Below, one piece after another: positions 1 through 63,178 of a DNA stretch of 63,178 nucleotides. Each line of letters begins with the position of its first letter. The stretch's first letter is position 1. Position numbers and translations under genes: made by a program. Origin of the DNA: Planctomycetota bacterium (GTDB taxonomy: Bacteria > Planctomycetota > Phycisphaerae > Phycisphaerales > SM1A02); assembly GCA_027618565.1 (NCBI GenBank), contig JAQCEQ010000011.1, positions 1-63,178 of the forward strand, in the 5' to 3' direction. The notes under the pieces are model-generated. The model had not been told where the DNA came from and ran no database searches. It was given only the letters and a program-made list of their open reading frames with translations.

Positions 1-1502
1 GCTTTGGCGGCGGCGGCGGTGGCGGCGGCCAGGGCGGCGGTGGTGGTGGTGGCTCCATTTTCGGTGAGGCGGGCGACGACCCAGAGCGCCGGACGCAAGA
101 TGAGATTGCTGAAGAGGTCATTGACATCATCAAGAAGCATGTCAATACCTACGAAGGAACCATTGACGGATCGGACCTCCCCTGGCAGGAGGAGGGCGGA
201 ACCAACGCTCGCGGCAGCATCGACCAGTTCCAGGGCAACCTGATCATCACGCAGACGCCGGCGGCACATCGGCAGATCGTGGGGATCCTGGACCAGCTCC
301 GTGAGGTTCGCTCGCTCCAGCTGAATGTTGAGACCCGGCTGATTACGGTGGCCACCAACTGGTTTGAGCAGGTTGGCGTTGACCTGGACCTCTATTTCAA
401 CACGAACTCGGCGATGTACAACGACGCGCTGGGCCAGGATCCCAACATGGGGATCTCCGGGTTCTTCACGCCGTTCAGCCCCACCGGCTCGGGTGCGGGG
501 CAGCTCCAGAACCCGATCGTCTTCGGCGGCATTGGCCAGGACGACGACTTTGTCACCAACACCGCCACCGGCACAGCCATCGGGACCGGCGACCCGGACT
601 CCAGCGACATCACCTACACCCAGGCCGGTGTCTACAACCCTGTTGGCGTGCGGCCCGCCGGCACCGCCTACGGGAACGGGCAGACCTCCAACGGCTGGTC
701 GCCCATCGGCGTCACCAACAACAGCCTGCCTCTCATCAACACGCTTGCGGGTCTGGGAACAAGCAACTCGTTCGCAAACCAGATGCTGGCCAACCCTGTG
801 ATGAGCACCGGGTTTACCTACCTGGACGACATCCAGGTGGACCTCTTGGTCCAGGCCAGCCAGGCCGATGACCGCAACTCCACGCTCACCGCACCGCGGC
901 TCACCCTCTTCAATGGTCAGCGATCTTGGATTTCGGTCGCCATCCAGCAGGCGTATGTGGCTGGGCTCACCCCTGTCACGGGCGACTCCTCGGGTGCCTT
1001 CCAGCCGGATATCGGAACCCTGTACGAGGGATTCGTCCTGGACATCCAAGGCGTCATCTCCGCCGACCGTCGCTATGTCTCGATGGTGGTCGTCTTCTCG
1101 CAGAATGAACTCCTGGGAATGACATCGGTTTCGACAACGGGCGCAGTCGGCGGCGGCACTGGTGACGGTGGCGGCCGCTCCACCAGCGAATTCGGTGGCA
1201 CCATCCAGCTCCCCGAGATCCTGGCCACACAGATCCGCACGGCGGCATCGGTCCCCGACAAGGGCACGCTCCTCCTGGGCGGCCAGCGCGTGGTGGAGGA
1301 GTACGACATCGAGGTTGGCGTTCCGGTGCTCAGCAAGATGCCCTTCGTCAATCGCTTCTTCACCAACCGCATGACGGCCAAGCACGAGAAGAACCAGTTG
1401 CTCCTCATCCGCCCGGAGATCATCATCCAGGGCGAGGCGGAGCGGGACCTCTTCCCCAACCTTGGCGCCTCCATGGACTCCGCGCAGCTGGGCGGGTTCT
1501 GA
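1..1502 (+). CDS. Secretin-like outer-membrane pore protein, 5' end missing
   Basis: This is the C-terminal 499 residues of a secretin of the GspD/PilQ type, whose multimers form the outer-membrane channel of type II secretion or type IV pilus systems. The reading frame is open at the left edge, so the start lies outside the window. The visible part opens with a Gly/Gln-rich stretch (about residues 1-17). A short N-domain-like segment follows (about 30-95), and then the long beta-rich secretin domain. Near the end comes the conserved secretin signature VPDKGTLLLGGQ, and the protein closes with a short tail. Twelve nucleotides separate it from the STAS gene, so they are probably cotranscribed. 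Family assignment is confident. Which secretion system it serves cannot be told from here. Confidence 0.88.
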   Translation, partial: FGGGGGGGGQGGGGGGGSIFGEAGDDPERRTQDEIAEEVIDIIKKHVNTYEGTIDGSDLPWQEEGGTNARGSIDQFQGNLIITQTPAAHRQIVGILDQLREVRSLQLNVETRLITVATNWFEQVGVDLDLYFNTNSAMYNDALGQDPNMGISGFFTPFSPTGSGAGQLQNPIVFGGIGQDDDFVTNTATGTAIGTGDPDSSDITYTQAGVYNPVGVRPAGTAYGNGQTSNGWSPIGVTNNSLPLINTLAGLGTSNSFANQMLANPVMSTGFTYLDDIQVDLLVQASQADDRNSTLTAPRLTLFNGQRSWISVAIQQAYVAGLTPVTGDSSGAFQPDIGTLYEGFVLDIQGVISADRRYVSMVVVFSQNELLGMTSVSTTGAVGGGTGDGGGRSTSEFGGTIQLPEILATQIRTAASVPDKGTLLLGGQRVVEEYDIEVGVPVLSKMPFVNRFFTNRMTAKHEKNQLLLIRPEIIIQGEAERDLFPNLGASMDSAQLGGF

Positions 1503-1513
1503 TCGCAGCCCCG

Positions 1514-1900
1514 ATGGACCTCATGGACAAGTCACTAAAGAGCCTCCGCCTCTCGACGGTCGGGTCGATCCACAAGGTGGACCTGCTCGTCCCGCACATG
1601 ATCGACGAGGCCCAGATCCGCTCGATCTTCGGGGAACTCCACGCGCTGGCCGGGAAGGACGCCAAGCCATTCTTCGCCATCGACTTTGCCGGCGTGGCGC
1701 ACATGAGTTCCGCAGCACTTGGGGCGCTCATCAAGCTGGACAATGAGGTCCGTCCGCGTGGCGGCATGGTGGGGCTCTCCTCCATCAACGTGCAGATCCT
1801 GACTGTCTTCCGGATCACCAAGTTGGACAAGCACCTGCACCTCTTTGCCACGGTGGCTGAGTCCCTCGAGGCGATCAAGAAGGCGCACCCGGAGGCGTGA
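1514..1900 (+). CDS. STAS-domain anti-anti-sigma-like protein
   Basis: A 128-residue single STAS domain of the SpoIIAA/RsbV type. Such proteins bind a partner kinase when unphosphorylated and release its client. The segment DFAGVAHMSSAALGALIKLD (about residues 57-76) matches the family's phosphorylation site, with Ser66 at the position of the phosphorylated serine and Ser65 where an Asp is usual. The start could also be the ATG three codons downstream. The next gene encodes an RsbW-like ATPase and begins inside this gene's stop codon (GTGA), so the two look like a coupled partner-switching pair. No sigma factor or PP2C phosphatase is present nearby, so the controlled target is unknown. Confidence 0.85.
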   Translation: MDLMDKSLKSLRLSTVGSIHKVDLLVPHMIDEAQIRSIFGELHALAGKDAKPFFAIDFAGVAHMSSAALGALIKLDNEVRPRGGMVGLSSINVQILTVFRITKLDKHLHLFATVAESLEAIKKAHPEA

Positions 1901-2370
1901 CCGTGCCGAACGACCCGAACGGGCCGTCGGTGCACCAGTCCGCAGTCATCTACGGGCGCCGTGACGAGATCGACGGCATCCAGCGAGAGATCCTCAGCGC
2001 GATGGGTACGAGCGGGTGGGACCAGGAATCGCAGTTTGCGCTTCGGCTGGTGATCGAGGAGGCTCTGGTGAACGCCCATGTCCATGGCCACCATCGTGAC
2101 GAGTCCAAGTCCATCACGGTGCGCTGGGTCGTGGGCCAGGACGACATCTGGCTCCAGGTGGAAGATTCCGGCGGCGGCTTTGATCCCGACTGCGTTCCCG
2201 ATCCCACCCACAATTACAACCTGGAGATTCCCTCTGGGCGCGGCCTGGTCCTCATGCGCGCGTACATGGACGAGGTCTCGCACAACTTCGCCGGGAACCA
2301 GGTCACGATGATCCGCCGTCGTCACCGAGGCGGCCGCACACCGGCGGTACAGGAATCGACTCCATCATGA
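1897..2370 (+). CDS. RsbW-like serine kinase / anti-sigma factor (HATPase fold)
   Basis: A 157-residue GHKL ATPase domain. The N box EEALVNAHVHG, the G1 box EDSGGGF and the G2 region GRGLVLMRAYMDE are all present, as in RsbW and SpoIIAB kinases that phosphorylate a STAS partner. Translation starts at GTG within the overlap with the STAS gene, so the pair is coupled. In known partner switching such a kinase holds a sigma factor or an output protein. Because it follows a secretin gene, the output here may concern secretion or surface assembly, but that is inference. The gene ends in an ATGA overlap with a decayed oxidoreductase gene. Confidence 0.85.
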   Translation: MTVPNDPNGPSVHQSAVIYGRRDEIDGIQREILSAMGTSGWDQESQFALRLVIEEALVNAHVHGHHRDESKSITVRWVVGQDDIWLQVEDSGGGFDPDCVPDPTHNYNLEIPSGRGLVLMRAYMDEVSHNFAGNQVTMIRRRHRGGRTPAVQESTPS

Positions 2371-2558
2371 GCACGAAGTCACTTCGCTGTGCGGTCATCG
2401 GCGCGGGCCGCATGGGCCGCCACCACACTCGCCTCTACGCGCAGAGCGAGGGCGTGGACTGCCTGGTGGAGAAGCCGCTTGCCCCCTCCGTGGATGAGGC
2501 GCGTGCGATTGCCGATGCCGCGGCGTGCGCTCGCGCGGCGGGCGCGCGGATGGTGTGA
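2367..2558 (+). pseudogene. Remnant of a Gfo/Idh/MocA-family oxidoreductase
   Basis: A 63-codon frame that starts in an ATGA overlap with the upstream kinase gene. Its N-terminus CAVIGAGRMGRHHTRLYAQ is the Rossmann dinucleotide-binding start of a Gfo/Idh/MocA dehydrogenase. It then jumps directly to GVDCLVEKPLAPSVDEARAIAD, which normally lies roughly 80 residues further on and carries the EKP motif. The frame stops soon after, where another 200 or so residues would be expected. It therefore looks like a gene with one in-frame internal deletion and a 3' truncation that abuts the next start codon. A cryptic short protein or an assembly collapse are alternatives. Confidence 0.7.
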
Positions 2559-2560
2559 GC

Positions 2561-4615
2561 ATGGCGAGGATCTCCAAGGCCACGACTCACGCCGAGCGGG
2601 TCGGCTCGCCGGCTAGTGGAGGTGACCTTCGGGTGGGTTCACACCTCTCGGTCGCAGGCGGAGCCTTCCACGCCATTGATGAGGCGGTCTCGCTCGGACT
2701 GGATGCCGTGCAGGTCTTCACCTGCAACCAGCGACAGTGGTCGGTCCCCGCCCTCATGGAGGATGACCTCGTCGCCTGGCGTGCCGCGCTGGAGCGAGCG
2801 AGCAAGGCGGCGTGGCATGCGGGCGGCCCACGCACGGTGAGCCACAACTCGTACCTGGTCAATCTCGCCTCGCCGGATGCCGACCTGCGTGCGAAGGGTG
2901 TCCGGCGCCAAGTTGCGGAGTTGGAGCGGTGCGAGGCGATGGCGATCCCGTACTGCGTCTTCCATCCCGGGGCGCACCTGGGAGCCGCCGCGCCGCGAGA
3001 CAAGTTGTTGGGATCGCCTCCCACGAGGGAGGAACTTCGCGGACTCAAGCGGATTGGCAGGAGCTTGGACACCATCCACCGCGCCACGGCAGGGTTGGGG
3101 GCGGTCGGTCTCCTGGAAACCACCGCGGGAAGCGGTTCCACGCTCGGCTACGACGCGGTGCACCTTGGAATCATCCGAGATTGCGTGAAGCAGCCAGAAC
3201 GCCTGGCGGTTTGCGTGGATACATGCCACATGCTGGCTGCTGGCTACGACATGGTGAGCGCAAGCGGAGCGACGGAGGCGGTCGCAGCCGTCGAGGCCGC
3301 GTGTGGAGCGGGAGCGATACGGGTCATTCATGCCAACGATTCGGTCGGTGCGCGAGGTTCTCGGCGTGACCGACACGCGCACATCGGACACGGCGAGTGT
3401 GGGCGGGACGGATTCACCGCTATGCTCAAACACGCCGCGGCTGTCGGGGCACTGGTGATCATGGAGACGCCCAAGGAAAACGACGCGAAGGGACGACCGA
3501 TGGATGTCGTCAACGCAGGCCGGCTGCGCCGGTGGTTCCGGGGCAGTGGATCTTCGAAGACCTCGCGGCTGGCTCGGAGCGCACCGTCCCTGGGGTCCTG
3601 CGCCGTCGCGGTTGCGATGGCCATCCTGGTCCTGGCGGGATCGGGCTGCCGCCGAGGATGGAATGCCCCGTCCAAGCCGATGCCAGTGGCCAAGAGCGGC
3701 TTGGCGCCCGGCGAGGTGGCGCAGCCCAATGCGCAGGAACAACAGAAGTTGGACAGCGCGGCCAGCCAGCTGGCGGGAGGGAACTACGACCACGCCCTCG
3801 CCGAGTTTCGTTCGATCTTGCGCGACAACCCACTGATCCCGCAGGCGTGGATCGGTGTCGGCGATACGCATTCAACGCAGCGGCAGTGGCGCGACGCAGC
3901 GCCTGCCTACGAGCGCGCCACCCGCTTGGACTCCGGCAGCTACGACGCCTTCTATGGCCTGGGTGTCTCGCGGCACATGTTGGGCCAGTATGTGGACGCG
4001 GTGCGCGCGTACCACCGAGCCCTGAGCCTTCGTCCAAACGATGCCACGGCCAATGTGTCCATGGCCATCGTCTACCTCAACATAGGCGAACCGCGTGCGG
4101 CCGTCGCGTATGCCGAGCGTGCGGTGCGCATCGACCCCAACAGCGCCAGCGCGCGAATCAATCTTGGCGTGGCCTACGAGCGTTGCGCGCGTCCGCGCGA
4201 GGCGGTGGATCAATACACGGTTGCGCTGGAACTCCAGGAACCGACGCCAAGGCTCCTCGTCAACCTCATCAATGCCCTCATCGCGGACCAGCGCACAGTC
4301 GAAGCGGCCGCGACTGCGGAGGACTTGGTCCGGCTCTCGCCCACGGCCCAGAGTTGGGAACGACTGGGCTGGGTCCGGTTCCAGGCCGGCGACTTCACCG
4401 GCTCCCAGGCGGCGTACCGCGAGGGAACGCTGGCCGACAGCCGGTACTTCCCGTGCTGGAATGGCATTGCGATCAATGCCGTCAATCGATGGGTGCAGAG
4501 CCAGCAACAGGATGCCGACGCCGCCAACGAGGCGCGCAATGCCATCCGCCGCAGCCTGGAGATCCACCCCAACCAGCCGAAGATAGTTCGTCTCTCCACG
4601 CAGTACCAGCTCTAG
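2561..4615 (+). CDS. Endonuclease IV fused to a TPR lipoprotein-like region
   Basis: A 684-residue fusion. Residues ~20-330 are a complete endonuclease IV (AP endonuclease, base-excision repair). All nine expected metal ligands are recognisable, in the contexts VSHNSY, FHPGAHLG, LLETTAGSG, CVDTCHM, VIHANDS, DRHAHIG and METPKEND. Without a stop codon the frame continues into a basic stretch, a hydrophobic segment ending LVLAGSGC (a lipobox-like motif) and then about 280 residues of TPR helices. Family endonucleases are usually about 280 residues. The fusion would place a cytoplasmic nuclease before a membrane or lipoprotein signal. Internal translation of the TPR part, or a lost stop codon, are possible. 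Start: ATG three bases after the upstream remnant's stop. Confidence 0.85.
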   Translation: MARISKATTHAERVGSPASGGDLRVGSHLSVAGGAFHAIDEAVSLGLDAVQVFTCNQRQWSVPALMEDDLVAWRAALERASKAAWHAGGPRTVSHNSYLVNLASPDADLRAKGVRRQVAELERCEAMAIPYCVFHPGAHLGAAAPRDKLLGSPPTREELRGLKRIGRSLDTIHRATAGLGAVGLLETTAGSGSTLGYDAVHLGIIRDCVKQPERLAVCVDTCHMLAAGYDMVSASGATEAVAAVEAACGAGAIRVIHANDSVGARGSRRDRHAHIGHGECGRDGFTAMLKHAAAVGALVIMETPKENDAKGRPMDVVNAGRLRRWFRGSGSSKTSRLARSAPSLGSCAVAVAMAILVLAGSGCRRGWNAPSKPMPVAKSGLAPGEVAQPNAQEQQKLDSAASQLAGGNYDHALAEFRSILRDNPLIPQAWIGVGDTHSTQRQWRDAAPAYERATRLDSGSYDAFYGLGVSRHMLGQYVDAVRAYHRALSLRPNDATANVSMAIVYLNIGEPRAAVAYAERAVRIDPNSASARINLGVAYERCARPREAVDQYTVALELQEPTPRLLVNLINALIADQRTVEAAATAEDLVRLSPTAQSWERLGWVRFQAGDFTGSQAAYREGTLADSRYFPCWNGIAINAVNRWVQSQQQDADAANEARNAIRRSLEIHPNQPKIVRLSTQYQL

Positions 4616-4643
4616 CCTGCCGCCAGCGCGCGCGGAATCAGCC

Positions 4644-5027
4644 ATGAACACACGACCAGACGCCCCCGACGCCAGCCTCCTCGAATTCTTTGACTCGCCT
4701 TCGGACACGCCGTTCGTGATCGAGCATGTGCACGACGAGTTCACCAGCGTGTGTCCAAAGACGGGACACCCGGACTTCGGCACGGTCACCGTCCGCTACG
4801 CGCCTCGCGCCGTCTGCGTCGAGCTGAAGAGCCTCAAGCTCTACTTCCACGACTACCGCAACCGCGGCATCTTCTACGAAGCCGTTACCAACCAGATCCG
4901 GGATGACCTGGCGCAGTCGATGAGCCCCGCATGGCTGCAGGTGATCACCCAGTGGAAGGGCCGCGGCGGCTTCCAGTCGCGCATCATCGCCACCCACGGC
5001 GCCGTGCCGGCGGAGTGGCTGCGCTAG
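4644..5027 (+). CDS. queF: NADPH-dependent 7-cyano-7-deazaguanine (preQ0) reductase
   Basis: QueF reduces preQ0 to preQ1 in queuosine tRNA-modification synthesis. At 127 residues it is the short, unimodular type. The nucleophile Cys37 sits in EFTSVCPKTGHPDFG with catalytic Asp44. The family motif ELKSLKLY follows at about residues 70-77, and the GIFYE region lies about ten residues later. No other queuosine gene is in the window. Its stop codon shares the palindrome CTAG with the stop codon of the convergent gene. Confidence 0.95.
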   Translation: MNTRPDAPDASLLEFFDSPSDTPFVIEHVHDEFTSVCPKTGHPDFGTVTVRYAPRAVCVELKSLKLYFHDYRNRGIFYEAVTNQIRDDLAQSMSPAWLQVITQWKGRGGFQSRIIATHGAVPAEWLR

Positions 5028-7666
5028 TTCAGGGTCTGCACCGTCTGGAACGCGAACTGGCCGCCGACGCCCGGGAGCGAGCGGCTGGCGGGGAGTTGGG
5101 GCACCTTTGTCGCCAGCTCCGGCCCAAGCGTCCCCTGGAGCGCACGGAAGGCGCGGCGGTTGGCCTCCGATCGATCAAACTTGAGCGCGGCCAGCGCCGC
5201 GTCGCGTCGGGTGGTTGCCCTTTGCGGATCCGAGGGAGACCGGTAGGCGGGGTCCTTGAGCTGGGCCACGATGGCGTTGCGGTGCGCCCGAGAGTCGCGC
5301 TTCCACGCTGCCTGGAGTGACTCCACCGCGCTGCGTTGCTCGGCCGCCAGCTCCTGGGCCAGGGCCTGCTCGAAGCGGGACGCCATGTCGGTGCGATCAC
5401 GGAGGTGCTCCCGGAACCGAGCGTCATCGAATGCATCTCGGAATCGAATCGAGGCCTCGCCCTCCAGCGCCGCGCGCATCTGCTCGGCGGCCGTGTCGAA
5501 GGCCGCAACCAGCCGCGTGGAGGCGTCGGCCTGCGCCATGGAGAGTTCCTGCATCAACTTGTAGTCCGGCGGCTGGTCGCCGGGAGCGTGGGAGAGATCG
5601 CCGTACGCATCTTGGACTCGCTGGGTGGTGGCACTGGCATTGGCGATGGCGCCCTCAAGGCCAGGGACGACGGACGCGAAGACCGCCCCGACGCGCAGCC
5701 ACTCCGCGCCCGTGAGTTCGCTCTTGAGGACCACGGCACCAAGGTCGACCGGTGGTCGGTTCATCGGGTCCATGCCCAGATGCACGGGTGGTTGGATGGC
5801 GCCGCAGACCCACGCGGGAAGCCAGGCCGCCGCCGCGAGGGCGTCGGAGGACAGGGCCGTCTCGTTGACCTCCGCGGTCTTGCTGCGCAAGAGGTCGATG
5901 CACTGTGCACGCAGCCCCTCCACGCCGTTGGGCTGGTGGCTGCGCAGGAGCTCCACGTGCTGCTGGTTGAGGGTGGCTCCGTCCTCCAGCATGAGGTTCC
6001 ACATGGCCTCGGCCACGGGGAGCATGGCTTCGTCCGTGCCGAGCGACTCGTACAACGGTGCGACCTGCGCCCACTCCACGCGGCGGGGGAAGTTGCGCCT
6101 GGCGCCCATGTCGGAGAACGAGAAGTTGAAGCTCCCGGAGGATGCACTTTCGCCGGTCGTGGTTTCGCTGTGGACCATGATGAAACTGCTCTCGCCCGCG
6201 ATCAGTTCGGCACCGTCGACGGCGATCGTGAGCGCCGCCGGCATGAGTCCCTCCATGGCCACAACGTCGCCGCCCTCGCCATCCAGCCATCCACCCGGGG
6301 TGCCTTCGCTGATGACGATCACAGCCCCCACCTCGAACGAGGGCTCTTCGGATCCCTCGAACTGAATCGCGCCCTGGTGCAAGCCGCCAGCGCCGCGAGC
6401 CACGCGGCCGTCGGCCGCCTCGGTGACTTCTACACCCAGGATCTCGTTGATTCGCTTCGCTGCCTCGGCGGCGGCCGTAGCCATGACGGCGATGTCCTTG
6501 CCCGAATCGTCGGCAGGGAGGGCTGAGCCTGCAAAGAGAGCATCGAACGGGTCCTTGCCGATGGTGGAGATGGCGAAACTTCCCGCCTTTGGGAACCACG
6601 TGTGCCTCCACGAGGAGCAGACCTCGTCCAGCAGCCGTTCCTGCTCCGGGGTCTTGGGTGGATTTCGACCCCACGCCAGCTTGAGCCGCCGCGCCGAGGT
6701 GTCGTGAGAAAACCCGATCGTGCGGCTCCAGTCGGCGAGGAGCTGTGCCTGAGCGCGACCGTTGAGGCTGGGGAGGATTCCCTCAAGGAGCGTGATCTCT
6801 GCCCTGAGCGACTTTCTCGCCGCCTCATGGCGCTCGGCGTCGGCCAGTTGGTAGGCCTCTTGGCGCGCTCGCATGTGATCCTGAACCGCCTGTTGCAGGG
6901 CCTCGGCGGAGGGCGGAGGTCCATCCTCTCCCGGGAGCGTCAGATTGAGCCCAAACTCAGGATCACCGCCCTTGAGCCGGTTGAGTGGCCGCTCCGTCGC
7001 GGCGTCTCGCTCGCGCCGAAGGGATTCCCGAAACGCCGGTACGAAGGTGCCCAGGTGTGGGTCGATCGCGGCGAGCTGCGTGGGTGTGAGCCCTGCGTTC
7101 TCGACCAACGCCAGGACATCGCGCGTGCGCGGGGCAGCGACCGCAAGTCCAATGGCCCCGGGCTCGGTGCCGACCGTGGCGAGGAGCGATCGTTCCATGC
7201 GAATCTTGAGCCGGTCGATGATGCGCTGTGCGGCTACCTGCTGCTCGGCGGTGGCCGTGGATTGGATTGCCTCGTACAGCGGGGCTTCGAGCGCCTCGAT
7301 GGCAGACGCGGCACTCTTCGCCGCGCGAACCGCCGCGTGCGCTTCCTCTTCCGACGCGGGCTTGGTGTTCGTGGAGACTTCCCACGCCGGAAGGGGTCCC
7401 TCGGCGGCACCGACGAATCGTCCGACATAGGCCTCATGCTCCCTGAGCACGGCGGCGCGCTGCTCGGGAGTGAATCCGGCGGCGACCAAGGAGGCATCCA
7501 GCGTGTCGCTCGCGAGCGGCTGCACGTCGGCGTGGGTGATGGAGCCCGCCACGAGCAGCGCCATCGCGCAAGCCGGCACGCGGGCAGCGGCAGGGCGGAG
7601 GTGTACGGCGACCGCCTGGACAAGGCGCGCAATGAGAACAGTGATCACGTGGTCGGTCCGAGACAT
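5024..7666 (-). CDS. Large secreted protein of unknown function
   Basis: An 880-residue protein I do not recognise. The N-terminus has a long, weakly basic signal-like segment (about residues 10-48, ending near THADVQ). After that the protein is rich in Ala, Glu and Arg, with helical and probable coiled-coil stretches at about 95-290 and 680-840. A more globular middle (about 390-600) contains Gly-rich beta-type sequence. I chose the ATG at 7666 because GGAG lies 8 nt upstream. An in-frame start 24 bases earlier is less likely. The downstream end meets queF tail to tail through a shared CTAG. Confidence 0.7.
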   Translation of the reverse strand: MSRTDHVITVLIARLVQAVAVHLRPAAARVPACAMALLVAGSITHADVQPLASDTLDASLVAAGFTPEQRAAVLREHEAYVGRFVGAAEGPLPAWEVSTNTKPASEEEAHAAVRAAKSAASAIEALEAPLYEAIQSTATAEQQVAAQRIIDRLKIRMERSLLATVGTEPGAIGLAVAAPRTRDVLALVENAGLTPTQLAAIDPHLGTFVPAFRESLRRERDAATERPLNRLKGGDPEFGLNLTLPGEDGPPPSAEALQQAVQDHMRARQEAYQLADAERHEAARKSLRAEITLLEGILPSLNGRAQAQLLADWSRTIGFSHDTSARRLKLAWGRNPPKTPEQERLLDEVCSSWRHTWFPKAGSFAISTIGKDPFDALFAGSALPADDSGKDIAVMATAAAEAAKRINEILGVEVTEAADGRVARGAGGLHQGAIQFEGSEEPSFEVGAVIVISEGTPGGWLDGEGGDVVAMEGLMPAALTIAVDGAELIAGESSFIMVHSETTTGESASSGSFNFSFSDMGARRNFPRRVEWAQVAPLYESLGTDEAMLPVAEAMWNLMLEDGATLNQQHVELLRSHQPNGVEGLRAQCIDLLRSKTAEVNETALSSDALAAAAWLPAWVCGAIQPPVHLGMDPMNRPPVDLGAVVLKSELTGAEWLRVGAVFASVVPGLEGAIANASATTQRVQDAYGDLSHAPGDQPPDYKLMQELSMAQADASTRLVAAFDTAAEQMRAALEGEASIRFRDAFDDARFREHLRDRTDMASRFEQALAQELAAEQRSAVESLQAAWKRDSRAHRNAIVAQLKDPAYRSPSDPQRATTRRDAALAALKFDRSEANRRAFRALQGTLGPELATKVPQLPASRSLPGVGGQFAFQTVQTLN

Positions 7667-7751
7667 GGCGGCATCTCCTGAAAGGCACACCAGTACACCA
7701 CGGTGATGTGCGAGGGAATCGCATCGTCCCAGATTTCCCAGAGATTCCCCG

Positions 7752-9113
7752 TCAGGTGCCCGGAATGTCGTCGGTGGACTGCGGCTTGGGGACTGGCGGG
7801 ACGAACAATCGACCCTTGCTGGGAGGTCGCGGACTGGCTCCCCGGATGATGACGGGGACGGTGGTGATCGACCCCTGCTCCCCGGAGTCCGACGCGAGGA
7901 TCAATTCACCCACCAGCGCCTGGTACTGCGCACCCTCTCGGAGCGCCGGTCGCGCGACCAGCCACTGGTGGGCATCCCGCGCCATCGGCTCGCCGGTCCA
8001 TGTGGCACCCGAGAAGTCCAGGGTGGCACTGCTGGCGCTCCAGAGCCGGACCTTGTTGATGTCGCCGCTGTCCACTTCGGGCACCAGCGTGACGGCAGTC
8101 GTGCTCAGCGCCAGCGATCCGCCGGGCAGCACGATCGCCGGGTCGTGCGACCACTTCACCAACCAACGGAGTTCATCGACCGGCAACTCGCAGGCCACCT
8201 CGGCCCCGCGATTGAACCGGAGGCTGGGTCGAAACGGCTGCCTCAGGTCCCACGCGTACACCTCCAGTGCATCGAGGGGCTGGGCGGTGTCGGTGGTGCC
8301 CCGCACGATCCACAGGGGCGATCTCGCTCGAGCGGCGATGACGAGGGGATCGACGAGCCCCGTGAGTTGCGCGCCGCGCGCATCATCGAACGGCCCGGCA
8401 CCCGCCAGCAGGGGATGCGCATCGGCGCGTTGCATGGCGAGGTTCGCCAGGTCGAATCCCGCCAGCATCGTGCCGACGACGCGCGTGTCCAGGCCCGCCG
8501 CGAGCCATGCGCCCCAGCCTCGCACGCCGCCGCCCACAAGGAGGAAGCGCCGGATGGCGGCACCAGGGAGTTCATCCTCGCTCCACGACTCGATGGTGTC
8601 CATCGCGGCGATCGCAGCGCGCGCCATCGCGATGGGGAGCGGGCGATCGGGATCGCCGGACTCGCGAAACGCGCGGAGCGATGCGGCGACCGCTGCCGCT
8701 TCAGCCGCCGATCCCTGCGGCGCTCCCTCCGCTCCGGCAGGCGGCACACCGGCCAGCATCGCGACCGACACATGGAGCACTCCGGCCGCGCTTCGAAGCC
8801 GCGCAAGGTCGGCCGCGCCGGGAGGCGGCATCCACACGACGCAATCCGGCTCCGCGCCCTCGGGGATCACCAGCGTGAGTTCATGGTGCCATGGCGCGCC
8901 ATCCACGAATTGGCTCGTGAGGTCCCAACGGATCAGGCGGCCATCCGGGCCTTGGTCGTCCTGCACGAGCGTGGCGCCGGCAAAGGCGCGCTGCGAGAGC
9001 ATGTATCGATCCACCAGCCCCGCGACGGAGGCGTCCGGCTCGATTGGTGGTCCCGCGTTGGGCGCGGCCGCAGCGAGAGAGAAGGCCAGGGCGAGTGTCG
9101 TGATCGACATCAC
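7752..9113 (-). CDS. PhoPQ-activated pathogenicity-related-like protein, nucleophile Ser missing
   Basis: A 453-residue secreted protein with a short hydrophobic signal (about residues 3-18). The middle resembles the PhoPQ-activated pathogenicity-related (PqaA) alpha/beta-hydrolase-like family: the stretch FLLVGGGVRGWGAWLAAGLD (about 190-209) aligns with the family's GASKRGW nucleophile-elbow region. Here the serine position is Gly196, so hydrolase activity is doubtful. The C-terminus ends in a Pro-rich tail. The start GTG overlaps the upstream gene's stop (GTGA); an ATG follows immediately and would serve equally well. Family call is moderate; loss of the serine is read directly. Confidence 0.65.
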   Translation of the reverse strand: MMSITTLALAFSLAAAAPNAGPPIEPDASVAGLVDRYMLSQRAFAGATLVQDDQGPDGRLIRWDLTSQFVDGAPWHHELTLVIPEGAEPDCVVWMPPPGAADLARLRSAAGVLHVSVAMLAGVPPAGAEGAPQGSAAEAAAVAASLRAFRESGDPDRPLPIAMARAAIAAMDTIESWSEDELPGAAIRRFLLVGGGVRGWGAWLAAGLDTRVVGTMLAGFDLANLAMQRADAHPLLAGAGPFDDARGAQLTGLVDPLVIAARARSPLWIVRGTTDTAQPLDALEVYAWDLRQPFRPSLRFNRGAEVACELPVDELRWLVKWSHDPAIVLPGGSLALSTTAVTLVPEVDSGDINKVRLWSASSATLDFSGATWTGEPMARDAHQWLVARPALREGAQYQALVGELILASDSGEQGSITTVPVIIRGASPRPPSKGRLFVPPVPKPQSTDDIPGT

Positions 9114-9967
9114 AACTCGTCAATCAGGGAGAAGACCGTGTCGGGCGTCTCCGTGACGCTGAAGTAGATGTTGGCATCGCTTGTCCGAAGGACAATGCGA
9201 TTGGCGCCTTCGTCCAGGCTGGCGTGGAGGCTGTCGCCGTCGTTGCGAGAATCCCGAAGCAGCCACCGACCGATCTTGACCCGCGAGTAGACGCTGCCAC
9301 CCACCGTCTCGGCATCGATATGCCCTCTTGATCCAGGAGCCAGGCGCACCTCAATGGGCGAATCGCTGGTCACCAGCGTCATTGGCTCCACGATCGCGCG
9401 CCTGGAGATGAATCGGCACGTGCCCTGCGTGGTTTCCACGGCGCAGCCGTGGTCGGACTCGCGGATGTCCACATGGCCGCGCGTGGTCGTGATGTTGGCG
9501 GCGCCAAGTTGCGAGACCTCCAGTTCAATGTCCACGCGCTGGAACCACGGCTCCTCGTGAGAAGTCGTGCAGTCGATGGTGAGCAGGAACCGCCCCGGGA
9601 GCACTTCGCGCAGTTCGTGGCGAATCGTGATGTCCGCCAGCGATGCTTCGGCTTCGTCGTCTCGACCAAAGCCGTGAATCGCCCGGCGGGTGATGGACAG
9701 GGAACCGCCCTTGGTGCCACCCTCACCGTGGCGGCCGCGCAGCACCACATCGCCGGCAAAGTTGTGGACCTGGACATCGATCGGCTCGAAGATGTCGATG
9801 GACAGCTGCTCGGATGTCGATTCGTGACCCCGAAACACCTCATGAAACGGCGTGACGACGGTCTTGAGCAGGCCTGGCTGCGGGGCAGACGGAGTTCCGC
9901 AGCCGCTGCCGAGGGCCATCGCGATCGCAGCGATGAAGGCGGCGGCGGCGAGGGGTGTGGAACGCAC
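9110..9967 (-). CDS. Lipoprotein with DUF4097-like beta-repeat region
   Basis: A 285-residue probable lipoprotein. A basic start and hydrophobic segment are followed by ALGSGC, a lipobox with Cys23. The remainder consists of short beta strands and turns (SIDIFEPIDVQVHNFAGDVVLRG..., then repeated ...TTRGHVDI, ...TTQGTCRF, ...TSDSPIEV), which resembles the DUF4097-type putative adhesin or beta-solenoid repeats. It starts at GTG 9967 with a TAGACT hexamer 6 nt upstream. It is coupled to the following hydrolase-like gene by a GTGA overlap, so the two are probably made together. Binding partner unknown. Confidence 0.6.
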   Translation of the reverse strand: MRSTPLAAAAFIAAIAMALGSGCGTPSAPQPGLLKTVVTPFHEVFRGHESTSEQLSIDIFEPIDVQVHNFAGDVVLRGRHGEGGTKGGSLSITRRAIHGFGRDDEAEASLADITIRHELREVLPGRFLLTIDCTTSHEEPWFQRVDIELEVSQLGAANITTTRGHVDIRESDHGCAVETTQGTCRFISRRAIVEPMTLVTSDSPIEVRLAPGSRGHIDAETVGGSVYSRVKIGRWLLRDSRNDGDSLHASLDEGANRIVLRTSDANIYFSVTETPDTVFSLIDEL

Positions 9968-9973
9968 GGCCAG

Positions 9974-9979
9974 AGTCTA
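9974..9979 (-). promoter_or_regulatory. Probable -10 element of the lipoprotein/PhoPQ-like operon
   Basis: TAGACT on the minus strand ends 6 nt before the GTG start at 9967. No Shine-Dalgarno sequence intervenes, so the transcript would begin at or next to the start codon. Confidence 0.5.
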
Positions 9980-10010
9980 TTCTCGAGCTCGCGGGTCGCA
10001 TGAAGCCACC

Positions 10011-10016
10011 TACGAT
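10011..10016 (+). promoter_or_regulatory. Probable -10 element of the esterase-like gene
   Basis: TACGAT ends 6 nt before the ATG at 10023. It faces away from the minus-strand TAGACT at 9974-9979, so the 55-bp gap holds two divergent promoters. Confidence 0.45.
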
Positions 10017-10022
10017 GGCGTC

Positions 10023-11663
10023 ATGCTCGCGGCAGCCGTGATCGTGGCACTTGGGGGCTGCGTCCTGGCACAGGGCCTGCGGCCGGCGGTCCCGCCGACG
10101 GCACAGCCCAACACAGATGGGTCGCGGGGATCTGCGGCAGACGGAGTGCCCGCGGCGGCACCACCACGCCTGCTCCCCATTCGACCCACGCCGCGCGAGT
10201 TGGCGGAGATCCCGGCGGACCAGCGCGATGAAGTCCTCGTCGGATGGGGCGTGGAGTCACCAGATGGATTGTCGCAGCGAACCGAACCGGAGCCCGGTCG
10301 TGTGATCGTCTACTTCGAGGCGATTCCAGCAGCGGCGACACCAGCGGTGGGAGACGTGGTTCCGTGGCCGAGGCTTGATCCCTTGATCATGACGGTTGGT
10401 GGCGCACCGGCGAGTCTTGGACCGGAGGGGACGCTGATCTCGTCCCTTGGCTCATGGTGGCCCACCCGCCCTGAGGACCTCACGGGGACCTTTCGCGTCC
10501 GAGCGATCCTGGACACGGCGGGATCTCCGGATGGGATCGGCGACGGCGGGTCGTTGGTGGCGCCGCCGGTCATCGTCCAGATGGACGCCACGCAGGCGGA
10601 CCAGGTGCGGATCGACCTTGGGCCGAGGCTCCCGTCGGATGAGCCGCCAAGCGCTGCCGGCATCGTGGTGATGGAGGTGCCGGCCAGTTCGCCTTCGGGT
10701 GCCGCACGCGCCTTGCGGGCCGCCGTCGTGCTGCCGACACGACACACGGGCACGCCGGACGGGCTGTCGTGGCCAGTCGTCCTGGTGATCCCTGATGTCG
10801 GCGAGGACTGGCGCCTTGCCGAGACGCTCGCTCGCCCCATCCGCGCCGGGACGGACGCCGGAATCCTTCCGCAGGCGATCTGGGTTGTTCTCGAGGCACG
10901 CACGCCACTGGGACATCACGCCCTGCTGGACTCGCCGCTGCACGGCGCGTACGAGAGTGCGCTGGTGGAGTCTCTGCTTCCGGCATTGGAGGCCCGGCTT
11001 GGCGCCTCGAAGGATCCCAACGACCGAGTCGCCATCGGCGTGGGCTTGGGCGGATGGTCGGCACTGCGACTCGCCGCAGCGCGTCCCGATGTCGTCAGCG
11101 CGGTGTTCGTGGTGTCTCCGGAGCTCCCGCGTCGTGGGGTCATCGGGGAGGTCAGGCTTCCAGGACTCACCGATGCCGCCGATGCCGGCGATGCCGCGAC
11201 CCCAGTCCCTGACGAGCAAGCCGCCGAGGTGGCCTGGCTCTCGCCTGGGACCCATCGTGTGCTCACGACCGCGCAAGACGAGTTCGCGCTGGCACGCATT
11301 CTCGCTCCCGGCGGCGGGTCGGGACGGCGGCTGGACGCGTGGCGCAGCCTGCCCCTCAAGGCCAATGACCTGCGCGACATCGTCGATGCGGGCTGGCTCA
11401 CCGCGGCGGAGCCGATCTCGCAAAGTTGGGCGGTGATCCCGTCGCGCGATGAGCATCTGTGCCGCGATGGCGGCAGCGCGTTCTTCGAGTGGTTCGATGA
11501 GCGCTGCGCCGAGGAAGCGCGGCAAGGTCGATCTCCGCCGTCGGGGCGCGGCGGCGTGATCCCCGCTGGCGAAGTGCCACGCGCCTTGCGCTGGTCTGTG
11601 CTCCTGAGTGCGCTGGGCCCCGAGATCCGCTCGCACTTCCGTGTGCCGTTGCTGGCGCCGTGA
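10023..11663 (+). CDS. Secreted esterase-like protein with degenerate nucleophile elbow
   Basis: A 546-residue protein with an N-terminal hydrophobic signal (MLAAAVIVALGGC..., which could act as a lipobox). A Pro/Ala-rich linker and an N-terminal beta domain (about 80-250) follow. A region from about 250 to 380 resembles the putative-esterase alpha/beta-hydrolase fold. The elbow reads VAIGVGLGGWSALRLAA, where active relatives have GxSxGG, so the nucleophile serine is replaced by Gly. The DSPLHGAYESALVESLLPALE segment before it is typical of the family. It is transcribed divergently from another serine-less hydrolase-like gene. Either this is a pseudoenzyme or I have misplaced the active site. 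Confidence 0.6.
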   Translation: MLAAAVIVALGGCVLAQGLRPAVPPTAQPNTDGSRGSAADGVPAAAPPRLLPIRPTPRELAEIPADQRDEVLVGWGVESPDGLSQRTEPEPGRVIVYFEAIPAAATPAVGDVVPWPRLDPLIMTVGGAPASLGPEGTLISSLGSWWPTRPEDLTGTFRVRAILDTAGSPDGIGDGGSLVAPPVIVQMDATQADQVRIDLGPRLPSDEPPSAAGIVVMEVPASSPSGAARALRAAVVLPTRHTGTPDGLSWPVVLVIPDVGEDWRLAETLARPIRAGTDAGILPQAIWVVLEARTPLGHHALLDSPLHGAYESALVESLLPALEARLGASKDPNDRVAIGVGLGGWSALRLAAARPDVVSAVFVVSPELPRRGVIGEVRLPGLTDAADAGDAATPVPDEQAAEVAWLSPGTHRVLTTAQDEFALARILAPGGGSGRRLDAWRSLPLKANDLRDIVDAGWLTAAEPISQSWAVIPSRDEHLCRDGGSAFFEWFDERCAEEARQGRSPPSGRGGVIPAGEVPRALRWSVLLSALGPEIRSHFRVPLLAP

Positions 11664-11731
11664 CGCGCCGTGAAGACCGACACGCCGCAACGTGCGGCTG
11701 TCGCGCGATCCACTAGGCTCGACCGACTTCA

Positions 11732-12415
11732 ATGAAGGAAGTCCAGGACCATTTCTTCCGCAAGGCCAAGGAAGATGGCTACCGCGCGCGGAGCGCGTAC
11801 AAGCTCATCGAGATCGATGACCGCAAGAAGCTCCTGCGACCGGGAGATCGAGTGCTAGACGTGGGTGCCGCGCCGGGGTCGTGGACGCAGGTGGCCGCGA
11901 AGCGCGTGGGCGAACGCGGCCTGGTGGTCGGCGTGGACCTCAAGGCGATGGACCCTCGCGGGCTCCCGGGCCATGTCAAGTTCCTCAGGGCCGACCTGCG
12001 TTCGCTGGATGCCTCCAGCTTTGACGGAAAGCAGTTCCATGTCGTCCTCAGCGACATGGCGCCCGACACCAGCGGGGATCCCTTTGGCGACAGCGTGCGC
12101 TCGTGCCAGCTCTGCCACGACCTGCTGGATCGACTGCCGCACTGGCTTCGACGAGGCGGTCATTCCACGATGAAGGTGTTCGAGGGATCGGAGTACCCGG
12201 GACTGCTGGAGCGGGCGCGCTCGCTTTTCGAAGAGGCGAAGGGGTTCAAGCCCAAGAGTTCACGCGCCGAGAGCGTGGAGATCTTCATCGTGTGCAAGGG
12301 GTATCGCGGACCGTCTCCCGACGAGGCCGCACCCCCCGCACCACCGCGCCGCCGAGGGTGGGGTGAGGAATCAAGTGACCAGCAGAACGCGGCCGACCAG
12401 CCGGACTCAGCGTGA
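11732..12415 (+). CDS. rlmE: 23S rRNA (uridine-2'-O)-methyltransferase RlmE/FtsJ
   Basis: A 227-residue RrmJ-type methyltransferase that methylates the 2'-OH of U2552 in 23S rRNA using SAM. The SAM-binding motif is [15 protein letters not shown] (about residues 42-56). The K-D-K-E tetrad is visible in the contexts [24 protein letters not shown] and AESVEIFI. The C-terminal 30 residues are a Pro/Ala-rich, low-complexity extension beyond the usual end. The final 9 bp overlap the convergent dapL gene. A TAGGCT hexamer lies 12 nt before the ATG. Confidence 0.95.
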
Positions 12416-13669
12416 CGAGCCGACCGAGGTGAGCGCCGCCATCCGCTTCCCGGCCTCGATCACATTCTCGCGACCGTTGAAGGCGCTCACGCGGAAGTAG
12501 CCTTCGCCGCAGCGGCCAAAGCCAGAGCCCGGCGTGACCACCACCTGGGCCTCGCCAAGGAGCAGGTCAAAGGTCTGCCAGCTGCTGAACCCCGCGGGGC
12601 ACGACGCCCAGACATATGGCGCATTGACGCCGCCCCACACGCGCAGCCCCGCCGCCCGCAGGGATTCCGAGAGGAGGCGAGCGTTCTCCAGGTAGAAGCG
12701 CACGAGCTCGCTGGTCTGCCGCCGGCCCAGGTCGGTGTAGAGCGCGGCGACGCCGCGCTGGACAGGCCATGAGACTCCGTTGGAGCAGGTAGCCCACCGG
12801 CGGGACCAGAGCGCGTGCAGGGAGTGTCGGCCGCCATCGGGTGCCGAGCCGGTGATGCCCTTTGGAACCACCGTGTATCCCGCTCGCACGCCCGTGAATC
12901 CGCCGATCTTGCTGAAGGAACGGAACTCGATGGCCACCTCGCGCGCGCCGGGAATCTCGTAGATCGAATGCGGGATCGATGGATCCGTGATGAACGCCTC
13001 GTACGCAGCGTCAAAGAGTATGAGCGCGTCGTGATCGCGCGCCCATCGGACCCACGACTCCAACTGGGCGCGAGTCGCCACGGCGCCCGTGGGGTTGTTG
13101 GGAAAGCAGAGGTAGGCGATGTCGGCGTGTGCGGTGGGCGGCGAGGCGATGAAGCCATTGTCGGCACCCGTGTCGAGGTAGACGATGCCCCCATAGCGCC
13201 CCGCGTCACCGCCGGTGAGCGCCTCACCCGTGTGGCCGGCCATCACATTGGTGTCGACATAGACCGGGTACACCGGGTCCGCGACGGCGATGACATTGTC
13301 GCAGCCAAGGATTTCCAGGATCGCACTGGCGTCGGGCTTGCTGCCGTCGGAGAGGAAGATTTCGTCAGCGCCGATGTCGCAGCCGCGAGGGTGAAAGTCG
13401 CCATCGACGATCGCCTCGCGCACAAAGTCGTATCCCGTCGCCGGTGGATAGCCGCGAAAGGTCTCGCGACGGCTCAGTTCATCCACGGCCGCGTGCATCG
13501 CTTCCAGAGCCGCCGCCGGGAGTGGTTCGGTCACGTCACCGATCCCGCAACGAATGATGCGAGCGGCCGCCTCGGGACGGTCCTGTTCAAAGCGAGCGAC
13601 GCGCCGCGCAATCTCGGGGAAGAGATAGCCCGTGGTGAGCTTCAGGAAGTGGTGGTTCAGTCGCGCCAT
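12407..13669 (-). CDS. dapL: LL-diaminopimelate aminotransferase
   Basis: A 420-residue fold-type I PLP aminotransferase that makes LL-diaminopimelate directly from tetrahydrodipicolinate, for lysine and peptidoglycan precursor synthesis. The N-terminal [20 protein letters not shown] is typical of DapL. The PLP lysine is Lys254 in [12 protein letters not shown], and substrate and cofactor contacts are recognisable in CFPNNPTGA and [10 protein letters not shown]. The single-step DapL route is widespread in planctomycetes and Chlamydiae. The start overlaps the end of the upstream methyltransferase gene by 13 bp; its 3' end overlaps convergent rlmE. Confidence 0.93.
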
Positions 13670-14313
13670 GGCGAAATCGAAGCCGTATGGTCCGTGGATC
13701 GGACGACGGTCACGCAGACAGCCGGGGGGACATTGGCGAGGACGACCTCGGTGCGAAGCGCGTGCATGAGTCCCAGCGCCGACTCCAGTTCCGACAGCGC
13801 GCGCAGCCTGGCACGCTTGGGACGCCCCACGAATGGGGCCTGCACCCCGCGCACGAGGTAGTAGCGGAAGAAGGTCATCACCCCTCCCGGGCGAAGCACG
13901 CCCAGGAGCCGCTCAAAGATGTCGTGCACCATCGGGGTGGGGAAGTTGGTGAACGGCAGACCGCAGACGATGACGTCATAGGAGCCAGCCAGCCCCACCG
14001 TGCGGATATCGCCGCGCAGCAGCCGGACGGAGCCGTGCCGCCCAGCCGTGCGGTGCCGCTCCATCACGCCTCGCTCCAGGTGGTCGCAGAACCCCTCGTT
14101 GAACTCGCAGATGTCCAGGGCGTCCCCGGTGCGCAAATGGCGGAGGATGACCTTGGTGAAGGGGCCGGTCCCAGGGCCGACCTCAAGGATCGTGCGATGT
14201 CCATTCATCGCCGCGAGCGGCGCCACCATCCGTTCCGCCAGCGCGGGGGAGCTGGGCGCGATGGCACCGGTTCCCTTGAAGTTCGTGAGGGCGTGGCGGA
14301 GGAAGTTCAGCAT
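13657..14313 (-). CDS. Phospholipid N-methyltransferase-like SAM methyltransferase
   Basis: A 218-residue class I methyltransferase. The start [26 protein letters not shown] resembles the opening of PmtA-type phosphatidylethanolamine N-methyltransferases and of rRNA dimethylase relatives. The SAM site is [15 protein letters not shown] (about 43-57), and CGLPFTNFP (about 117-125) is at motif IV. PmtA proteins methylate phosphatidylethanolamine toward phosphatidylcholine. Substrate here is inferred only. The gene overlaps dapL by 13 bp, so they share an mRNA, and 36 bp separate it from the M42 peptidase gene stop. Confidence 0.7.
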
Positions 14314-14349
14314 CGGTGAATCAGGTCGTCGTGAGGCGGAGGGCGCGGA

Positions 14350-15441
14350 TCAGGCGGGACGCCGGACCAGGTCAAAGCACTCGTCACCGCGGAGCGAAGC
14401 AACGGTCGCCGCGAACACGTCGGCGACCTGCTCGATGTCGCGCAGCGACGCCATCTCCACGGTCGTGTGCATGTACCGCAGCGGGATGCTCAGGAGTCCG
14501 GAGGGAATGCCGCCCACGCTCTTGAAGATGGCGTCGGTGTCAGTGCCGCTTCGTCCGGCGGTGGAACTGCGCTGGAGGGCGATGCCCTTCGCCGCCGCCG
14601 CATTCGAGAGCAGTGCGGACACCGCGGGATGGATGGGCGGACCGATGGCGATCTTCGGCCCACCACCCAGCTTGAACAGGCCGTGCTGCGGGTGGCTGAT
14701 GCCGGGGCTGTCGGTGGCGTGTCCCACATCGGTCACCAGCGCCAGGCTGGGATGAAGTGAGTGCGCCACCATCGCCGCGCCGTGGAGCCCGACCTCTTCT
14801 TGCACGGTGCTCACCGCCACGACGCGCACGCGCAGGGTCGATGCCGCCGCGGCAATGAGGCGAAGTGCCTCCGCTGCGACGAAGATGCCGCCGCGATTGT
14901 CGATGGCACGCGCGACCAGCAGGTCGTCCCCCAGCATCATGCTTCCATCCAGAAAGACGCCGGCATCGCCGATGTTTACCCTCGCCAGCGCGCCCGCCTG
15001 GTCCTTCGCCCCGATGTCCAGGAAGAGCTCATGCAACTTGCGGACCTTGGCGTCGCCCGACTTGTCCTGCAAGTGAATCGCCGTGGCGCCCACCACGCCG
15101 ACGACCACTCCTGCCCCGGGCACGGTGGATCGAAACTGCACTCGCTTCCCCACGATCGCGGCGGAGTCGATCCCCCCCAGCGCACGGCAGTAGACAAACC
15201 CGTTGCTGTCGACATGATTGACCAACAACCCAATCTCGTCGCAGTGCCCGAAGAGGCCGACGGTCATCGTCGCGGACTCGGGACCGACCGACGCCATCGC
15301 GTTTCCGTACGAGTCCGTCCATGTCTTCGTGGCGAAGCCCGAGACATACTTGAGCCAGAGGCGCTGCCCCTCGTGCTCGAATCCTGACGGCGTCGGCGTG
15401 TCGAGAAGCGAACGCAGGAATGTGAGGCTCTCAGGTCGCAT
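14350..15441 (-). CDS. M42-family metallo-aminopeptidase
   Basis: A 363-residue cytoplasmic dinuclear-metal aminopeptidase of the M42 (glutamyl aminopeptidase/tetrahedral aminopeptidase) family. Ligands and catalytic residues appear in GHCDEIG (His, Asp), ARAIDNRGG (bridging Asp), VQEEVGLHG (Glu-Glu), VTDVGHA (Asp) and RYMHTTVE (His). Length matches the family. The start could be ATG 15450, but a TAGCAT hexamer ends only 2 nt before it, so 15441 fits a transcript start better. It is divergent from the tricorn-like protease gene, another large oligopeptide-processing enzyme, which suggests a joint peptide-degradation role (inference). Confidence 0.9.
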   Translation of the reverse strand: MRPESLTFLRSLLDTPTPSGFEHEGQRLWLKYVSGFATKTWTDSYGNAMASVGPESATMTVGLFGHCDEIGLLVNHVDSNGFVYCRALGGIDSAAIVGKRVQFRSTVPGAGVVVGVVGATAIHLQDKSGDAKVRKLHELFLDIGAKDQAGALARVNIGDAGVFLDGSMMLGDDLLVARAIDNRGGIFVAAEALRLIAAAASTLRVRVVAVSTVQEEVGLHGAAMVAHSLHPSLALVTDVGHATDSPGISHPQHGLFKLGGGPKIAIGPPIHPAVSALLSNAAAAKGIALQRSSTAGRSGTDTDAIFKSVGGIPSGLLSIPLRYMHTTVEMASLRDIEQVADVFAATVASLRGDECFDLVRRPA

Positions 15442-15481
15442 GCGGGTCATTGATGCTACGAGGTTCGCCGCATCGCAGGGC

Positions 15482-15487
15482 TATGCT
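15482..15487 (+). promoter_or_regulatory. Probable -10 element of the tricorn-like gene
   Basis: TATGCT ends 6 nt before the ATG at 15494, with no ribosome binding site between. The 52-bp gap to the M42 peptidase gene must hold both divergent promoters. Confidence 0.5.
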
Positions 15488-15493
15488 GACCGA

Positions 15494-18400
15494 ATGCAGC
15501 GCTCCCGCCGGCTTGTGGCCACGATTCCACTGTTCGTCCTCGTTGCGACCGTGGGTGCGCGTGCGCAGGAGGGCGCCACGGTCGACCTGCCTCGCCTGCC
15601 CTCGGTGAGTCCCGACGGTTCCACGATCGCGTTCTCGTGGCACGGCGACCTCTGGAAGGCAGCCACCTCGGGTGGCCAGGCCACGCGCCTGACCGCGACC
15701 GATGCCGACGAGTGGCGCACTTCGTGGAGTGCCGACGGGCGCACGATCGCCTTCGGAAGCGACCAGTTCGGGAGCGATGATCTCTTCGTGATGGACATCA
15801 ACGGCGGCGCCATTCGGCAGGTCAGCTTCGATGATGCGTCGCTCTCGCTCTCTGGGTTCGGCCGACGGCCAGGCGGCGAGGAAGCCCTCTTCTTTGACGC
15901 CAGCCGTGAGGGCGACTTCTTCCGCGGCTCGCGACCCTACTGGCTCCCGCTCGAAGGGGGCATCGCCTCGCGCGTGCACGATGCGTTCGGCACCACACCG
16001 CAGCCCAGCCCCGACGGGAGCGCGGTGCTCTACGAGCGTGGCGGCAACTCCTGGGGCCGGCGCCACTATCGCGGCCCCGGCCAACGGGACATCTGGCTCT
16101 TTCGTCCGGCTGATGGGACACACCAGCGGCTGACGGACTGGGCCGGCAACGACGGGTGGGCCTCATTCATAGATGCCGACGAGATCGCCTTCCTCTCGGA
16201 TCGTGAGCTGGATACGGTGAATCTCTACCGAGCGACTCTGGCACCGAATGGCACGTTGGCCGATGTCCGGCAACTCACCGCCTTTGATGGCCGCGACATC
16301 CGCGACCTCTCGGTCTCCGCCGACGGAAGCACCGCCGTCTTCGTCAACTGGGACACGATGTACGCCATCGACCTGTGCGACCCAAAGGCGCAAGCGCGGG
16401 CCATCACCGTGACCGCCGCGGAACCGGACAGCGAGGACATCCGCACCCTTCCCTTGGTGAGCAAGGCGAGCGAGTCCGCACTCTCTCCCGACGGCAAGAC
16501 GATGGCGATCGTGGCGGAAGGGGAGGTCTTCGTGCGCCCCCTGGACAACGCACTGCCTGCGCGCCGGGTGACAGACTCCATCGTGGCCGAGGGTGACCTT
16601 GCCTGGAGCATCGACGGTAGCGCGCTCTACTTCACCACCGTCCGCGACAACCGCGAAGAGATCTGGAAGGCCGAAGTCACAACGACGCGTGGCGATGTCA
16701 AGAAGAGTCTGGAAGAGGCGTCCAAGCCGACGGAGGAACCCGCGCCCGAGGCAGCTGTCGAGCCCGAAGAGCCCGAGGCACAAAAGGACGAAGAAAGCGG
16801 AGAGTCGAAGGACGGGCCCAAGGACGAACCAGAGGACGAAGCAAAGGAGGAGGGAAAGGAAAAAGACAAGGACAAGGAAGGGAAGAAGGAAGTCAAGCCC
16901 AAGCCCGGCGATCGCTGGCAGCAGGCGCTCACCTTCTCCCTCTCGCCCGTGGTGCAGAGAGAAGAGCATGCGCGCGACGCATCGCCGTCGCCCGATGGCA
17001 AGACGCTGGCCTTCCGTCTGGGGCGCGGCACGCTGGTGCTTCGGACGCTGGAGTCAGGCGAGGACCGGACGCTCGTCAGCGGCTGGAGCAAGGGACTGGA
17101 GTGGCAATGGAGTGCCGATGGGTCGTATGTGATCTATGTCACCGAAGACCGCGACAACAACTCGGACATCTGGCTCGTCCGAGCCGACGGTTCGCAGCCG
17201 GCCGTCAATGTCTCCCGGCACCCCGACAACGACTCCAATCCCTCCCTCTCCGCCGATGGCAAGCTGCTCGCCTACCTCTCGGAACGGAGCGATGAACAGG
17301 TGGATGCGTACATCGTCTTCCTGGATCGATCCCTGGAATCGCTCCCCGAGCACGAACTGAAGGAGTACTTCAAGAGGACCACGGACGCAGCCAAGAAGCG
17401 GAAGGCGGGCGAGGCCGTGACACCGAACGGCGATGCATTCTCCAAGGGCTGGTCGCTGGACGACGCCTACAGGCGGGCTCGGCGCATCACCAGCACGCCC
17501 GGCAACGAGCGCGGGATGGCCATCGTCCCCTCGGGCGAGTTCGTCGTCTACATGGCCGCCGACGGCAGCGGACTCACGAAGGCAAAGTGGGACGGTTCGG
17601 AGCCCAAGAAGATCGCGGGCGCACTGCCGCGCGGATCGATGCATGCCGACGGCAACACCATCGTTGGTGTCCTTGGCGGCAAGGCGGTCTCAGTCTCGAT
17701 GGGCGGCGAGGTCAAGACGGTGGAACTCCCCGAGTCCATCCGCTTCGATGCAGAGGCACTCGCGCGGGCCAAGTGGGACGAGTTCATCCGCGTCTTCTCC
17801 GAGGGCTTCTACGACGAGCACTTCAAGGGCACTGACTGGCCCGCGCTGGCCGCGGCGTACGGCGAACTGGCCGCCCGCAGCCGCACCCCAGAGGAGTTCG
17901 ACATCCAGGCCAACCGGCTGCTGGGCGAGTTGAACGCCAGCCACACCGGTGTGCGATCCCCGAGCGGCCCGCGATCGTCCAAGGCACGCCCCGGTGCGCT
18001 TGGTGTCCAAGGCAGCTTCTCCACTGGCGGCTACGCCATCAGCCGAGTGCTGGACCGTGGTCCCGCCTCCGCGGCACAGCCGGCGCTGGTCGCCGACGAC
18101 CGGATCACGGCGGTCGCGGGCATGCCCGCCGACGGCTCACGGTCGATGGAACTCCTGCTGGCCGATGCCGTCGGCAAGGAGACCATCGTGGATGTGACGA
18201 GGCGGCTGGAAGATGGCCGCGAAATTGCTTTCCGTTCGATCGCCATCCCGGTGACCCCGGGATCCATCCGCAGGCTCCTTCACGACGAACAACTGGACCA
18301 GGCGCGCGCGCGGGTCGAGGAACTCTCCAACGGGCGCCTGGGTTACATCGCCATTGAGTCCATGAGCATCCCCGCCCTGGAGGAGTTCGAGCGTGATCTC

Positions 18401-18907
18401 TACGCGGCGGCGGCGGGAAAGGAAGGCCTGATCATCGATGTCCGCAACAATGGCGGCGGGCACACGGCGGACTTCCTGCTGGCATCGATCATGGCCCAGC
18501 CGCACGCCCGCACTCGCACCCGTGGCCAGCCCGAAGATGACGCGACCGGCTACCCGCAGGATCGCCTCTACATCCAGCGGTACACGCTCCCGATGAACAT
18601 GCTCTGCAACGAGAAGAGTTTTTCCAACGCGGAAATCACGGCCCACGCCTTCCGAACGCTCGCGCGAGGCACGCTGGTGGGCGAGCAAACCTACGGTGCC
18701 GTGATCTCCACCGGTGGCGCATCGCTGACCGACGGGACCACGGTGCAGATTCCCGGCCGAGGCTGGTACCTGCCCGATGGCCGCGACATGGAGAACAACG
18801 GCGCGATGCCCCACCTGCGCGTGCCGCAGACCCCGCAAGCGGAGTCAGCAGGCCGCGATGAGCAGTTGGACGCAGCGGTCAAGGACCTGATGTCGCGGCT
18901 GCCGTGA
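15494..18907 (+). CDS. Tricorn-like S41 protease
   Basis: A 1137-residue secreted tricorn protease homologue. A signal peptide (MQRSRRLVATIPLFVLVATVGARAQ) is followed by WD40/PD40-type beta-propeller repeats (LPSVSPDGSTIAFSW, TSWSADGRTIAFGSD and more) over about 30-400. A very acidic and Lys-rich linker of some 70 residues (about 400-475) comes next. A second propeller, a PDZ-like part (about 850-930) and a C-terminal S41 domain complete it. The last contains GLIIDVRNNGGGHT, the serine region CNEKSFSNAEI and GEQTYGAVISTGG. Tricorn proteins degrade oligopeptides. The signal peptide puts this one outside the cytoplasm. The start was chosen at the signal peptide; the open frame extends further upstream. 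Confidence 0.9.
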   Translation: MQRSRRLVATIPLFVLVATVGARAQEGATVDLPRLPSVSPDGSTIAFSWHGDLWKAATSGGQATRLTATDADEWRTSWSADGRTIAFGSDQFGSDDLFVMDINGGAIRQVSFDDASLSLSGFGRRPGGEEALFFDASREGDFFRGSRPYWLPLEGGIASRVHDAFGTTPQPSPDGSAVLYERGGNSWGRRHYRGPGQRDIWLFRPADGTHQRLTDWAGNDGWASFIDADEIAFLSDRELDTVNLYRATLAPNGTLADVRQLTAFDGRDIRDLSVSADGSTAVFVNWDTMYAIDLCDPKAQARAITVTAAEPDSEDIRTLPLVSKASESALSPDGKTMAIVAEGEVFVRPLDNALPARRVTDSIVAEGDLAWSIDGSALYFTTVRDNREEIWKAEVTTTRGDVKKSLEEASKPTEEPAPEAAVEPEEPEAQKDEESGESKDGPKDEPEDEAKEEGKEKDKDKEGKKEVKPKPGDRWQQALTFSLSPVVQREEHARDASPSPDGKTLAFRLGRGTLVLRTLESGEDRTLVSGWSKGLEWQWSADGSYVIYVTEDRDNNSDIWLVRADGSQPAVNVSRHPDNDSNPSLSADGKLLAYLSERSDEQVDAYIVFLDRSLESLPEHELKEYFKRTTDAAKKRKAGEAVTPNGDAFSKGWSLDDAYRRARRITSTPGNERGMAIVPSGEFVVYMAADGSGLTKAKWDGSEPKKIAGALPRGSMHADGNTIVGVLGGKAVSVSMGGEVKTVELPESIRFDAEALARAKWDEFIRVFSEGFYDEHFKGTDWPALAAAYGELAARSRTPEEFDIQANRLLGELNASHTGVRSPSGPRSSKARPGALGVQGSFSTGGYAISRVLDRGPASAAQPALVADDRITAVAGMPADGSRSMELLLADAVGKETIVDVTRRLEDGREIAFRSIAIPVTPGSIRRLLHDEQLDQARARVEELSNGRLGYIAIESMSIPALEEFERDLYAAAAGKEGLIIDVRNNGGGHTADFLLASIMAQPHARTRTRGQPEDDATGYPQDRLYIQRYTLPMNMLCNEKSFSNAEITAHAFRTLARGTLVGEQTYGAVISTGGASLTDGTTVQIPGRGWYLPDGRDMENNGAMPHLRVPQTPQAESAGRDEQLDAAVKDLMSRLP

Positions 18908-18930
18908 CGCGAGCGGCCAGCGCGTCAGCG

Positions 18931-20856
18931 TCAGCCCCAGTTCCCAAGCACCGCCGCCAGGTCCGCGCCGTCGGTCGTGCCGTCGCCGTTCGTGTCGCCC
19001 GCGGGCTGGCCCCAGTAGGCCAGCACCAGCGCCACGTCCGTGCCATTCACCACCCCATCGCAGTTGATGTCACCGGTGGTGCAGACGGGGTCCAGCGTGA
19101 GCGAGACGGAGTCCATCGCGACAGGGGCGCTGCGGCCGAACTGCACCCAGAGGTCGTAGGCCACCTGCCCAAGGGTGTTCGTCGTGTTGGCGTCGCGCAG
19201 GAACTCGATGTACTCGCGAGTGGTCGTCTGGTGATAGACGATCACGATGGCGCGATTGGCGCCGGCGGGGATCTCGTAGTGCGTGTCGTCCCAGTACTGG
19301 CCATCGGCGTAGGTGGCTCCGCGAGGCTCGCCCCCGAACGCCGCGTAGGCCGCGTTGGTGAACCCGCGAGGCGGGATGCGATTGTCGGTGACGACCTCGT
19401 TGAGCAGGGCAATGTGGAAGTTCGTGCCATCAGGAATGTTGGCTACAGCGGCCATCGCGCCAGAGGTCACCATGTGCGCCCCGTACTGCTTGGCGTCACC
19501 GTCCAGCAGCGTTCCGGTGGCAAAGTTGTAGGCACCGCTCTCCCAAAGCGTGGCGTTGGATGCATCCACGAATCGAACGTAGACCCACATCCGGCGCCCT
19601 TCGGCGATGCCCGTCGGCAGCTTGTGCCCCGATTGATTCGTGACCCGGACGCGCAGGAGCGAACCCTTTTGGAGCAGTTCGGTGTCACTGGCATCGCGCA
19701 GCATCTGGAGGTTTCTCGCCACGCCATCGTCGGTGCGACTCTGGGTGAGCCCGAGAAACGATGCGTCGTCCCCCATCTGGTGGCGCACGGCGCGCACCAC
19801 CCAGGAGTTGGCACCTGCAAAGCCGTGCTGAGGTACATCCGGTCGTTCGTACTCGGTGCCGACGAGCAGCACGCAGCCCGCGCCCGCCTGGTCGGGCATG
19901 TGGCAGTCCTGGCAGGTACTCATGACGCCGGTGGGGTGGTTACCACCGAAGCGGCCGTCGGGATACTCCACGCCGCTCACCGCGAACTGGCTGTTGAGCC
20001 ACTCGCTGTATGTGCGCTGCTCGGGGAACATGTCGTTGATCTGTCCGGTCGCATGCGCCGCTCCGACGGCTTCTACGCCATAGGTGCCGTCGGCCAGCTG
20101 TATGGTGTTGATGTTGCTGACATCGTGGCATGTTCCACAGAACGCACTTTGCGAGTGAAAGGGCGAGTAGTGCATCGGCACGCTGTGGTAGTTGGTGGGC
20201 ACATCGTCGAACGGCCCGCGGCGGACATCGCCAGGGTCCACCACATACGCGCCGTTTGACCGCTGCGTGGCCTGAGGCCAATCGCCGGACAGGATGAGCG
20301 GCGTCACGATCTCCGGATCAGGATCGGGGTCGTACGGGAAATTGTCTGCATACCCCACGGCGCTGATGGGTCCGATGTCGGGATTGACCACCCGATGGCA
20401 GAAATGGCAATTCACGCCGTCAAAGTCGGTGATCCACTCAAACTGGTCAAACTCGCCATCTTGATGACGGTCACCAAGCCACGCCACGGGAGCGTGGCAC
20501 CGGATGCAGGATTGCCCCGCCCCCGCGACATCCTGGTTGGCGATCGCCACGCTCGCCTGCCAGATGGGGTCGCGAGCGGACTGCGCCATCATGCTGCCTA
20601 CCCAGTTGCGGAAGGGGGCGGTCGTCGGGGCATAGCTGCCGTGGCAGGACGAACAGTCCATGCCAGCGTAGAAGTTGGCAAACACCGCGCCGTCCGGATT
20701 GGGCTGCGTCCCGGGTCCGTAGAAGTCGGCGTCTGTGGTCGGGACCTGGACCTGGTCATCGGGACCAATGACCGCCGCCGCGACCACGGCCAACGCGGCT
20801 GCTGGAACGGCACCGACCGACCGCCGCCACGACCATTGCTGTGCGACAGTCGCCAT
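18931..20856 (-). CDS. Pentahaem c-type cytochrome with dockerin-like C-terminus
   Basis: A 641-residue exported cytochrome. A hydrophobic segment at about residues 14-31 serves as signal. Five CxxCH haem-attachment motifs lie at about 68 (CSSCH), 117 (CIRCH), 150 (CHFCH), 240 (CGTCH) and 315 (CQDCH). A His-rich, beta-type middle region follows (about 330-580). The last 50 residues carry two calcium-binding dockerin-like repeats, GDINCDGVVNGTD and GDTNGDGTTDGAD, each ending in a W-G step. It stands 3 bp after a paralogue with the same architecture, so they form an operon. Redox partner and substrate unknown. Confidence 0.88.
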   Translation of the reverse strand: MATVAQQWSWRRSVGAVPAAALAVVAAAVIGPDDQVQVPTTDADFYGPGTQPNPDGAVFANFYAGMDCSSCHGSYAPTTAPFRNWVGSMMAQSARDPIWQASVAIANQDVAGAGQSCIRCHAPVAWLGDRHQDGEFDQFEWITDFDGVNCHFCHRVVNPDIGPISAVGYADNFPYDPDPDPEIVTPLILSGDWPQATQRSNGAYVVDPGDVRRGPFDDVPTNYHSVPMHYSPFHSQSAFCGTCHDVSNINTIQLADGTYGVEAVGAAHATGQINDMFPEQRTYSEWLNSQFAVSGVEYPDGRFGGNHPTGVMSTCQDCHMPDQAGAGCVLLVGTEYERPDVPQHGFAGANSWVVRAVRHQMGDDASFLGLTQSRTDDGVARNLQMLRDASDTELLQKGSLLRVRVTNQSGHKLPTGIAEGRRMWVYVRFVDASNATLWESGAYNFATGTLLDGDAKQYGAHMVTSGAMAAVANIPDGTNFHIALLNEVVTDNRIPPRGFTNAAYAAFGGEPRGATYADGQYWDDTHYEIPAGANRAIVIVYHQTTTREYIEFLRDANTTNTLGQVAYDLWVQFGRSAPVAMDSVSLTLDPVCTTGDINCDGVVNGTDVALVLAYWGQPAGDTNGDGTTDGADLAAVLGNWG

Positions 20857-20859
20857 CCA

Positions 20860-22803
20860 TCAACCCCAATTGCTCAGGACAAGCGCCAGGTCCGCGCCGT
20901 TGGTGTTGCCGTCGCCGTTGACATCGGCACCGCCCGTGCCCCAGTTGCTCAGGAGGAGCGCCAGGTCGGCGCCAGTCACGGTGCCGTCGCAGTCGAGGTC
21001 GACAGCCTGGCAGGCAGGACCAAGGTCCAGCTGGACACTGTCCATGTCCACTGGTGCGCTGCGGCCGTGCTGCACCCACAGGTCGTAGGAGGTCTGGCCG
21101 TGCGTGGTGGTGGTGTTGGCGTCTCGCAGGAACTCTGCGTACTCGCGAGTGGTCGTCTGGTGGTAGACGGTGACCACCACCGTGGTCGCGCCCGCCGGGA
21201 TCGCGTACATCGTGTCGTCCCAGAATTGGCCGTCGGCATACGCCACGCCAACCGGCTGCCCGCCGAAGGCGGCGTACGCCGCGTTCGTGAACCCCCGCGG
21301 CGGGATCCGATTGTCGGTGACGACCTCGTTGAGCAGGGCGATGTGGAAGTCCGTGTGATCAGGAATGTTGGCCGCATCGGCCATCGCGCCAGAGGTCACC
21401 ATGCGCGCGCCGTATTGCTTGGCGGACGGATCAAGCAGCGTGCCGGTGGAAAAGTCGTACGCGCCGTGCTCGGAGAGCAGGTTTCCGGCGCCAGCCAGGA
21501 ACTTCACGTTGATCCACATGCGGCGTCCCTCGGCCAGCCCAGTCGGGAGCTTGTGGCCAGACTGGTTGGTCACGCGAACCTTGAGCTGGCTGCCTTGCAG
21601 GCTGAGTTCCGTGTCGCTGGCATCTCGGAGCATCTGGACATTGCGCGCGATCGACGCGTCCACGCGCTCTTGCGTGATGCCAAAGTCGTCGGCTTCCACG
21701 CCAAGTTGCGTGCGCACCGCAGCCGGCACCCACGAGTTGGCGCCCGCAAACGAGTGCTGCGGGACATCGGGCCGGTCGTAGGGAGGCTCCGTGAAGAAAA
21801 TGCAGCCTCCACCAGCCTGATCCGGCATGTGGCAGTCTTGGCAGGTGCTCATCACGCCGGTCGGGTGGTTGCCACCGAAGCGGTTGTCCAGAAACTCAAC
21901 GCCGCTCACCGCGAACTGGCTGTTGAGCCACTCGCTGTAGGTGCGCTGTTCCGGGAACATGTCGTTGCTGAACCCAGTCGCGTGTGGCGTGCCCACCACA
22001 TCAGGCCCCCAGGTTCCGTCGGGCAGCTTGACCGTGTTGATGTTGCTCACATCGTGGCAGGTTCCACACATCGCCGACGAGGAGTGGAACGGCGAGAAGT
22101 GCATGGGCGCGCCGTGGTAGTTGGCGGGGACATCGTCAAAGGGACCACGACGCACATCGCCGTGGTCCACCACATAGGCGCCGTTCGTCCGCGCGCCCTG
22201 GGCGGGAAGGTCACCGGCAGCAGCCAGCGGGTCCAGCACCTCCGGGTCCGGGTCAGCGTCGTAGGGGAAGTTGTCCAAGTAGCCAACGGCGCTCTCGGAG
22301 CCCAGCTCCGGATTCACCATCCGGTGGCAGAACGCGCAGTTGACGCCATCAAAGTCATTGAGCTCGAACTCGTCAAGAGTGCCGGTCGTGTGCCGATTGC
22401 CCAGGAACGCGCTCGGGCTATGACATCGAATGCAGGACTGTCCCGCGTTAGCTGCGTCTTGGTTGGCGATCGCCACGCTCGCCTGCCAGATCGGGTCGCG
22501 GGCCGACAGAGCCATCATGCTGGCAGCCCAGGTTTCGTACGGGGCGTCTTCGGGGTCGTAGAACCCATGGCAACCGACGCACTGGCCCCCCTCAAAGATT
22601 GGAGTGAAATCGGGGTTCTTGTGCTGAGGCTGCGTGCCCGGCGTGTAGAAGTCGGCTGCCGTCGTGGGGAGCTGGATCTGGCCACCGCCTCCGCCGCCAC
22701 CGCCAAAGCTGGAGACGGCGGCCAACGAAATCGCCAGTCCGGCAAGTCCACAGGAGGCAACGACGCGTCCGCGTCGGAAATCGGTCCGTTTGACGTGCAA
22801 CAT
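20860..22803 (-). CDS. Pentahaem c-type cytochrome with dockerin-like C-terminus (paralogue)
   Basis: A 647-residue paralogue of the adjacent cytochrome, with the same order: signal segment and Gly-run, five haem motifs (CVGCH, CIRCH, CAFCH, CGTCH, CQDCH), a beta-rich region, and two terminal DxDxDG-type repeats ending SNWG. Long stretches are near-identical, for example NDMFPEQRTYSEWLNSQFAV and LNEVVTDNRIPPRGFTNAAY, so the pair arose by tandem duplication. I start at ATG 22803, directly before a basic and then hydrophobic signal. An upstream in-frame start at 22848 would give an unlikely leader. No cytochrome maturation genes are nearby. Confidence 0.88.
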   Translation of the reverse strand: MLHVKRTDFRRGRVVASCGLAGLAISLAAVSSFGGGGGGGGQIQLPTTAADFYTPGTQPQHKNPDFTPIFEGGQCVGCHGFYDPEDAPYETWAASMMALSARDPIWQASVAIANQDAANAGQSCIRCHSPSAFLGNRHTTGTLDEFELNDFDGVNCAFCHRMVNPELGSESAVGYLDNFPYDADPDPEVLDPLAAAGDLPAQGARTNGAYVVDHGDVRRGPFDDVPANYHGAPMHFSPFHSSSAMCGTCHDVSNINTVKLPDGTWGPDVVGTPHATGFSNDMFPEQRTYSEWLNSQFAVSGVEFLDNRFGGNHPTGVMSTCQDCHMPDQAGGGCIFFTEPPYDRPDVPQHSFAGANSWVPAAVRTQLGVEADDFGITQERVDASIARNVQMLRDASDTELSLQGSQLKVRVTNQSGHKLPTGLAEGRRMWINVKFLAGAGNLLSEHGAYDFSTGTLLDPSAKQYGARMVTSGAMADAANIPDHTDFHIALLNEVVTDNRIPPRGFTNAAYAAFGGQPVGVAYADGQFWDDTMYAIPAGATTVVVTVYHQTTTREYAEFLRDANTTTTHGQTSYDLWVQHGRSAPVDMDSVQLDLGPACQAVDLDCDGTVTGADLALLLSNWGTGGADVNGDGNTNGADLALVLSNWG

Positions 22804-22888
22804 GGGGTCAGGATCCAATCGACAACTGGTGGGGGGCAGCCCAACCATAAGGTGGCGGATGGAGGCAGAAAGTCAAGAATTCAGGAGG

Positions 22889-23623
22889 TCAAGGAGAAGA
22901 TTCTGCCGGTCCGGGAACCGGTTTTGGGGCCAGACTCGTCGCAACCAGGGCCGCGCGAGCAAGCTTCTCCACCAGAGCCCGGCCGAGTCGAGTCGATTCC
23001 TCAGAATCCGTTCGCGTTGGAACCCACTGGTCCGTGTCCCGGACGATCGGGGGCATTCCTGGCGCAGGGGCCTCCTGGACCACAACCTCGGACTTCCAAG
23101 ATGTCTCCAGTGCGCCGCTCCAGGCATCGGGATTCTGGTTCGCCTGCGACTTGCGCTCGATGACCGTCGTCCACAGAACCAGCACTGCCTGCTCGGGCGA
23201 ACTGGAAAGAGGTTGGGGCTGTCGAGTTCCTCCCGGCGGGATCGGCCCACCGAGCGGGCCATCAATGGACGGCAGGAGCACCGCCTCTTCGGCATCGCGC
23301 GGCAAGAACCGGACGCGCACGACGCGGCGCTGCTGCGCGGTCAGCGCCTCCGACACCTCAAGGGCGCGCTGGTGCGGCGCGATGTTCCATGGGTCCAGCC
23401 ACGAGCCCTCCCGCATCGGAGCCGTCTCGATGAAGCCCTGTGCCTCGTCCACGATCACGGGTCGATACCCGTTGTCGCGAAGCACCTCCAGCGTCGCCGA
23501 CCAGGCACGCGCGTAGTTGGGCGCCTCAACCGGACCGGGCGCGGGCTGCGGAGCTGAGCAACCGATGACCGTCACCCAGGGGAGGCAGGCAAGGATCGCT
23601 GTAGCGAAATTGGCGAGTCGCAC
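22889..23623 (-). CDS. Putative lipoprotein of unknown function
   Basis: A 244-residue protein. The hydrophobic start ends in VTVIGC, a lipobox with Cys22, followed by a Pro-rich spacer. The body contains a mixed alpha/beta region (WSATLEVLRDNGYRPVIVDEAQGFIETAP, about 40-69) and a basic segment RRVVRVRFLPRD. I do not recognise a family. The start is GTG; the TAG stop of the upstream permease gene lies 7 nt before it, so the two are probably cotranscribed. Confidence 0.6.
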   Translation of the reverse strand: MRLANFATAILACLPWVTVIGCSAPQPAPGPVEAPNYARAWSATLEVLRDNGYRPVIVDEAQGFIETAPMREGSWLDPWNIAPHQRALEVSEALTAQQRRVVRVRFLPRDAEEAVLLPSIDGPLGGPIPPGGTRQPQPLSSSPEQAVLVLWTTVIERKSQANQNPDAWSGALETSWKSEVVVQEAPAPGMPPIVRDTDQWVPTRTDSEESTRLGRALVEKLARAALVATSLAPKPVPGPAESSP

Positions 23624-23632
23624 GTCGCCAGC

Positions 23633-24583
23633 CTACTCCGTCCGAATCCGCGGATCGACCGCGGCGTACAGCACATCCACGATGAGGTTCATCAGCACCA
23701 GGATCGTGCTGTACACCAGGACGATTCCCAGGATCATCGTGATGTCCTTGGCCAGCACGGCATTCACGAAGTGGCGGCCGAGGCCCGGCACCGCGAAGAC
23801 CTTCTCCACCACGAACGATCCGGTCATCGCCGCGGCCATCGCCGGGCCGAGATAGCTCAGGACAGGGAGGAACGCATTGCGAAGCGCATGGCGCACAGCC
23901 GCCTGCCGCCTCGAGAGCCCCTTGGCCAGCGCGGTGCGCACATGATCGCTGGACATCTGCTCGATCAGCCCAAATCGGACCAACCGGGCGATGTACGCGG
24001 CGAAGGGAAGGCTCAGCGCGAACGCCGGGAGCACCGCGTCGCGCCAGGAGCCCCAGCCGCCGACGGGAAACCAGTGCAGCTTGGCGGCAAGGAGCACCAG
24101 GAGCGCAGCGCCAGTGACAAAGCTGGGCACGCTGATGCCGATGACCGTGAGCAACTGGCCCAGCAGGTCCATCGCTCCGTGCGGCTTGAGGGCTCCCACG
24201 ACGCCAACGGCCACACCCATGATCAGTGCCAGTTCGATGGCCAGGAGCCCAAGCGACGCGCTGATCGGGAGCCCCGACGCAATGATCTCGTTCACCGTCC
24301 AGTCGGGATGGCGCAGGCTCGGGCCAAGATCAAACGGTCGTTCCGCCTGCCCAAGCACCCACGCCACGCCCGTCGCGCGCGCGAGGTACTGCGCGTAGAA
24401 AACCAGTGGGTCGTCCAGCTTGTACTGGCGCTCCATCGCGGCGGCCACTTCCGGCGGGGGCGCGCGACCCTCGTCGTCCAGTGGGCTTCCCGGGACCAGC
24501 CAGGTGAGGGTGAAGGCGATCGTCATGATCGCCAGCACCAGAAGCGGTGCCATCAGGAGTCGCCGCAGGATCAGTCGTGTCAC
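23633..24583 (-). CDS. Peptide ABC transporter permease, OppB/DppB type
   Basis: A 316-residue inner-membrane permease with about six transmembrane helices. The N-terminal ILRRLLMAPLLVLAIMTIAFTL and the EAA-type loop (ALAKGLSRRQAAVRHALRNAFLPVL, about 215-239) are characteristic of OppB/DppB. FVVEKVFAVPGLGRHFVNA follows the loop as in the family. Start GTG lies in a GTGA overlap with the substrate-binding protein gene. The usual partners (a second permease OppC and the two ATPases) are missing downstream, where a lipoprotein gene follows instead. Confidence 0.92.
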   Translation of the reverse strand: MTRLILRRLLMAPLLVLAIMTIAFTLTWLVPGSPLDDEGRAPPPEVAAAMERQYKLDDPLVFYAQYLARATGVAWVLGQAERPFDLGPSLRHPDWTVNEIIASGLPISASLGLLAIELALIMGVAVGVVGALKPHGAMDLLGQLLTVIGISVPSFVTGAALLVLLAAKLHWFPVGGWGSWRDAVLPAFALSLPFAAYIARLVRFGLIEQMSSDHVRTALAKGLSRRQAAVRHALRNAFLPVLSYLGPAMAAAMTGSFVVEKVFAVPGLGRHFVNAVLAKDITMILGIVLVYSTILVLMNLIVDVLYAAVDPRIRTE

Positions 24584-26442
24584 GGCGCCGGCGCCTCCGA
24601 GGCGTCCCGCCGCGACATTCGTGCCAAGTCCTGCTCGTTGCGCGGATGGGTGGAAATGCCGTCCAGGCGCGACGGCTCGTACATGAAGACATTCACGAAT
24701 CGGCAAATCGGGAGGAGTGGCAGGTCCTGCTGGACGACCAGCGCCTCCGCCTCCCGCAGGATGGAGAGGCGCCGCGCAGGATCCGTCTCCGCGGCGGCCT
24801 GGTCGAGCAGCGCATCGAAGACGGCGCTGGAGTACTTCCGGTCGTTGTTGCCGTCGCCGGTTCGCAGGAGTTCCAGGAAGGTGGCCGGGTCGCCATAGTC
24901 GCCAAACCATCCGCCGCGCGCGACCAGGAACTGCCCGCGCTTGAGGTCATCGCGGAAAAACTTGGTGTCCTTGCCCAGCACCTCGACATGGACGCCCAGG
25001 GCATCGCGCCACATGTCACGGAGAGCCAGCGCCATCGCGCCGTACCGAGTGCTGGAGGTGGAAAAGAGGATGTCCACGGTCTGGAACGGTTCCCCGGCCT
25101 CATTTTGCACCACGCCGTCGCCGTCGCGATCCGTCCATCCCGCCTCGGCCAGGAGGGACTTGGCCGCGGCTGGATCGAATGCCAGCCCGGGCGGGGGCTC
25201 GTAGCCGGGGATCGCTCCCTCTGGAGTGAGCGAATCCGCCACTCGCTCATGCATGCGCGTGATGTTCTCCACCAGGATTCGCTTGTCAACGGCCATCGCA
25301 AACGCACGGCGCACGCGAGGATCGACGAACGGATTCGCCCGGCCGTCGGGCAGCGTCGCGCGGCAATTGAACTGGAAGTAGTCCGTGCCAAAGGCAGGGA
25401 GCACATGCAGGTTGGTCCTGGCTCCCGCGCGGACCTCGGCGGCCATGTCAGCTCGGTAATCAACGGTGACATCCGCGATCCAGTCGATGGCGCCGGACTC
25501 AAACGCGAGCACGGCGGTGTTGTTGTCCTCGTAGCTGCGAGTCTCCACGCTTCGCGGCAAGACTCGCGCGCGGTCCCAGTAGTGGGGATTGGGTTCCATC
25601 CGCACGCGCCGCTGGTACGCCCAGTCGGTCAACTGAAGTGGGCCGTTGGACACGATCCGCCCGGGCTTGGTCCAGAGGGGATCGACCTGCAGCGCGCCCG
25701 TGGCGGGGTCGATCGTGGTCGCGGCCGCCAGGCTTGGCCGATGCACGGGGCTCATGGTCACGAACCCGGCTAAGTCCAGCCAGTAGGCGATGGGTCGGCG
25801 CAGCTGTACGACAAGGGTGCGGTCGTCGGGGCACGAGAGTCCCACGCGCTCGTCGAAGGCGCGGCGCGTGTCGTCCCAGAGGCGCCGAGCGTTGTCGTGC
25901 GATGGTTTCAGTTCCCCGCTGGCGACGGCCGCGGCGTAATCGGCCAGCGCTCCCTGGCGCCAGGCAAAGAATTCGTTGGCCCCATCCACTTCCAGCGCGA
26001 AGCCCGAGTAGTCGGCGGCCATGTCGGGGAGCATGAGGCGCATCCAGGCCTCGCGAAAGTCTTCGGCGTTGACAGGCGAGCCATCGCTCCACCGGGCGTT
26101 GCCCCTCAGATGAAAAGTCCAGGTCTTTCCACTCTCGGAGACCTCCCATCGTTCCGCCACGCCGGCAACGGGAAGCGCGGTGTCCGGGTCAGGTCGGACG
26201 AGAGTCTCGAAGAGGGCGCGTCCAAGACGCAGTTCCTGCTGCCACGACATCTTCTGCGGGTCCAGCGTAAACGGGTCCGCCGCTGCGACCACGATCTCCG
26301 GGCGCTCCGTCAGACCCCCACGCCACGCCAAGAAGCCGGCGAACGCCATGGGCGCTGCCGCAAGCAGGAACCAGCGGATGCTCCCACGCCGTCGGTGTGT
26401 TCTAGTTGTTCCGCCCACCGCGATCCGCCTTGCCACCCGCAT
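24580..26442 (-). CDS. Peptide/solute-binding protein of ABC transporter (SBP_bac_5)
   Basis: A 620-residue extracytoplasmic binding protein of the OppA/DppA family. A basic N-terminus and one hydrophobic segment (WFLLAAAPMAFAGFLAW, about 27-43) act as signal or anchor; there is no lipobox. Family signatures are DPFTLDPQK and WTFHLRGNARWSDGSPVNAE. The domain continues through residues ~55-600. The start is uncertain: ATG 26442 overlaps the upstream gene by 41 bp, and GTG 26418 would reduce this to 17 bp. It is coupled to the OppB permease by GTGA. Confidence 0.9.
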   Translation of the reverse strand: MRVARRIAVGGTTRTHRRRGSIRWFLLAAAPMAFAGFLAWRGGLTERPEIVVAAADPFTLDPQKMSWQQELRLGRALFETLVRPDPDTALPVAGVAERWEVSESGKTWTFHLRGNARWSDGSPVNAEDFREAWMRLMLPDMAADYSGFALEVDGANEFFAWRQGALADYAAAVASGELKPSHDNARRLWDDTRRAFDERVGLSCPDDRTLVVQLRRPIAYWLDLAGFVTMSPVHRPSLAAATTIDPATGALQVDPLWTKPGRIVSNGPLQLTDWAYQRRVRMEPNPHYWDRARVLPRSVETRSYEDNNTAVLAFESGAIDWIADVTVDYRADMAAEVRAGARTNLHVLPAFGTDYFQFNCRATLPDGRANPFVDPRVRRAFAMAVDKRILVENITRMHERVADSLTPEGAIPGYEPPPGLAFDPAAAKSLLAEAGWTDRDGDGVVQNEAGEPFQTVDILFSTSSTRYGAMALALRDMWRDALGVHVEVLGKDTKFFRDDLKRGQFLVARGGWFGDYGDPATFLELLRTGDGNNDRKYSSAVFDALLDQAAAETDPARRLSILREAEALVVQQDLPLLPICRFVNVFMYEPSRLDGISTHPRNEQDLARMSRRDASEAPAP

Positions 26443-27358
26443 CAGGTCGGAAGATCGTCGTGCGCATGCTGTCGCACAGGTCCCGGAGTTCGCGGCAGGA
26501 TTGCGCCGCAGAAGAGTCGTTCGCCGCGGTGGCACGCGCGCCGGCGGCCGAGGCTGCCTTGGCCAGGGCCTCCAGGGAAGGATTGAGGGCGAGCCCGCAG
26601 ACCTCCATGACTTCACGAGATGGATGGGTCGCGAGCCGGAGCCGGAGCGACCGCACTCCCGCCAGCGCGCCACCGGCCAGCGCCGGCGGCTGGGACTCCC
26701 GCTCGAGGATGCCCGCGCATCCGGTGAATGCGACTGATATCGACTTCAACACATCCGGATTGCTTCGAGACTTGGTGTCAGTGGCGTCAATGAACCCGGC
26801 AAGCGTGGCCAGTTCATCGGCCAGCGTCAATGGATCCACTTCGCGCGACGCACCATCGGCCACCAGCGTGGCCAGTTCGGCGGTGTCGAGCGCCGACAGC
26901 CCCAAGGATGGGGTGTTGGCCTCGAGCAGCGTCGCGGCGGTCAGCCGGATGGCCGACCGGCCCTCCGTCCGTGAGTCCAGCATCACGGCCACCAGTCGCG
27001 CCCCCTCGAACGACCCGAGCCGGATCGCCGTGGCCGCCGCATTGATGGACTGGGCTGGAGTGCCGCGGGTGAGCTGCGAGAGCGTGGGGACCGTGAGTTC
27101 AGACAGTTGCCGGACGAGCGGACCGCGCTCCTTCTGGGGAATCCTCCCAATGGCATCCGCCACCCGCACGATCAGCTTGCGGCCTTCGACGATGCGATCC
27201 AAGTCAGTCGACTTGAGCCCGTCGATCCCCGCAGTGACATCAGCCCGTTGGGCAGGGCTGAGTTCGCTTTGTGTTCGCGCCCCCACCGATTGACCGAATG
27301 CCGATGGCGTGGTCGCCGCGAAGAGGGCGGTCACCGCGGCAAGGACCAGGCGGATCAT
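26402..27358 (-). CDS. Secreted protein of unknown function
   Basis: A 318-residue, Ala/Leu-rich helical protein. It has a signal peptide (MIRLVLAAVTALFAATTPSAFGQS). The body reads as HEAT/armadillo-like helical hairpins (for example SINAAATAIRLGSFEGARLVAV and TAATLLEANTPSLGLSALD), without a clear family. The ATG at 27358 was chosen for the signal peptide; in-frame starts further up would add a basic leader. It heads the unit with the binding protein and permease, and its end overlaps the binding-protein gene. Confidence 0.6.
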   Translation of the reverse strand: MIRLVLAAVTALFAATTPSAFGQSVGARTQSELSPAQRADVTAGIDGLKSTDLDRIVEGRKLIVRVADAIGRIPQKERGPLVRQLSELTVPTLSQLTRGTPAQSINAAATAIRLGSFEGARLVAVMLDSRTEGRSAIRLTAATLLEANTPSLGLSALDTAELATLVADGASREVDPLTLADELATLAGFIDATDTKSRSNPDVLKSISVAFTGCAGILERESQPPALAGGALAGVRSLRLRLATHPSREVMEVCGLALNPSLEALAKAASAAGARATAANDSSAAQSCRELRDLCDSMRTTIFRPDAGGKADRGGRNN

Positions 27359-27499
27359 TCCCGGCGCGGTCGGCACGCAGGTGCCCCGTCGGAGCATTCG
27401 GAAACCAGCGGGAGCAATCGCGGACATCGAACCACGCATGGTAGGGGAGGGGCGGATCGCCCGTCGCGCAAAGGTCCCTGTCGCTCCAGGCTGAATCCA

Positions 27500-27505
27500 T
27501 AGAAT
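27500..27505 (+). promoter_or_regulatory. Probable -10 element of the TPR protein gene
   Basis: TAGAAT ends 9 nt before the ATG at 27515, in the 156-bp gap between divergent genes. Nothing else in that gap is recognisable. Confidence 0.5.
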
Positions 27506-27514
27506 CGGGAGTCG

Positions 27515-30052
27515 ATGCACGGACTGCTGCTCCTTGTGAGTGCCACACTTGTCGGGATCCCAGCCTTGGGTCGGCCGCAGGACGGCAACGATCCTGCTGG
27601 ATCGGGCGACGCACCGCCAGCCGTCAGGAGCACCGCGGGGCCAGGACAAGCCGAACTGGAAGCCTCGGCGGCGCTCGACGCGGCAAACATGCTTGCCGCG
27701 GTCGGGCTCCAGCTGGTTAAGGACACCGCCGCCAGCCCCGCGCAACTGGAGGCGGGCGCCATGATGGTCCGGCGAGCGCTGGACCTGCAAGGTGAGGACC
27801 TAGGCCTGTGGAAGATCGCCGCGTTGGTCGTTGCGGTGCAGGACCCCGCGGATCCCCAGACCGCACGGTGGCGTGCCGAGATCACGCAGACCCTCGCGCG
27901 GCTTGATCCGTCCAGCTCGGTCTACCGACTGGCTCGGCTGGTGAGCTGGAGCGAAGAGGCTCCCACCGCCGAGCAGCGTGTGGCTCGGCTGCAGGCGCTC
28001 ACCACCGACGAGCAGGTCGCGTCGATCGGTGCTCCCGTCGCGGCACACTTGGCGTGGGACCTGTATCGACTCCAGCAGCTGCGGGGTGACCATGCCGGCG
28101 CCGATGCCGCCATCGCACGCGCAGTGCAGGTGGACCCGATGTTTCCCGCAGCAGCCGTCGTCGCCGCCGCGATGGCGGTGGAGCGCCACGACGATCCCGT
28201 GCGGGAGGCGGAGTGGCTGGTCGCGGCGATCAACGCCAATCCATCCGACTTCGGCACGCTTCGCACGCTGGCCGCGCTCCTCCTGCACGAAGGCGCCTAC
28301 GCATCGGCGGCCCGCATCCTCTCGTTGATGGTGGGCCTGGAGTCGCGTGCCTCGGTCTCATCGGAGGGGATCGATGGCGCGGTGGCCGATCAAGCGATCG
28401 CCTTCGCCGGCACCGGGAACCTCGGCAAGGCGCGCGAGTCCATCGCGCGATTCCAGTCAAGCCAGTTGGAGCTGTACAGGGAGTACTTGGTCAGCCAAGG
28501 GATTTCCAGGAGCGAGGCACAATCCACGGCCGCCCCAGCCGTGGAAATCCTGCTTGTGGTCGATGCCTTCCTGGCACAAGCCGCGGGTGCCTCGGACGCC
28601 GCCGTCGTGACGGAGTCCGCCATCGAGGCGCTCGTCCGTGGCACGGAGAGTCGTGTCAGCCTGGAAACGCTGCCCCCCGAGTTGAGGAGGCTGGCGGCGT
28701 TGGAGTCCGCGTACGCCCTCGCTGGTCTGGGTGCGCCATCCAACCGGGTGGAGTCGATGATCGCGCCGTGGAAGTCGGAACTGTCGCCGCAAGCCACGGC
28801 GCTGCTGTCGGCGATGGTGGCCCATGGTGAGGGACGCAACGAAGACACGCTCCGAGACCTTGAGTCTGCCTCAGACGAACCTGCCGCTGCGCTGGTCCGC
28901 GGGATGGCACTCTCGGGGCTTGGACAGCGCGCGGAGGCTGCGCGAGCCTTTCGCGACGCGTTGCGTGTCGGCAATGGCACGCTGCTGGGCGTGCTGGCCC
29001 AACTGAGGCTGGAGGCGATTCTGGGGCAACCCGTTCCAGCCTCTCCGCTCGTGGCGGCGCTCGAGGAGCGCGTGGCGGAGTTGCCGATCGAGATCGACCG
29101 CCTCCTCGTGCAGGGCGAGCCGCCGGTCGACCTCACCATCAGCGCGCCGACCGCCGTCTTCGATGCGTTCACCATTCCCGTGTTCACGCTGACGATCACG
29201 AACCGGACGGGACTGGTCCTCTCCGTGTCCGACGACGGGCCAATCACGCCATTCGTGGTGCTGACCTGGGAAGCGTTCCCGATCGGCAAGACAGGAAGAG
29301 TGTCTTCGGATGTGCCGGCCCTCTTCCCCATCGACGCGGCTCTGCAACTGGGCCCACGTGAGTCCGTCACGGTCACCATCGACGCGCGTTCCGCCACCGA
29401 GTTGCTCTTCACCGCCAATCGATTTGCCGGGCGCGGCATGACCCTCCGACTGTTCACCGTCGTCAGTCCACAGGTGCTTCCACACCAAGACGCCCGCGGC
29501 GCGCGACTGGCCATGCCCCCGGGTCCCCTGGGAGTGCGCCGTGACAGCAACCTGTTCCAGGTCGGCAAGTTCATCGTCACGCCGGACTGGTTGGAGGACG
29601 GACTCGCCGCGCTTCGCCACCCCGACCACCCAGGTGATGTACGCCTGTGGGCGATGCTCGCTGCGTACACCGCGTCCCTCTCACCGGAGATGGCGGAGTC
29701 CGGATCGGCCCCGGTGTCGGTCGGCGACCGAGCCGAGGCCGCATTCCTGGCCGAGGCTCTCGCTTCCAGCTGGCCCAACTTCCCGCCATTGGCTCGCGCG
29801 TACCTCGTGCTGGTCTCGCCAGCCGAGCAATCGCCTGATCTGGAATCCGTCTACGCGATGGCTCGCACCGACCCAGACGCCCTGGTGCGCGCGTGCTACC
29901 TCCTCAGGAGGACGGATGACTCGCAGGATCCCTTCCTCGCCGAATGCGTGCGTTCCGACGATCCGTTCCTAGCCAAGGTGGCCGAGTCCCAACTTCAGCT
30001 GCTCGTCCGTCGCGCGGTTCAGGCGGGCACGACGGGCACGGCGGATCGATGA
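27515..30052 (+). CDS. Large secreted TPR-rich protein
   Basis: An 845-residue protein with a signal peptide (MHGLLLLVSATLVGIPALG). Residues ~50-530 are tandem helical hairpins of TPR type (for example DLYRLQQLRGDHAGADAAIA and LLHEGAYASAARILSLM). An Ig-like or beta-sandwich segment occupies about 545-670 (DLTISAPTAVFDAFTIPVFT), and more helices close the protein. It probably works as a periplasmic scaffold; partners unknown. It is coupled to the next membrane-protein gene by an ATGA overlap, so that protein is a candidate partner. Confidence 0.65.
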   Translation: MHGLLLLVSATLVGIPALGRPQDGNDPAGSGDAPPAVRSTAGPGQAELEASAALDAANMLAAVGLQLVKDTAASPAQLEAGAMMVRRALDLQGEDLGLWKIAALVVAVQDPADPQTARWRAEITQTLARLDPSSSVYRLARLVSWSEEAPTAEQRVARLQALTTDEQVASIGAPVAAHLAWDLYRLQQLRGDHAGADAAIARAVQVDPMFPAAAVVAAAMAVERHDDPVREAEWLVAAINANPSDFGTLRTLAALLLHEGAYASAARILSLMVGLESRASVSSEGIDGAVADQAIAFAGTGNLGKARESIARFQSSQLELYREYLVSQGISRSEAQSTAAPAVEILLVVDAFLAQAAGASDAAVVTESAIEALVRGTESRVSLETLPPELRRLAALESAYALAGLGAPSNRVESMIAPWKSELSPQATALLSAMVAHGEGRNEDTLRDLESASDEPAAALVRGMALSGLGQRAEAARAFRDALRVGNGTLLGVLAQLRLEAILGQPVPASPLVAALEERVAELPIEIDRLLVQGEPPVDLTISAPTAVFDAFTIPVFTLTITNRTGLVLSVSDDGPITPFVVLTWEAFPIGKTGRVSSDVPALFPIDAALQLGPRESVTVTIDARSATELLFTANRFAGRGMTLRLFTVVSPQVLPHQDARGARLAMPPGPLGVRRDSNLFQVGKFIVTPDWLEDGLAALRHPDHPGDVRLWAMLAAYTASLSPEMAESGSAPVSVGDRAEAAFLAEALASSWPNFPPLARAYLVLVSPAEQSPDLESVYAMARTDPDALVRACYLLRRTDDSQDPFLAECVRSDDPFLAKVAESQLQLLVRRAVQAGTTGTADR

Positions 30053-30951
30053 CCGGCTCAGGCTTGCGGTTCGTGCGATCCAGGGTGGCACGAGGCTTGG
30101 GATTCACCGTCGGGCTGGCGCTGATCGGGTTGGCGGTGTGGAGCGTCTCTCGAGATGCGGCTGCGTGGGATCGACTTGGGCAGGTCTTCTCCAAGCCGGC
30201 GCACTTGGCGGGGCTGGCCGTGTGCGTCGCGCTCAACCTGGCGATCTCGGGACTGGTCTTCCATCGACTGTACCGGCCTGTGGCGAAGATCGGAGTGGCC
30301 GAAATGGAACTGCTGGTCGCCTCGTCCAGCCTCCTCAACTACCTGCCCGCGAAGGCGGGGCTGGCTGGGCGTGCGCTCTATCACACGGTGATGCACGGCG
30401 TGCCGCTGGGGGTGAGTGTGCGACTCATTCTGATGAGCATCGCCGGAACGGTGCTTTCGTGCATCGTGCTTGCCGGAGTCGTGATCGTCGCTCCCAGTGA
30501 ACAGTCCGTGATCGTGGCCTGGCCGCTCCTCGCCGTCTTGGTCTGGTGCGCCCCACGGGCCCTGCGGTCTGGAGCACTCGCGACGGCCTTCGCGGAGTCC
30601 GTGGCGATGAGATTCCTCGACCTGGGTGTGTGGTGCGTGCGGTATTGGATTGTGTTCGGCGTCCTCGATGTCTCCATCGACCCTCGCTCTGCCGCGATGG
30701 CCGGCATCACCGCGGTGCTCATCGGCCTCGCGCCCTTCGGCGCCAATGGGTTGGGTCTTCGCGAGTGGGCGATTGCGGGCCTTGGTGGCATGGCCGGCTG
30801 GACCGCCGACGTCGGTCTCTCGGCCGACCTCCTCAATCGCGCGGTGGACCTGGTGGTGGTGGTGCCCATCGGCTCTGTCTGCACCATGATCGTCACGCGC
30901 AGGTTGGGTGCGCGGTTGGGCACACATGTCGGAGGCGGATCAAGCGCGTGA
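30049..30951 (+). CDS. Integral membrane protein, flippase-like (LPG synthase TM type)
   Basis: A 300-residue membrane protein with about eight hydrophobic helices. The layout resembles the lysylphosphatidylglycerol-synthase transmembrane/UPF0104 family: an early VGLALIGLAVWSV helix, a SSLLNYLPAKAGLAGRALYH loop, and a late FGANGLGLREWAIAG loop. Members of that family move or modify lipids, but the sequence alone does not fix a substrate. The ATG overlaps the TPR gene's stop (ATGA). Confidence 0.65.
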   Translation: MTGSGLRFVRSRVARGLGFTVGLALIGLAVWSVSRDAAAWDRLGQVFSKPAHLAGLAVCVALNLAISGLVFHRLYRPVAKIGVAEMELLVASSSLLNYLPAKAGLAGRALYHTVMHGVPLGVSVRLILMSIAGTVLSCIVLAGVVIVAPSEQSVIVAWPLLAVLVWCAPRALRSGALATAFAESVAMRFLDLGVWCVRYWIVFGVLDVSIDPRSAAMAGITAVLIGLAPFGANGLGLREWAIAGLGGMAGWTADVGLSADLLNRAVDLVVVVPIGSVCTMIVTRRLGARLGTHVGGGSSA

Positions 30952-30974
30952 GTGAGGGAGCTGTGCTCGCCCAG

Positions 30975-30980
30975 TAGCCT
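30975..30980 (+). promoter_or_regulatory. Probable -10 element of pyrE
   Basis: TAGCCT ends 7 nt before the ATG at 30988, with a CT-rich spacer and no Shine-Dalgarno match. Confidence 0.45.
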
Positions 30981-30987
30981 CTCTCTC

Positions 30988-31542
30988 ATGACTGCCACCG
31001 CTGCCGCCCCCAGCCATCTCACGCGCGAACAGATTGCTGCGCGTATCGCCGATGTCTCGCTCCTGCGAGGGACCTTCACGCTGCGGAGCGGTCGCACCAG
31101 CACCTACTACCTGGACAAGTACCTCTTTTCGACGCAGCCGGATGTGTTGGAGGGGCTGGGGCGACTCTTTGCGGCACAGCTTCCAGCGGGCACGACCCGC
31201 CTCGCCGGAGCAGAACTGGGCGGCATCCCGCTTGTGAGCGCCGCCAGCATGGCCAGCGGGCTGCCGTGCGTCTTCATCCGAAACCAGAAGAAGGAGTACG
31301 GCACGGCCAAGCAGCTGGAGGGCAAGATCGCCGCTGGCGACCGCGTGGTGATCGTGGAAGATGTCGCCACGACCGGAGGCCAGGCACTTGAGGCCGCCAA
31401 GGTCCTGCGGGGCGAAGGTGCGATCGTCACCACCATCATTTGCACGATCGACCGCCAAGAAGGGGCGCGCGAGAACATCGAGGCCGCCGGCATCGTGTTC
31501 GAGTCGCTCTTCACGGTGCGCGACCTGGGCGTGGTGGTCTGA
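30988..31542 (+). CDS. pyrE: Orotate phosphoribosyltransferase
   Basis: A 184-residue type I phosphoribosyltransferase that converts orotate and PRPP to OMP in pyrimidine synthesis. The PRPP-binding loop is VVIVEDVATTGGQAL (about residues 121-135). The flexible-loop region RNQKKEYGTAKQLEG and the substrate segment FTLRSGRTSTYYLDKY are as expected for the family. Other pyrimidine genes are absent. The stop abuts the convergent GH57 gene's stop with no spacer. Confidence 0.95.
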   Translation: MTATAAAPSHLTREQIAARIADVSLLRGTFTLRSGRTSTYYLDKYLFSTQPDVLEGLGRLFAAQLPAGTTRLAGAELGGIPLVSAASMASGLPCVFIRNQKKEYGTAKQLEGKIAAGDRVVIVEDVATTGGQALEAAKVLRGEGAIVTTIICTIDRQEGARENIEAAGIVFESLFTVRDLGVVV

Positions 31543-32781
31543 TCAGCGCTTCGCCGCCCACGCCGCCGCCGGCGCATCCACGCGCGTGCGGAGGTTGTCC
31601 AGGACATTCATGAAGTTGATGTAGGCGTCGTAGGGGCTGTCGTAGGGCGAGAAGTACTTGTGGACATCGCCGTCCGCCCAGTGCTTCGTGCACATGTAAT
31701 AGACATGGTCGCTCGTGGTGAGCTTGCGCCAGTCTTCCAGGACCCACGGGTCGCCGGCCGCGTGCTTGGCCTTCACAGGGTCCTCCAGCGCGTAGAGCTC
31801 GGAAACCGCGTTGTCCTGGAGCGGGTTGCCCAGCCATGCGGAGAGGTCACGCTCGCTGTCGGCCCAGGAAATAGGTTGCTCCACGTCGTATTCGCCGATG
31901 GGCGCATGGCCCGCGGCCGCATCGCGCGGCAGGATGAACCCGTTGTGGCCCTGGTTCATCGCGAACACCGCATCGGGGAGCGCGCGCAGGAAGTCAAAGA
32001 TCCCGGTCTCCGACCACTGATGCTCGCCAAAAGTCTCGTAGTCCATGAAGAGATTGGCCAGGTACCCGTCCCCGTTGATGAGGTTGACCCAGCTGGCGAA
32101 CTTCTCCGCACTCATCGGCCACTCGGGCCAACCGCGGTTGCCAAAGCGGAACGCGATGTCGTCGCTCAACCGGTGGTTCTTGAGGAGCAACTTGAGAGGC
32201 GCAACGCCGTCAGGTGTGGCCCTCGCGGGCGGTGCGTACACATAGGCAGGGCTGCGCCCGCGAAGAAGCCAGTCCACCCCTTCGCACAACACGTTCTTGT
32301 ACCGGCCGCGCCACGCGATGTGACCCGCGAGCTCATTGAGATAGATCAACTCGGTGTTTCGGAAGGTCACGGGCGCGCGCCCGAACAGCGACTCGATCCT
32401 GGCTGCTTGAGCGTCCGCCTGCGCGTCAAACTCGGCGCGCGAAAAGAGGAACGAGAGCGAGTGGTGCGTGGTCTCGCCGATGAACTCCACGCACTCGTGC
32501 TCGGCAAGCGCCTTGAAGAGGTCGATGACATCGGGCGCCCATTCCTGGGCCTGGTCGAGGAAGGTGCCCGACAGGCTGAACGCGCACTTGAACCGGCCCT
32601 GGTGCCGGCGAACCAAGTCCAGCAGCAGCTGCGTGGTGGGTCGATAGCACTTGTCGGCCACCTTGCGCATGATGGCGGCGTTGGCCTCGTTGTCGAAGTA
32701 GAAGTGGTCGGTATCAAAGACTGAGTATCGACGCAACCGGAACGGCTGGTGTACCTGGAAGTAGAAGCAGATGTCAGCCAT
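31543..32781 (-). CDS. Glycoside hydrolase family 57 alpha-amylase/glucanotransferase
   Basis: A 412-residue GH57 enzyme acting on alpha-glucans such as starch or glycogen. Conserved region 1 is HQPFR (residues 11-15) and region 2 contains GETTHHS. The nucleophile Glu144 lies in FRNTELIYLNE, and the acid/base Asp247 in FMDYETFGEH. There is no signal peptide, so it probably acts on intracellular glycogen. Product specificity cannot be told. It is divergent from a DegT-type aminotransferase gene. Confidence 0.92.
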   Translation of the reverse strand: MADICFYFQVHQPFRLRRYSVFDTDHFYFDNEANAAIMRKVADKCYRPTTQLLLDLVRRHQGRFKCAFSLSGTFLDQAQEWAPDVIDLFKALAEHECVEFIGETTHHSLSFLFSRAEFDAQADAQAARIESLFGRAPVTFRNTELIYLNELAGHIAWRGRYKNVLCEGVDWLLRGRSPAYVYAPPARATPDGVAPLKLLLKNHRLSDDIAFRFGNRGWPEWPMSAEKFASWVNLINGDGYLANLFMDYETFGEHQWSETGIFDFLRALPDAVFAMNQGHNGFILPRDAAAGHAPIGEYDVEQPISWADSERDLSAWLGNPLQDNAVSELYALEDPVKAKHAAGDPWVLEDWRKLTTSDHVYYMCTKHWADGDVHKYFSPYDSPYDAYINFMNVLDNLRTRVDAPAAAWAAKR

Positions 32782-32790
32782 GGGCGGTGG

Positions 32791-32796
32791 AGTCTA
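32791..32796 (-). promoter_or_regulatory. Probable -10 element of the GH57 gene
   Basis: TAGACT on the minus strand ends 9 nt before the ATG at 32781. The divergent aminotransferase gene has the identical hexamer at the identical distance. Confidence 0.55.
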
Positions 32797-32822
32797 TCGG
32801 TGCGCATCGGCATGGCCACCGC

Positions 32823-32851
32823 TTGGAGCGTCGAGCTGCGTTCACTAGACT
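32823..32851 (+). promoter_or_regulatory. Probable promoter of the DegT aminotransferase gene
   Basis: A -35-like TTGGAG, a 17-nt spacer and the -10 hexamer TAGACT, which ends 9 nt before the ATG at 32861. This is one of the few of these start-proximal hexamers with a credible -35 element. Confidence 0.6.
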
Positions 32852-32860
32852 TTCTCACCC

Positions 32861-34075
32861 ATGGCTACTCCGAACGCTCCATCGATGACCGTTCCCTTTA
32901 TCGACCTCAAGCCCCAGTACGAGACCATCCGCGCGCAGTGCGAGCCCAAGCTCCACGAGATCGCGGCGAGCCAGTACTTCGTGCTTGGACCGGAAGTTGC
33001 CGCGTTTGAGAAGGAAGTGGGGGCGTACCTGGGCGTGAAGCACGGCGTGGGTTGCTCCAGTGGGTCGGATGCGCTCTTGCTCGCGCTCATGGCGCTTGGC
33101 CTCAAGCCAGGCGACCAAGTGCTGTGCCCATCATGGACATTTTTTGCCACCGCCGGTGCCATCTCGAGGCTTGGCCTGGAGCCGGTCTTCGTGGACATCA
33201 AACCAGCCACCTACAACATGTGTCCGCAGGCGACCGAGGCCGCGCTCGCGAAGTGTTCGCGCGCCAAGGCACTGATGCCCGTGCACGTGTACGGAATGGC
33301 TGCGGATGTGGATGCGTTCCTCGACATCGGGAAGCGCCACAACCTGCCCGTGATCGAGGACTGCGCCCAGTCAATCGGCGCGCGAGACGCCACCGGCGCG
33401 ATCACTGGATCACGCTGCACGATGGGGACCTGGAGCTTCTTCCCCACCAAGAACCTGGGGTGCTTCGGCGACGGCGGATTGGTGAGTGCGAACGATGACG
33501 CGCTCGGCGACTACTTGCGCATGGCCCGTGTCCACGGCAGCAAGCAGCGGTATGTCCACGAGTTTGTGGGCGTCAACGCGCGATTGGACGCCCTTCAGGC
33601 CGCCATCCTGCGGATCAAGTTGCCGTACCTGGAGAGCTGGCATGGCGCTCGCATCGCCAACGCGGATGCCTACGACGCCATCTTCCGCAAGGCGGGTGCG
33701 CGCTGCACCTCGTGTGCGTGGGACGATGCTTCGCTCCCGCTGCGATTCCCCTGGCGGCCCGCCGCACCCGCGCGCGCCATCGTGAACCAGTATGTGCTGC
33801 GAGTGCCGGCCGCGATCCGAGACGAGGTCCGCGAGCACATGAAGGAGCGCGGCATCGGCACCGAGATCTACTACCCGATTCCGCTGCACCTGCAGGAGTG
33901 TTGGTCACACCTGGGGCAAGGCGTGGGCTCGCTCCCAGAAACCGAACGAGCCGCCAACGAGACCATCGCGCTCCCCATCTTCCCTGAACTTGGCATGGAG
34001 CGACTTCGCCATGTCGCGCAGACGCTGGTCCAGTTCGTGGAGAGCAAGAGCCGCGCGCTCGTCGGCGCGCGTTGA
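32861..34075 (+). CDS. DegT/DnrJ/EryC1/StrS-family sugar aminotransferase
   Basis: A 404-residue PLP enzyme that transaminates nucleotide-linked ketosugars. The N-terminal PFIDLKPQYETI, the cofactor loop GCSSGSDALLLAL and VIEDCAQSIGA are typical. The PLP lysine is in FFPTKNLGCFGDGG. GVNARLDALQAAIL is the usual dimer-side motif. Such enzymes feed O-antigen, S-layer or other surface glycan synthesis. No other nucleotide-sugar gene is present here, so the product is unknown. The start may also be the second Met (residue 9). Confidence 0.93.
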   Translation: MATPNAPSMTVPFIDLKPQYETIRAQCEPKLHEIAASQYFVLGPEVAAFEKEVGAYLGVKHGVGCSSGSDALLLALMALGLKPGDQVLCPSWTFFATAGAISRLGLEPVFVDIKPATYNMCPQATEAALAKCSRAKALMPVHVYGMAADVDAFLDIGKRHNLPVIEDCAQSIGARDATGAITGSRCTMGTWSFFPTKNLGCFGDGGLVSANDDALGDYLRMARVHGSKQRYVHEFVGVNARLDALQAAILRIKLPYLESWHGARIANADAYDAIFRKAGARCTSCAWDDASLPLRFPWRPAAPARAIVNQYVLRVPAAIRDEVREHMKERGIGTEIYYPIPLHLQECWSHLGQGVGSLPETERAANETIALPIFPELGMERLRHVAQTLVQFVESKSRALVGAR

Positions 34076-34107
34076 TGGCTGGCGGGCGCTGCGCTGCGTG
34101 AGGCGCC

Positions 34108-34142
34108 CAACGCTTGGCGAAACGCTCAACGCTTGGCGAAAC
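34108..34142. repeat. Short tandem duplication at the end of the FG-GAP gene
   Basis: A 16-nt sequence, CAACGCTTGGCGAAAC, occurs twice with a period of 19 nt. The right copy contains the last codons and most of the stop of the minus-strand FG-GAP gene; the left copy lies just after the stop. It looks like a slippage duplication. Confidence 0.85.
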
Positions 34143-36741
34143 CCGTCATCGTCCCGTCGCTGTAGTCAAACCAGCGCCGGCCGATGACATCCATCTTCAC
34201 GCGCGTGTAGTTGCTCTCTGGGTCCGGCGAGATGGCCGTGAAGCCCAGCCGGAAGACCAGCGTGCCGCCGTGGCCTTGGAGGAACAGGTCTGGTGAACCG
34301 TTCCCATCCACGTCACTCAGCGCCGCCACGCGGTACCCGTCGATGTCGAAGGGCCACCATCGACCCTGGCGAGTCGTGCCGCCGTCGCGCATGAACTGGT
34401 AATAGAGGTTGGATCCACTGCGCCAGAGGAGGTCGGCAGTGCCATCGTTGTCGAAGTCCCCAACGCCGTGCAGCGTGCCGGGCCCCGAGGCGATCGTTCG
34501 CACGGCATCGTTGCCGTCCTCGGATCCAAAGTCGATCCAGAGCGTTTGGCGCGACGCCGTGTTGTGCGCGATGAGTTCGGCGCCGGAATCGCCACCATCG
34601 TTGTCGTCAGCGTCGTTCTCGTCGTCATCGACCAACGCTATGGGCGCGTCGGCGGCGAAGAAGTGCCAAGCCTCCGCCTTGGGATCCGCCTCCACGAAGG
34701 GGAGCGCCGCGGTCGCCGTGCCGTTGTAGCCAAACGAGGAGATGAAGGTGCAGGTGAGACTTTGGCCGTCCTTGAAGACGATGTCGTCGGTGCCATCGCC
34801 GCTGAAGTCGCCAAGTGCCGCGACGGTCACGCCTTCGGCGACATCCTCACCGTTGACGGTCTCGGTGATTGTGAAGCCGTCGCGGACCATCATCTTGAGC
34901 CGTCGCGACTCAGTGTCAAGGAACAGCAGGTCGCCGGACTGGTCGCCGTTAAGGTCAGGTGAACCCAGGAAGTCCCAGGTCTCCGGATAGGTCGTGATGA
35001 CGCGGGCCGCTCCCTCATTGCGGAAGTTGATGCCGTCCGACTGGATGCCGGCGATCCTGTTCCCAAGGTCGTAGATCATCGTGCCACGAACCACGCCCCA
35101 GCCCTCCACGATCGGAATGAGCGGAATCGTCAGGTTGGGAATACCGCCGCTGCCCAAGCCGCCGCTGGGTGTGCCGCCGCCGCTGGGAGAGCCTCCGGTG
35201 GATTGACCCTCAAACTCCGCGCCGTCGGAACCAGGCGCGTCGGGCGTGGCAGGAGCTCCCTCGGGAAGGGCCGGGCCGCCGGCTGCAGGAGTCAGTTCGT
35301 CGGAGTACGTCCAGCCAAAGGCAATGGGTGGATCACCGGTCGTCGCCGGAAATTCACTCGCCAGTACCGCCATCGGCACTCCGGCTCTCTGGTCGAGGGC
35401 CATCGCGCACTGGCGGCCAAGCGATTCCGACTCGCCGCTCAAGTCGGTCCAGAGGTCGGCGCGGGTGGGTTCCCAGTCGGCAGGTCCCGCACGGACATAC
35501 GAAAAGCCCGCGCCGCTGTTGATCTCGGCGCCCTCAAATCCAGGCGCGCCAACCAAGAGCAGGTCTTCCGACGCCAGTGCGACGCTGAGTCCGAAGGCAT
35601 CGTTCTGGAAGGACTCGCGACCCCACAGTTGGTCGTCCTGCGAGTAGGCGCCGGAGGAGAATCGATAGACAAAGACCGTCCCACAGCCGGGCACGGTGGA
35701 ACCAGCCGCGTCCAGGTCATGGCCCGACACCCCGATGACCAGCGTCTGCCCAAACATCGCCAGGCTGCCGCCGAAGGCGTCGTTGGCGGCACCGGAGCTG
35801 CCGCGCATCAGTTGGGAGGGAATCGTGGGCCAACCCGCCTTCGTGCGCAGGTAGGCATAGGCCTCGCCAGCATTGGAACCGGCGGGGGTGTCGGCGTTTT
35901 GCACCCCAGCAACGATGATGCCGTCATCGATGTCAACCCTCGTCCCCAGCTGGTCGCTTGGACCGCCAAAGTCCCCCGCAGTCAGGACGGAGTCCTCCGT
36001 CCAGGTGTCGTCGGCGCCGACGAAGACATGGAGCGACCCGGTGTTGGATGCGCCGGCGAGAGGACGACCAACGACGATCGTGCCTTCGTCGCCCTCGATA
36101 TCGATGGCCACGGATTGCCCGAAGAGGTCGATCGAGTCCAAGGACTCCGGTCGAAGCGTTGCGGTCGGGAGCGAGTAGCCGAGGCCCTCATTGAAGATCC
36201 CCCACGGCGGGTCGGCCACGGCGTCATAGGTGTAGACAAAGGCCCGGCCTGAAAAGATCGGATCACTCGGCGTGGCGTAGCCCCACGCGCCCACGACAAT
36301 CGTGGTGGCGTCGGCATCGATGTCCACGGTGGCACCAAACTGACCGAAGGAGGCGGTGATTGCGGTACCGTCGGGGAGGAGCAGCGAGGGAGGGCAATCG
36401 ATGGCCTGCTCGTGCACCCACGCGCCGGCCGTGCGCCGGTAGATGTGGATGCGACCCACGCCGTTGGTGGAATTGAGTCGCGTGTCGGGAGCTCCGATGA
36501 CCATCGTGGTGCCATCGGCGCTCATGACGAGGGCGCGCCCAAACCCATCCCCGGTCAACTCTGGAGTGGCGGAGATGACGTCGGCGGGGACTTGCCAGCC
36601 GACCAGTGTGGGATCGGCCTCCTGCGCGGCGGCGATGCCCGTGACCGCACTGACCATCGAACCAGCGATCCATGTCGCCGCAACTGAACGACTCGTGGCG
36701 ACAACTGGTCGGAACTTCGTTGTAGTGCTGGCGTGGCGCAT
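34126..36741 (-). CDS. Secreted FG-GAP/VCBS repeat protein
   Basis: An 871-residue exported protein. A long basic and hydrophobic leader (cleavage probable near AAAQEADP, about residue 41) precedes integrin-alpha-like FG-GAP blades over about 45-480 (for example DGFGRALVMSADGTTMVIGAPD and DLFGQSVAIDIEGDEGTIVVG). A Gly/Pro/Ser-rich linker (about 490-530) follows. A second set of VCBS-type propeller blades with calcium-site motifs (DLNGDQSGDLLFLD, DFSGDGTDDIVFK, DFDNDGTADLLWR, DVDGNGSPDLFLQ) completes the protein. Such propellers usually bind surface ligands or cations. A TAGCCT hexamer lies 14 nt before the ATG. Confidence 0.85.
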   Translation of the reverse strand: MRHASTTTKFRPVVATSRSVAATWIAGSMVSAVTGIAAAQEADPTLVGWQVPADVISATPELTGDGFGRALVMSADGTTMVIGAPDTRLNSTNGVGRIHIYRRTAGAWVHEQAIDCPPSLLLPDGTAITASFGQFGATVDIDADATTIVVGAWGYATPSDPIFSGRAFVYTYDAVADPPWGIFNEGLGYSLPTATLRPESLDSIDLFGQSVAIDIEGDEGTIVVGRPLAGASNTGSLHVFVGADDTWTEDSVLTAGDFGGPSDQLGTRVDIDDGIIVAGVQNADTPAGSNAGEAYAYLRTKAGWPTIPSQLMRGSSGAANDAFGGSLAMFGQTLVIGVSGHDLDAAGSTVPGCGTVFVYRFSSGAYSQDDQLWGRESFQNDAFGLSVALASEDLLLVGAPGFEGAEINSGAGFSYVRAGPADWEPTRADLWTDLSGESESLGRQCAMALDQRAGVPMAVLASEFPATTGDPPIAFGWTYSDELTPAAGGPALPEGAPATPDAPGSDGAEFEGQSTGGSPSGGGTPSGGLGSGGIPNLTIPLIPIVEGWGVVRGTMIYDLGNRIAGIQSDGINFRNEGAARVITTYPETWDFLGSPDLNGDQSGDLLFLDTESRRLKMMVRDGFTITETVNGEDVAEGVTVAALGDFSGDGTDDIVFKDGQSLTCTFISSFGYNGTATAALPFVEADPKAEAWHFFAADAPIALVDDDENDADDNDGGDSGAELIAHNTASRQTLWIDFGSEDGNDAVRTIASGPGTLHGVGDFDNDGTADLLWRSGSNLYYQFMRDGGTTRQGRWWPFDIDGYRVAALSDVDGNGSPDLFLQGHGGTLVFRLGFTAISPDPESNYTRVKMDVIGRRWFDYSDGTMTGFAKR

Positions 36742-36861
36742 GAGTGTCTCTACGAAGGCTAGTCGTGCAGGTGCGGTGGGCCGATGCCAAACTGCGCGGA
36801 TTGTGCGTGAATCGTGCGCTTGGCGTGGCGCGCGTCAACCGTGAACCGGATCAAGAAAAAG

Positions 36862-36904
36862 CGCCCGCCCGAACCCATGATGGCCCTTCGGGCGGGCGTC
36901 TTTT
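36862..36904 (-). terminator. Rho-independent terminator, readable from both strands
   Basis: A 12-bp GC-rich stem (36862-36873 with 36887-36898) closes a 13-nt loop. The minus strand runs into TTTTTCTT and the plus strand into TCTTTT. The gene that needs it is the minus-strand HATPase-like gene ending at 36935; no plus-strand gene enters from the left. Confidence 0.8.
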
Positions 36905-36934
36905 GGGGATCCCGATGACCAACCTCGAGGTCAG

Positions 36935-37501
36935 TCATCCATCCCGTTCGTCTGTGTCGTCAGAATCCGAGGCCCCCATGAGGTGACCTTCAGGAATCAG
37001 CATGGAAACCATGACGCCGCGCCCAAAGGGGACAAGGCGGACCGAACATCGACCGCCAAGCTCCGCCACCAGCGAGCGGCACCTGGCCAGCCCTTCCGTC
37101 TCGGGCGGCGGCTCAAACGACTCTTCTTCGTCGTGCCCAGGTGCATCGCCCATCACATGCACATGCACCGTCCCGTGATCGGTGCGCGCGCACACAACAA
37201 TCGCACGATCACTGCGCGGCGTCGACGAGTCCCAGAATCCGCGCATTTCCTGGATGAGTTCGTTGAGCGCCAGCGTGATCGGCTGTTCCAACTTCGTACC
37301 CGGCAGCCCACGCACCGTCGCATCCATCTCCACCCGAAACGAACAGTCGGTGTCTGGATTGGACTCAATGCTCTGGATCACGGCCAGTACGGAATCCGGA
37401 AGCGTGGCGATCGAACCGCGGCGCGGGCGTGGCGTCCAGTGCGTCGAACTGTCGGTGCCCTCGCGGCGGTTGGAATCGTGACATGGGTGGCTGTCTCGCA
37501 T
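36935..37501 (-). CDS. Lone HATPase-fold protein (possible anti-sigma/signal protein)
   Basis: A 188-residue cytoplasmic protein. I read a GHKL ATPase-like fold from an N-box-like ALNELIQEM (about 80-88), a G1-like GDAPGHDEE (about 117-125), a later GLARCRSLVAELGG (about 135-148) and a closing strand GVMVSMLIPEG. Nucleotide binding is uncertain because the boxes are degenerate. There is no kinase dimerisation domain. The start ATG 37501 has a strong AAGGAGG site 4 nt upstream, unlike most neighbours. It is monocistronic, with a terminator 31 bp downstream. Confidence 0.55.
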   Translation of the reverse strand: MRDSHPCHDSNRREGTDSSTHWTPRPRRGSIATLPDSVLAVIQSIESNPDTDCSFRVEMDATVRGLPGTKLEQPITLALNELIQEMRGFWDSSTPRSDRAIVVCARTDHGTVHVHVMGDAPGHDEEESFEPPPETEGLARCRSLVAELGGRCSVRLVPFGRGVMVSMLIPEGHLMGASDSDDTDERDG

Positions 37502-37505
37502 GGGG

Positions 37506-37512
37506 CCTCCTT
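37506..37512 (-). promoter_or_regulatory. Strong Shine-Dalgarno site of the lone HATPase gene
   Basis: AAGGAGG on the minus strand, 4 nt before ATG 37501. It decides this start over the in-frame start at 37558. Confidence 0.8.
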
Positions 37513-37668
37513 GTGCGTAGGAGAACTCTCCAATACGGTTCGGGCGGATGCCAGCCACGGTCGTAGGAACTTCCCCAGATTCCCCGATGTTGGTGAAAAA
37601 GAGCCCTTAAGAGGCGGAATCCCACCACCATCGGGGGTGCGTACCTGTGGTTGCGCCCGGTCGGCGAC

Positions 37669-38667
37669 CTAGACCGCCGCTGGCAAGGTCTCCAGGATGT
37701 TTTCCACGACCGAGTCCGTGGTCACCCCCTCGGCCTCACCTTCAAAGTTGAGCAGGCAGCGATGCCGGAGCGCGGGGAGCGCAGCGGAGCGCAAGTCCTC
37801 CGGTACCACCTGGGTCCGCCCGGCGAGCAGCGCCTTCACTTTCCCAGCGAGCACGATCGTTTGCGCCGCGCGGGGGCTGGCGCCAAACCGGAAGTAGGTG
37901 TTGACGCGGGGCGTCGCGAACTGCCCCTTGGGGTGCGTGGCCAGCACCAGGCGCGCGGCGTAGTCCTGCGTGGAGGCGTCGATGCGCACCGCACGTACCA
38001 GGCGCTGGTACTGAAGGATCGTGGGTCCATCCATCACGCGCTGAATGTTCGGCGAGTACCCGGTGGTGGTGCGCTGCAAGATCTCCGCCAGCTCCTCGCG
38101 CGTGGAGTAGCCGACCTCCAGCTTGAAGAAGAATCGATCCAGCTGCGCCTCGGGCAGCGGGTAGGTGCCTTCCTGTTCGATGGGGTTCTGCGTGGCCATC
38201 ACGAAGAATGGCTTCTCCAGGATGTGCGTCGTTCCGCCCACGGTGACGGTCCGCTCTTGCATTGCCTCCAACAGCGCCGACTGTGTCTTGGGGGTGGCTC
38301 GATTGATCTCGTCGGCCAGCACGATCTGCGAGAAGATCGGCCCCTGGCGAAACTGGAAGTCGCGACCGTGTTCGCTCTCCACCACGATGGTCGTGCCCGT
38401 GACATCCGCGGGCATGAGGTCTGGCGTGAACTGGATGCGACTGAAGTGGAGCGAGAGCGCCTCGGAGAGTGATCGAATCAACAGAGTCTTCCCCAGTCCC
38501 GGCACGCCTTCCAGGAGCGCGTGTCCGTTGGCAAAGAGGCAGATCAGCACGCCGTCGACGATCTCCCGGTGCCCGACGACTGCCTTGGCAATCTCTGAGC
38601 GCACCTTCTCGAAGTCACGCGGAAACTGTGCAACGAGCGCCTCGGCCGTCACGGTTGCTGTGGACAT
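37669..38667 (-). CDS. MoxR-family AAA+ ATPase
   Basis: A 332-residue MoxR ATPase, a chaperone-like AAA+ protein that matures or activates other proteins, often with VWA-domain partners. Walker A is GVPGLGKT (residues 54-61), Walker B is VLADEINRA (about 136-144), and the sensor 1 segment reads FVMATQNPIEQEGTYPLPEAQLDRF. MoxR genes usually precede DUF58 and VWA genes; here the downstream neighbour on the same strand is the lone HATPase gene, with no VWA gene in sight. Confidence 0.93.
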   Translation of the reverse strand: MSTATVTAEALVAQFPRDFEKVRSEIAKAVVGHREIVDGVLICLFANGHALLEGVPGLGKTLLIRSLSEALSLHFSRIQFTPDLMPADVTGTTIVVESEHGRDFQFRQGPIFSQIVLADEINRATPKTQSALLEAMQERTVTVGGTTHILEKPFFVMATQNPIEQEGTYPLPEAQLDRFFFKLEVGYSTREELAEILQRTTTGYSPNIQRVMDGPTILQYQRLVRAVRIDASTQDYAARLVLATHPKGQFATPRVNTYFRFGASPRAAQTIVLAGKVKALLAGRTQVVPEDLRSAALPALRHRCLLNFEGEAEGVTTDSVVENILETLPAAV

Positions 38668-38675
38668 GGCGGCAG

Positions 38676-38681
38676 ATCGTA
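38676..38681 (-). promoter_or_regulatory. Probable -10 element of the MoxR gene
   Basis: TACGAT on the minus strand ends 8 nt before the ATG at 38667. Confidence 0.45.
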
Positions 38682-38721
38682 GTTCGGTCGCCCCCCAGTT
38701 GCGCGCACCGCGCTATGCCCA

Positions 38722-38870
38722 TAGAGTCCCACCCGCTGGCGCGCGCCAGCCCCTCCCCGGACGGAGGAACGCGGTGCAAATCCGCGACGAACGCGTCACC
38801 GTATGTCGCTCGTGGGCTTCCAAGCTCAACGCAGCGACGAGTCGGGTCGACCGCCCGGACGAGGGACCAT
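38722..38870 (+). promoter_or_regulatory. Cobalamin (B12) riboswitch aptamer
   Basis: The conserved core is visible: GGAA, then GGTGCAAATCC (38773-38783), then ACGCGTCACCGT in place of the usual CCCGCNACTGT (38791-38802). A paired arm GTCGCT/AGCGAC (38805-38810 with 38833-38838) follows, and GTCGGGTCGACC stands where GTCAGNANACC is expected (38841-38852). Between the aptamer and the start codon a GACCC/GGGTC hairpin precedes the Shine-Dalgarno AGGAG (38906-38910, 9 nt before ATG), which suggests control at translation. Boundaries are approximate. Confidence 0.8.
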
Positions 38871-38919
38871 TCGCCTTGCTGACCCCGCGAACGGGTCGGC
38901 CCATCAGGAGTCCCATTTC

Positions 38920-39483
38920 ATGTCAGTTTCGTTTCACCCCGTTGCTGCGATTGCGGCATGCCTTGTCGCCGCACCGTCGCTTGCCGGCATCGTCGACACC
39001 TACAGCGTTGGCACTGGCCAGTTCCACTCGTCCGTCCAGATCGACTTCTCCACCGGCGACGGCTATCTCTTCGATGTCGCTTGGAGCGGCTCCGCGACCG
39101 GGATGGACCTCCTGCAGATCATCGACGACGCGATGGATGCCAGCGCGTTCCAGCTGGTGACCGACGACTTTGGCTGGGGCGCATTCGTCTCGGGCCTCGG
39201 CGTGGGCGATTCCTACGAGTACGGCACCGGTGACTTTTGGCCGGATGTCGAGAACTACTGGCACTATTGGATCGACGACGGCACTGGCGCTGGCTGGGAG
39301 AGCAGTTGGAGCGGCGCCAGCGATCGCATGGCGTTGGACGGCAGCCACGACGGCTGGGTGTTCATCCTGCCCGATGCGCCCCAGAGTGTGCCGGCGCCTG
39401 CGGCCGGGGCCATCGCGCTGTTGTGCGGCGGCTCGGAGGCATGCTCCCGTCGTCGCCGCCGCCCGCCCGCACTCACCCCTTGA
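38920..39483 (+). CDS. PEP-CTERM-like secreted protein under a B12 riboswitch
   Basis: A 187-residue exported protein. A signal peptide (about residues 1-23, ending SLAGI) precedes a compact acidic and aromatic domain of about 125 residues. Notable segments in it are [55 protein letters not shown] and DGSHDGWVF. The C-terminus is [15 protein letters not shown] followed by RRRRR, a PEP-CTERM-like sorting signal with VPAP in place of VPEP. A cobalamin riboswitch upstream ties expression to B12 status, so a role in capturing B12 or a corrinoid at the surface is plausible but inferred. Its stop overlaps the convergent clpP gene by 11 bp. Confidence 0.75.
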
Positions 39484-40147
39484 GCGGCAGTTGCTCGACG
39501 ATCTTGTCGATCAGCCCGTACTCCAGCATCTGCTCGGCGGTGAGCCAGGTGTTGCGCTCGCAAGTCTTGGCGATGTCCTCATACGACTTCCCCGTCTGCC
39601 GCGCGTAGATGCCGTAGAGCTGGTCGCGCATGCGCAGGATGTGTCGCGCCTCGATCTCCAGGTCCGTGGCCTGTCCCTCCAGCACGCCCGCCAAGAGAGG
39701 CTGGTGCATGAGGTTCTCCGCATGTGGCAGCGCAGATCGATATCCCTTGGCGCCGCTGCAGGCGATGACGCTCCCCATCGATGCGGCCTGGCCGATGACA
39801 TAGGTAGCCACCGGGCAGGGCACGAAATTCATCGTGTCCACGACCGCCAGCCCCGCCGTGACGCTGCCGCCTGGCGAGTTGACATAAATGGAGATAGGAG
39901 CCTTGGCATCCTCGTTGGCCAGGAAGAGCATTTGCGCCACGACCAAGTTGGCCATGTGGTCGCTGATGCCTCCTGTAATGAAAATGATCCGGTCGGCGAG
40001 GAGCCGGCTGTAGATGTCGTAGGCGCGCTCGCCGCGGCCGGTCTTCTCGATCACGATGGGAATGAGGGTCATGCCGCTCTCGTCTTCGTCTTCGTCTTCG
40101 TGGCTGTGGGGAAAGGAAGCAGGATGGGGAGTGCCAGACATCATCAT
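39473..40147 (-). CDS. clpP: ClpP-type protease subunit with Asn in the triad
   Basis: A 224-residue ClpP paralogue. An acidic leader ([12 protein letters not shown], about 14-25) precedes the ClpP domain. Ser123 is in [11 protein letters not shown] and His148 in LMHQP. The Asp normally found in an ERD motif is Asn199 ([11 protein letters not shown]). ClpP forms two stacked heptamers that degrade proteins delivered by ClpX or ClpA. The ATG overlaps the upstream clpP stop (ATGA; three consecutive ATG codons make the exact start ambiguous), so both subunits are made together and may form a mixed barrel. Confidence 0.92.
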
Positions 40148-40815
40148 TTCTTCGACTTGTCCGGAAAGGTGGCGATCTCGTCGACCAGACCGTAGGCCTT
40201 CGCCTCCTCCGCCGTGAAGAACTTGTCGCGCTCGCCGTCCTCCGCGATGCGCTCCACCGATTGCCCGGTGTGCCGCGCGAGGATCTCGTTGAGGAGCCGC
40301 TTGGCCTTGACGATCTGGTCGGCCTGGATCTGGATGTCGGTGGTCTGGCCAGTCACGCCGCCCAGCGGCTGGTGGATCATGATCTTGGCGTGCGGCAGGA
40401 TGACGCGCTTGCCCTTCTGCCCCGCGCACATGAGCACCGCGCCGCCGGAGTACGCGCGCCCAATGCAGTAGGTGAACACCTCGCTAGAGATGAACTGCAT
40501 GGTGTCGTACACCGCCAGCGTGTCGTCCACGGCGCCGCCTGGCGAGTTGATGTAGAGGTTGATGTCCTGCCCACGCTTCTGGTTCTCCAGGTAGAGCATC
40601 TGCATCATCACCCGAGCCGCGCTGCCGGAGTGGATCTCGCCGATGAGGAAGATGACCCGGTTCTCCAGGAGGAGTTCGTCGATCGTCATCTCGCGCGTGC
40701 GCTGGTACGACACGGAGTTCAACACCGGCACGGGCAAGCCGGCCGCAAGAAGATTGTCGCTCGTGGCGGGCAGGAGTCCAGCGTTGCCAAGGCCGTGCGG
40801 GTTCGCCAGTGTCAT
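40144..40815 (-). CDS. clpP: ClpP-type protease subunit with full Ser-His-Asp triad
   Basis: A 223-residue ClpP. Ser123 lies in [11 protein letters not shown], His148 in IMIHQPLGG and Asp197 in [12 protein letters not shown], so the triad is complete, though the elbow reads YSGG where ASMG is usual. Residues 1-45 are a leader that is probably processed or disordered. It is first in the two-gene clp unit. No clpX or clpA gene is adjacent in the window. Confidence 0.93.
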
Positions 40816-40824
40816 GGGGGCGCA

Positions 40825-40830
40825 ACGATA
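40825..40830 (-). promoter_or_regulatory. Probable -10 element of the clpP pair
   Basis: TATCGT on the minus strand ends 9 nt before ATG 40815. A loose -35-like TCGACG lies about 18 nt further upstream. Confidence 0.45.
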
Positions 40831-40834
40831 GCGG

Positions 40835-41917
40835 TTACCGGAACTTTTCGTCGACGACTCCCGGATCCAGCGCTTCCGGCCCACTCGTCTCGTCCGGATC
40901 AGACTCGGGTCGACCCGTTGGCAACCACAGCACGAACCGCGCGCCATCGGTGTGGTCTCGATCCCACTCCACATCACCGCCATGCGCCTGGGCGATGTGC
41001 TGCGTCACCGCCAGCCCCAACCCCGAACCTCGCTGCCCCTTGGTGGACGCGAAGGGCCGAAACAGCAACGGCGCGATGCTTGGATCCACGCCGCCGCCGT
41101 TGTCTTCCACGGCGATGAATGCACGGGGCGTGGCCGGTGGTGAATCATCATGTCCACCCCAAACCCCCACGACTATCCGCACACTCCCAGTCTTTGCCGG
41201 CGCCGCCTCGATCGCGTTGAGCAGCAGATTGAGGACCGCATGGTGGATCGATGACTGGTCTGCCCACACATCCTGTGGCGCCTGTTCCACCACCACCGCG
41301 AGCGACACGCCGCGAGCGTCCGCGGAGCCACGAGCCAACGCGACCGCGTCACGCACGACCTCACCAAGCAAGACCCCCACCAGGTCCAGTGTCCGTGGTC
41401 GAGCCAACGCCAGGAGATTCAGGCTCAGCGCGTAGATGCGATCCAGGTTCCTGGACACCAGTGGCCAGCCGCGACGCGCCAGGTCCAGGTCGCCTCGATC
41501 GAGCGCCATCTGAATCGTGTCCGTTCCGCCGCGAAGGCCTTGGAGGATGTTCTTGATGCTGTGCGCCAGCGCGGGCACCGCGTCGGCGGGCGCAGGTTCG
41601 ACGGGTGCGATCCCCGGCGATGCCTCCGCTTCTTTATAGAGGTACTCCGTCGTCCCGCACCGGATGAGGTTTCCCGCGAGCAGCCGGACCGATGCGAGCA
41701 GCCGACGACCCTGCACCATCGTCCCGTGCCGGCTGGCCAGGTCGCGGATCGACCATCCCCCATCCAATTCCGGCGTGAGTTCCGCGTGCCGACGGCTGAC
41801 GGAACGATCTGTCGACCGGATCGCCTCAGAACTCCGGCCGATCAGCTGGGGCTCTCCCGCGGGGAGCGCCACAACCTGCCCCGCATCCGGTCCTGCGATG
41901 ACGACGAGGTGTGCCAT
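40835..41917 (-). CDS. FHA-domain histidine kinase
   Basis: A 360-residue soluble kinase. The N-terminal ~100 residues are an FHA phosphothreonine-binding domain (GRSSEAIRSTDRSVSRRHAEL, then WSIRDLASRHGTMVQGRRL). The H box with phospho-His is ALAHSIKNILQGLRGG. The catalytic domain shows the N box LNLLLNAIEAAP, G1 VEDNGGGVD, the F box FRPFAST and G2 GSGLGLAV. There is no transmembrane segment and no adjacent response regulator, so it is an orphan kinase whose input is probably a phosphothreonine protein. It is divergent from holA, 37 bp away. Confidence 0.9.
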   Translation of the reverse strand: MAHLVVIAGPDAGQVVALPAGEPQLIGRSSEAIRSTDRSVSRRHAELTPELDGGWSIRDLASRHGTMVQGRRLLASVRLLAGNLIRCGTTEYLYKEAEASPGIAPVEPAPADAVPALAHSIKNILQGLRGGTDTIQMALDRGDLDLARRGWPLVSRNLDRIYALSLNLLALARPRTLDLVGVLLGEVVRDAVALARGSADARGVSLAVVVEQAPQDVWADQSSIHHAVLNLLLNAIEAAPAKTGSVRIVVGVWGGHDDSPPATPRAFIAVEDNGGGVDPSIAPLLFRPFASTKGQRGSGLGLAVTQHIAQAHGGDVEWDRDHTDGARFVLWLPTGRPESDPDETSGPEALDPGVVDEKFR

Positions 41918-41954
41918 GGGGGGCAGTTTGCCCCAAATCCGAAAAGTCGTCACC

Positions 41955-43073
41955 ATGCCCGGAATGGCCACCGCCAAGAACAACGCCCCCGGTTCCACCC
42001 CCGCCGCCGGTTCGGGCACCGGTTCGGGCTCGGGTTCTGCGGGAGGCCCATCGGGCGGCTCATCTCTCTCGGCCGACGATCGCATCGTCATCCTGCACGG
42101 GAAGGAAGCGTTTCTCCGCACCGAGTGGCTCCGCCGACTCCAGGTGGCCCTCCGCGAGCGTCACGGGGAACTGGACGAGTACCGCTACCCCGGCACGACG
42201 CCGATGGCGATCGTCCTGGATGAAGTCCGCAGCTTTGGACTCCTGGCGGGGCACAAGATTGTCATCGTGGATGAAGCGGACCAGTTTCTCCAGGGGGAGG
42301 ATCGACGCCGCGCCATGGAGCGATACGCCGCGGACCCCTGCGAAGGCGCCACCCTGGTGCTGCGCTCCGAAATCTGGCGCCCTGGCAACCTGGACAAGCT
42401 GGTCGCCAAGGTCGGGCGCCTCATCAAGTGCGACCTGGCCAGCGTGCCCGAGGCAACTCGGTGGGTCACTGGACGCTGCGAACGCCGCCACGCCGCACGA
42501 ATCGACCCGGCCGCCGCAGAGCTCTTGGTGGAACGGATGGGGACCGAACTGGCTCGATTGGACTCTGAACTGGCCAAGCTGGCCATCGCCGCCAACACCG
42601 CCGCCGGGCTGAAGGAAGGCGCCGTCATCAACAGGACGCTCGTCGTGCAGTTGGTGGGCCTTGGCCGCGAAGAGCAGGCGTGGAGCATCCAGGAGCCGAT
42701 CCTCGCCGGGGATGCCGCTGCAGCCGTGCGCATGGTGGGAGAACTCCTTGAAGTGTCTCGAGCCCCGGAAGTCATGATTTCTTGGAGCTTGGTGGATGTG
42801 GCGCGCAAGTTGGCGGAAGCAGGGGATCGATTCGCGAGCGGAGAATCGGACCGGGAGGTCGCTTCAGCGCTTCGATTGTGGGGGCCGAGTGCCAGCGCCG
42901 TCTTGGGTGCGGCGCGGCGCAGGCCCGTTGGCAACCTCCGGAGCCTCTTCGCGATGGCACTCGAGGGCGACCGGGCACTCAAGTCGGGTGGTGCGAGGGA
43001 CCCTCGGCGCCACCTGGAAGGGCTGGCCAGCCGCCTTGCTACCGCGGTCTCGGGGAGCAATCCCGCGAAATAG
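41955..43073 (+). CDS. holA: DNA polymerase III delta subunit
   Basis: A 372-residue clamp-loader delta subunit, which opens the beta clamp at the replication fork. A Gly/Ser/Pro-rich leader of about 30 residues precedes the domain. VILHGKEAFLRTEWLRRL matches the family's N-terminal ATPase-like fold, which lacks a Walker A motif. FGLLAGHKIVIVDEADQFL is the usual region around the degenerate Walker B. The C-terminal helical collar includes QLVGLGREEQAW. Start at ATG 41955; a second in-frame ATG three codons later is equally possible. An intrinsic terminator follows the gene. Confidence 0.9.
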   Translation: MPGMATAKNNAPGSTPAAGSGTGSGSGSAGGPSGGSSLSADDRIVILHGKEAFLRTEWLRRLQVALRERHGELDEYRYPGTTPMAIVLDEVRSFGLLAGHKIVIVDEADQFLQGEDRRRAMERYAADPCEGATLVLRSEIWRPGNLDKLVAKVGRLIKCDLASVPEATRWVTGRCERRHAARIDPAAAELLVERMGTELARLDSELAKLAIAANTAAGLKEGAVINRTLVVQLVGLGREEQAWSIQEPILAGDAAAAVRMVGELLEVSRAPEVMISWSLVDVARKLAEAGDRFASGESDREVASALRLWGPSASAVLGAARRRPVGNLRSLFAMALEGDRALKSGGARDPRRHLEGLASRLATAVSGSNPAK

Positions 43074-43091
43074 TTCGTGGAGGAAACATGT

Positions 43092-43131
43092 CAAAAAGGT
43101 CCTATAACACTCTTATAGACAGGTTTTTTTT
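43092..43131 (+). terminator. Terminator after holA
   Basis: A weak CTATAA/TTATAG stem (43102-43107 with 43113-43118) is followed within a few bases by eight T. An outer CAAAAA/TTTTTG pairing may extend it. Strength uncertain because the stem is AT-rich. Confidence 0.6.
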
Positions 43132-43148
43132 GCCAAAACGCCTATGAG

Positions 43149-43177
43149 TGGACAGGAAGCGCACCACCCGCTATTGT
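43149..43177 (+). promoter_or_regulatory. Promoter of the first porin gene
   Basis: TGGACA (43149-43154), a 17-nt spacer and TATTGT (43172-43177) form a housekeeping-type promoter. Transcription would begin near 43184 and leave a leader of about 140 nt. Confidence 0.6.
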
Positions 43178-43183
43178 GCCCGC

Positions 43184-43317
43184 TTCAAGTTTCGGCCTTG
43201 AGTGGGCCGATACCTCCCGGAGTACCGGTCCCACGCCATGGTGGTGAGGGCTTTCCCGGTAGGGTGGATGATCCAAGCCGTCCCGCTTAATCAGGGCCGG
43301 TTCATAGACAGGAGCAC
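43184..43317 (+). other. Structured 5' leader of the first porin gene
   Basis: This non-coding stretch contains an inverted repeat TACCGG/CCGGTA (43223-43228 with 43256-43261) enclosing a CCCAC...GTGGTGAGGG arm, plus smaller hairpins. It ends in the Shine-Dalgarno GGAG (43311-43314). I do not recognise it as a known riboswitch. It may set mRNA stability or translation of an abundant porin. Confidence 0.4.
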
Positions 43318-43323
43318 ATGATC

Positions 43324-44619
43324 ATGACTCTGACCAAGTTTGTTGGACTCCTCGCTGGCGGCATTGCCATCACCGGTATTGCCCAGGCAGAGAACAACGA
43401 CGCCCTCGCACAAATCGCTGAATTGCGTGCCGAGATCGCGTCCCTTCAGTCGCAGAACAGCGACAACTGGCTCACCGAGGCTCGTGCCTCGGAGATCCGT
43501 GGCATCGTGACCGACGTCCTCGCTGATGCGGACACCCGCAGCAGCTTCCAGGGTTCCAACGCGACCTCTGGCTACGACAACGGTTTCTTCATCAGCAGCG
43601 CTGATGGCAACTTCCGCCTGAACATCGGTTTCCTCGGCCAGTTCGCGTGGTCCTACGCGAATGATGCCGACGACGACTCCGAGAGCGGATTCTCGATTCC
43701 CAACGCAAACATGATGCTCTCGGGTCATGTCGTCGATCCATCGTGGTCCTACACGTTCGAGATCGCCACAGCGAACAACCTGCAGTCGGCAGCGATCATT
43801 GCGTCGAATGCACTCGGTACGTCGTACGGCGAGCAGTACAACACGGATGGCACGAATCTCCGCGAAGTGACCTTCACCAAGGATTTTGGGAACGGCTTCT
43901 CGGCAGGTCTCGGCAATTCGCGCGTGCCCTTCCTCCGATCCTCGTTGCTGGGCGACTCCAATCAACTGGGCGTCGGCTACTCCGAGGTCGATCAGGTCTT
44001 CTCCGAAGGCTATGGTCTCGGTGCGACGGTCGGCTACCACGCCGATAAGTTCAATGTCGCCGGGATGCTCTACAACAATGCTGCCAACGGCGACGAAGGT
44101 CCCAACGGCTTCGATCAGACGGATAGCCCGGATGTCGCCGTTCGCGCGGAATTCCTCGCGGCCGGTGACTGGGCGCAGTTCGACAAGAACGTCTCCTTCC
44201 GGGGCGAGAGCTTCGGAATGCTGATCGGTGCCGCGTACAGCTCTGACAACCAACCCGCCGGTTCCGTTGACGATGCCGTAAACAGCTGGACTGTCGACGT
44301 CACGGCGATGTTCGGTGGATTCTCGGCCGGATTTGTCTGGGTCGAGACGGATAACAACACCGACAGCGACATCAACGCGTACGAAGTCTTCGGGGACTTC
44401 ATGCTCAGCGAGAACATGGATATCTATGTCTCATGGGACGACTTCTCCGATGACCTGGATGACCAGATCACGACTAACGAGTTGAACGGTCTCTCCGTCG
44501 GTACCAACTGGTACTTCAATGGAACCGCGACTCGTTGGACCAACGAGGTGACCACGCCTGTCGAGAGCAACGACGTGTGGGATTGGGGCTTCATGTCCCA
44601 GGTCCAGATCTCCTTCTGA
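43324..44619 (+). CDS. Porin-like outer-membrane protein 1
   Basis: A 431-residue outer-membrane barrel protein. A signal peptide (about residues 1-22, ending GIAQA) is followed by a short coiled coil (IAELRAEIASLQSQ), a conserved helical module DNWLTEARASEIRGIVTDVL and the barrel from about residue 70. The barrel has alternating Tyr/Trp-rich strands with Asp/Asn-rich loops, ending VQISF with a C-terminal Phe. It resembles phosphate-selective-porin-like and carbohydrate porins; the solute is unknown. I start at ATG 43324, 9 nt after GGAG; the ATG two codons earlier is too close. It has its own promoter and strong terminator, which suggests high expression. Confidence 0.8.
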   Translation: MTLTKFVGLLAGGIAITGIAQAENNDALAQIAELRAEIASLQSQNSDNWLTEARASEIRGIVTDVLADADTRSSFQGSNATSGYDNGFFISSADGNFRLNIGFLGQFAWSYANDADDDSESGFSIPNANMMLSGHVVDPSWSYTFEIATANNLQSAAIIASNALGTSYGEQYNTDGTNLREVTFTKDFGNGFSAGLGNSRVPFLRSSLLGDSNQLGVGYSEVDQVFSEGYGLGATVGYHADKFNVAGMLYNNAANGDEGPNGFDQTDSPDVAVRAEFLAAGDWAQFDKNVSFRGESFGMLIGAAYSSDNQPAGSVDDAVNSWTVDVTAMFGGFSAGFVWVETDNNTDSDINAYEVFGDFMLSENMDIYVSWDDFSDDLDDQITTNELNGLSVGTNWYFNGTATRWTNEVTTPVESNDVWDWGFMSQVQISF

Positions 44620-44671
44620 GATCGGTACCCCGGACTTGATGCTGGCTGACCAGCATCGAACCTGATTCGAT

Positions 44672-44706
44672 GGGGTGGCTCCCGCAAGGAGCCACCCCTT
44701 TTTTTT
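44672..44706 (+). terminator. Strong intrinsic terminator after porin 1
   Basis: An 11-bp perfect GC-rich stem (44672-44682 with 44688-44698) with loop CGCAA is followed by eight T. Confidence 0.95.
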
Positions 44707-44748
44707 ATGCGATCGCGGTTGTTCTCGGCGCGAACGATCCTTCATCGT

Positions 44749-44754
44749 TACTAT
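44749..44754 (+). promoter_or_regulatory. Probable -10 element of porin 2
   Basis: TACTAT ends 6 nt before the ATG at 44761, with no Shine-Dalgarno site between. It lies 43 bp after the porin 1 terminator. Confidence 0.5.
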
Positions 44755-44760
44755 CCCGGC

Positions 44761-46389
44761 ATGGCTGGACGGACGGACGCTCGGAGCATCTTTGCGGCGG
44801 TGACCGTTCTTTCGCCGGCACTCCTCGCGAGCGCGCTGGTTCTGCTGGTGCCTCGCGTGGCCCACTCGCAGGATGCTGGATCAACCGACATCGGCCAAGA
44901 GGCTGCAGCCGCGCTGCTGCAGCGCTTGGACGCGTTGGAGCGCCGCAACCAGCAGCTGGAGCAGGAGGTCAGCGACCTGCAGTCGGAATCCGGTGATCGA
45001 TGGCTCACGCAGGAACGCGCCGCCGAGATTCGAACGATCGTCACGGACGTCTTGGCTGACGCTGACGCTCGCACCAGCCTCCAGTCCGACCAGATGACCG
45101 CGGGCTGGAACGACGGGTTCTTCCTCTCCAGCCCGGATGGCCGGTTTGCGCTCAAGATCGGCGGCATGCTGCAGACTCGGTTCATTTGGAGCCAGATTCC
45201 CAACAGCGGTCGGACGACCGCCTTCGGCGCGCCGCTGCCCGGGCTGGACAGCGAGAGGAGCCGATCGGGGTTCGACTTGGGACAGTCGGAACTGTGGTTC
45301 ACGGGCCACGCCTTCAGCCCCGACATCACGTTTAAGATGAGGGTCGCGGCGTCCAACGAGAACTCCATCTTCCTCCTGGACCAGAACGCCAACTTCGTCG
45401 GAGGGAGTTCTAGCGGAACGATGCAGATACTGGACGCATGGGTTCGACTGGCGATGGACGATGCGTGGAGCGTTCGGGCGGGTCAGTTCAAGTTGCCGTA
45501 CAGCCGCGAGACGCTCATCCAGCAGCAATACACCTTTGGCGTCGCTCGCAGCGTGATCGACTACCACCTGGGACTGGGCTATTCGCAGGGCGTCGAGTTG
45601 GAGTATGTGGATCCGGAGTACCGGATGCGCGTCAGCGTCAACGATGGCGCGCAGGACTACCTGGGGGGCAATATCTTCGGGATCGCGGGCGGGCAGGATC
45701 CGATGGGGAAACCGTGGTCGTACAGCGGGAATCCCGCATTTGCCGGCCGATTCGAGTGGAAGCCCATCGGTGCGTGGAAGCAGTTTGAGTCGATAACCAG
45801 CCCCATCGGCGATGAGCGGGGACTGCTGTTTGGCCTGGGCTGGCACTGGCAGCAGCAGCAGCCGTACCTGTACCCAGACACCGATCCAGAAACGAGCGGC
45901 CTGGACGAGAACACCTGGATCAGCTTGACCGCCGATGCGACCTACATGCTGGGTGGTGCGTCGCTCTTCGTGTCCGGGTACTTCAACAACATCAACGCGC
46001 AGACCGCGCTCATCAACACCGGGCTCGGACTAGGCAGCGATCCGACGGCCGATCTGGGCACCTGTTACTTCTATGGTGCGGTGGTGCAGGGTGGCTATTA
46101 CTTCGATACTGACCTTGAGGGGTACGCACGCTTTGAGTGGGGCGAGTACGACATCGGCAACATGCCCACAACCGGCCCCTGGGAATCGCTCCTGGGCGAC
46201 TCCAGCCCGCTCATGCTCATGACCATCGGCGCTAACTGGTACATCGATGGCGAGGATGTGAAGTGGACAACGGACATTGGCTATGCGTTTGACGAAGTCG
46301 ACCCCGCCTGGCAGACCTTGCCGGCGGGCTGGCGCCTGTCCGGGCGGAACGAGTGCGTGTTCAGGACGGTGTTTCAGTTGATGTTCTGA
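44761..46389 (+). CDS. Porin-like outer-membrane protein 2
   Basis: A 542-residue barrel protein of the phosphate-selective porin O/P type. The signal peptide spans about residues 8-37 (ending VAHSQ). A coiled coil LLQRLDALERRNQQLEQEV and the shared module DRWLTQERAAEIRTIVTDVL follow. The barrel begins near FALKIGGMLQTRF and ends FQLMF. An in-frame ATG at 44707 exists but lies directly after the T run of the preceding terminator, so I chose 44761. Compared with porin 1 it is about 110 residues longer, mostly in loops. Confidence 0.82.
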   Translation: MAGRTDARSIFAAVTVLSPALLASALVLLVPRVAHSQDAGSTDIGQEAAAALLQRLDALERRNQQLEQEVSDLQSESGDRWLTQERAAEIRTIVTDVLADADARTSLQSDQMTAGWNDGFFLSSPDGRFALKIGGMLQTRFIWSQIPNSGRTTAFGAPLPGLDSERSRSGFDLGQSELWFTGHAFSPDITFKMRVAASNENSIFLLDQNANFVGGSSSGTMQILDAWVRLAMDDAWSVRAGQFKLPYSRETLIQQQYTFGVARSVIDYHLGLGYSQGVELEYVDPEYRMRVSVNDGAQDYLGGNIFGIAGGQDPMGKPWSYSGNPAFAGRFEWKPIGAWKQFESITSPIGDERGLLFGLGWHWQQQQPYLYPDTDPETSGLDENTWISLTADATYMLGGASLFVSGYFNNINAQTALINTGLGLGSDPTADLGTCYFYGAVVQGGYYFDTDLEGYARFEWGEYDIGNMPTTGPWESLLGDSSPLMLMTIGANWYIDGEDVKWTTDIGYAFDEVDPAWQTLPAGWRLSGRNECVFRTVFQLMF

Positions 46390-46441
46390 ACTCCTAACAG
46401 AGTCTGAACAGGCGCTTGGCACACCATGAACATTGCGTCAC

Positions 46442-46447
46442 CATACT
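46442..46447 (+). promoter_or_regulatory. Possible -10 element of porin 3
   Basis: CATACT ends 7 nt before the ATG at 46455. It is weaker than the neighbouring examples; cotranscription with porin 2 is also possible. Confidence 0.3.
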
Positions 46448-46454
46448 TCGCGCC

Positions 46455-47849
46455 ATGAACACCACACTCATCGCTGCCACGACCACCGCCAGTTGCCTGG
46501 CTGTGAGCGGAGCGGTATTGGCTCAGTCCACCACGGACGACCTGGCGCGCGAAGTGGCTGCGCTGCGCGACGCGATGGCTGCCCAGGACGCGAGGCATGA
46601 CGCCGAGATCGCCGCGATCCGCGACGAACAGGGCGAGGACTGGCTGACGGAAGAGCGCGCGGCGCAGGTCCGCGAGGTCGTGCAGGATGTCCTCACAGAC
46701 TCCGAAACGCGCACCAACTGGCAAGGCACGGCGGCCACCGCAGGCTGGGACCCCAAGCGGGGCTTCTACGTGGGCAGCGCCGACGGGAACTTTGAGTTGC
46801 GCGTCGTTGGTCAGATGCAGTGGCGGTATGTGTACCAGTCCGTCTCCGGCGAAGGGGCGGACTCAAGCCAGGATGGGTTCACGCTGGGGAACGCCAAGGT
46901 CGCGCTCAAGGGGTTTGTGATCGACCCGACTTTGCAGTACGAGGTCCAGGGCGCCTTCAGCCGTTTGGGCGGAGCGTTCCAGTTGGGGAACGCCTACATC
47001 CGCAAGGACCTTGGCGATGGAATGGCCCTGCAGGTGGGCCAATTCAAGGATCGCGGCGTCTACGAGGAATTCACCAGCAGTAGCAGGCAGCAGTTCGTGG
47101 ACCGGTCGATCGTAACTCGCTACTTCACGACCAAGCGAATCATGGGGTTGGCCTGGGAATGGACCGGAGACAATCTCAGGACGTACCTCTCCTACAACGA
47201 TGGCGGCAACAGTGCCAACACCTCGATTGCCAACCAGCCGTGCGACTGGGCCGCGAGCGGGCGGGTGGACTGGCTCGCCGCCGGTGACTGGAAGCAGTTT
47301 GGTGAGGTGATGAGCTTCCGAGGTTCCGACCTTGCGATCATGGCGGGCGCGGCCATCCATTACGAGGAAGCGCGTGCCTACACGGACTCGACGGCGGGGG
47401 TGGACGGCACGGCCGACAATCTCTCGTGGGTCGCCGACCTCAACCTGCGCGGCGGCGGGTGGAGCGTGCTGGCCAGTTACTACGGGAACCAGTCGGAGTT
47501 TGGAGGCGGAGTGACGCCGACGGCCAATGGCGTCCTGCTGCAGGGCGGATACTTCATCACCGACAGGGTGGAAGTGGTGGGCAACTGGCAGTGGGTGGGG
47601 GTTTCCTCCGACGGTTCCACCAGCGACTCCACCTTCGCGAGCCAGCGATTCTGGATCACCACCTTCGGCATCAACTACTACTTGGACGGGAACCGCCTGA
47701 AGTTCCAGCTTGACGGAGGCTGGTCCAACGGTCCGATTCTCTTCTCGCGAGGCGTCTACGGGGATGGGATCGCCGGCGCGGATTGGATTGCGGACGAACA
47801 GGAAGACACCGAGGTCGTCATCCAGGCCGCTGTCCAGTTGCTGTTCTAA
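46455..47849 (+). CDS. Porin-like outer-membrane protein 3
   Basis: A 464-residue paralogue. The signal peptide ends near AVLAQ (about residue 23). An acidic and basic coiled coil (LAREVAALRDAMAAQDARHDAEI) and the shared module EDWLTEERAAQVREVVQDVL lead into the barrel from about residue 85 (FELRVVGQMQWRYV). The barrel has the substrate-type strand GMALQVGQFKDRGVYEEF and ends AVQLLF. It follows porin 2 by 65 bp without a terminator, so they may share an mRNA. Transported solute unknown. Confidence 0.82.
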   Translation: MNTTLIAATTTASCLAVSGAVLAQSTTDDLAREVAALRDAMAAQDARHDAEIAAIRDEQGEDWLTEERAAQVREVVQDVLTDSETRTNWQGTAATAGWDPKRGFYVGSADGNFELRVVGQMQWRYVYQSVSGEGADSSQDGFTLGNAKVALKGFVIDPTLQYEVQGAFSRLGGAFQLGNAYIRKDLGDGMALQVGQFKDRGVYEEFTSSSRQQFVDRSIVTRYFTTKRIMGLAWEWTGDNLRTYLSYNDGGNSANTSIANQPCDWAASGRVDWLAAGDWKQFGEVMSFRGSDLAIMAGAAIHYEEARAYTDSTAGVDGTADNLSWVADLNLRGGGWSVLASYYGNQSEFGGGVTPTANGVLLQGGYFITDRVEVVGNWQWVGVSSDGSTSDSTFASQRFWITTFGINYYLDGNRLKFQLDGGWSNGPILFSRGVYGDGIAGADWIADEQEDTEVVIQAAVQLLF

Positions 47850-47876
47850 GCGTAGCGAGGCGAGCGACCACCAAGT

Positions 47877-47900
47877 TTCAGCCTTCAGGCTTCAGCCTTC
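47877..47900. repeat. Short direct repeat after porin 3
   Basis: TTCAGCCTTC occurs twice with a 14-nt period, and AGCCTTCAGGCT within it is an inverted repeat. It has no T run and is a poor terminator. Confidence 0.8.
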
Positions 47901-47925
47901 GACCGGGAGGCGTGTGGTCACGCAG

Positions 47926-47931
47926 TAGAAT
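47926..47931 (+). promoter_or_regulatory. Probable -10 element of purL
   Basis: TAGAAT ends 9 nt before the ATG at 47941, with no Shine-Dalgarno sequence between. Confidence 0.55.
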
Positions 47932-47940
47932 CGTCGCTCC

Positions 47941-50900
47941 ATGACCCTTCCTCCCGCGTTGGCGCGCCGCTCCCCGGATGTGAAGGGCGAACGCGCGCCT
48001 GCGGTGCACCGGATCGAGGTCTGGACATCACTTGGCCAGGTCGATTCGCGCAGCTGTGCGGTGACTCGATTGGCGCGTGCCAACGGGGTGATTGGCGATG
48101 TTCGCGCCGTGGCGATCTACCTGATTGAAGGTGACCTCTCGCAGGACGAGCTGGCCACGGTCGCCGACTCCTTGCTGGCCGACCCGGTGACGCAGTCGGC
48201 CCGGATTCGAGCCGCGGGAACCCAACGCGCGGACCAGAGCGATGTCGTGGATGTCGTGGCCATCGAGGTGCACCCTCTGGCCGGAGTGACGGATCCGGCT
48301 GCCGAGAGCGTGCAAGAGGCGATCGCGGTGCTGGTCGGTGCCACCGTGACGGTTCGCACCGGAGAGCGACTGGAGTTCCGCGGCGTGTTGCGCGAGGCGG
48401 CAAGGCAGTTTGTGGAGCGGTTCATGGCCAACGCCGTGATCCAGTCGATTCACGACGGCGCGTACTGGCCAGAGTCGCTTCCGCATGGGCACGACTACCA
48501 ACTGTCGATCCGCGAAGTGCCGATCCGTGCATTGGGCGACGCCGCCCTGGAGCGGATGTCTCGCGAGGCGCACCTTTTCCTCTCTCTTGACGAGATGCGC
48601 GCGATCCAGGCGGAGTACCGGCGGCTTGGTCGGGAGCCACGCGAGATCGAGCTGGAGACTCTGGCGCAGACCTGGAGCGAGCACTGCGTCCACAAGACGC
48701 TCAAGTCGCAGATCGCGTACACGGAACCCACCGGCGCAGGACAGGGACCCTCGCTCCTGGCGCACGCGCAAGGGAAACCCGGCCACAGCGTTGATGGCGC
48801 GACGCTCCGCATCGACAACCTGCTCAAGTCCACCGTGGCTGCGGCGACCAACGCCCTCATTGGCCGCATCGACCCACCGGCGGGTTGCGAGTGGACGCGA
48901 GAGACGGCGCCGATTGACTGGTGCCTGAGCGTGTTCGTGGACAACGCCGGCGTGATTGCGTTTGACGACGAGCACGCGGTGTGCTTCAAGGCAGAGACGC
49001 ACAATCGACCCAGCGCCATTGAGCCGTACGGCGGCGCCGCGACGGGGATCGGCGGCTGCATTCGAGATGTGATGGGGACGGGCCTCTCCGCGAAGCCGAT
49101 CGCCGCGACCGATGTCTTCTGCGTGGCTCCCGTGGACACGCCGACGCACGAGGTGCCTCGCGGGTGCCTCCATCCCAAGCGAATTCTTTCGCAGGTGGTG
49201 GCCGGCGTGCGCGACTATGGCAATCGCATGGGGATCCCCACCGTCAACGGCGGCGTGTGGCAGGACGCGCGGCACATCGGGAATCCACTGGTGTTCTGCG
49301 GCGTCATCGGCGTGATGCCCAGGTCGTGCGTGGCCGGTGAGCCCAAGCGTGGAGACCTGATCGTGGCGCTCGGCGGTCGCACGGGGCGCGACGGCATCCA
49401 CGGCGCCACCTTCTCTAGCGCCGAGGTGGAGCATGGCCACTCAACGGAGTTTTCTCACGCCGTCCAGATCGGCAACGCGATCACCGAGAAGCGCGCGCTG
49501 GATGCGATCCTGGAAGCGCGCGACCAGCCCGATGGTCCGCTCTTTGACGGCATCACCGACTGTGGTGCCGGCGGATTCTCCAGTGCGGTGGGAGAGATGG
49601 GGAAGGACCTTGGAGCGACGGTGCACCTGGAGCAGGCGCCGACCAAGTACTCCGGCCTCTCACCCACGGAAGTCTGGATTAGTGAGGCGCAGGAACGGAT
49701 GGTGCTGGCGGTGCCGGAGGGCAAGCTGGCTCGGCTTCAATCGATCTGCGATGCGCACGGGTGCGAACTCTCGGTGCTTGGCACCTTTGGTTCGGACGAT
49801 GGATGCATCCGGCTGCTGTGGCACGGCACCGAAGTCGGTTCCCTGGACACGCACTTCCTGCACGAGGGCATCCCGGAACCGACGCGAGTCGCCGTGTGGG
49901 ATCCCGCCTACAACGCACAATTTGCTCCGGCGCGCAGCAAGAAAGAGGCTGGTCCTGGGCTCTTGGGCACCGTGCGAACGCTCCTTGCCCACCCGAACAT
50001 CGCCAGCAAGGCGTGGATCATCCGTCAGTACGACCACGAAGTGCAGGGCGGCACGATGGTCAAGCCATTGCAGGGCGTCAATGCAGGGCCCGGCGATGCT
50101 GCCGTGATGCGTCCGGTCGTCGGATCCCGTCGGGGGTTGGCCATCGGCAATGGACTGGCCACCGGACTGGCTGCGGACCCGTACCTCATGACGCTGGCCG
50201 CGGTGGATGAGTGCGTCCGAAACCTGGTCTGTGTCGGCGCCGATCCGTCGCGCATCGCCATTCTGGACAACTTCTGCTGGGCCAGCTGTGACGACCCGCG
50301 AAACTTGGGCGGCTTGGTGCGCGCGGCGGCGGCATGCCTCGATGCCGCGCTCGCGTATCGAACGCCATTCATCTCGGGGAAGGACTCGCTCAAGAATCAG
50401 TTCCGCGGCGACGACGGAACGCTCATCCAGATACCTCCCACGCTCTTGATCTCCGGATTTGGGATCGTGAACGACATCGAGCACGCCTGCACCATGGATG
50501 CGAAGCGAGGGGGCTCGGCGCTGATAGCAGTGGGTCTCACACAGCCAGGGATGGACGGGAGCGTTCGCGCCACGCTGAACGATGGTGGGTCGCTGGAGGA
50601 GTCGATGCCTGTGTGCGATCCCGTCGTGGGGGCCGCCACGGCACGAGCGGTCGCGGGACTCATTCGAGACGGTCTTGTACTCAGTGCACACGATTGCAGC
50701 GAGGGCGGGGTGCTCGTCGCTGCCGCCGAGATGGCGTTCGCCGGCGGCCTTGGCGTCCGCGTGGAACTCGGTCGCGTCCCGCACGCGCCGGGCACCAGCC
50801 GGGAGGCGTGCGCCTTCGGCGAATCGCCCAGCCGGTACCTGCTGGAGGTCGATCCGGCGCGCGCGGCTGAATTGAGTGAGCGCCTGGCCGGACTGCCGCA

Positions 50901-51012
50901 CGCGGTCATCGGGAACTTCACCCAGGAAGAAGCGATGGAATTGGACGGCGCCGTCGTGGCGATGCGGGAGTTGCGCGCCGCGTGGGAAAGTGGATCGGAG
51001 GCGGGCTCATGA
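47941..51012 (+). CDS. purL: Phosphoribosylformylglycinamidine synthase, PurL subunit
   Basis: A 1023-residue FGAM synthase large subunit, the ATP-dependent amidating step of purine synthesis. The first ~175 residues carry a PurS-like region (GDLSQDELATVADSLLADP, then VDVVAIEVHPLAGVTDPAAESV). The catalytic part follows, with LAQTWSEHCVHKT, CFKAETHNRPSAIEPYGGAA and GGRTGRDGIHGATF, and a second half-domain with DCSEGGVLVAAAEMAF. No glutaminase domain is fused; that is the separate purQ gene, coupled by an ATGA overlap. It is longer than the ~740-residue small PurL because of the N-terminal region. Confidence 0.95.
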   Translation: MTLPPALARRSPDVKGERAPAVHRIEVWTSLGQVDSRSCAVTRLARANGVIGDVRAVAIYLIEGDLSQDELATVADSLLADPVTQSARIRAAGTQRADQSDVVDVVAIEVHPLAGVTDPAAESVQEAIAVLVGATVTVRTGERLEFRGVLREAARQFVERFMANAVIQSIHDGAYWPESLPHGHDYQLSIREVPIRALGDAALERMSREAHLFLSLDEMRAIQAEYRRLGREPREIELETLAQTWSEHCVHKTLKSQIAYTEPTGAGQGPSLLAHAQGKPGHSVDGATLRIDNLLKSTVAAATNALIGRIDPPAGCEWTRETAPIDWCLSVFVDNAGVIAFDDEHAVCFKAETHNRPSAIEPYGGAATGIGGCIRDVMGTGLSAKPIAATDVFCVAPVDTPTHEVPRGCLHPKRILSQVVAGVRDYGNRMGIPTVNGGVWQDARHIGNPLVFCGVIGVMPRSCVAGEPKRGDLIVALGGRTGRDGIHGATFSSAEVEHGHSTEFSHAVQIGNAITEKRALDAILEARDQPDGPLFDGITDCGAGGFSSAVGEMGKDLGATVHLEQAPTKYSGLSPTEVWISEAQERMVLAVPEGKLARLQSICDAHGCELSVLGTFGSDDGCIRLLWHGTEVGSLDTHFLHEGIPEPTRVAVWDPAYNAQFAPARSKKEAGPGLLGTVRTLLAHPNIASKAWIIRQYDHEVQGGTMVKPLQGVNAGPGDAAVMRPVVGSRRGLAIGNGLATGLAADPYLMTLAAVDECVRNLVCVGADPSRIAILDNFCWASCDDPRNLGGLVRAAAACLDAALAYRTPFISGKDSLKNQFRGDDGTLIQIPPTLLISGFGIVNDIEHACTMDAKRGGSALIAVGLTQPGMDGSVRATLNDGGSLEESMPVCDPVVGAATARAVAGLIRDGLVLSAHDCSEGGVLVAAAEMAFAGGLGVRVELGRVPHAPGTSREACAFGESPSRYLLEVDPARAAELSERLAGLPHAVIGNFTQEEAMELDGAVVAMRELRAAWESGSEAGS

Positions 51013-51911
51013 ACCACGCCATCGATGCGACCAGCAACCATGCCCGACACCTCACCGGCGACCGGCTGCGCGCGCTGGTGGTGACAGCACCGGGCATCAA
51101 CTGCGACCGCGAATTGGGTGAAGCCTTCGCCGCCGCGGGCGCCGAGCCGGAGTTCGTGCTGCTGGATGTGCTGCGTCGAGAGCCCTCGCGGATCGATGCC
51201 TTTGACCTCATCGGGCTCCCCGGAGGCTTCTCCTTTGGAGACGATGTCGCCGCCGGGCGCGTCATGGCGGCACTCATGCGCCGCGAGGTCTACCCGGCGA
51301 TGCGTGCCGCGATCGAGCGTGGTACCCCCATCATCTGCCCATGCAACGGGTTCCAGATCGCCGTGCAGGCGGGGCTCCTGCCGGGACCGGTCAGCACGGT
51401 CCATGGGGGCGCGTGGCCCGACACTCCCGCGAGGCCGTCCATGGCGCTCTCACAGAATCAGTCGGCGCGGTTCCACGACGGGTGGACTCGTGTGGAGATC
51501 CCTGCAAACACACGGTGCCTCTGGACAGCGGGACTGGAGTGCACCGGCGACGACGCGCTCCTTCCCAGCGCGCATGGCGAAGGTCGGTTCGTCACGAGCG
51601 AGGCGGAACTGGTGCGACTGGAGTCGAACGGACAGGTCGCCATCCGCTACGCCGCCGAAGCCAACTTCAACGGTTCCATGGGTGCTGTCGCCGGGATCTG
51701 CGATCCATCCGGCCTGGTGTTCGGGCTCATGCCGCACCCCGAGCGATACCTCCACTGGACGCAGCACCCGTGGTGGACGAGGATGGATCGATCCTGGCGC
51801 GCCACGCACGAGCCGCTGGGCTTGCGCATGTTCCGGGCGGCCGTGGCGCATGTGCATCGCACTCAGTCCGGTGCTTCGTCCCGGAGCCGATCCTCGATGC
51901 CGCGTCGTTGA
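51009..51911 (+). CDS. purQ: FGAM synthase glutaminase subunit PurQ
   Basis: A 300-residue class I glutamine amidotransferase that supplies ammonia to PurL. The start of the domain is ALVVTAPGINCDRELGEAF. The nucleophile Cys lies in IICPCNGFQIAVQAG, the FGDDVAAGR segment precedes it, and the His-Glu pair is in LMPHPERYLH. It is longer than the usual ~225 residues because of about 20 extra residues at the start and a Ser/Arg tail. The final 49 bp overlap the convergent membrane-protein gene. Confidence 0.95.
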   Translation: MNHAIDATSNHARHLTGDRLRALVVTAPGINCDRELGEAFAAAGAEPEFVLLDVLRREPSRIDAFDLIGLPGGFSFGDDVAAGRVMAALMRREVYPAMRAAIERGTPIICPCNGFQIAVQAGLLPGPVSTVHGGAWPDTPARPSMALSQNQSARFHDGWTRVEIPANTRCLWTAGLECTGDDALLPSAHGEGRFVTSEAELVRLESNGQVAIRYAAEANFNGSMGAVAGICDPSGLVFGLMPHPERYLHWTQHPWWTRMDRSWRATHEPLGLRMFRAAVAHVHRTQSGASSRSRSSMPRR

Positions 51912-52709
51912 TAGTGGATCATCACGATGCTGGGCGCATTGGCGGCCAACATCCCTATCGAGACCATCAAGCACGCCGGGGCTGCCATCGTGAAGAGTGC
52001 CACGAGCATGGAGCAGCCGGTAATGCGTGGCGTCGCCCCCGCGTCCCATGCGTCCGGGATCGACACAAGCGTCGCCACGATCCCGAGAGCCGCGGCGATC
52101 CTGGCGACCTGGGCGATTGCGGCCGCGCGGTCCAGGACCAGCCAGGCGCTGAGCGATCGAACCATTGGCGTGAGCACCACCACCGCGGTCTGCACCGTGA
52201 GCGGTCCCACGATGTGCAGTCCCGCGCCAAGCCACGCCACCTCCGGCGACGGCCACGGGAGGAGTGCGGCGGCGACGCAGAGTCCGGCCGGGATGCACCA
52301 CAGGAAGCCAGCCCAACGCGCGACCTGGCGGGCCACGCTCCCCTCCGCCAGCGCAGGTTCCTCACGCGCCGCCAGCGGAATCGGTCGAGTGAGCCCGAGG
52401 TGCGACACGATCGGAAGCAAGAACAGCAGAGCGCCGATAGCCATTGATGCCCACGCGGACAGCACTCCAGTGAACCGAAGGATCCAGATGGCGACGACCG
52501 CAACTGCAGGCGCGGCCGCCGACAAGGTGAGCCAGAGGAGCAATCGCCACGCCTCGCGAGTGGGGAGGTCTGCTGGCTGGCTGGGTGGGAGTGCGCGCAC
52601 CCGTTGGCGCGTGGGCTGGAGGCGCGGACCCGCACTCGGGGCATGGTCGCGATGTGGCGAGCCCCTTGCGAGAGTGCCCGCATCGCAGGCATGACTCTGG
52701 AAGTGTCAC
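51863..52709 (-). pseudogene. Zinc-ribbon membrane protein with a frameshift
   Basis: Two frames together look like one gene. The first starts at GTG 52709 in a GTGA overlap with the ksgA stop and reads PESCLRCGHSRKGLATSRPC, then PECGSAP, a four-Cys zinc ribbon. Near 52620 the frame that continues as LQPTRQRVRALPPSQPADLP and then about six hydrophobic helices is offset by one base. The helical part alone is open from GTG 52600 to 51863 (245 residues). Either a real frameshift mutation, a sequencing error, or programmed slippage explains it. Function unknown; the layout of zinc ribbon plus membrane helices is common in planctomycetes. Confidence 0.65.
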
Positions 52710-53509
52710 GCACGTTCCATCAGCATAATGACCTGTTCCGGCCGGAGCGTCTCGGCGCGTACGCAGGGGTCGATGTCCGGTGGGAATGGAAAGTCGCGAC
52801 CAAGCACGGCGCCCAGCTGCTTGCGGCGCTTGCAAAAGAGCCGCTGGGCAAACACTCCCAAGGCGTGCGCGTCCACGCTGGGCCTGGGCGTGAGAGTGTG
52901 AAGCGCGATCATCGCGCTGGTGACTTCGGGAGCCGGCCAGAAGCAGCTGGCGGGGAGCGTGGCAAGCCACTCCACGCGCGAGAACACGGTCGCGAGCAAC
53001 GAGATCGCACCCCACTGGTCATCGCCAGGCTTGGCGGCCAGCCGCTGCGCCACCTCCTTCTGGATCGTCACGAATTGCCCCTGGCACTGCGGGTAGTCAG
53101 CGAGCAGGATCGCCATGAGCGGCGTGGCGGCTTGGTAGGGGAGGTTGGCGACCAGCGTGAAGGGCTCGGAGCCCAGCGCTCGCGCCAGCTCGGCGCTCAA
53201 CGCATGCTTGCCATCAAGGCAATCGCCCTCGATGAGCATCACTCGCTCACCCAGCCGCTCGCGCACGATGGCCTGCATGTCTCGGTCAATCTCGCACGCG
53301 ATGACGGTGCAGCCCATCTCCACCAGCGGCTCCGTGAGCGCACCGGTGCCCGGGCCCACTTCCAGCACCCGATCGCCAGCACGGACGCCGCTGGCGTCGA
53401 TGAGCCGGCGGATCAGGTTGTGGTCGTGCAGAAAATTCTGCCCGAAGCGATGGCGCGGGCGAATGTCGCGCGAGGCGAGGAGTGACTTGATGTCGGTGAG
53501 CGTCTGCAC
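52706..53509 (-). CDS. rsmA: 16S rRNA dimethyladenosine transferase
   Basis: A 267-residue KsgA/RsmA that dimethylates the two adjacent adenosines near the 3' end of 16S rRNA, a late step of 30S assembly. The start RFGQNFLHDHNLIRRLI, the SAM motif [15 protein letters not shown] (about 48-62) and the catalytic NLPYQAATPL are as in the family. The C-terminal helical part includes CKRRKQLGAVLG. The start codon is GTG. The stop overlaps the start of the zinc-ribbon gene. Confidence 0.95.
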   Translation of the reverse strand: MQTLTDIKSLLASRDIRPRHRFGQNFLHDHNLIRRLIDASGVRAGDRVLEVGPGTGALTEPLVEMGCTVIACEIDRDMQAIVRERLGERVMLIEGDCLDGKHALSAELARALGSEPFTLVANLPYQAATPLMAILLADYPQCQGQFVTIQKEVAQRLAAKPGDDQWGAISLLATVFSRVEWLATLPASCFWPAPEVTSAMIALHTLTPRPSVDAHALGVFAQRLFCKRRKQLGAVLGRDFPFPPDIDPCVRAETLRPEQVIMLMERA

Positions 53510-53548
53510 GCCGTCAGTGTGCCTGCAAGGCGCCTGCGATATGGGGGA

Positions 53549-53971
53549 TCAGAACCAGTCGCGGCGATTGACCATGTAGGTCTCGTAGAACTGGTCGTCG
53601 GTCTTGGTGAGGTAGATGATGCCTTCGATAATGCTGATGACGCTCACTACACCCAGGACCGGGAGGAAACAGAGCCCAACGAGGATCCAGCTCAGAAGCA
53701 CCACCATGAAAGCGCTCACCATCGAGATGCCAAGCATGATCACCCCGGGTCCGGTGTAGCCGAGGATGAACTTGTGGATGCCCAGTCCGGCGAGCAGGAT
53801 CGCCAGCAGCCCGCAGACCAGCTTCCGCTGTGCGGCCTCGGATCGCGGCGGCAGGATCCTGCCGTCCTTCGTGTATTGAAGCGTGAGTGTGGGCGAGGGA
53901 GCCGGCGATGCCGCTGGCTCGGGCGAGTGCGGAACGGGTTCACGTGAAGGTGATTCTCCGGAGTCGTTCAT
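53549..53971 (-). CDS. TM2-domain membrane protein
   Basis: A 140-residue protein. A Pro/Ser-rich hydrophilic start (about 1-40) precedes a TM2 domain: the KLVCGLLAILLAGLGIHKFILGYTGPG hairpin with the conserved G-x-H-K-F turn, and a second hydrophobic pair (LLSWILVGLCFLPVLGVVSVISIIEGIIYL). TM2 proteins are small inner-membrane proteins of unclear function. It starts 13 nt after the rny stop on the same strand and is likely cotranscribed with it. Confidence 0.85.
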   Translation of the reverse strand: MNDSGESPSREPVPHSPEPAASPAPSPTLTLQYTKDGRILPPRSEAAQRKLVCGLLAILLAGLGIHKFILGYTGPGVIMLGISMVSAFMVVLLSWILVGLCFLPVLGVVSVISIIEGIIYLTKTDDQFYETYMVNRRDWF

Positions 53972-53983
53972 GACGGATGCAGT

Positions 53984-55579
53984 CTAGCGCGCCACCGCCT
54001 CGGCACGCACTTCACGAAGGACGGTGACCTTGATTTCGCCGGGGAAGGTCATCTCCTCCTCCACCCGTTTGGCGATGCGGCCTGCGATCGCAAACGCGGC
54101 GGCATCGTCCGACTGCGAGGCGTCGATGATCACCCGGACCTCGCGGCCGGCCTGAATGGCGAAGGCTTCCTGGACGCCGGTGTGCTCCATGGCAATCGCC
54201 TCCAACTGTTGAAGGCGCTTCACGTACTGCTCCATGCTGTCTCGGCGCGCACCCGGGCGGGCGCCCGAGAGCGCATCGGCGGCCATCACGATCGGTGTGT
54301 AGGGCGAAGTCGATGGAATGTCGCCGTGGTGGCCAGCGGCCGCGTTGATGACCGCATCCGACTTCTCGCCGTGCCGTTGGAGGAACTCCGCGCCGATGGC
54401 GGGGTGGGTGCCTGTGACCTCGTGGTCCATGGCCTTGCCGATGTCGTGGAGGAGTCCGCACCGGCGGGCGAGCTCGCCGTTCAGTCCCAGCTGGTCCGCG
54501 ATGATCTGCGAGAAAAAGGCGACCTCGATGGAGTGTCGCAGCACATTCTGCCCGTAGCTGGTGCGGAAACTGAGCCGACCAAGCGCCTCCAGCACGCGTT
54601 GGTGAAGCCCGCGCACATTGGCTTCCATCGCCGCCTCGCTGCCGGAACGCAAGATGCGTTCATCGATCTCCTTACGGGTGGCTTCCACCACCTCCTCGAT
54701 TCGCGTTGGGTGAATGCGGCCATCCGCGAGAAGTTTCTGGAGCGCCTCCGCGGCAATGGTCTGTCGCACCTTGTCAAAGGAACTGACGGCGATGACGCCG
54801 GGCGTGTCATCGATCAGGATGTCTGCGCCGGTGGCACGCTCCAGCGCGCGGATGTTGCGGCCCTCGCGGCCGATGAGCCGGCCCTTGAGGTCATCGCTGG
54901 CGATTTTCACCGTGCGGAGGGTATTCTCCGAGACGGTCTCGCCGGCGAATCGCTGGATCGCATGAAGCGTGATCTCGCGAGCCTCGTCCCGCGCCTTCGC
55001 GTGGGCCTCCTGGACCACCCGGTGTGTCAGGGCCTGCGCCTCCGACTCGGCATCCAGCCGCACCTCGGCCAAGACTTGATCCCGCGCCTGCGCGCGAGTG
55101 AGCTGCGCCACTTCGTCCAATCGCGCCTTGGCGCGCTCCGTCATTGCCTGAGTTGCGGCAGCGTCAGCGGACACCGCAGCCCTCGCCGCGTCAAGCGACG
55201 CTTCGCGGTCGTCCAGCCGCGTCTCGCGCTGTGTCAACTTGTCCAGCCGTTGCTCGATTGAGGCCTGCAGAGCCGAGGTTCGCTCCTGCACTTCCTTGAG
55301 CGTGGCGTTGGAAGCCTCGACGGCGCGGTCGGACTTTTCCCGGCGCTCGCTCGCGCGGCGCTCCGCCTCCAGTTCACAGTCCTTGGCTCGTGACTCAGCT
55401 CGCGCCAGAACTTCAGCCTCGGTGCGCTTGGCATCGAGTTCAGCTCGCTTGGCGCGGCGAGCGGCGTACCAAGCGCCAGTGATCGCCATTCCCGTACCCA
55501 AGACAGCCATCACGATCCCGATCAATCCGGGCGTGGTCAGGGCAGACTCAGGCTCTGCCGCGAGGAGGAGCGGTCCCAT
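53984..55579 (-). CDS. rny: Ribonuclease Y
   Basis: A 531-residue membrane-anchored endoribonuclease that initiates mRNA decay. One N-terminal helix (LIGIVMAVLGTGMAITGAWYAA, about 19-40) precedes a long coiled coil (about 42-210). A KH domain follows with GRLIGREGRNIRALE, then the HD domain with metal-binding LLHDIGKAMDHE. The C-terminal GREVRVIIDASQSDD and MTFPGEIKVTVLRE are typical ends. I start at ATG 55579, which places the helix at the family's usual distance; a TTG 26 codons upstream is the alternative. Confidence 0.93.
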   Translation of the reverse strand: MGPLLLAAEPESALTTPGLIGIVMAVLGTGMAITGAWYAARRAKRAELDAKRTEAEVLARAESRAKDCELEAERRASERREKSDRAVEASNATLKEVQERTSALQASIEQRLDKLTQRETRLDDREASLDAARAAVSADAAATQAMTERAKARLDEVAQLTRAQARDQVLAEVRLDAESEAQALTHRVVQEAHAKARDEAREITLHAIQRFAGETVSENTLRTVKIASDDLKGRLIGREGRNIRALERATGADILIDDTPGVIAVSSFDKVRQTIAAEALQKLLADGRIHPTRIEEVVEATRKEIDERILRSGSEAAMEANVRGLHQRVLEALGRLSFRTSYGQNVLRHSIEVAFFSQIIADQLGLNGELARRCGLLHDIGKAMDHEVTGTHPAIGAEFLQRHGEKSDAVINAAAGHHGDIPSTSPYTPIVMAADALSGARPGARRDSMEQYVKRLQQLEAIAMEHTGVQEAFAIQAGREVRVIIDASQSDDAAAFAIAGRIAKRVEEEMTFPGEIKVTVLREVRAEAVAR

Positions 55580-55747
55580 CGGTAACTCCAGTTGTCTCGG
55601 GCTCGGAAATTGTTGAAGGAGGGAACCCGAGCCCGATTCGGAGTCCTCGGCAGTCAAGATTGCGGACCAAAAGCGTCCGATAAACGATTGGGAGGTTTGG
55701 TCGCCAGCGCGACGCCGACCTCAAGCGCCAGTGTAGGGCTTCCCGCT

Positions 55748-55753
55748 TACGCT
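55748..55753 (+). promoter_or_regulatory. Probable -10 element of the ABC-2 permease gene
   Basis: TACGCT ends 6 nt before the GTG at 55760, in the divergent gap with rny. Confidence 0.4.
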
Positions 55754-55759
55754 GCAAGG

Positions 55760-57565
55760 GTGACCACCGTGATTCGGAGCCTTTCCCGGGTCCTTCCCAC
55801 CAACCCCATCGTCATCCGCCTTGTGCAGGGGGGATCGAGGCGGCAGCGTCACCTCGTGATCCGCGGCGTGTTCCTGGGAGGGCTCTCGGCGCTCCTGCTC
55901 TTGGCGCTCGGAGGCGCACCCGGCTCCGCGCGCGAGATCGCTCAGGGCGCCGCCACGGCGCTCTCCGTGCTGGCGTTTGGCCAGGTCCTCCTCATCTGCC
56001 TCCTGACGCCGATCTTCATGTCGGGGGCGATCGCCCAGGAAGCAGAGCCTCGCACCTGGGAGATCCTGCTCACGACGCCGCTGAGTGGCCTGCAGATCGT
56101 GCTCGGAAACCTCTTCGGGCGCCTTTTCTTCGTCGTGTCGCTGGTGCTGAGTTCGCTGCCTCTCTTTCTGGTGCTGCAGGGATTTGGCGGGGTTCCTCCG
56201 TCGGCGATCCTCGCGAGCAGCGCGATCGCGCTGGCTACGGCGCTCCTGCTTGGAAGCGTTGCCATTGCCCTGAGCCTCACGCGATTCGCCGGCCGCCGAT
56301 CGATCTTCGCCTTCTACGCGGCCGTGGTCTCGTGGCTGGTGGTGACCGCCGCAGCCGACGCGTTGCTTCGCGTCAAGACGCCATCTGGCACCGCTGCCAC
56401 CACGCTGGCGACGCCGCTCAACCCGATGCTGGCGCTGGAGTCGATCCTCAAGAGCGCCACCTACGCCTCTCACTCCGCCGAGCAGCTCTCGTTCCCCGCC
56501 TCGTGGTGGCTTGGAAGCCCAGCGATCACCTACGGAGTGCTGACCATTGGTGCCTCTGGCGTGCTCCTCGCATTCTCCTTGGTGGTGGTTCGACAGGCGG
56601 GCCTGGCCAGCCGCGGTTCGCTTGGTCGCGTCGAGGGCCGCTCCCGTGTCGCCAAGCATGTGGGGAAGAACCCGATCTCATGGCGCGAGCTCCACCTGCG
56701 CGCGCAGCGCCGGGGCGTGCTGCTGGCGCGGTGGACCATCGTCCCTCTCGGGCTGGTGATTGGATTCCTGCCTCCACTCCTTCACTGGCGTGGCGACTTC
56801 TCCACGGCGACCTGGCAGTCGGTGGTCGCGGCGCTGGTCGGCGCGGAAACCCTGATCCTGGCGCTCATCGCGCTCAATACAGCGGCGACGGCGGTCACCA
56901 GCGAGCGTGAAGACGGCAGCCTGGACATCCTGCTGGCCACGCCGATCCAGCCCGCGGCGTACCTGGGCGGGAAGCTCATCGGGTTGGTTCGATACCTCTT
57001 GCCGCTGGCGCTGGTGCCCGTGGTGACGCTGGCGGCCAGCGCGCTCTACGCACTGCTGGCCGGCGGCACCGACGGTACCTCGACCTCGGTGAGCTTCATC
57101 TCCCGTGCCCAGCAGACGCTCTTGGTTCCCGCGATCCTTCCCGAGAGCGCGATCGAGTATCCGGTCTCACTGCTCGCGTTCCTGTCGCTGGCGGTGATGC
57201 TGGGGCTCTCCATGAGCGTGCGATGCCGCGGGACCGTCGGCGCGGTGCTCTGGGGTTCCACCAGCACCCTTGGGCCAACCGGTGCCGTCGCGCTGGCGGC
57301 GGTGGCGATGGCGGGGGCTTCGGCGATCCTCGGTGGGTGTGGGCTTGGCCTCACTCCGTTCTCGTTGCTTGCGGCGGCGGTGTTCCCACAGTCGTACCTG
57401 CTGGCCGCTGTCGAAGATGGGTCGGGCGTGGCGCAGGCACGGCAGGCACTGGCCATCGGCACGGGTTTCGGCGCGGCGGTCTGCATCGGCCTGGTGTGGG
57501 CGGTCCATCGATCTCTCCAGTCGCAGTTCATGTTCCTCGTGAGACGATTCGCTGGGACGAGATGA
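55760..57565 (+). CDS. ABC-2 type transporter permease, two-module
   Basis: A 601-residue membrane protein with about twelve helices in two halves. Each half contains the ABC-2-type signature after its first helix pair: AEPRTWEILLTTPLSGLQI in the first and EREDGSLDILLATPIQPAAY in the second. A hydrophilic, Arg-rich loop (GRVEGRSRVAKHVGKNP) links them. It would export a substrate with an ATPase partner, but no ATPase gene lies in the window. The GTG start matches the start-proximal TACGCT; the open frame extends upstream without support. Confidence 0.82.
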   Translation: MTTVIRSLSRVLPTNPIVIRLVQGGSRRQRHLVIRGVFLGGLSALLLLALGGAPGSAREIAQGAATALSVLAFGQVLLICLLTPIFMSGAIAQEAEPRTWEILLTTPLSGLQIVLGNLFGRLFFVVSLVLSSLPLFLVLQGFGGVPPSAILASSAIALATALLLGSVAIALSLTRFAGRRSIFAFYAAVVSWLVVTAAADALLRVKTPSGTAATTLATPLNPMLALESILKSATYASHSAEQLSFPASWWLGSPAITYGVLTIGASGVLLAFSLVVVRQAGLASRGSLGRVEGRSRVAKHVGKNPISWRELHLRAQRRGVLLARWTIVPLGLVIGFLPPLLHWRGDFSTATWQSVVAALVGAETLILALIALNTAATAVTSEREDGSLDILLATPIQPAAYLGGKLIGLVRYLLPLALVPVVTLAASALYALLAGGTDGTSTSVSFISRAQQTLLVPAILPESAIEYPVSLLAFLSLAVMLGLSMSVRCRGTVGAVLWGSTSTLGPTGAVALAAVAMAGASAILGGCGLGLTPFSLLAAAVFPQSYLLAAVEDGSGVAQARQALAIGTGFGAAVCIGLVWAVHRSLQSQFMFLVRRFAGTR

Positions 57566-57641
57566 CCGGGTGACCTGATGCACCGACGGTACGAGGAGTA
57601 TCGCCTCCATCGGTAGACTGCGAAACTCCCCGGAATCACGC

Positions 57642-60377
57642 ATGACCCCAGCCTCCTCCGCGCCGCGCGCCACCAACCAGTCCACCAACGCACTGCCCGG
57701 AGCCGCGCGAGGTCTGGCCACGATGGAGACGCCCGCGGGTCGGCGCCAATTCGCGCCGCTGGAGCCGCTTCGGCAGTACACCAACCTGGATCGCTTGCCC
57801 TATTCCATCAAGGTGCTGCTGGAGGCATGCCTGCGCAATGTGGACGGGCTTGCGATCACCGAAGACCATGTGCGTGCCGTCTGCGCCTGGGACGCCAAGA
57901 GCGTGGGCGAGGTGGAGATCCCCTTCATGCCGGGGCGAGTGGTGCTCCAGGATTTCACCGGCGTTCCGTGCGTGGTGGACCTTGCTGCGATGCGCGCGGC
58001 GATGAAGCGACTGGGGGGCGATCCCCAGAGGGTGAACCCGCTTGTCCAATGCGACCTGGTGATCGACCACTCGGTGCAGGTGGATGCCTTCGGCTCGGCG
58101 ACCGCGCTCACCATCAACAGCCAGCACGAGTTTGAGCGCAATCGCGAGCGCTACGAGTTCCTCAAGTGGGGGCAGGGGGCGTTCCGCAACTTCAGCGTGG
58201 TGCCGCCCGCGACGGGCATCGTGCATCAGGTGAACATCGAGCATCTGGCCAAGGTGGTGTGGGAGCGCGATGGCGTGCTCTTCCCCGACAGTGTGGTCGG
58301 CACCGACAGCCACACGACGATGGTGAACGGCCTGGGCGTGGTGGGATGGGGCGTGGGCGGCATCGAGGCGGAGGCCGTGATGCTGGGCCAGCCCATCTCC
58401 ATGCTGCTTCCCGAGGTGGTGGGCGTGCGGCTCTCCGGCGCGCTCCCGGAGGGGACGACCGCGACGGACCTGGTGCTCCGCGTCACGCAGATGCTCCGCG
58501 CGTTTGGTGTGGTCGGCAAGTTCGTGGAGTTCCACGGTCCCGCCCTGGCCCACCTCAGCCTGGCCAATCGCGCCACCATCGCCAACATGGCGCCCGAATA
58601 CGGCGCCACCATCGGCTTCTTCCCCGTGGATGCGCAGACGCTGGCGTACCTGCGCCTGACGGGTCGACCCGAGAGCCTGGTCCAGACGATCGAGTCGTAC
58701 TGCAAGACGCAGGGCCTCTGGCGAAACGACTCGTACCCGATCGAGTACAGCGCGTCGCTGGAGCTGGATCTGGACACCATCGAGCCATCGCTCGCGGGGC
58801 CAAGCCGCCCGCAGGATCGAGTGGCCCTCTCGGCCATGAAGTCCACCTGGGAAAAGGTGTTGCCCAAGTTCCAGGCCGGACCCAAGGCGACGCAGATCCC
58901 TCTCACCGCCACGGCACGAGGCGTTTCGATCAAGGCCGATGGGCAGGAGTACGACCTCCGCGATGGCGCGGTGGTGATCGCCGCGATCACGTCCTGCACC
59001 AACACCAGCAATCCCGATGTCATGATCGGTGCCGGGTTGCTGGCCAAGAAGGCGGCGGCGCGGGGACTCACGCGCAAGCCCTGGGTCAAGACTTCGCTGG
59101 CGCCTGGTTCCAAGGTGGTCACCAACTACCTGCAGAAGTCCGGTTGCCTGAAGGCTCTTGAATCGCTGGGATTCTGGGTGGTCGGGTATGGCTGCACCAC
59201 CTGCATCGGGAACTCCGGGCCGCTTCCCGATCACATCGATGCGGCGATCCAGGAGGGCGACCTCTCGGTGGCCAGCGTGCTCTCTGGAAATCGCAATTTC
59301 GAGGCGCGAATCCACCAGGACGTGAAGGCCAACTACCTCGCCAGCCCGGCGCTGGTGGTGGCGTACGCGATCGCGGGCACCGTGGACATCGACCTTACGC
59401 TGGATCCGCTTGCCAACGACGCCGCCGGGAACCCCGTGTTCTTGAGAGACCTCTGGCCGACCCAGGCCGAGGTGGATGCGGCTGTCGCCTCCAACGTGCA
59501 GCGAGCGATGTTTGAGAAGGAGTACGCCGACTGCTTCCGCGGCAGCGAGGAATGGCGCGCGATCGCCGTCTCCGGCGGTGACATGTACGCCTGGGACGCG
59601 AAGAGCACCTACATCCAGGAACCTCCGTTCTTCACGACGCTCTCGCTGGGTGAGCCCGCACCATTCGCTCCCATCAAGGGCGCACGACTCCTCGCCATGC
59701 TGGGCGACAGCGTGACGACTGACCACATCTCGCCCGCAGGCAACATCAAGACGGACGGGCCTGCCGGGAGGTACCTGACGGAGCACGGCGTGCCCGTGAG
59801 CCTGTTCAACTCCTACGGCTCGCGGCGCGGCAACGACCGCGTGATGACGCGCGGCACTTTCGCCAACACGCGCATCAAAAACGAACTCGCGCCCGGCACC
59901 ACCGGCGGCGTGACCTGCGACTTCACGGACGGAGTGGTGAAGCCGATCTTTGATGCCAGCGTGAACTACGCCAGGGCCAAGACGCCGCTCATCGTGATTG
60001 CCGGCAAGGACTACGGCATGGGGTCCAGCCGAGACTGGGCGGCCAAGGGCACGATGCTGCTCGGCGTGAGGGGCGTGATTGCCGAGGGCTTTGAGCGCAT
60101 CCACCGATCCAACCTGGTGGGGATGGGCGTGCTTCCGATGACCTTCCGCGCCGGCGAAACCAGGCACTCGCTCGGACTCAAGGGCGACGAGACATTCGAG
60201 ATCGATGTGCCTGCGCAGTTGCGACCGCGGCAAGACCTCAGGGTTCGCGCGCGCCGTGCCGACGGGTCACAGGTCGAGTTCGTGGTGCTGTGCCGCGTCG
60301 ACACCCCGGTCGAGGTGGAATACATGCGCCATGGCGGGATCCTCCAGACGGTGCTTCGCCGCATGGCAAGCGCGTGA
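57642..60377 (+). CDS. acnA: Aconitate hydratase A
   Basis: A 911-residue TCA-cycle aconitase that isomerises citrate to isocitrate. The 4Fe-4S cysteines lie in [12 protein letters not shown] and [14 protein letters not shown]. Substrate residues are in [15 protein letters not shown] and, in the C-terminal swivel domain, [16 protein letters not shown]. Length matches AcnA/IRP1. A Ser/Thr/Ala-rich leader of ~20 residues precedes the conserved start. A TAGACT hexamer lies 22 nt before the ATG, leaving a short leader, unlike the leaderless-looking neighbours. It is followed by a long inverted repeat. Confidence 0.97.
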
Positions 60378-60426
60378 GTCTCTTGGAGCGCCTCCGGGGG
60401 GAGATCCAGTTGGAGATGCGGTGGGA

Positions 60427-60473
60427 GATGTTGGTGAGAATCGGCCCCTGAGGGGCCGATTCTCACCAACATC
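60427..60473. repeat. Perfect 22-bp inverted repeat
   Basis: The arms 60427-60448 and 60452-60473 are exact reverse complements around a 3-nt loop TGA. No T run follows on either strand. Just upstream (about 60400-60435) the unit GGAGAT recurs three times with a 12-nt period. It may be a dispersed palindromic (REP-like) element or a transcription barrier between acnA and the comF-like gene. Confidence 0.9.
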
Positions 60474-60535
60474 CGGCATCGGGTGCGCTTTGGCTGCACC
60501 GTTGGCATTCCCAATTCCAGCGGCGACACTATGGC

Positions 60536-61240
60536 GTGGCGACTCCCATTCTGTCAGCGTGGCTCCCTGCGCTTCGAAATGCACTGGGACTGAAGTCCCT
60601 CGAGGACGAGGAATCACGGTCAACCGCGGATGGCTCCGCGCGATGCTCGCGGTGCGGTGCGCCCATCGACTCGCGGCATGCGTTCGAGTGGTGCACGCGG
60701 GATTTGCAACCGCTCGATCGAGTCGTGGCCGGCGGCGTACATCACGGTCATTGGAAGCGACTGCTCCACCAGTCCAAGTTCAGCAATGATCCAGAGGCAC
60801 TGGACCAACTGATGGCGCGGCTCTTCCATCAACTGGATCCGATGGCCGGGCTTCCGTCTCCCGGCGCCACGGTCATCCCGATCCCATCGCCGTGGTGGCG
60901 CCGCGGCCTCCGTGGCGGTTCCCACACGGACTCTGCCGCGCGGCAACTCTCGGAGCGCTACGCCTGGATCGTCCGACGCTCCCTCCGGCTGGCCCCGCGT
61001 GCCGGTTCGCAGCGGGGGGCCACCAGGGACGGGCGCCTGGCATCGACCGGGGATCGATTCCTATGGATCGATCAGCACTTGGAAGGACTGGAACCCCTCC
61101 AGGACGCTCAAAACGCAGTTATTCTGGTGGATGATGTGTTAACAACGGGTGCCACGTTGCGTTCTGCGGCGAAGGCGGTACGAGGGGGTGGAGAGCCTGT
61201 CAGCGTGCTCTGGGGGCTTGTCTTGGCGGTGGAGGACTAG
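60536..61240 (+). CDS. ComF-family phosphoribosyltransferase-like protein
   Basis: A 234-residue ComF-type protein. A Cys-containing head (CSRCGAPIDSRHAFEWC, about 37-53) precedes a type I phosphoribosyltransferase domain with the PRPP loop VILVDDVLTTGATL (about 195-208) and an earlier VIPIPSPWWRRGLRG. ComF proteins aid DNA uptake in naturally competent bacteria, but many have only a recombination or unknown role. The start is GTG; the ATG 5 nt earlier is in another frame. No competence genes are adjacent. Confidence 0.85.
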   Translation: MATPILSAWLPALRNALGLKSLEDEESRSTADGSARCSRCGAPIDSRHAFEWCTRDLQPLDRVVAGGVHHGHWKRLLHQSKFSNDPEALDQLMARLFHQLDPMAGLPSPGATVIPIPSPWWRRGLRGGSHTDSAARQLSERYAWIVRRSLRLAPRAGSQRGATRDGRLASTGDRFLWIDQHLEGLEPLQDAQNAVILVDDVLTTGATLRSAAKAVRGGGEPVSVLWGLVLAVED

Positions 61241-61790
61241 CAACCCGCTGTGGCACAAGTGTTTATGGCTTGTTCGACCGACTGGCGCCTCGTCTCCGAG
61301 GAGCCGGGCGAACTGATTGGGATCGAGGAAAGCACCTCCTTGACACCGGCGGCGGTTTCGCTACACTCTCCTTTCTCGCCACATTTGGCGAGCGTTTCGT
61401 TGTCCCAGTGCCTGCACTGGCCGCGGAACGATCTCTGACAACCGAGCCGTTGGATAAGCGCTACGAGGATGCGTCCTTCCGATGGAACTGGATCGCTCCA
61501 GCCCATTGGGAAGAATCCCCCGGACCCGTCACAGGTTCCGGTGCGGACATCCTCGAGCGAACGCCAAAGTGACGGTCAATTCTGCAATCGTCCAACGCCG
61601 AAAGGCAGTTGGCGAGGATGTCTGCGAAACGGCTGGAAACTCGATCGGACGACGCCCATGAGGCTGACCTCCCCGAGCATCCCGCCGCACCTCGCAGAAG
61701 GTGACAAAAGTCGACCGAGCCATCGCGCTGTGTGATGGCTCGCCAGGCAAAGCTTCAACCAGAAGAACATGGGCTTCGGCCCATCCAAAT
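61241..61790 (+). other. Gene-free rRNA upstream and leader region
   Basis: This 550-bp stretch has no credible protein gene. The first ~100 bp hold only a weak GGC-CCTC/GAGG-GCC hairpin without T run. The rRNA promoter lies at 61340-61367. The remainder is the transcribed leader, with a CCAGTG/CACTGG hairpin near 61405 and an ATGGGC-TTCG-GCCCAT tetraloop hairpin (61769-61784) just before the 16S 5' end. Confidence 0.75.
61340..61367 (+). promoter_or_regulatory. rRNA promoter
   Basis: A perfect -35 TTGACA (61340-61345), a 16-nt spacer and -10 TACACT (61362-61367). Transcription would begin near 61375, about 415 nt before the 16S gene. Confidence 0.8.

Positions 61791-63178
<1,388 letters not shown>

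Follow-up and report, generated by a model that had tools for sequence, protein, structure and literature searches.

A secreted bacterial protein with a predicted vitamin B12-carrier fold, probably a corrinoid-capture protein, is encoded behind a divergent cobalamin riboswitch in a Phycisphaerales genome

We analyzed a 63,178-nucleotide stretch of DNA (hereafter the window) from contig JAQCEQ010000011.1 of a Planctomycetota bacterium (assembly GCA_027618565.1). The window contains a gene for a 187-amino-acid secreted protein preceded by elements of a cobalamin-type riboswitch. The features are as follows.

38757 to 38858, + strand: divergent cobalamin (AdoCbl-type) riboswitch aptamer (RF01482, 36.0 bits, E = 3.4e-5)
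38771 to 38802, + strand: aptamer core with P4, L5 and P5, where L5 is GAACGCG (29 aligned cores)
38840 to 38846, + strand: AGTCGGG box, the 3' part of the cobalamin core (read in the sequence and aligned to RF01482)
38878 to 38900, + strand: L13-type hairpin of the putative expression platform, GCTGACCC / CGCGAAC (loop) / GGGTCGGC
38907 to 38910, + strand: Shine-Dalgarno element GGAG, 9 nt upstream of the ATG (read in the sequence)
38920 to 39483, + strand: gene for the 187-amino-acid secreted protein (translation; conserved among relatives)
38920 to 38985, + strand: signal peptide, residues 1-22 (by eye: hydrophobic core and SLA at the cut)
38998 to 39363, + strand: domain with the predicted intrinsic factor/transcobalamin beta-domain fold, presumed to bind corrinoids (profile, 1.0e-31; AlphaFold2 model)
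39388 to 39462, + strand: PEP-CTERM-like sorting signal, VPAP-hydrophobic stretch-RRRRR (motif positions; alignment with relatives)

The true start codon is the ATG at 38920, the ATG at 38803 being merely the mechanical start of the open reading frame; the coding part runs from 38920 to 39480 and the stop codon occupies 39481-39483. The domain is rich in acidic residues, Trp and Tyr. The gene stands alone between a MoxR gene (37669-38667, − strand) and two ClpP genes (39473-40983, − strand), none of which is a B12 gene. The frames of the two neighbouring ClpP genes overlap, and at the end of the window a 16S rRNA gene (61791-63178, + strand) is truncated by the contig end.

The first-pass annotation had proposed that the protein is anchored by a PEP-CTERM signal. 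By eye, the expected architecture of signal peptide, VPxP, hydrophobic helix and basic tail is present. Among relatives, the C-termini of 6 of the 14 members of set A1 matched TIGR02595 and 6 of 14 matched PF07589 at E ≤ 0.1, and the genome encodes an exosortase (PF09721, E = 6.7e-40). The sorting-signal call therefore draws on the form of the motif, the aligned relatives and the genomic exosortase, but the window protein itself has no listed match to PF07589 or TIGR02595 (maximum E of 10, with HMMER filters that drop most matches above 0.1). At E ≤ 10 Pfam listed only DUF5070 (E = 0.95) for the window protein, and no NCBIfam family scored over its cut-off. We also considered the B12-binding jelly roll DUF4465 (BtuJ-type), whose members bind B12 according to the accessible text of PMC13398666; no Pfam match to it was found in the window protein or in the family members scanned.

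At curated Rfam cut-offs, 16S rRNA alone was listed in the window and no riboswitch. When E-values were reported, the RF01482 match reached 36.0 bits against a cut-off of 50, which bears out the earlier proposal of a B12-riboswitch core before the gene, though below threshold. The covariance check suggested with that proposal, against RF00174, returned a match at 38766-38851 (E = 0.0059), but its 19.8 bits lie under the cut-off of 31.5; this was the sole RF00174 match reported at E ≤ 10 in the 2.26-Mb genome. Guanidine-III and HOTTIP matches in the window were under their own cut-offs (E = 9.2) and were dropped. The window RNA resembles the AdoCbl (RF01482) and cobalamin (RF00174) riboswitches in its GGTGNAANTCC-type P4, P5/L5, CACCGT, AGTCGGG box and L13-type hairpin. 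It differs from them in L5 and L13, which are those of a clade variant, mostly GAA[C/G]GCG with CGCG or CGCT loops.

From sequences of the window's clade we built a regular expression for the variant core (GGTG-AA-TCC...GAANGCG...CACCGT), which matched 21 of 58 upstream regions (the window and 20 of 57 relatives) and none of 8088 random 453-nt stretches. It overlooks loci L004 and L057, whose cores were found by eye. AGTCGGG or AGCCGGG occurs downstream of 18 of the 21 variant cores. The alignment of 29 cores, 25 of them distinct, showed P4 and P5 paired in 175 of 175 cells (100%). Two P4 pairs (5 cells) were altered on both sides, from G-C to A-U in 3 sequences and from C-G to U-A in 2. None of 500 shuffles reached the covariation score of the core, while 32 of 500 matched its number of both-side-changed pairs and 258 of 500 its number of pair types. 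A control in which the partners were slid by +3 also gave 2 both-side-changed pairs, but only 64.6% of its cells were paired. The minimum free energy fold of 38710-38922 does not stand out from shuffled sequences of the same composition (z = -1.09), 31 of 200 of which were at least as stable, and the riboswitch claim thus rests on homology rather than on stability. Judged by sequence homology, the window RNA is a real but divergent cobalamin riboswitch variant, and its low Rfam score may mean that the models do not cover the variant of this clade.

Kissing of L5 with L13 is a feature of cobalamin and AdoCbl riboswitches. In 27 non-duplicate cores, for which the hairpin loop was required to begin with CGC, base 4 of L5 and base 4 of the loop formed C-G in 11, G-T in 11 and other combinations in 5; since these cores are related sequences, the independent change events are few. 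The first-pass annotation had described a hairpin overlapping the Shine-Dalgarno region. A hairpin does lie directly upstream of that element, but it stops 6 nt short of it and the two do not overlap. Translational control by the L13-type hairpin near the Shine-Dalgarno element is plausible from this arrangement. We consider it improbable that the riboswitch is decaying in this genome and has ceased to switch, leaving the protein as a constitutive relic. Such decay would fit the scores below both curated cut-offs and a BtuH-like/pseudopilin locus of the same genome at which no riboswitch was detected (see below). Against it, the variant core is also found in close relatives, its P4/P5 pairing is kept in 25 of 25 distinct sequences with compensatory changes in P4, and changes in L5 tend to be matched in the L13 loop.

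The association of this riboswitch type with the gene is conserved. A first contig scan with the single window protein as query found no relative. When 392 genomes of the phylum were searched with the same protein, 19 had a match, its own genome among them. Among the 18 other matched genomes, RF00174 was over cut-off upstream of 9 matches, a sub-threshold cobalamin-type match lay upstream of 4 more, and a variant core was read by eye upstream of L004. Three matches (L012, L016 and L017) were judged by eye to be non-relatives, and L010 is a partial relative. No riboswitch was detected upstream of the planctomycete relative L019.

In named species, the motif [SA][DN]G[DSA]WDGW picked out 106 stretches, of which tblastn confirmed 53 (the 53 loci); the five genes of the seed alignment all bear riboswitches, and at least 6 of the loci are shared with the 392-genome search. 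Their record titles, some of which may be wrong for metagenome-assembled genomes, name Planctomycetota, Verrucomicrobiota, Kiritimatiellae, Armatimonadota, Desulfobulbus, Desulfosarcina, Bacteroidales, Myxococcota, Chloroflexaceae and others. The earlier note had held that homologues consistently lacking the riboswitch and lying in B12-independent contexts would speak against its reading; instead, 48 of the 53 loci have a cobalamin-type riboswitch upstream in the same direction, and in some phyla the gene lies beside B12-uptake genes. Of 50 genomes, in which positions were inferred from contig coordinates, 23 have an RF00174 match on the gene's strand no more than 1 kb before it (19 of these over cut-off), and in 16 of the 50 the genome's single RF00174 match is sited there. 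A rescan of L030, L033 and L065 placed the match over cut-off in L033 and L065 and below it in L030. The near-upstream total of 38 comprises these 23, 13 variant cores, L057 (by eye) and L023 (the same as L011). In ten further loci (L031, L035, L038, L039, L042, L043, L044, L046, L051 and L072), a riboswitch over cut-off with the same orientation stands farther upstream, separated from the family gene by other genes. No cobalamin riboswitch was counted for L026 (at a contig edge), L028, L037, L054 or L060 (where the contig begins within the preceding gene).

Two of these loci carry riboswitches of another class. In Desulfobulbus elongatus, the stretch directly upstream of the family gene (131-841) holds a c-di-GMP-I riboswitch (L026:1-59), truncated at the contig end, in the place that the cobalamin riboswitch occupies in relatives. 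In Desulfosarcina (L028), c-di-GMP-I (9398-9482) and cobalamin (9573-9814) riboswitches stand in tandem before a PEP-CTERM-like gene and a second domain copy that looks broken by eye. Tandem riboswitches are treated in PMC12452182, and c-di-GMP riboswitches upstream of PEP-CTERM genes are already known, according to the accessible parts of that paper and of PMC12530212, respectively.

A survey of Phycisphaerae for the same pairing, as the first-pass annotation had advised, gave a concordant answer. A domain-only profile detected the family in 111 of the 397 genomes searched in the class; for the window's taxonomic family, its own genome included, the figure was 23 of 32. Per-genome counts gave 117 places in the class, and a cobalamin-type riboswitch lies upstream in 30 of the best 30 of these. 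L094, the gene of the window, belongs to this set, as do at least 7 genes met in the other searches. The variant core precedes 17 of the 30, and an Rfam cobalamin-type match precedes 13 (10 over cut-off, 3 sub-threshold).

Searches of PDB sequences with the single protein and with a profile found no family for the domain; weak profile matches to a nanobody, to Kirola and to a galactose-binding-like protein were taken as chance. An AlphaFold2 model of the region encoded by 38986-39402, built from an alignment with 47 relatives, reached a pLDDT of 93.1 and a pTM of 0.88. The best 16 Foldseek matches in the PDB (probability 1.00, at modest E-values of 6e-4 to 0.017) were transcobalamin, haptocorrin, intrinsic factor and 3u7z. 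The same four made up the 15 best VIA-align entries, all at Z ≥ 11.7: human intrinsic factor 2pmv (Z 13.6, rmsd 2.1, 105 residues), haptocorrin (4kki, 13.2), transcobalamin (12.0-13.0, with 2bb6 at 12.9) and 3u7z (11.7), which bears the title of a putative metal-binding protein. The next other fold, that of ubiquitin-like proteins, followed at Z 6.8. Alignments to the B12 carriers covered 100-105 residues at 2.0-2.5 Å and 12-14% identity, over model residues 9-129. Conserved positions of the window protein include Y113-W117, W126, R136 and D140-W146. In the animal proteins the alignment falls on the C-terminal region (about 290-427), which is called "beta domain" in the titles of 5no0 and 5np4, the latter reading "Beta domain of human transcobalamin bound to cyanocobalamin". 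The transcobalamin-like fold suggested at first pass was therefore recovered by structure prediction, and the domain is predicted to have the beta-domain fold of transcobalamin and intrinsic factor. In animal B12 carriers, an alpha/alpha toroid and the beta-domain are joined in one protein. The likeness of the window protein to intrinsic factor, transcobalamin and haptocorrin is one of predicted fold (Z 12.0-13.6); in contrast to them, it is bacterial and stand-alone, has a PEP-CTERM-like tail and lacks the toroid.

The companion suggestion of DUF4430 (PF14478), the Pfam family of this beta-domain, found no footing in sequence. Pfam gave no PF14478 match for the window protein at E ≤ 10, and hhalign to one DUF4430 protein returned a probability of 38.5%. 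The model was over cut-off in none of 45 family genomes (covering 45 of the 53 loci), with one weak match in L082. According to the accessible text of PMC4350170, DUF4430 lies at the C-terminus of TCN proteins. The SCO2322 family (NF040672) gave a weak HMM match to the YWHYW...DGW half of the domain (E = 3.9e-4), at 20.8 bits against a cut-off of 85, and by the NCBI criterion the window protein is a non-member. Profile-profile comparison with two SCO2322-like proteins of a Chloroflexaceae riboswitch-ECF operon, one of which (L072:7974-8525) is itself among the 53 loci, gave a probability of 96.1% (E = 3.3e-9) over 107 columns. By such comparison the domain is kin to SCO2322-like proteins, but its tail and neighbours differ from theirs. 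Among the matches listed in a search of the open-access literature on SCO2322 and cobalamin, SCO2322 did not appear.

In some phyla, the domain is accompanied by cobalamin-uptake genes. At Bacteroidales locus L038 the order is riboswitch, BtuB (2.4e-133 to 8blw_A), BtuG (2.6e-42), BtuH (9.8e-78 to 8blw_B and 2.4e-46 to 7biz) and a 1784-amino-acid protein with the domain at its start. Homologues of BtuB, BtuG and BtuH also lie upstream of the domain in L039, L042 and L044; the L039 protein joins it to a DUF5074/BtuG propeller and Big_2 repeats, the L044 protein to LRR_5 repeats. In Bacteroides, BtuG, BtuH, BtuJ and BtuK1 are riboswitch-controlled surface lipoproteins that bind B12, and the genes for BtuG, BtuH and BtuJ adjoin BtuB, as described in the accessible parts of PMC6143338, PMC8941943 and PMC12751083. 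The window-type domain resembles BtuG, BtuH and BtuJ in that it sits in such gene clusters in Bacteroidales. It differs from them in fold (propeller, BtuH domain and jelly roll, respectively), and the Bacteroides proteins have a lipid anchor, whereas the window protein has a PEP-CTERM-like tail and comes from a genome in which no TonB plug was found. The Chloroflexaceae operon (L072:5214-11579) consists of a riboswitch, a squalene-cyclase-like toroid (SCO2321-like), the domain, a second SCO2322-like protein, an ECF S component and CbiQ. The alpha/alpha toroid and the beta-domain are here separate neighbouring genes.

Two further neighbours recur in the other phyla. A partner protein of about 340 amino acids is found at 16 of the 53 loci, with 17 of 17 copies on the same strand. 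Where scanned, Pfam lists dockerin or PEP-CTERM tails for it at most. Its structural model (pLDDT 92.0) is closest to BtuH (7biz_A, Z 13.6) and BtuG1 (8blw_B, 12.8), with the next entry at 10.0. An hmmsearch of PDB sequences with the partner profile found no BtuH, and hhalign to Bacteroidales BtuH gave 96.2% over 68 columns. The partner is thus BtuH-like both in its modelled fold and in its profile. By eye, the domain seems to be fused to a BtuH-like domain and a dockerin-like tail in two genes (L014:1417-2706 and L018:661-1950), both behind a cobalamin riboswitch. A pseudopilin-like neighbour is present at 20 loci and shares the strand of the gene in 19 of 20 copies; all seven scanned have an N_methyl match. 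The density of prepilin motifs close to the gene (up to 2.3 kb away) is 0.071 per kb on its own strand and 0.0037 on the other; the remaining parts of the loci have 0.0024 per kb per strand. The pseudopilin-like proteins often carry the motif GDGxWxGGANKFMRxP.

These neighbours bear on what the protein does. It could be regulated by B12 and yet bind no corrinoid, for example as an adhesin or a protein of the exopolysaccharide layer that keeps the cell near B12 producers. PEP-CTERM proteins have been linked to exopolysaccharide-associated sorting (Haft 2006, as cited in the accessible text of PMC12530212), and the c-di-GMP-I riboswitch directly before the Desulfobulbus gene is a biofilm-type control, as an adhesin might have. 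We nevertheless hold this to be unlikely, as the predicted fold is that of B12 carriers and, in some phyla, the domain occurs together with BtuB, BtuG, BtuH or ECF parts or in a fusion with them. Least probable of all is that the beta-grasp-like fold binds another ligand, such as a metal or a corrinoid degradation product, with the riboswitch reporting a linked need: a common fold does not prove function, and 3u7z is close to the model, but the link to cobalamin-type riboswitches is conserved and is joined in some phyla by cobalamin-uptake genes.

The gene content of the host fits a protein that captures corrinoids. The genome (2.26 Mb, 96.8% complete) encodes MetH (7.5e-275), in a frame that is cut by the end of the locus and scores below the NCBI cut-off for the whole protein. 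An IcmF-like frame (L076:763-1983, − strand, contig C17) combines a mutase-type B12-binding domain with a MeaB-like GTPase, and there is a third B12-binding domain. Neither CobS nor a TonB plug was found at E ≤ 0.01. One set of Peripla_BP_2, FecCD and ABC ATPase resembles BtuFCD, in families that NCBIfam cannot separate into B12, siderophore or heme types. The host appears to depend on outside vitamin B12. A second locus of its genome (L113:542-2664, − strand, contig C34) holds a BtuH-like gene (E = 2.8e-39, hhalign 99.8%) directly followed by a gene 32% identical to the pseudopilin-like protein of L061. Neither gene of this pair has a Pfam match listed at E ≤ 0.001, and the sole NCBIfam entry is a GspG match, below threshold, to the second gene. 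Thus, the domain and the BtuH-like and pseudopilin-like parts are all present in this genome, across two loci. No riboswitch was detected at the C34 locus, which argues against a simple single-regulon picture.

Taken with the conserved riboswitch linkage and the B12-uptake neighbours of some relatives, the predicted fold makes it likely that the window gene encodes a secreted, probably surface-anchored, stand-alone corrinoid-capture protein under B12-riboswitch control. With adenosylcobalamin plentiful, the aptamer would close, L5 would kiss the L13 hairpin before the Shine-Dalgarno element and translation would be blocked; when B12 is scarce, the switch would open and the protein would be made. 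The signal peptide would export the protein and the exosortase would process its PEP-CTERM-like tail. Outside the cell, the beta-domain-like fold would then bind corrinoids and raise their local concentration for uptake. The FecCD-type importer would take them into the cell, where the imported B12 would serve MetH and probably an IcmF-type mutase. Corrinoid binding, the placement at the surface, the sense in which B12 regulates the gene and the transfer to the importer are inferred steps of this scheme.

The recurrence of the pseudopilin neighbour suggests a pilus-like helper in passage across the outer membrane. A pseudopilin-assisted uptake route is possible and speculative. In its wider form, this idea describes a B12-riboswitch-controlled corrinoid-uptake apparatus of Planctomycetota, Armatimonadota, Verrucomicrobiota and others. 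PEP-CTERM-anchored transcobalamin-like and BtuH-like domains would capture corrinoids at the surface, and, with no TonB-dependent receptor involved, a dedicated pseudopilin of a type II/IV-pilus-like machine would carry or hand them across the outer membrane. We regard this wider form as doubtful. In searches of the open-access literature, no paper came up that dealt with a transcobalamin-like domain in a bacterial PEP-CTERM protein, with a role of pseudopilins in B12 uptake, or with cobalamin riboswitches and corrinoids in Planctomycetes. PMC12530212 alone paired a cobalamin riboswitch with PEP-CTERM, and in its accessible text the two are unrelated.

These results indicate that a cobalamin-riboswitch variant exists that the Rfam cut-offs miss. 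They place BtuH-like proteins outside the range reported in the accessible part of PMC8941943, in which BtuH is described as having no known structural homologue and as occurring in gut Bacteroidetes and three Firmicutes among 313 gut species. The pseudopilin-like protein becomes a new candidate part of vitamin uptake. More broadly, the conserved linkage and the predicted fold suggest a widespread bacterial B12-capture family with the fold of vertebrate B12 carriers, present in at least one organism in whose genome no TonB plug was found, and a bacterial stand-alone beta-domain of this kind bears on the origin of the beta-domain of the animal B12 carriers.
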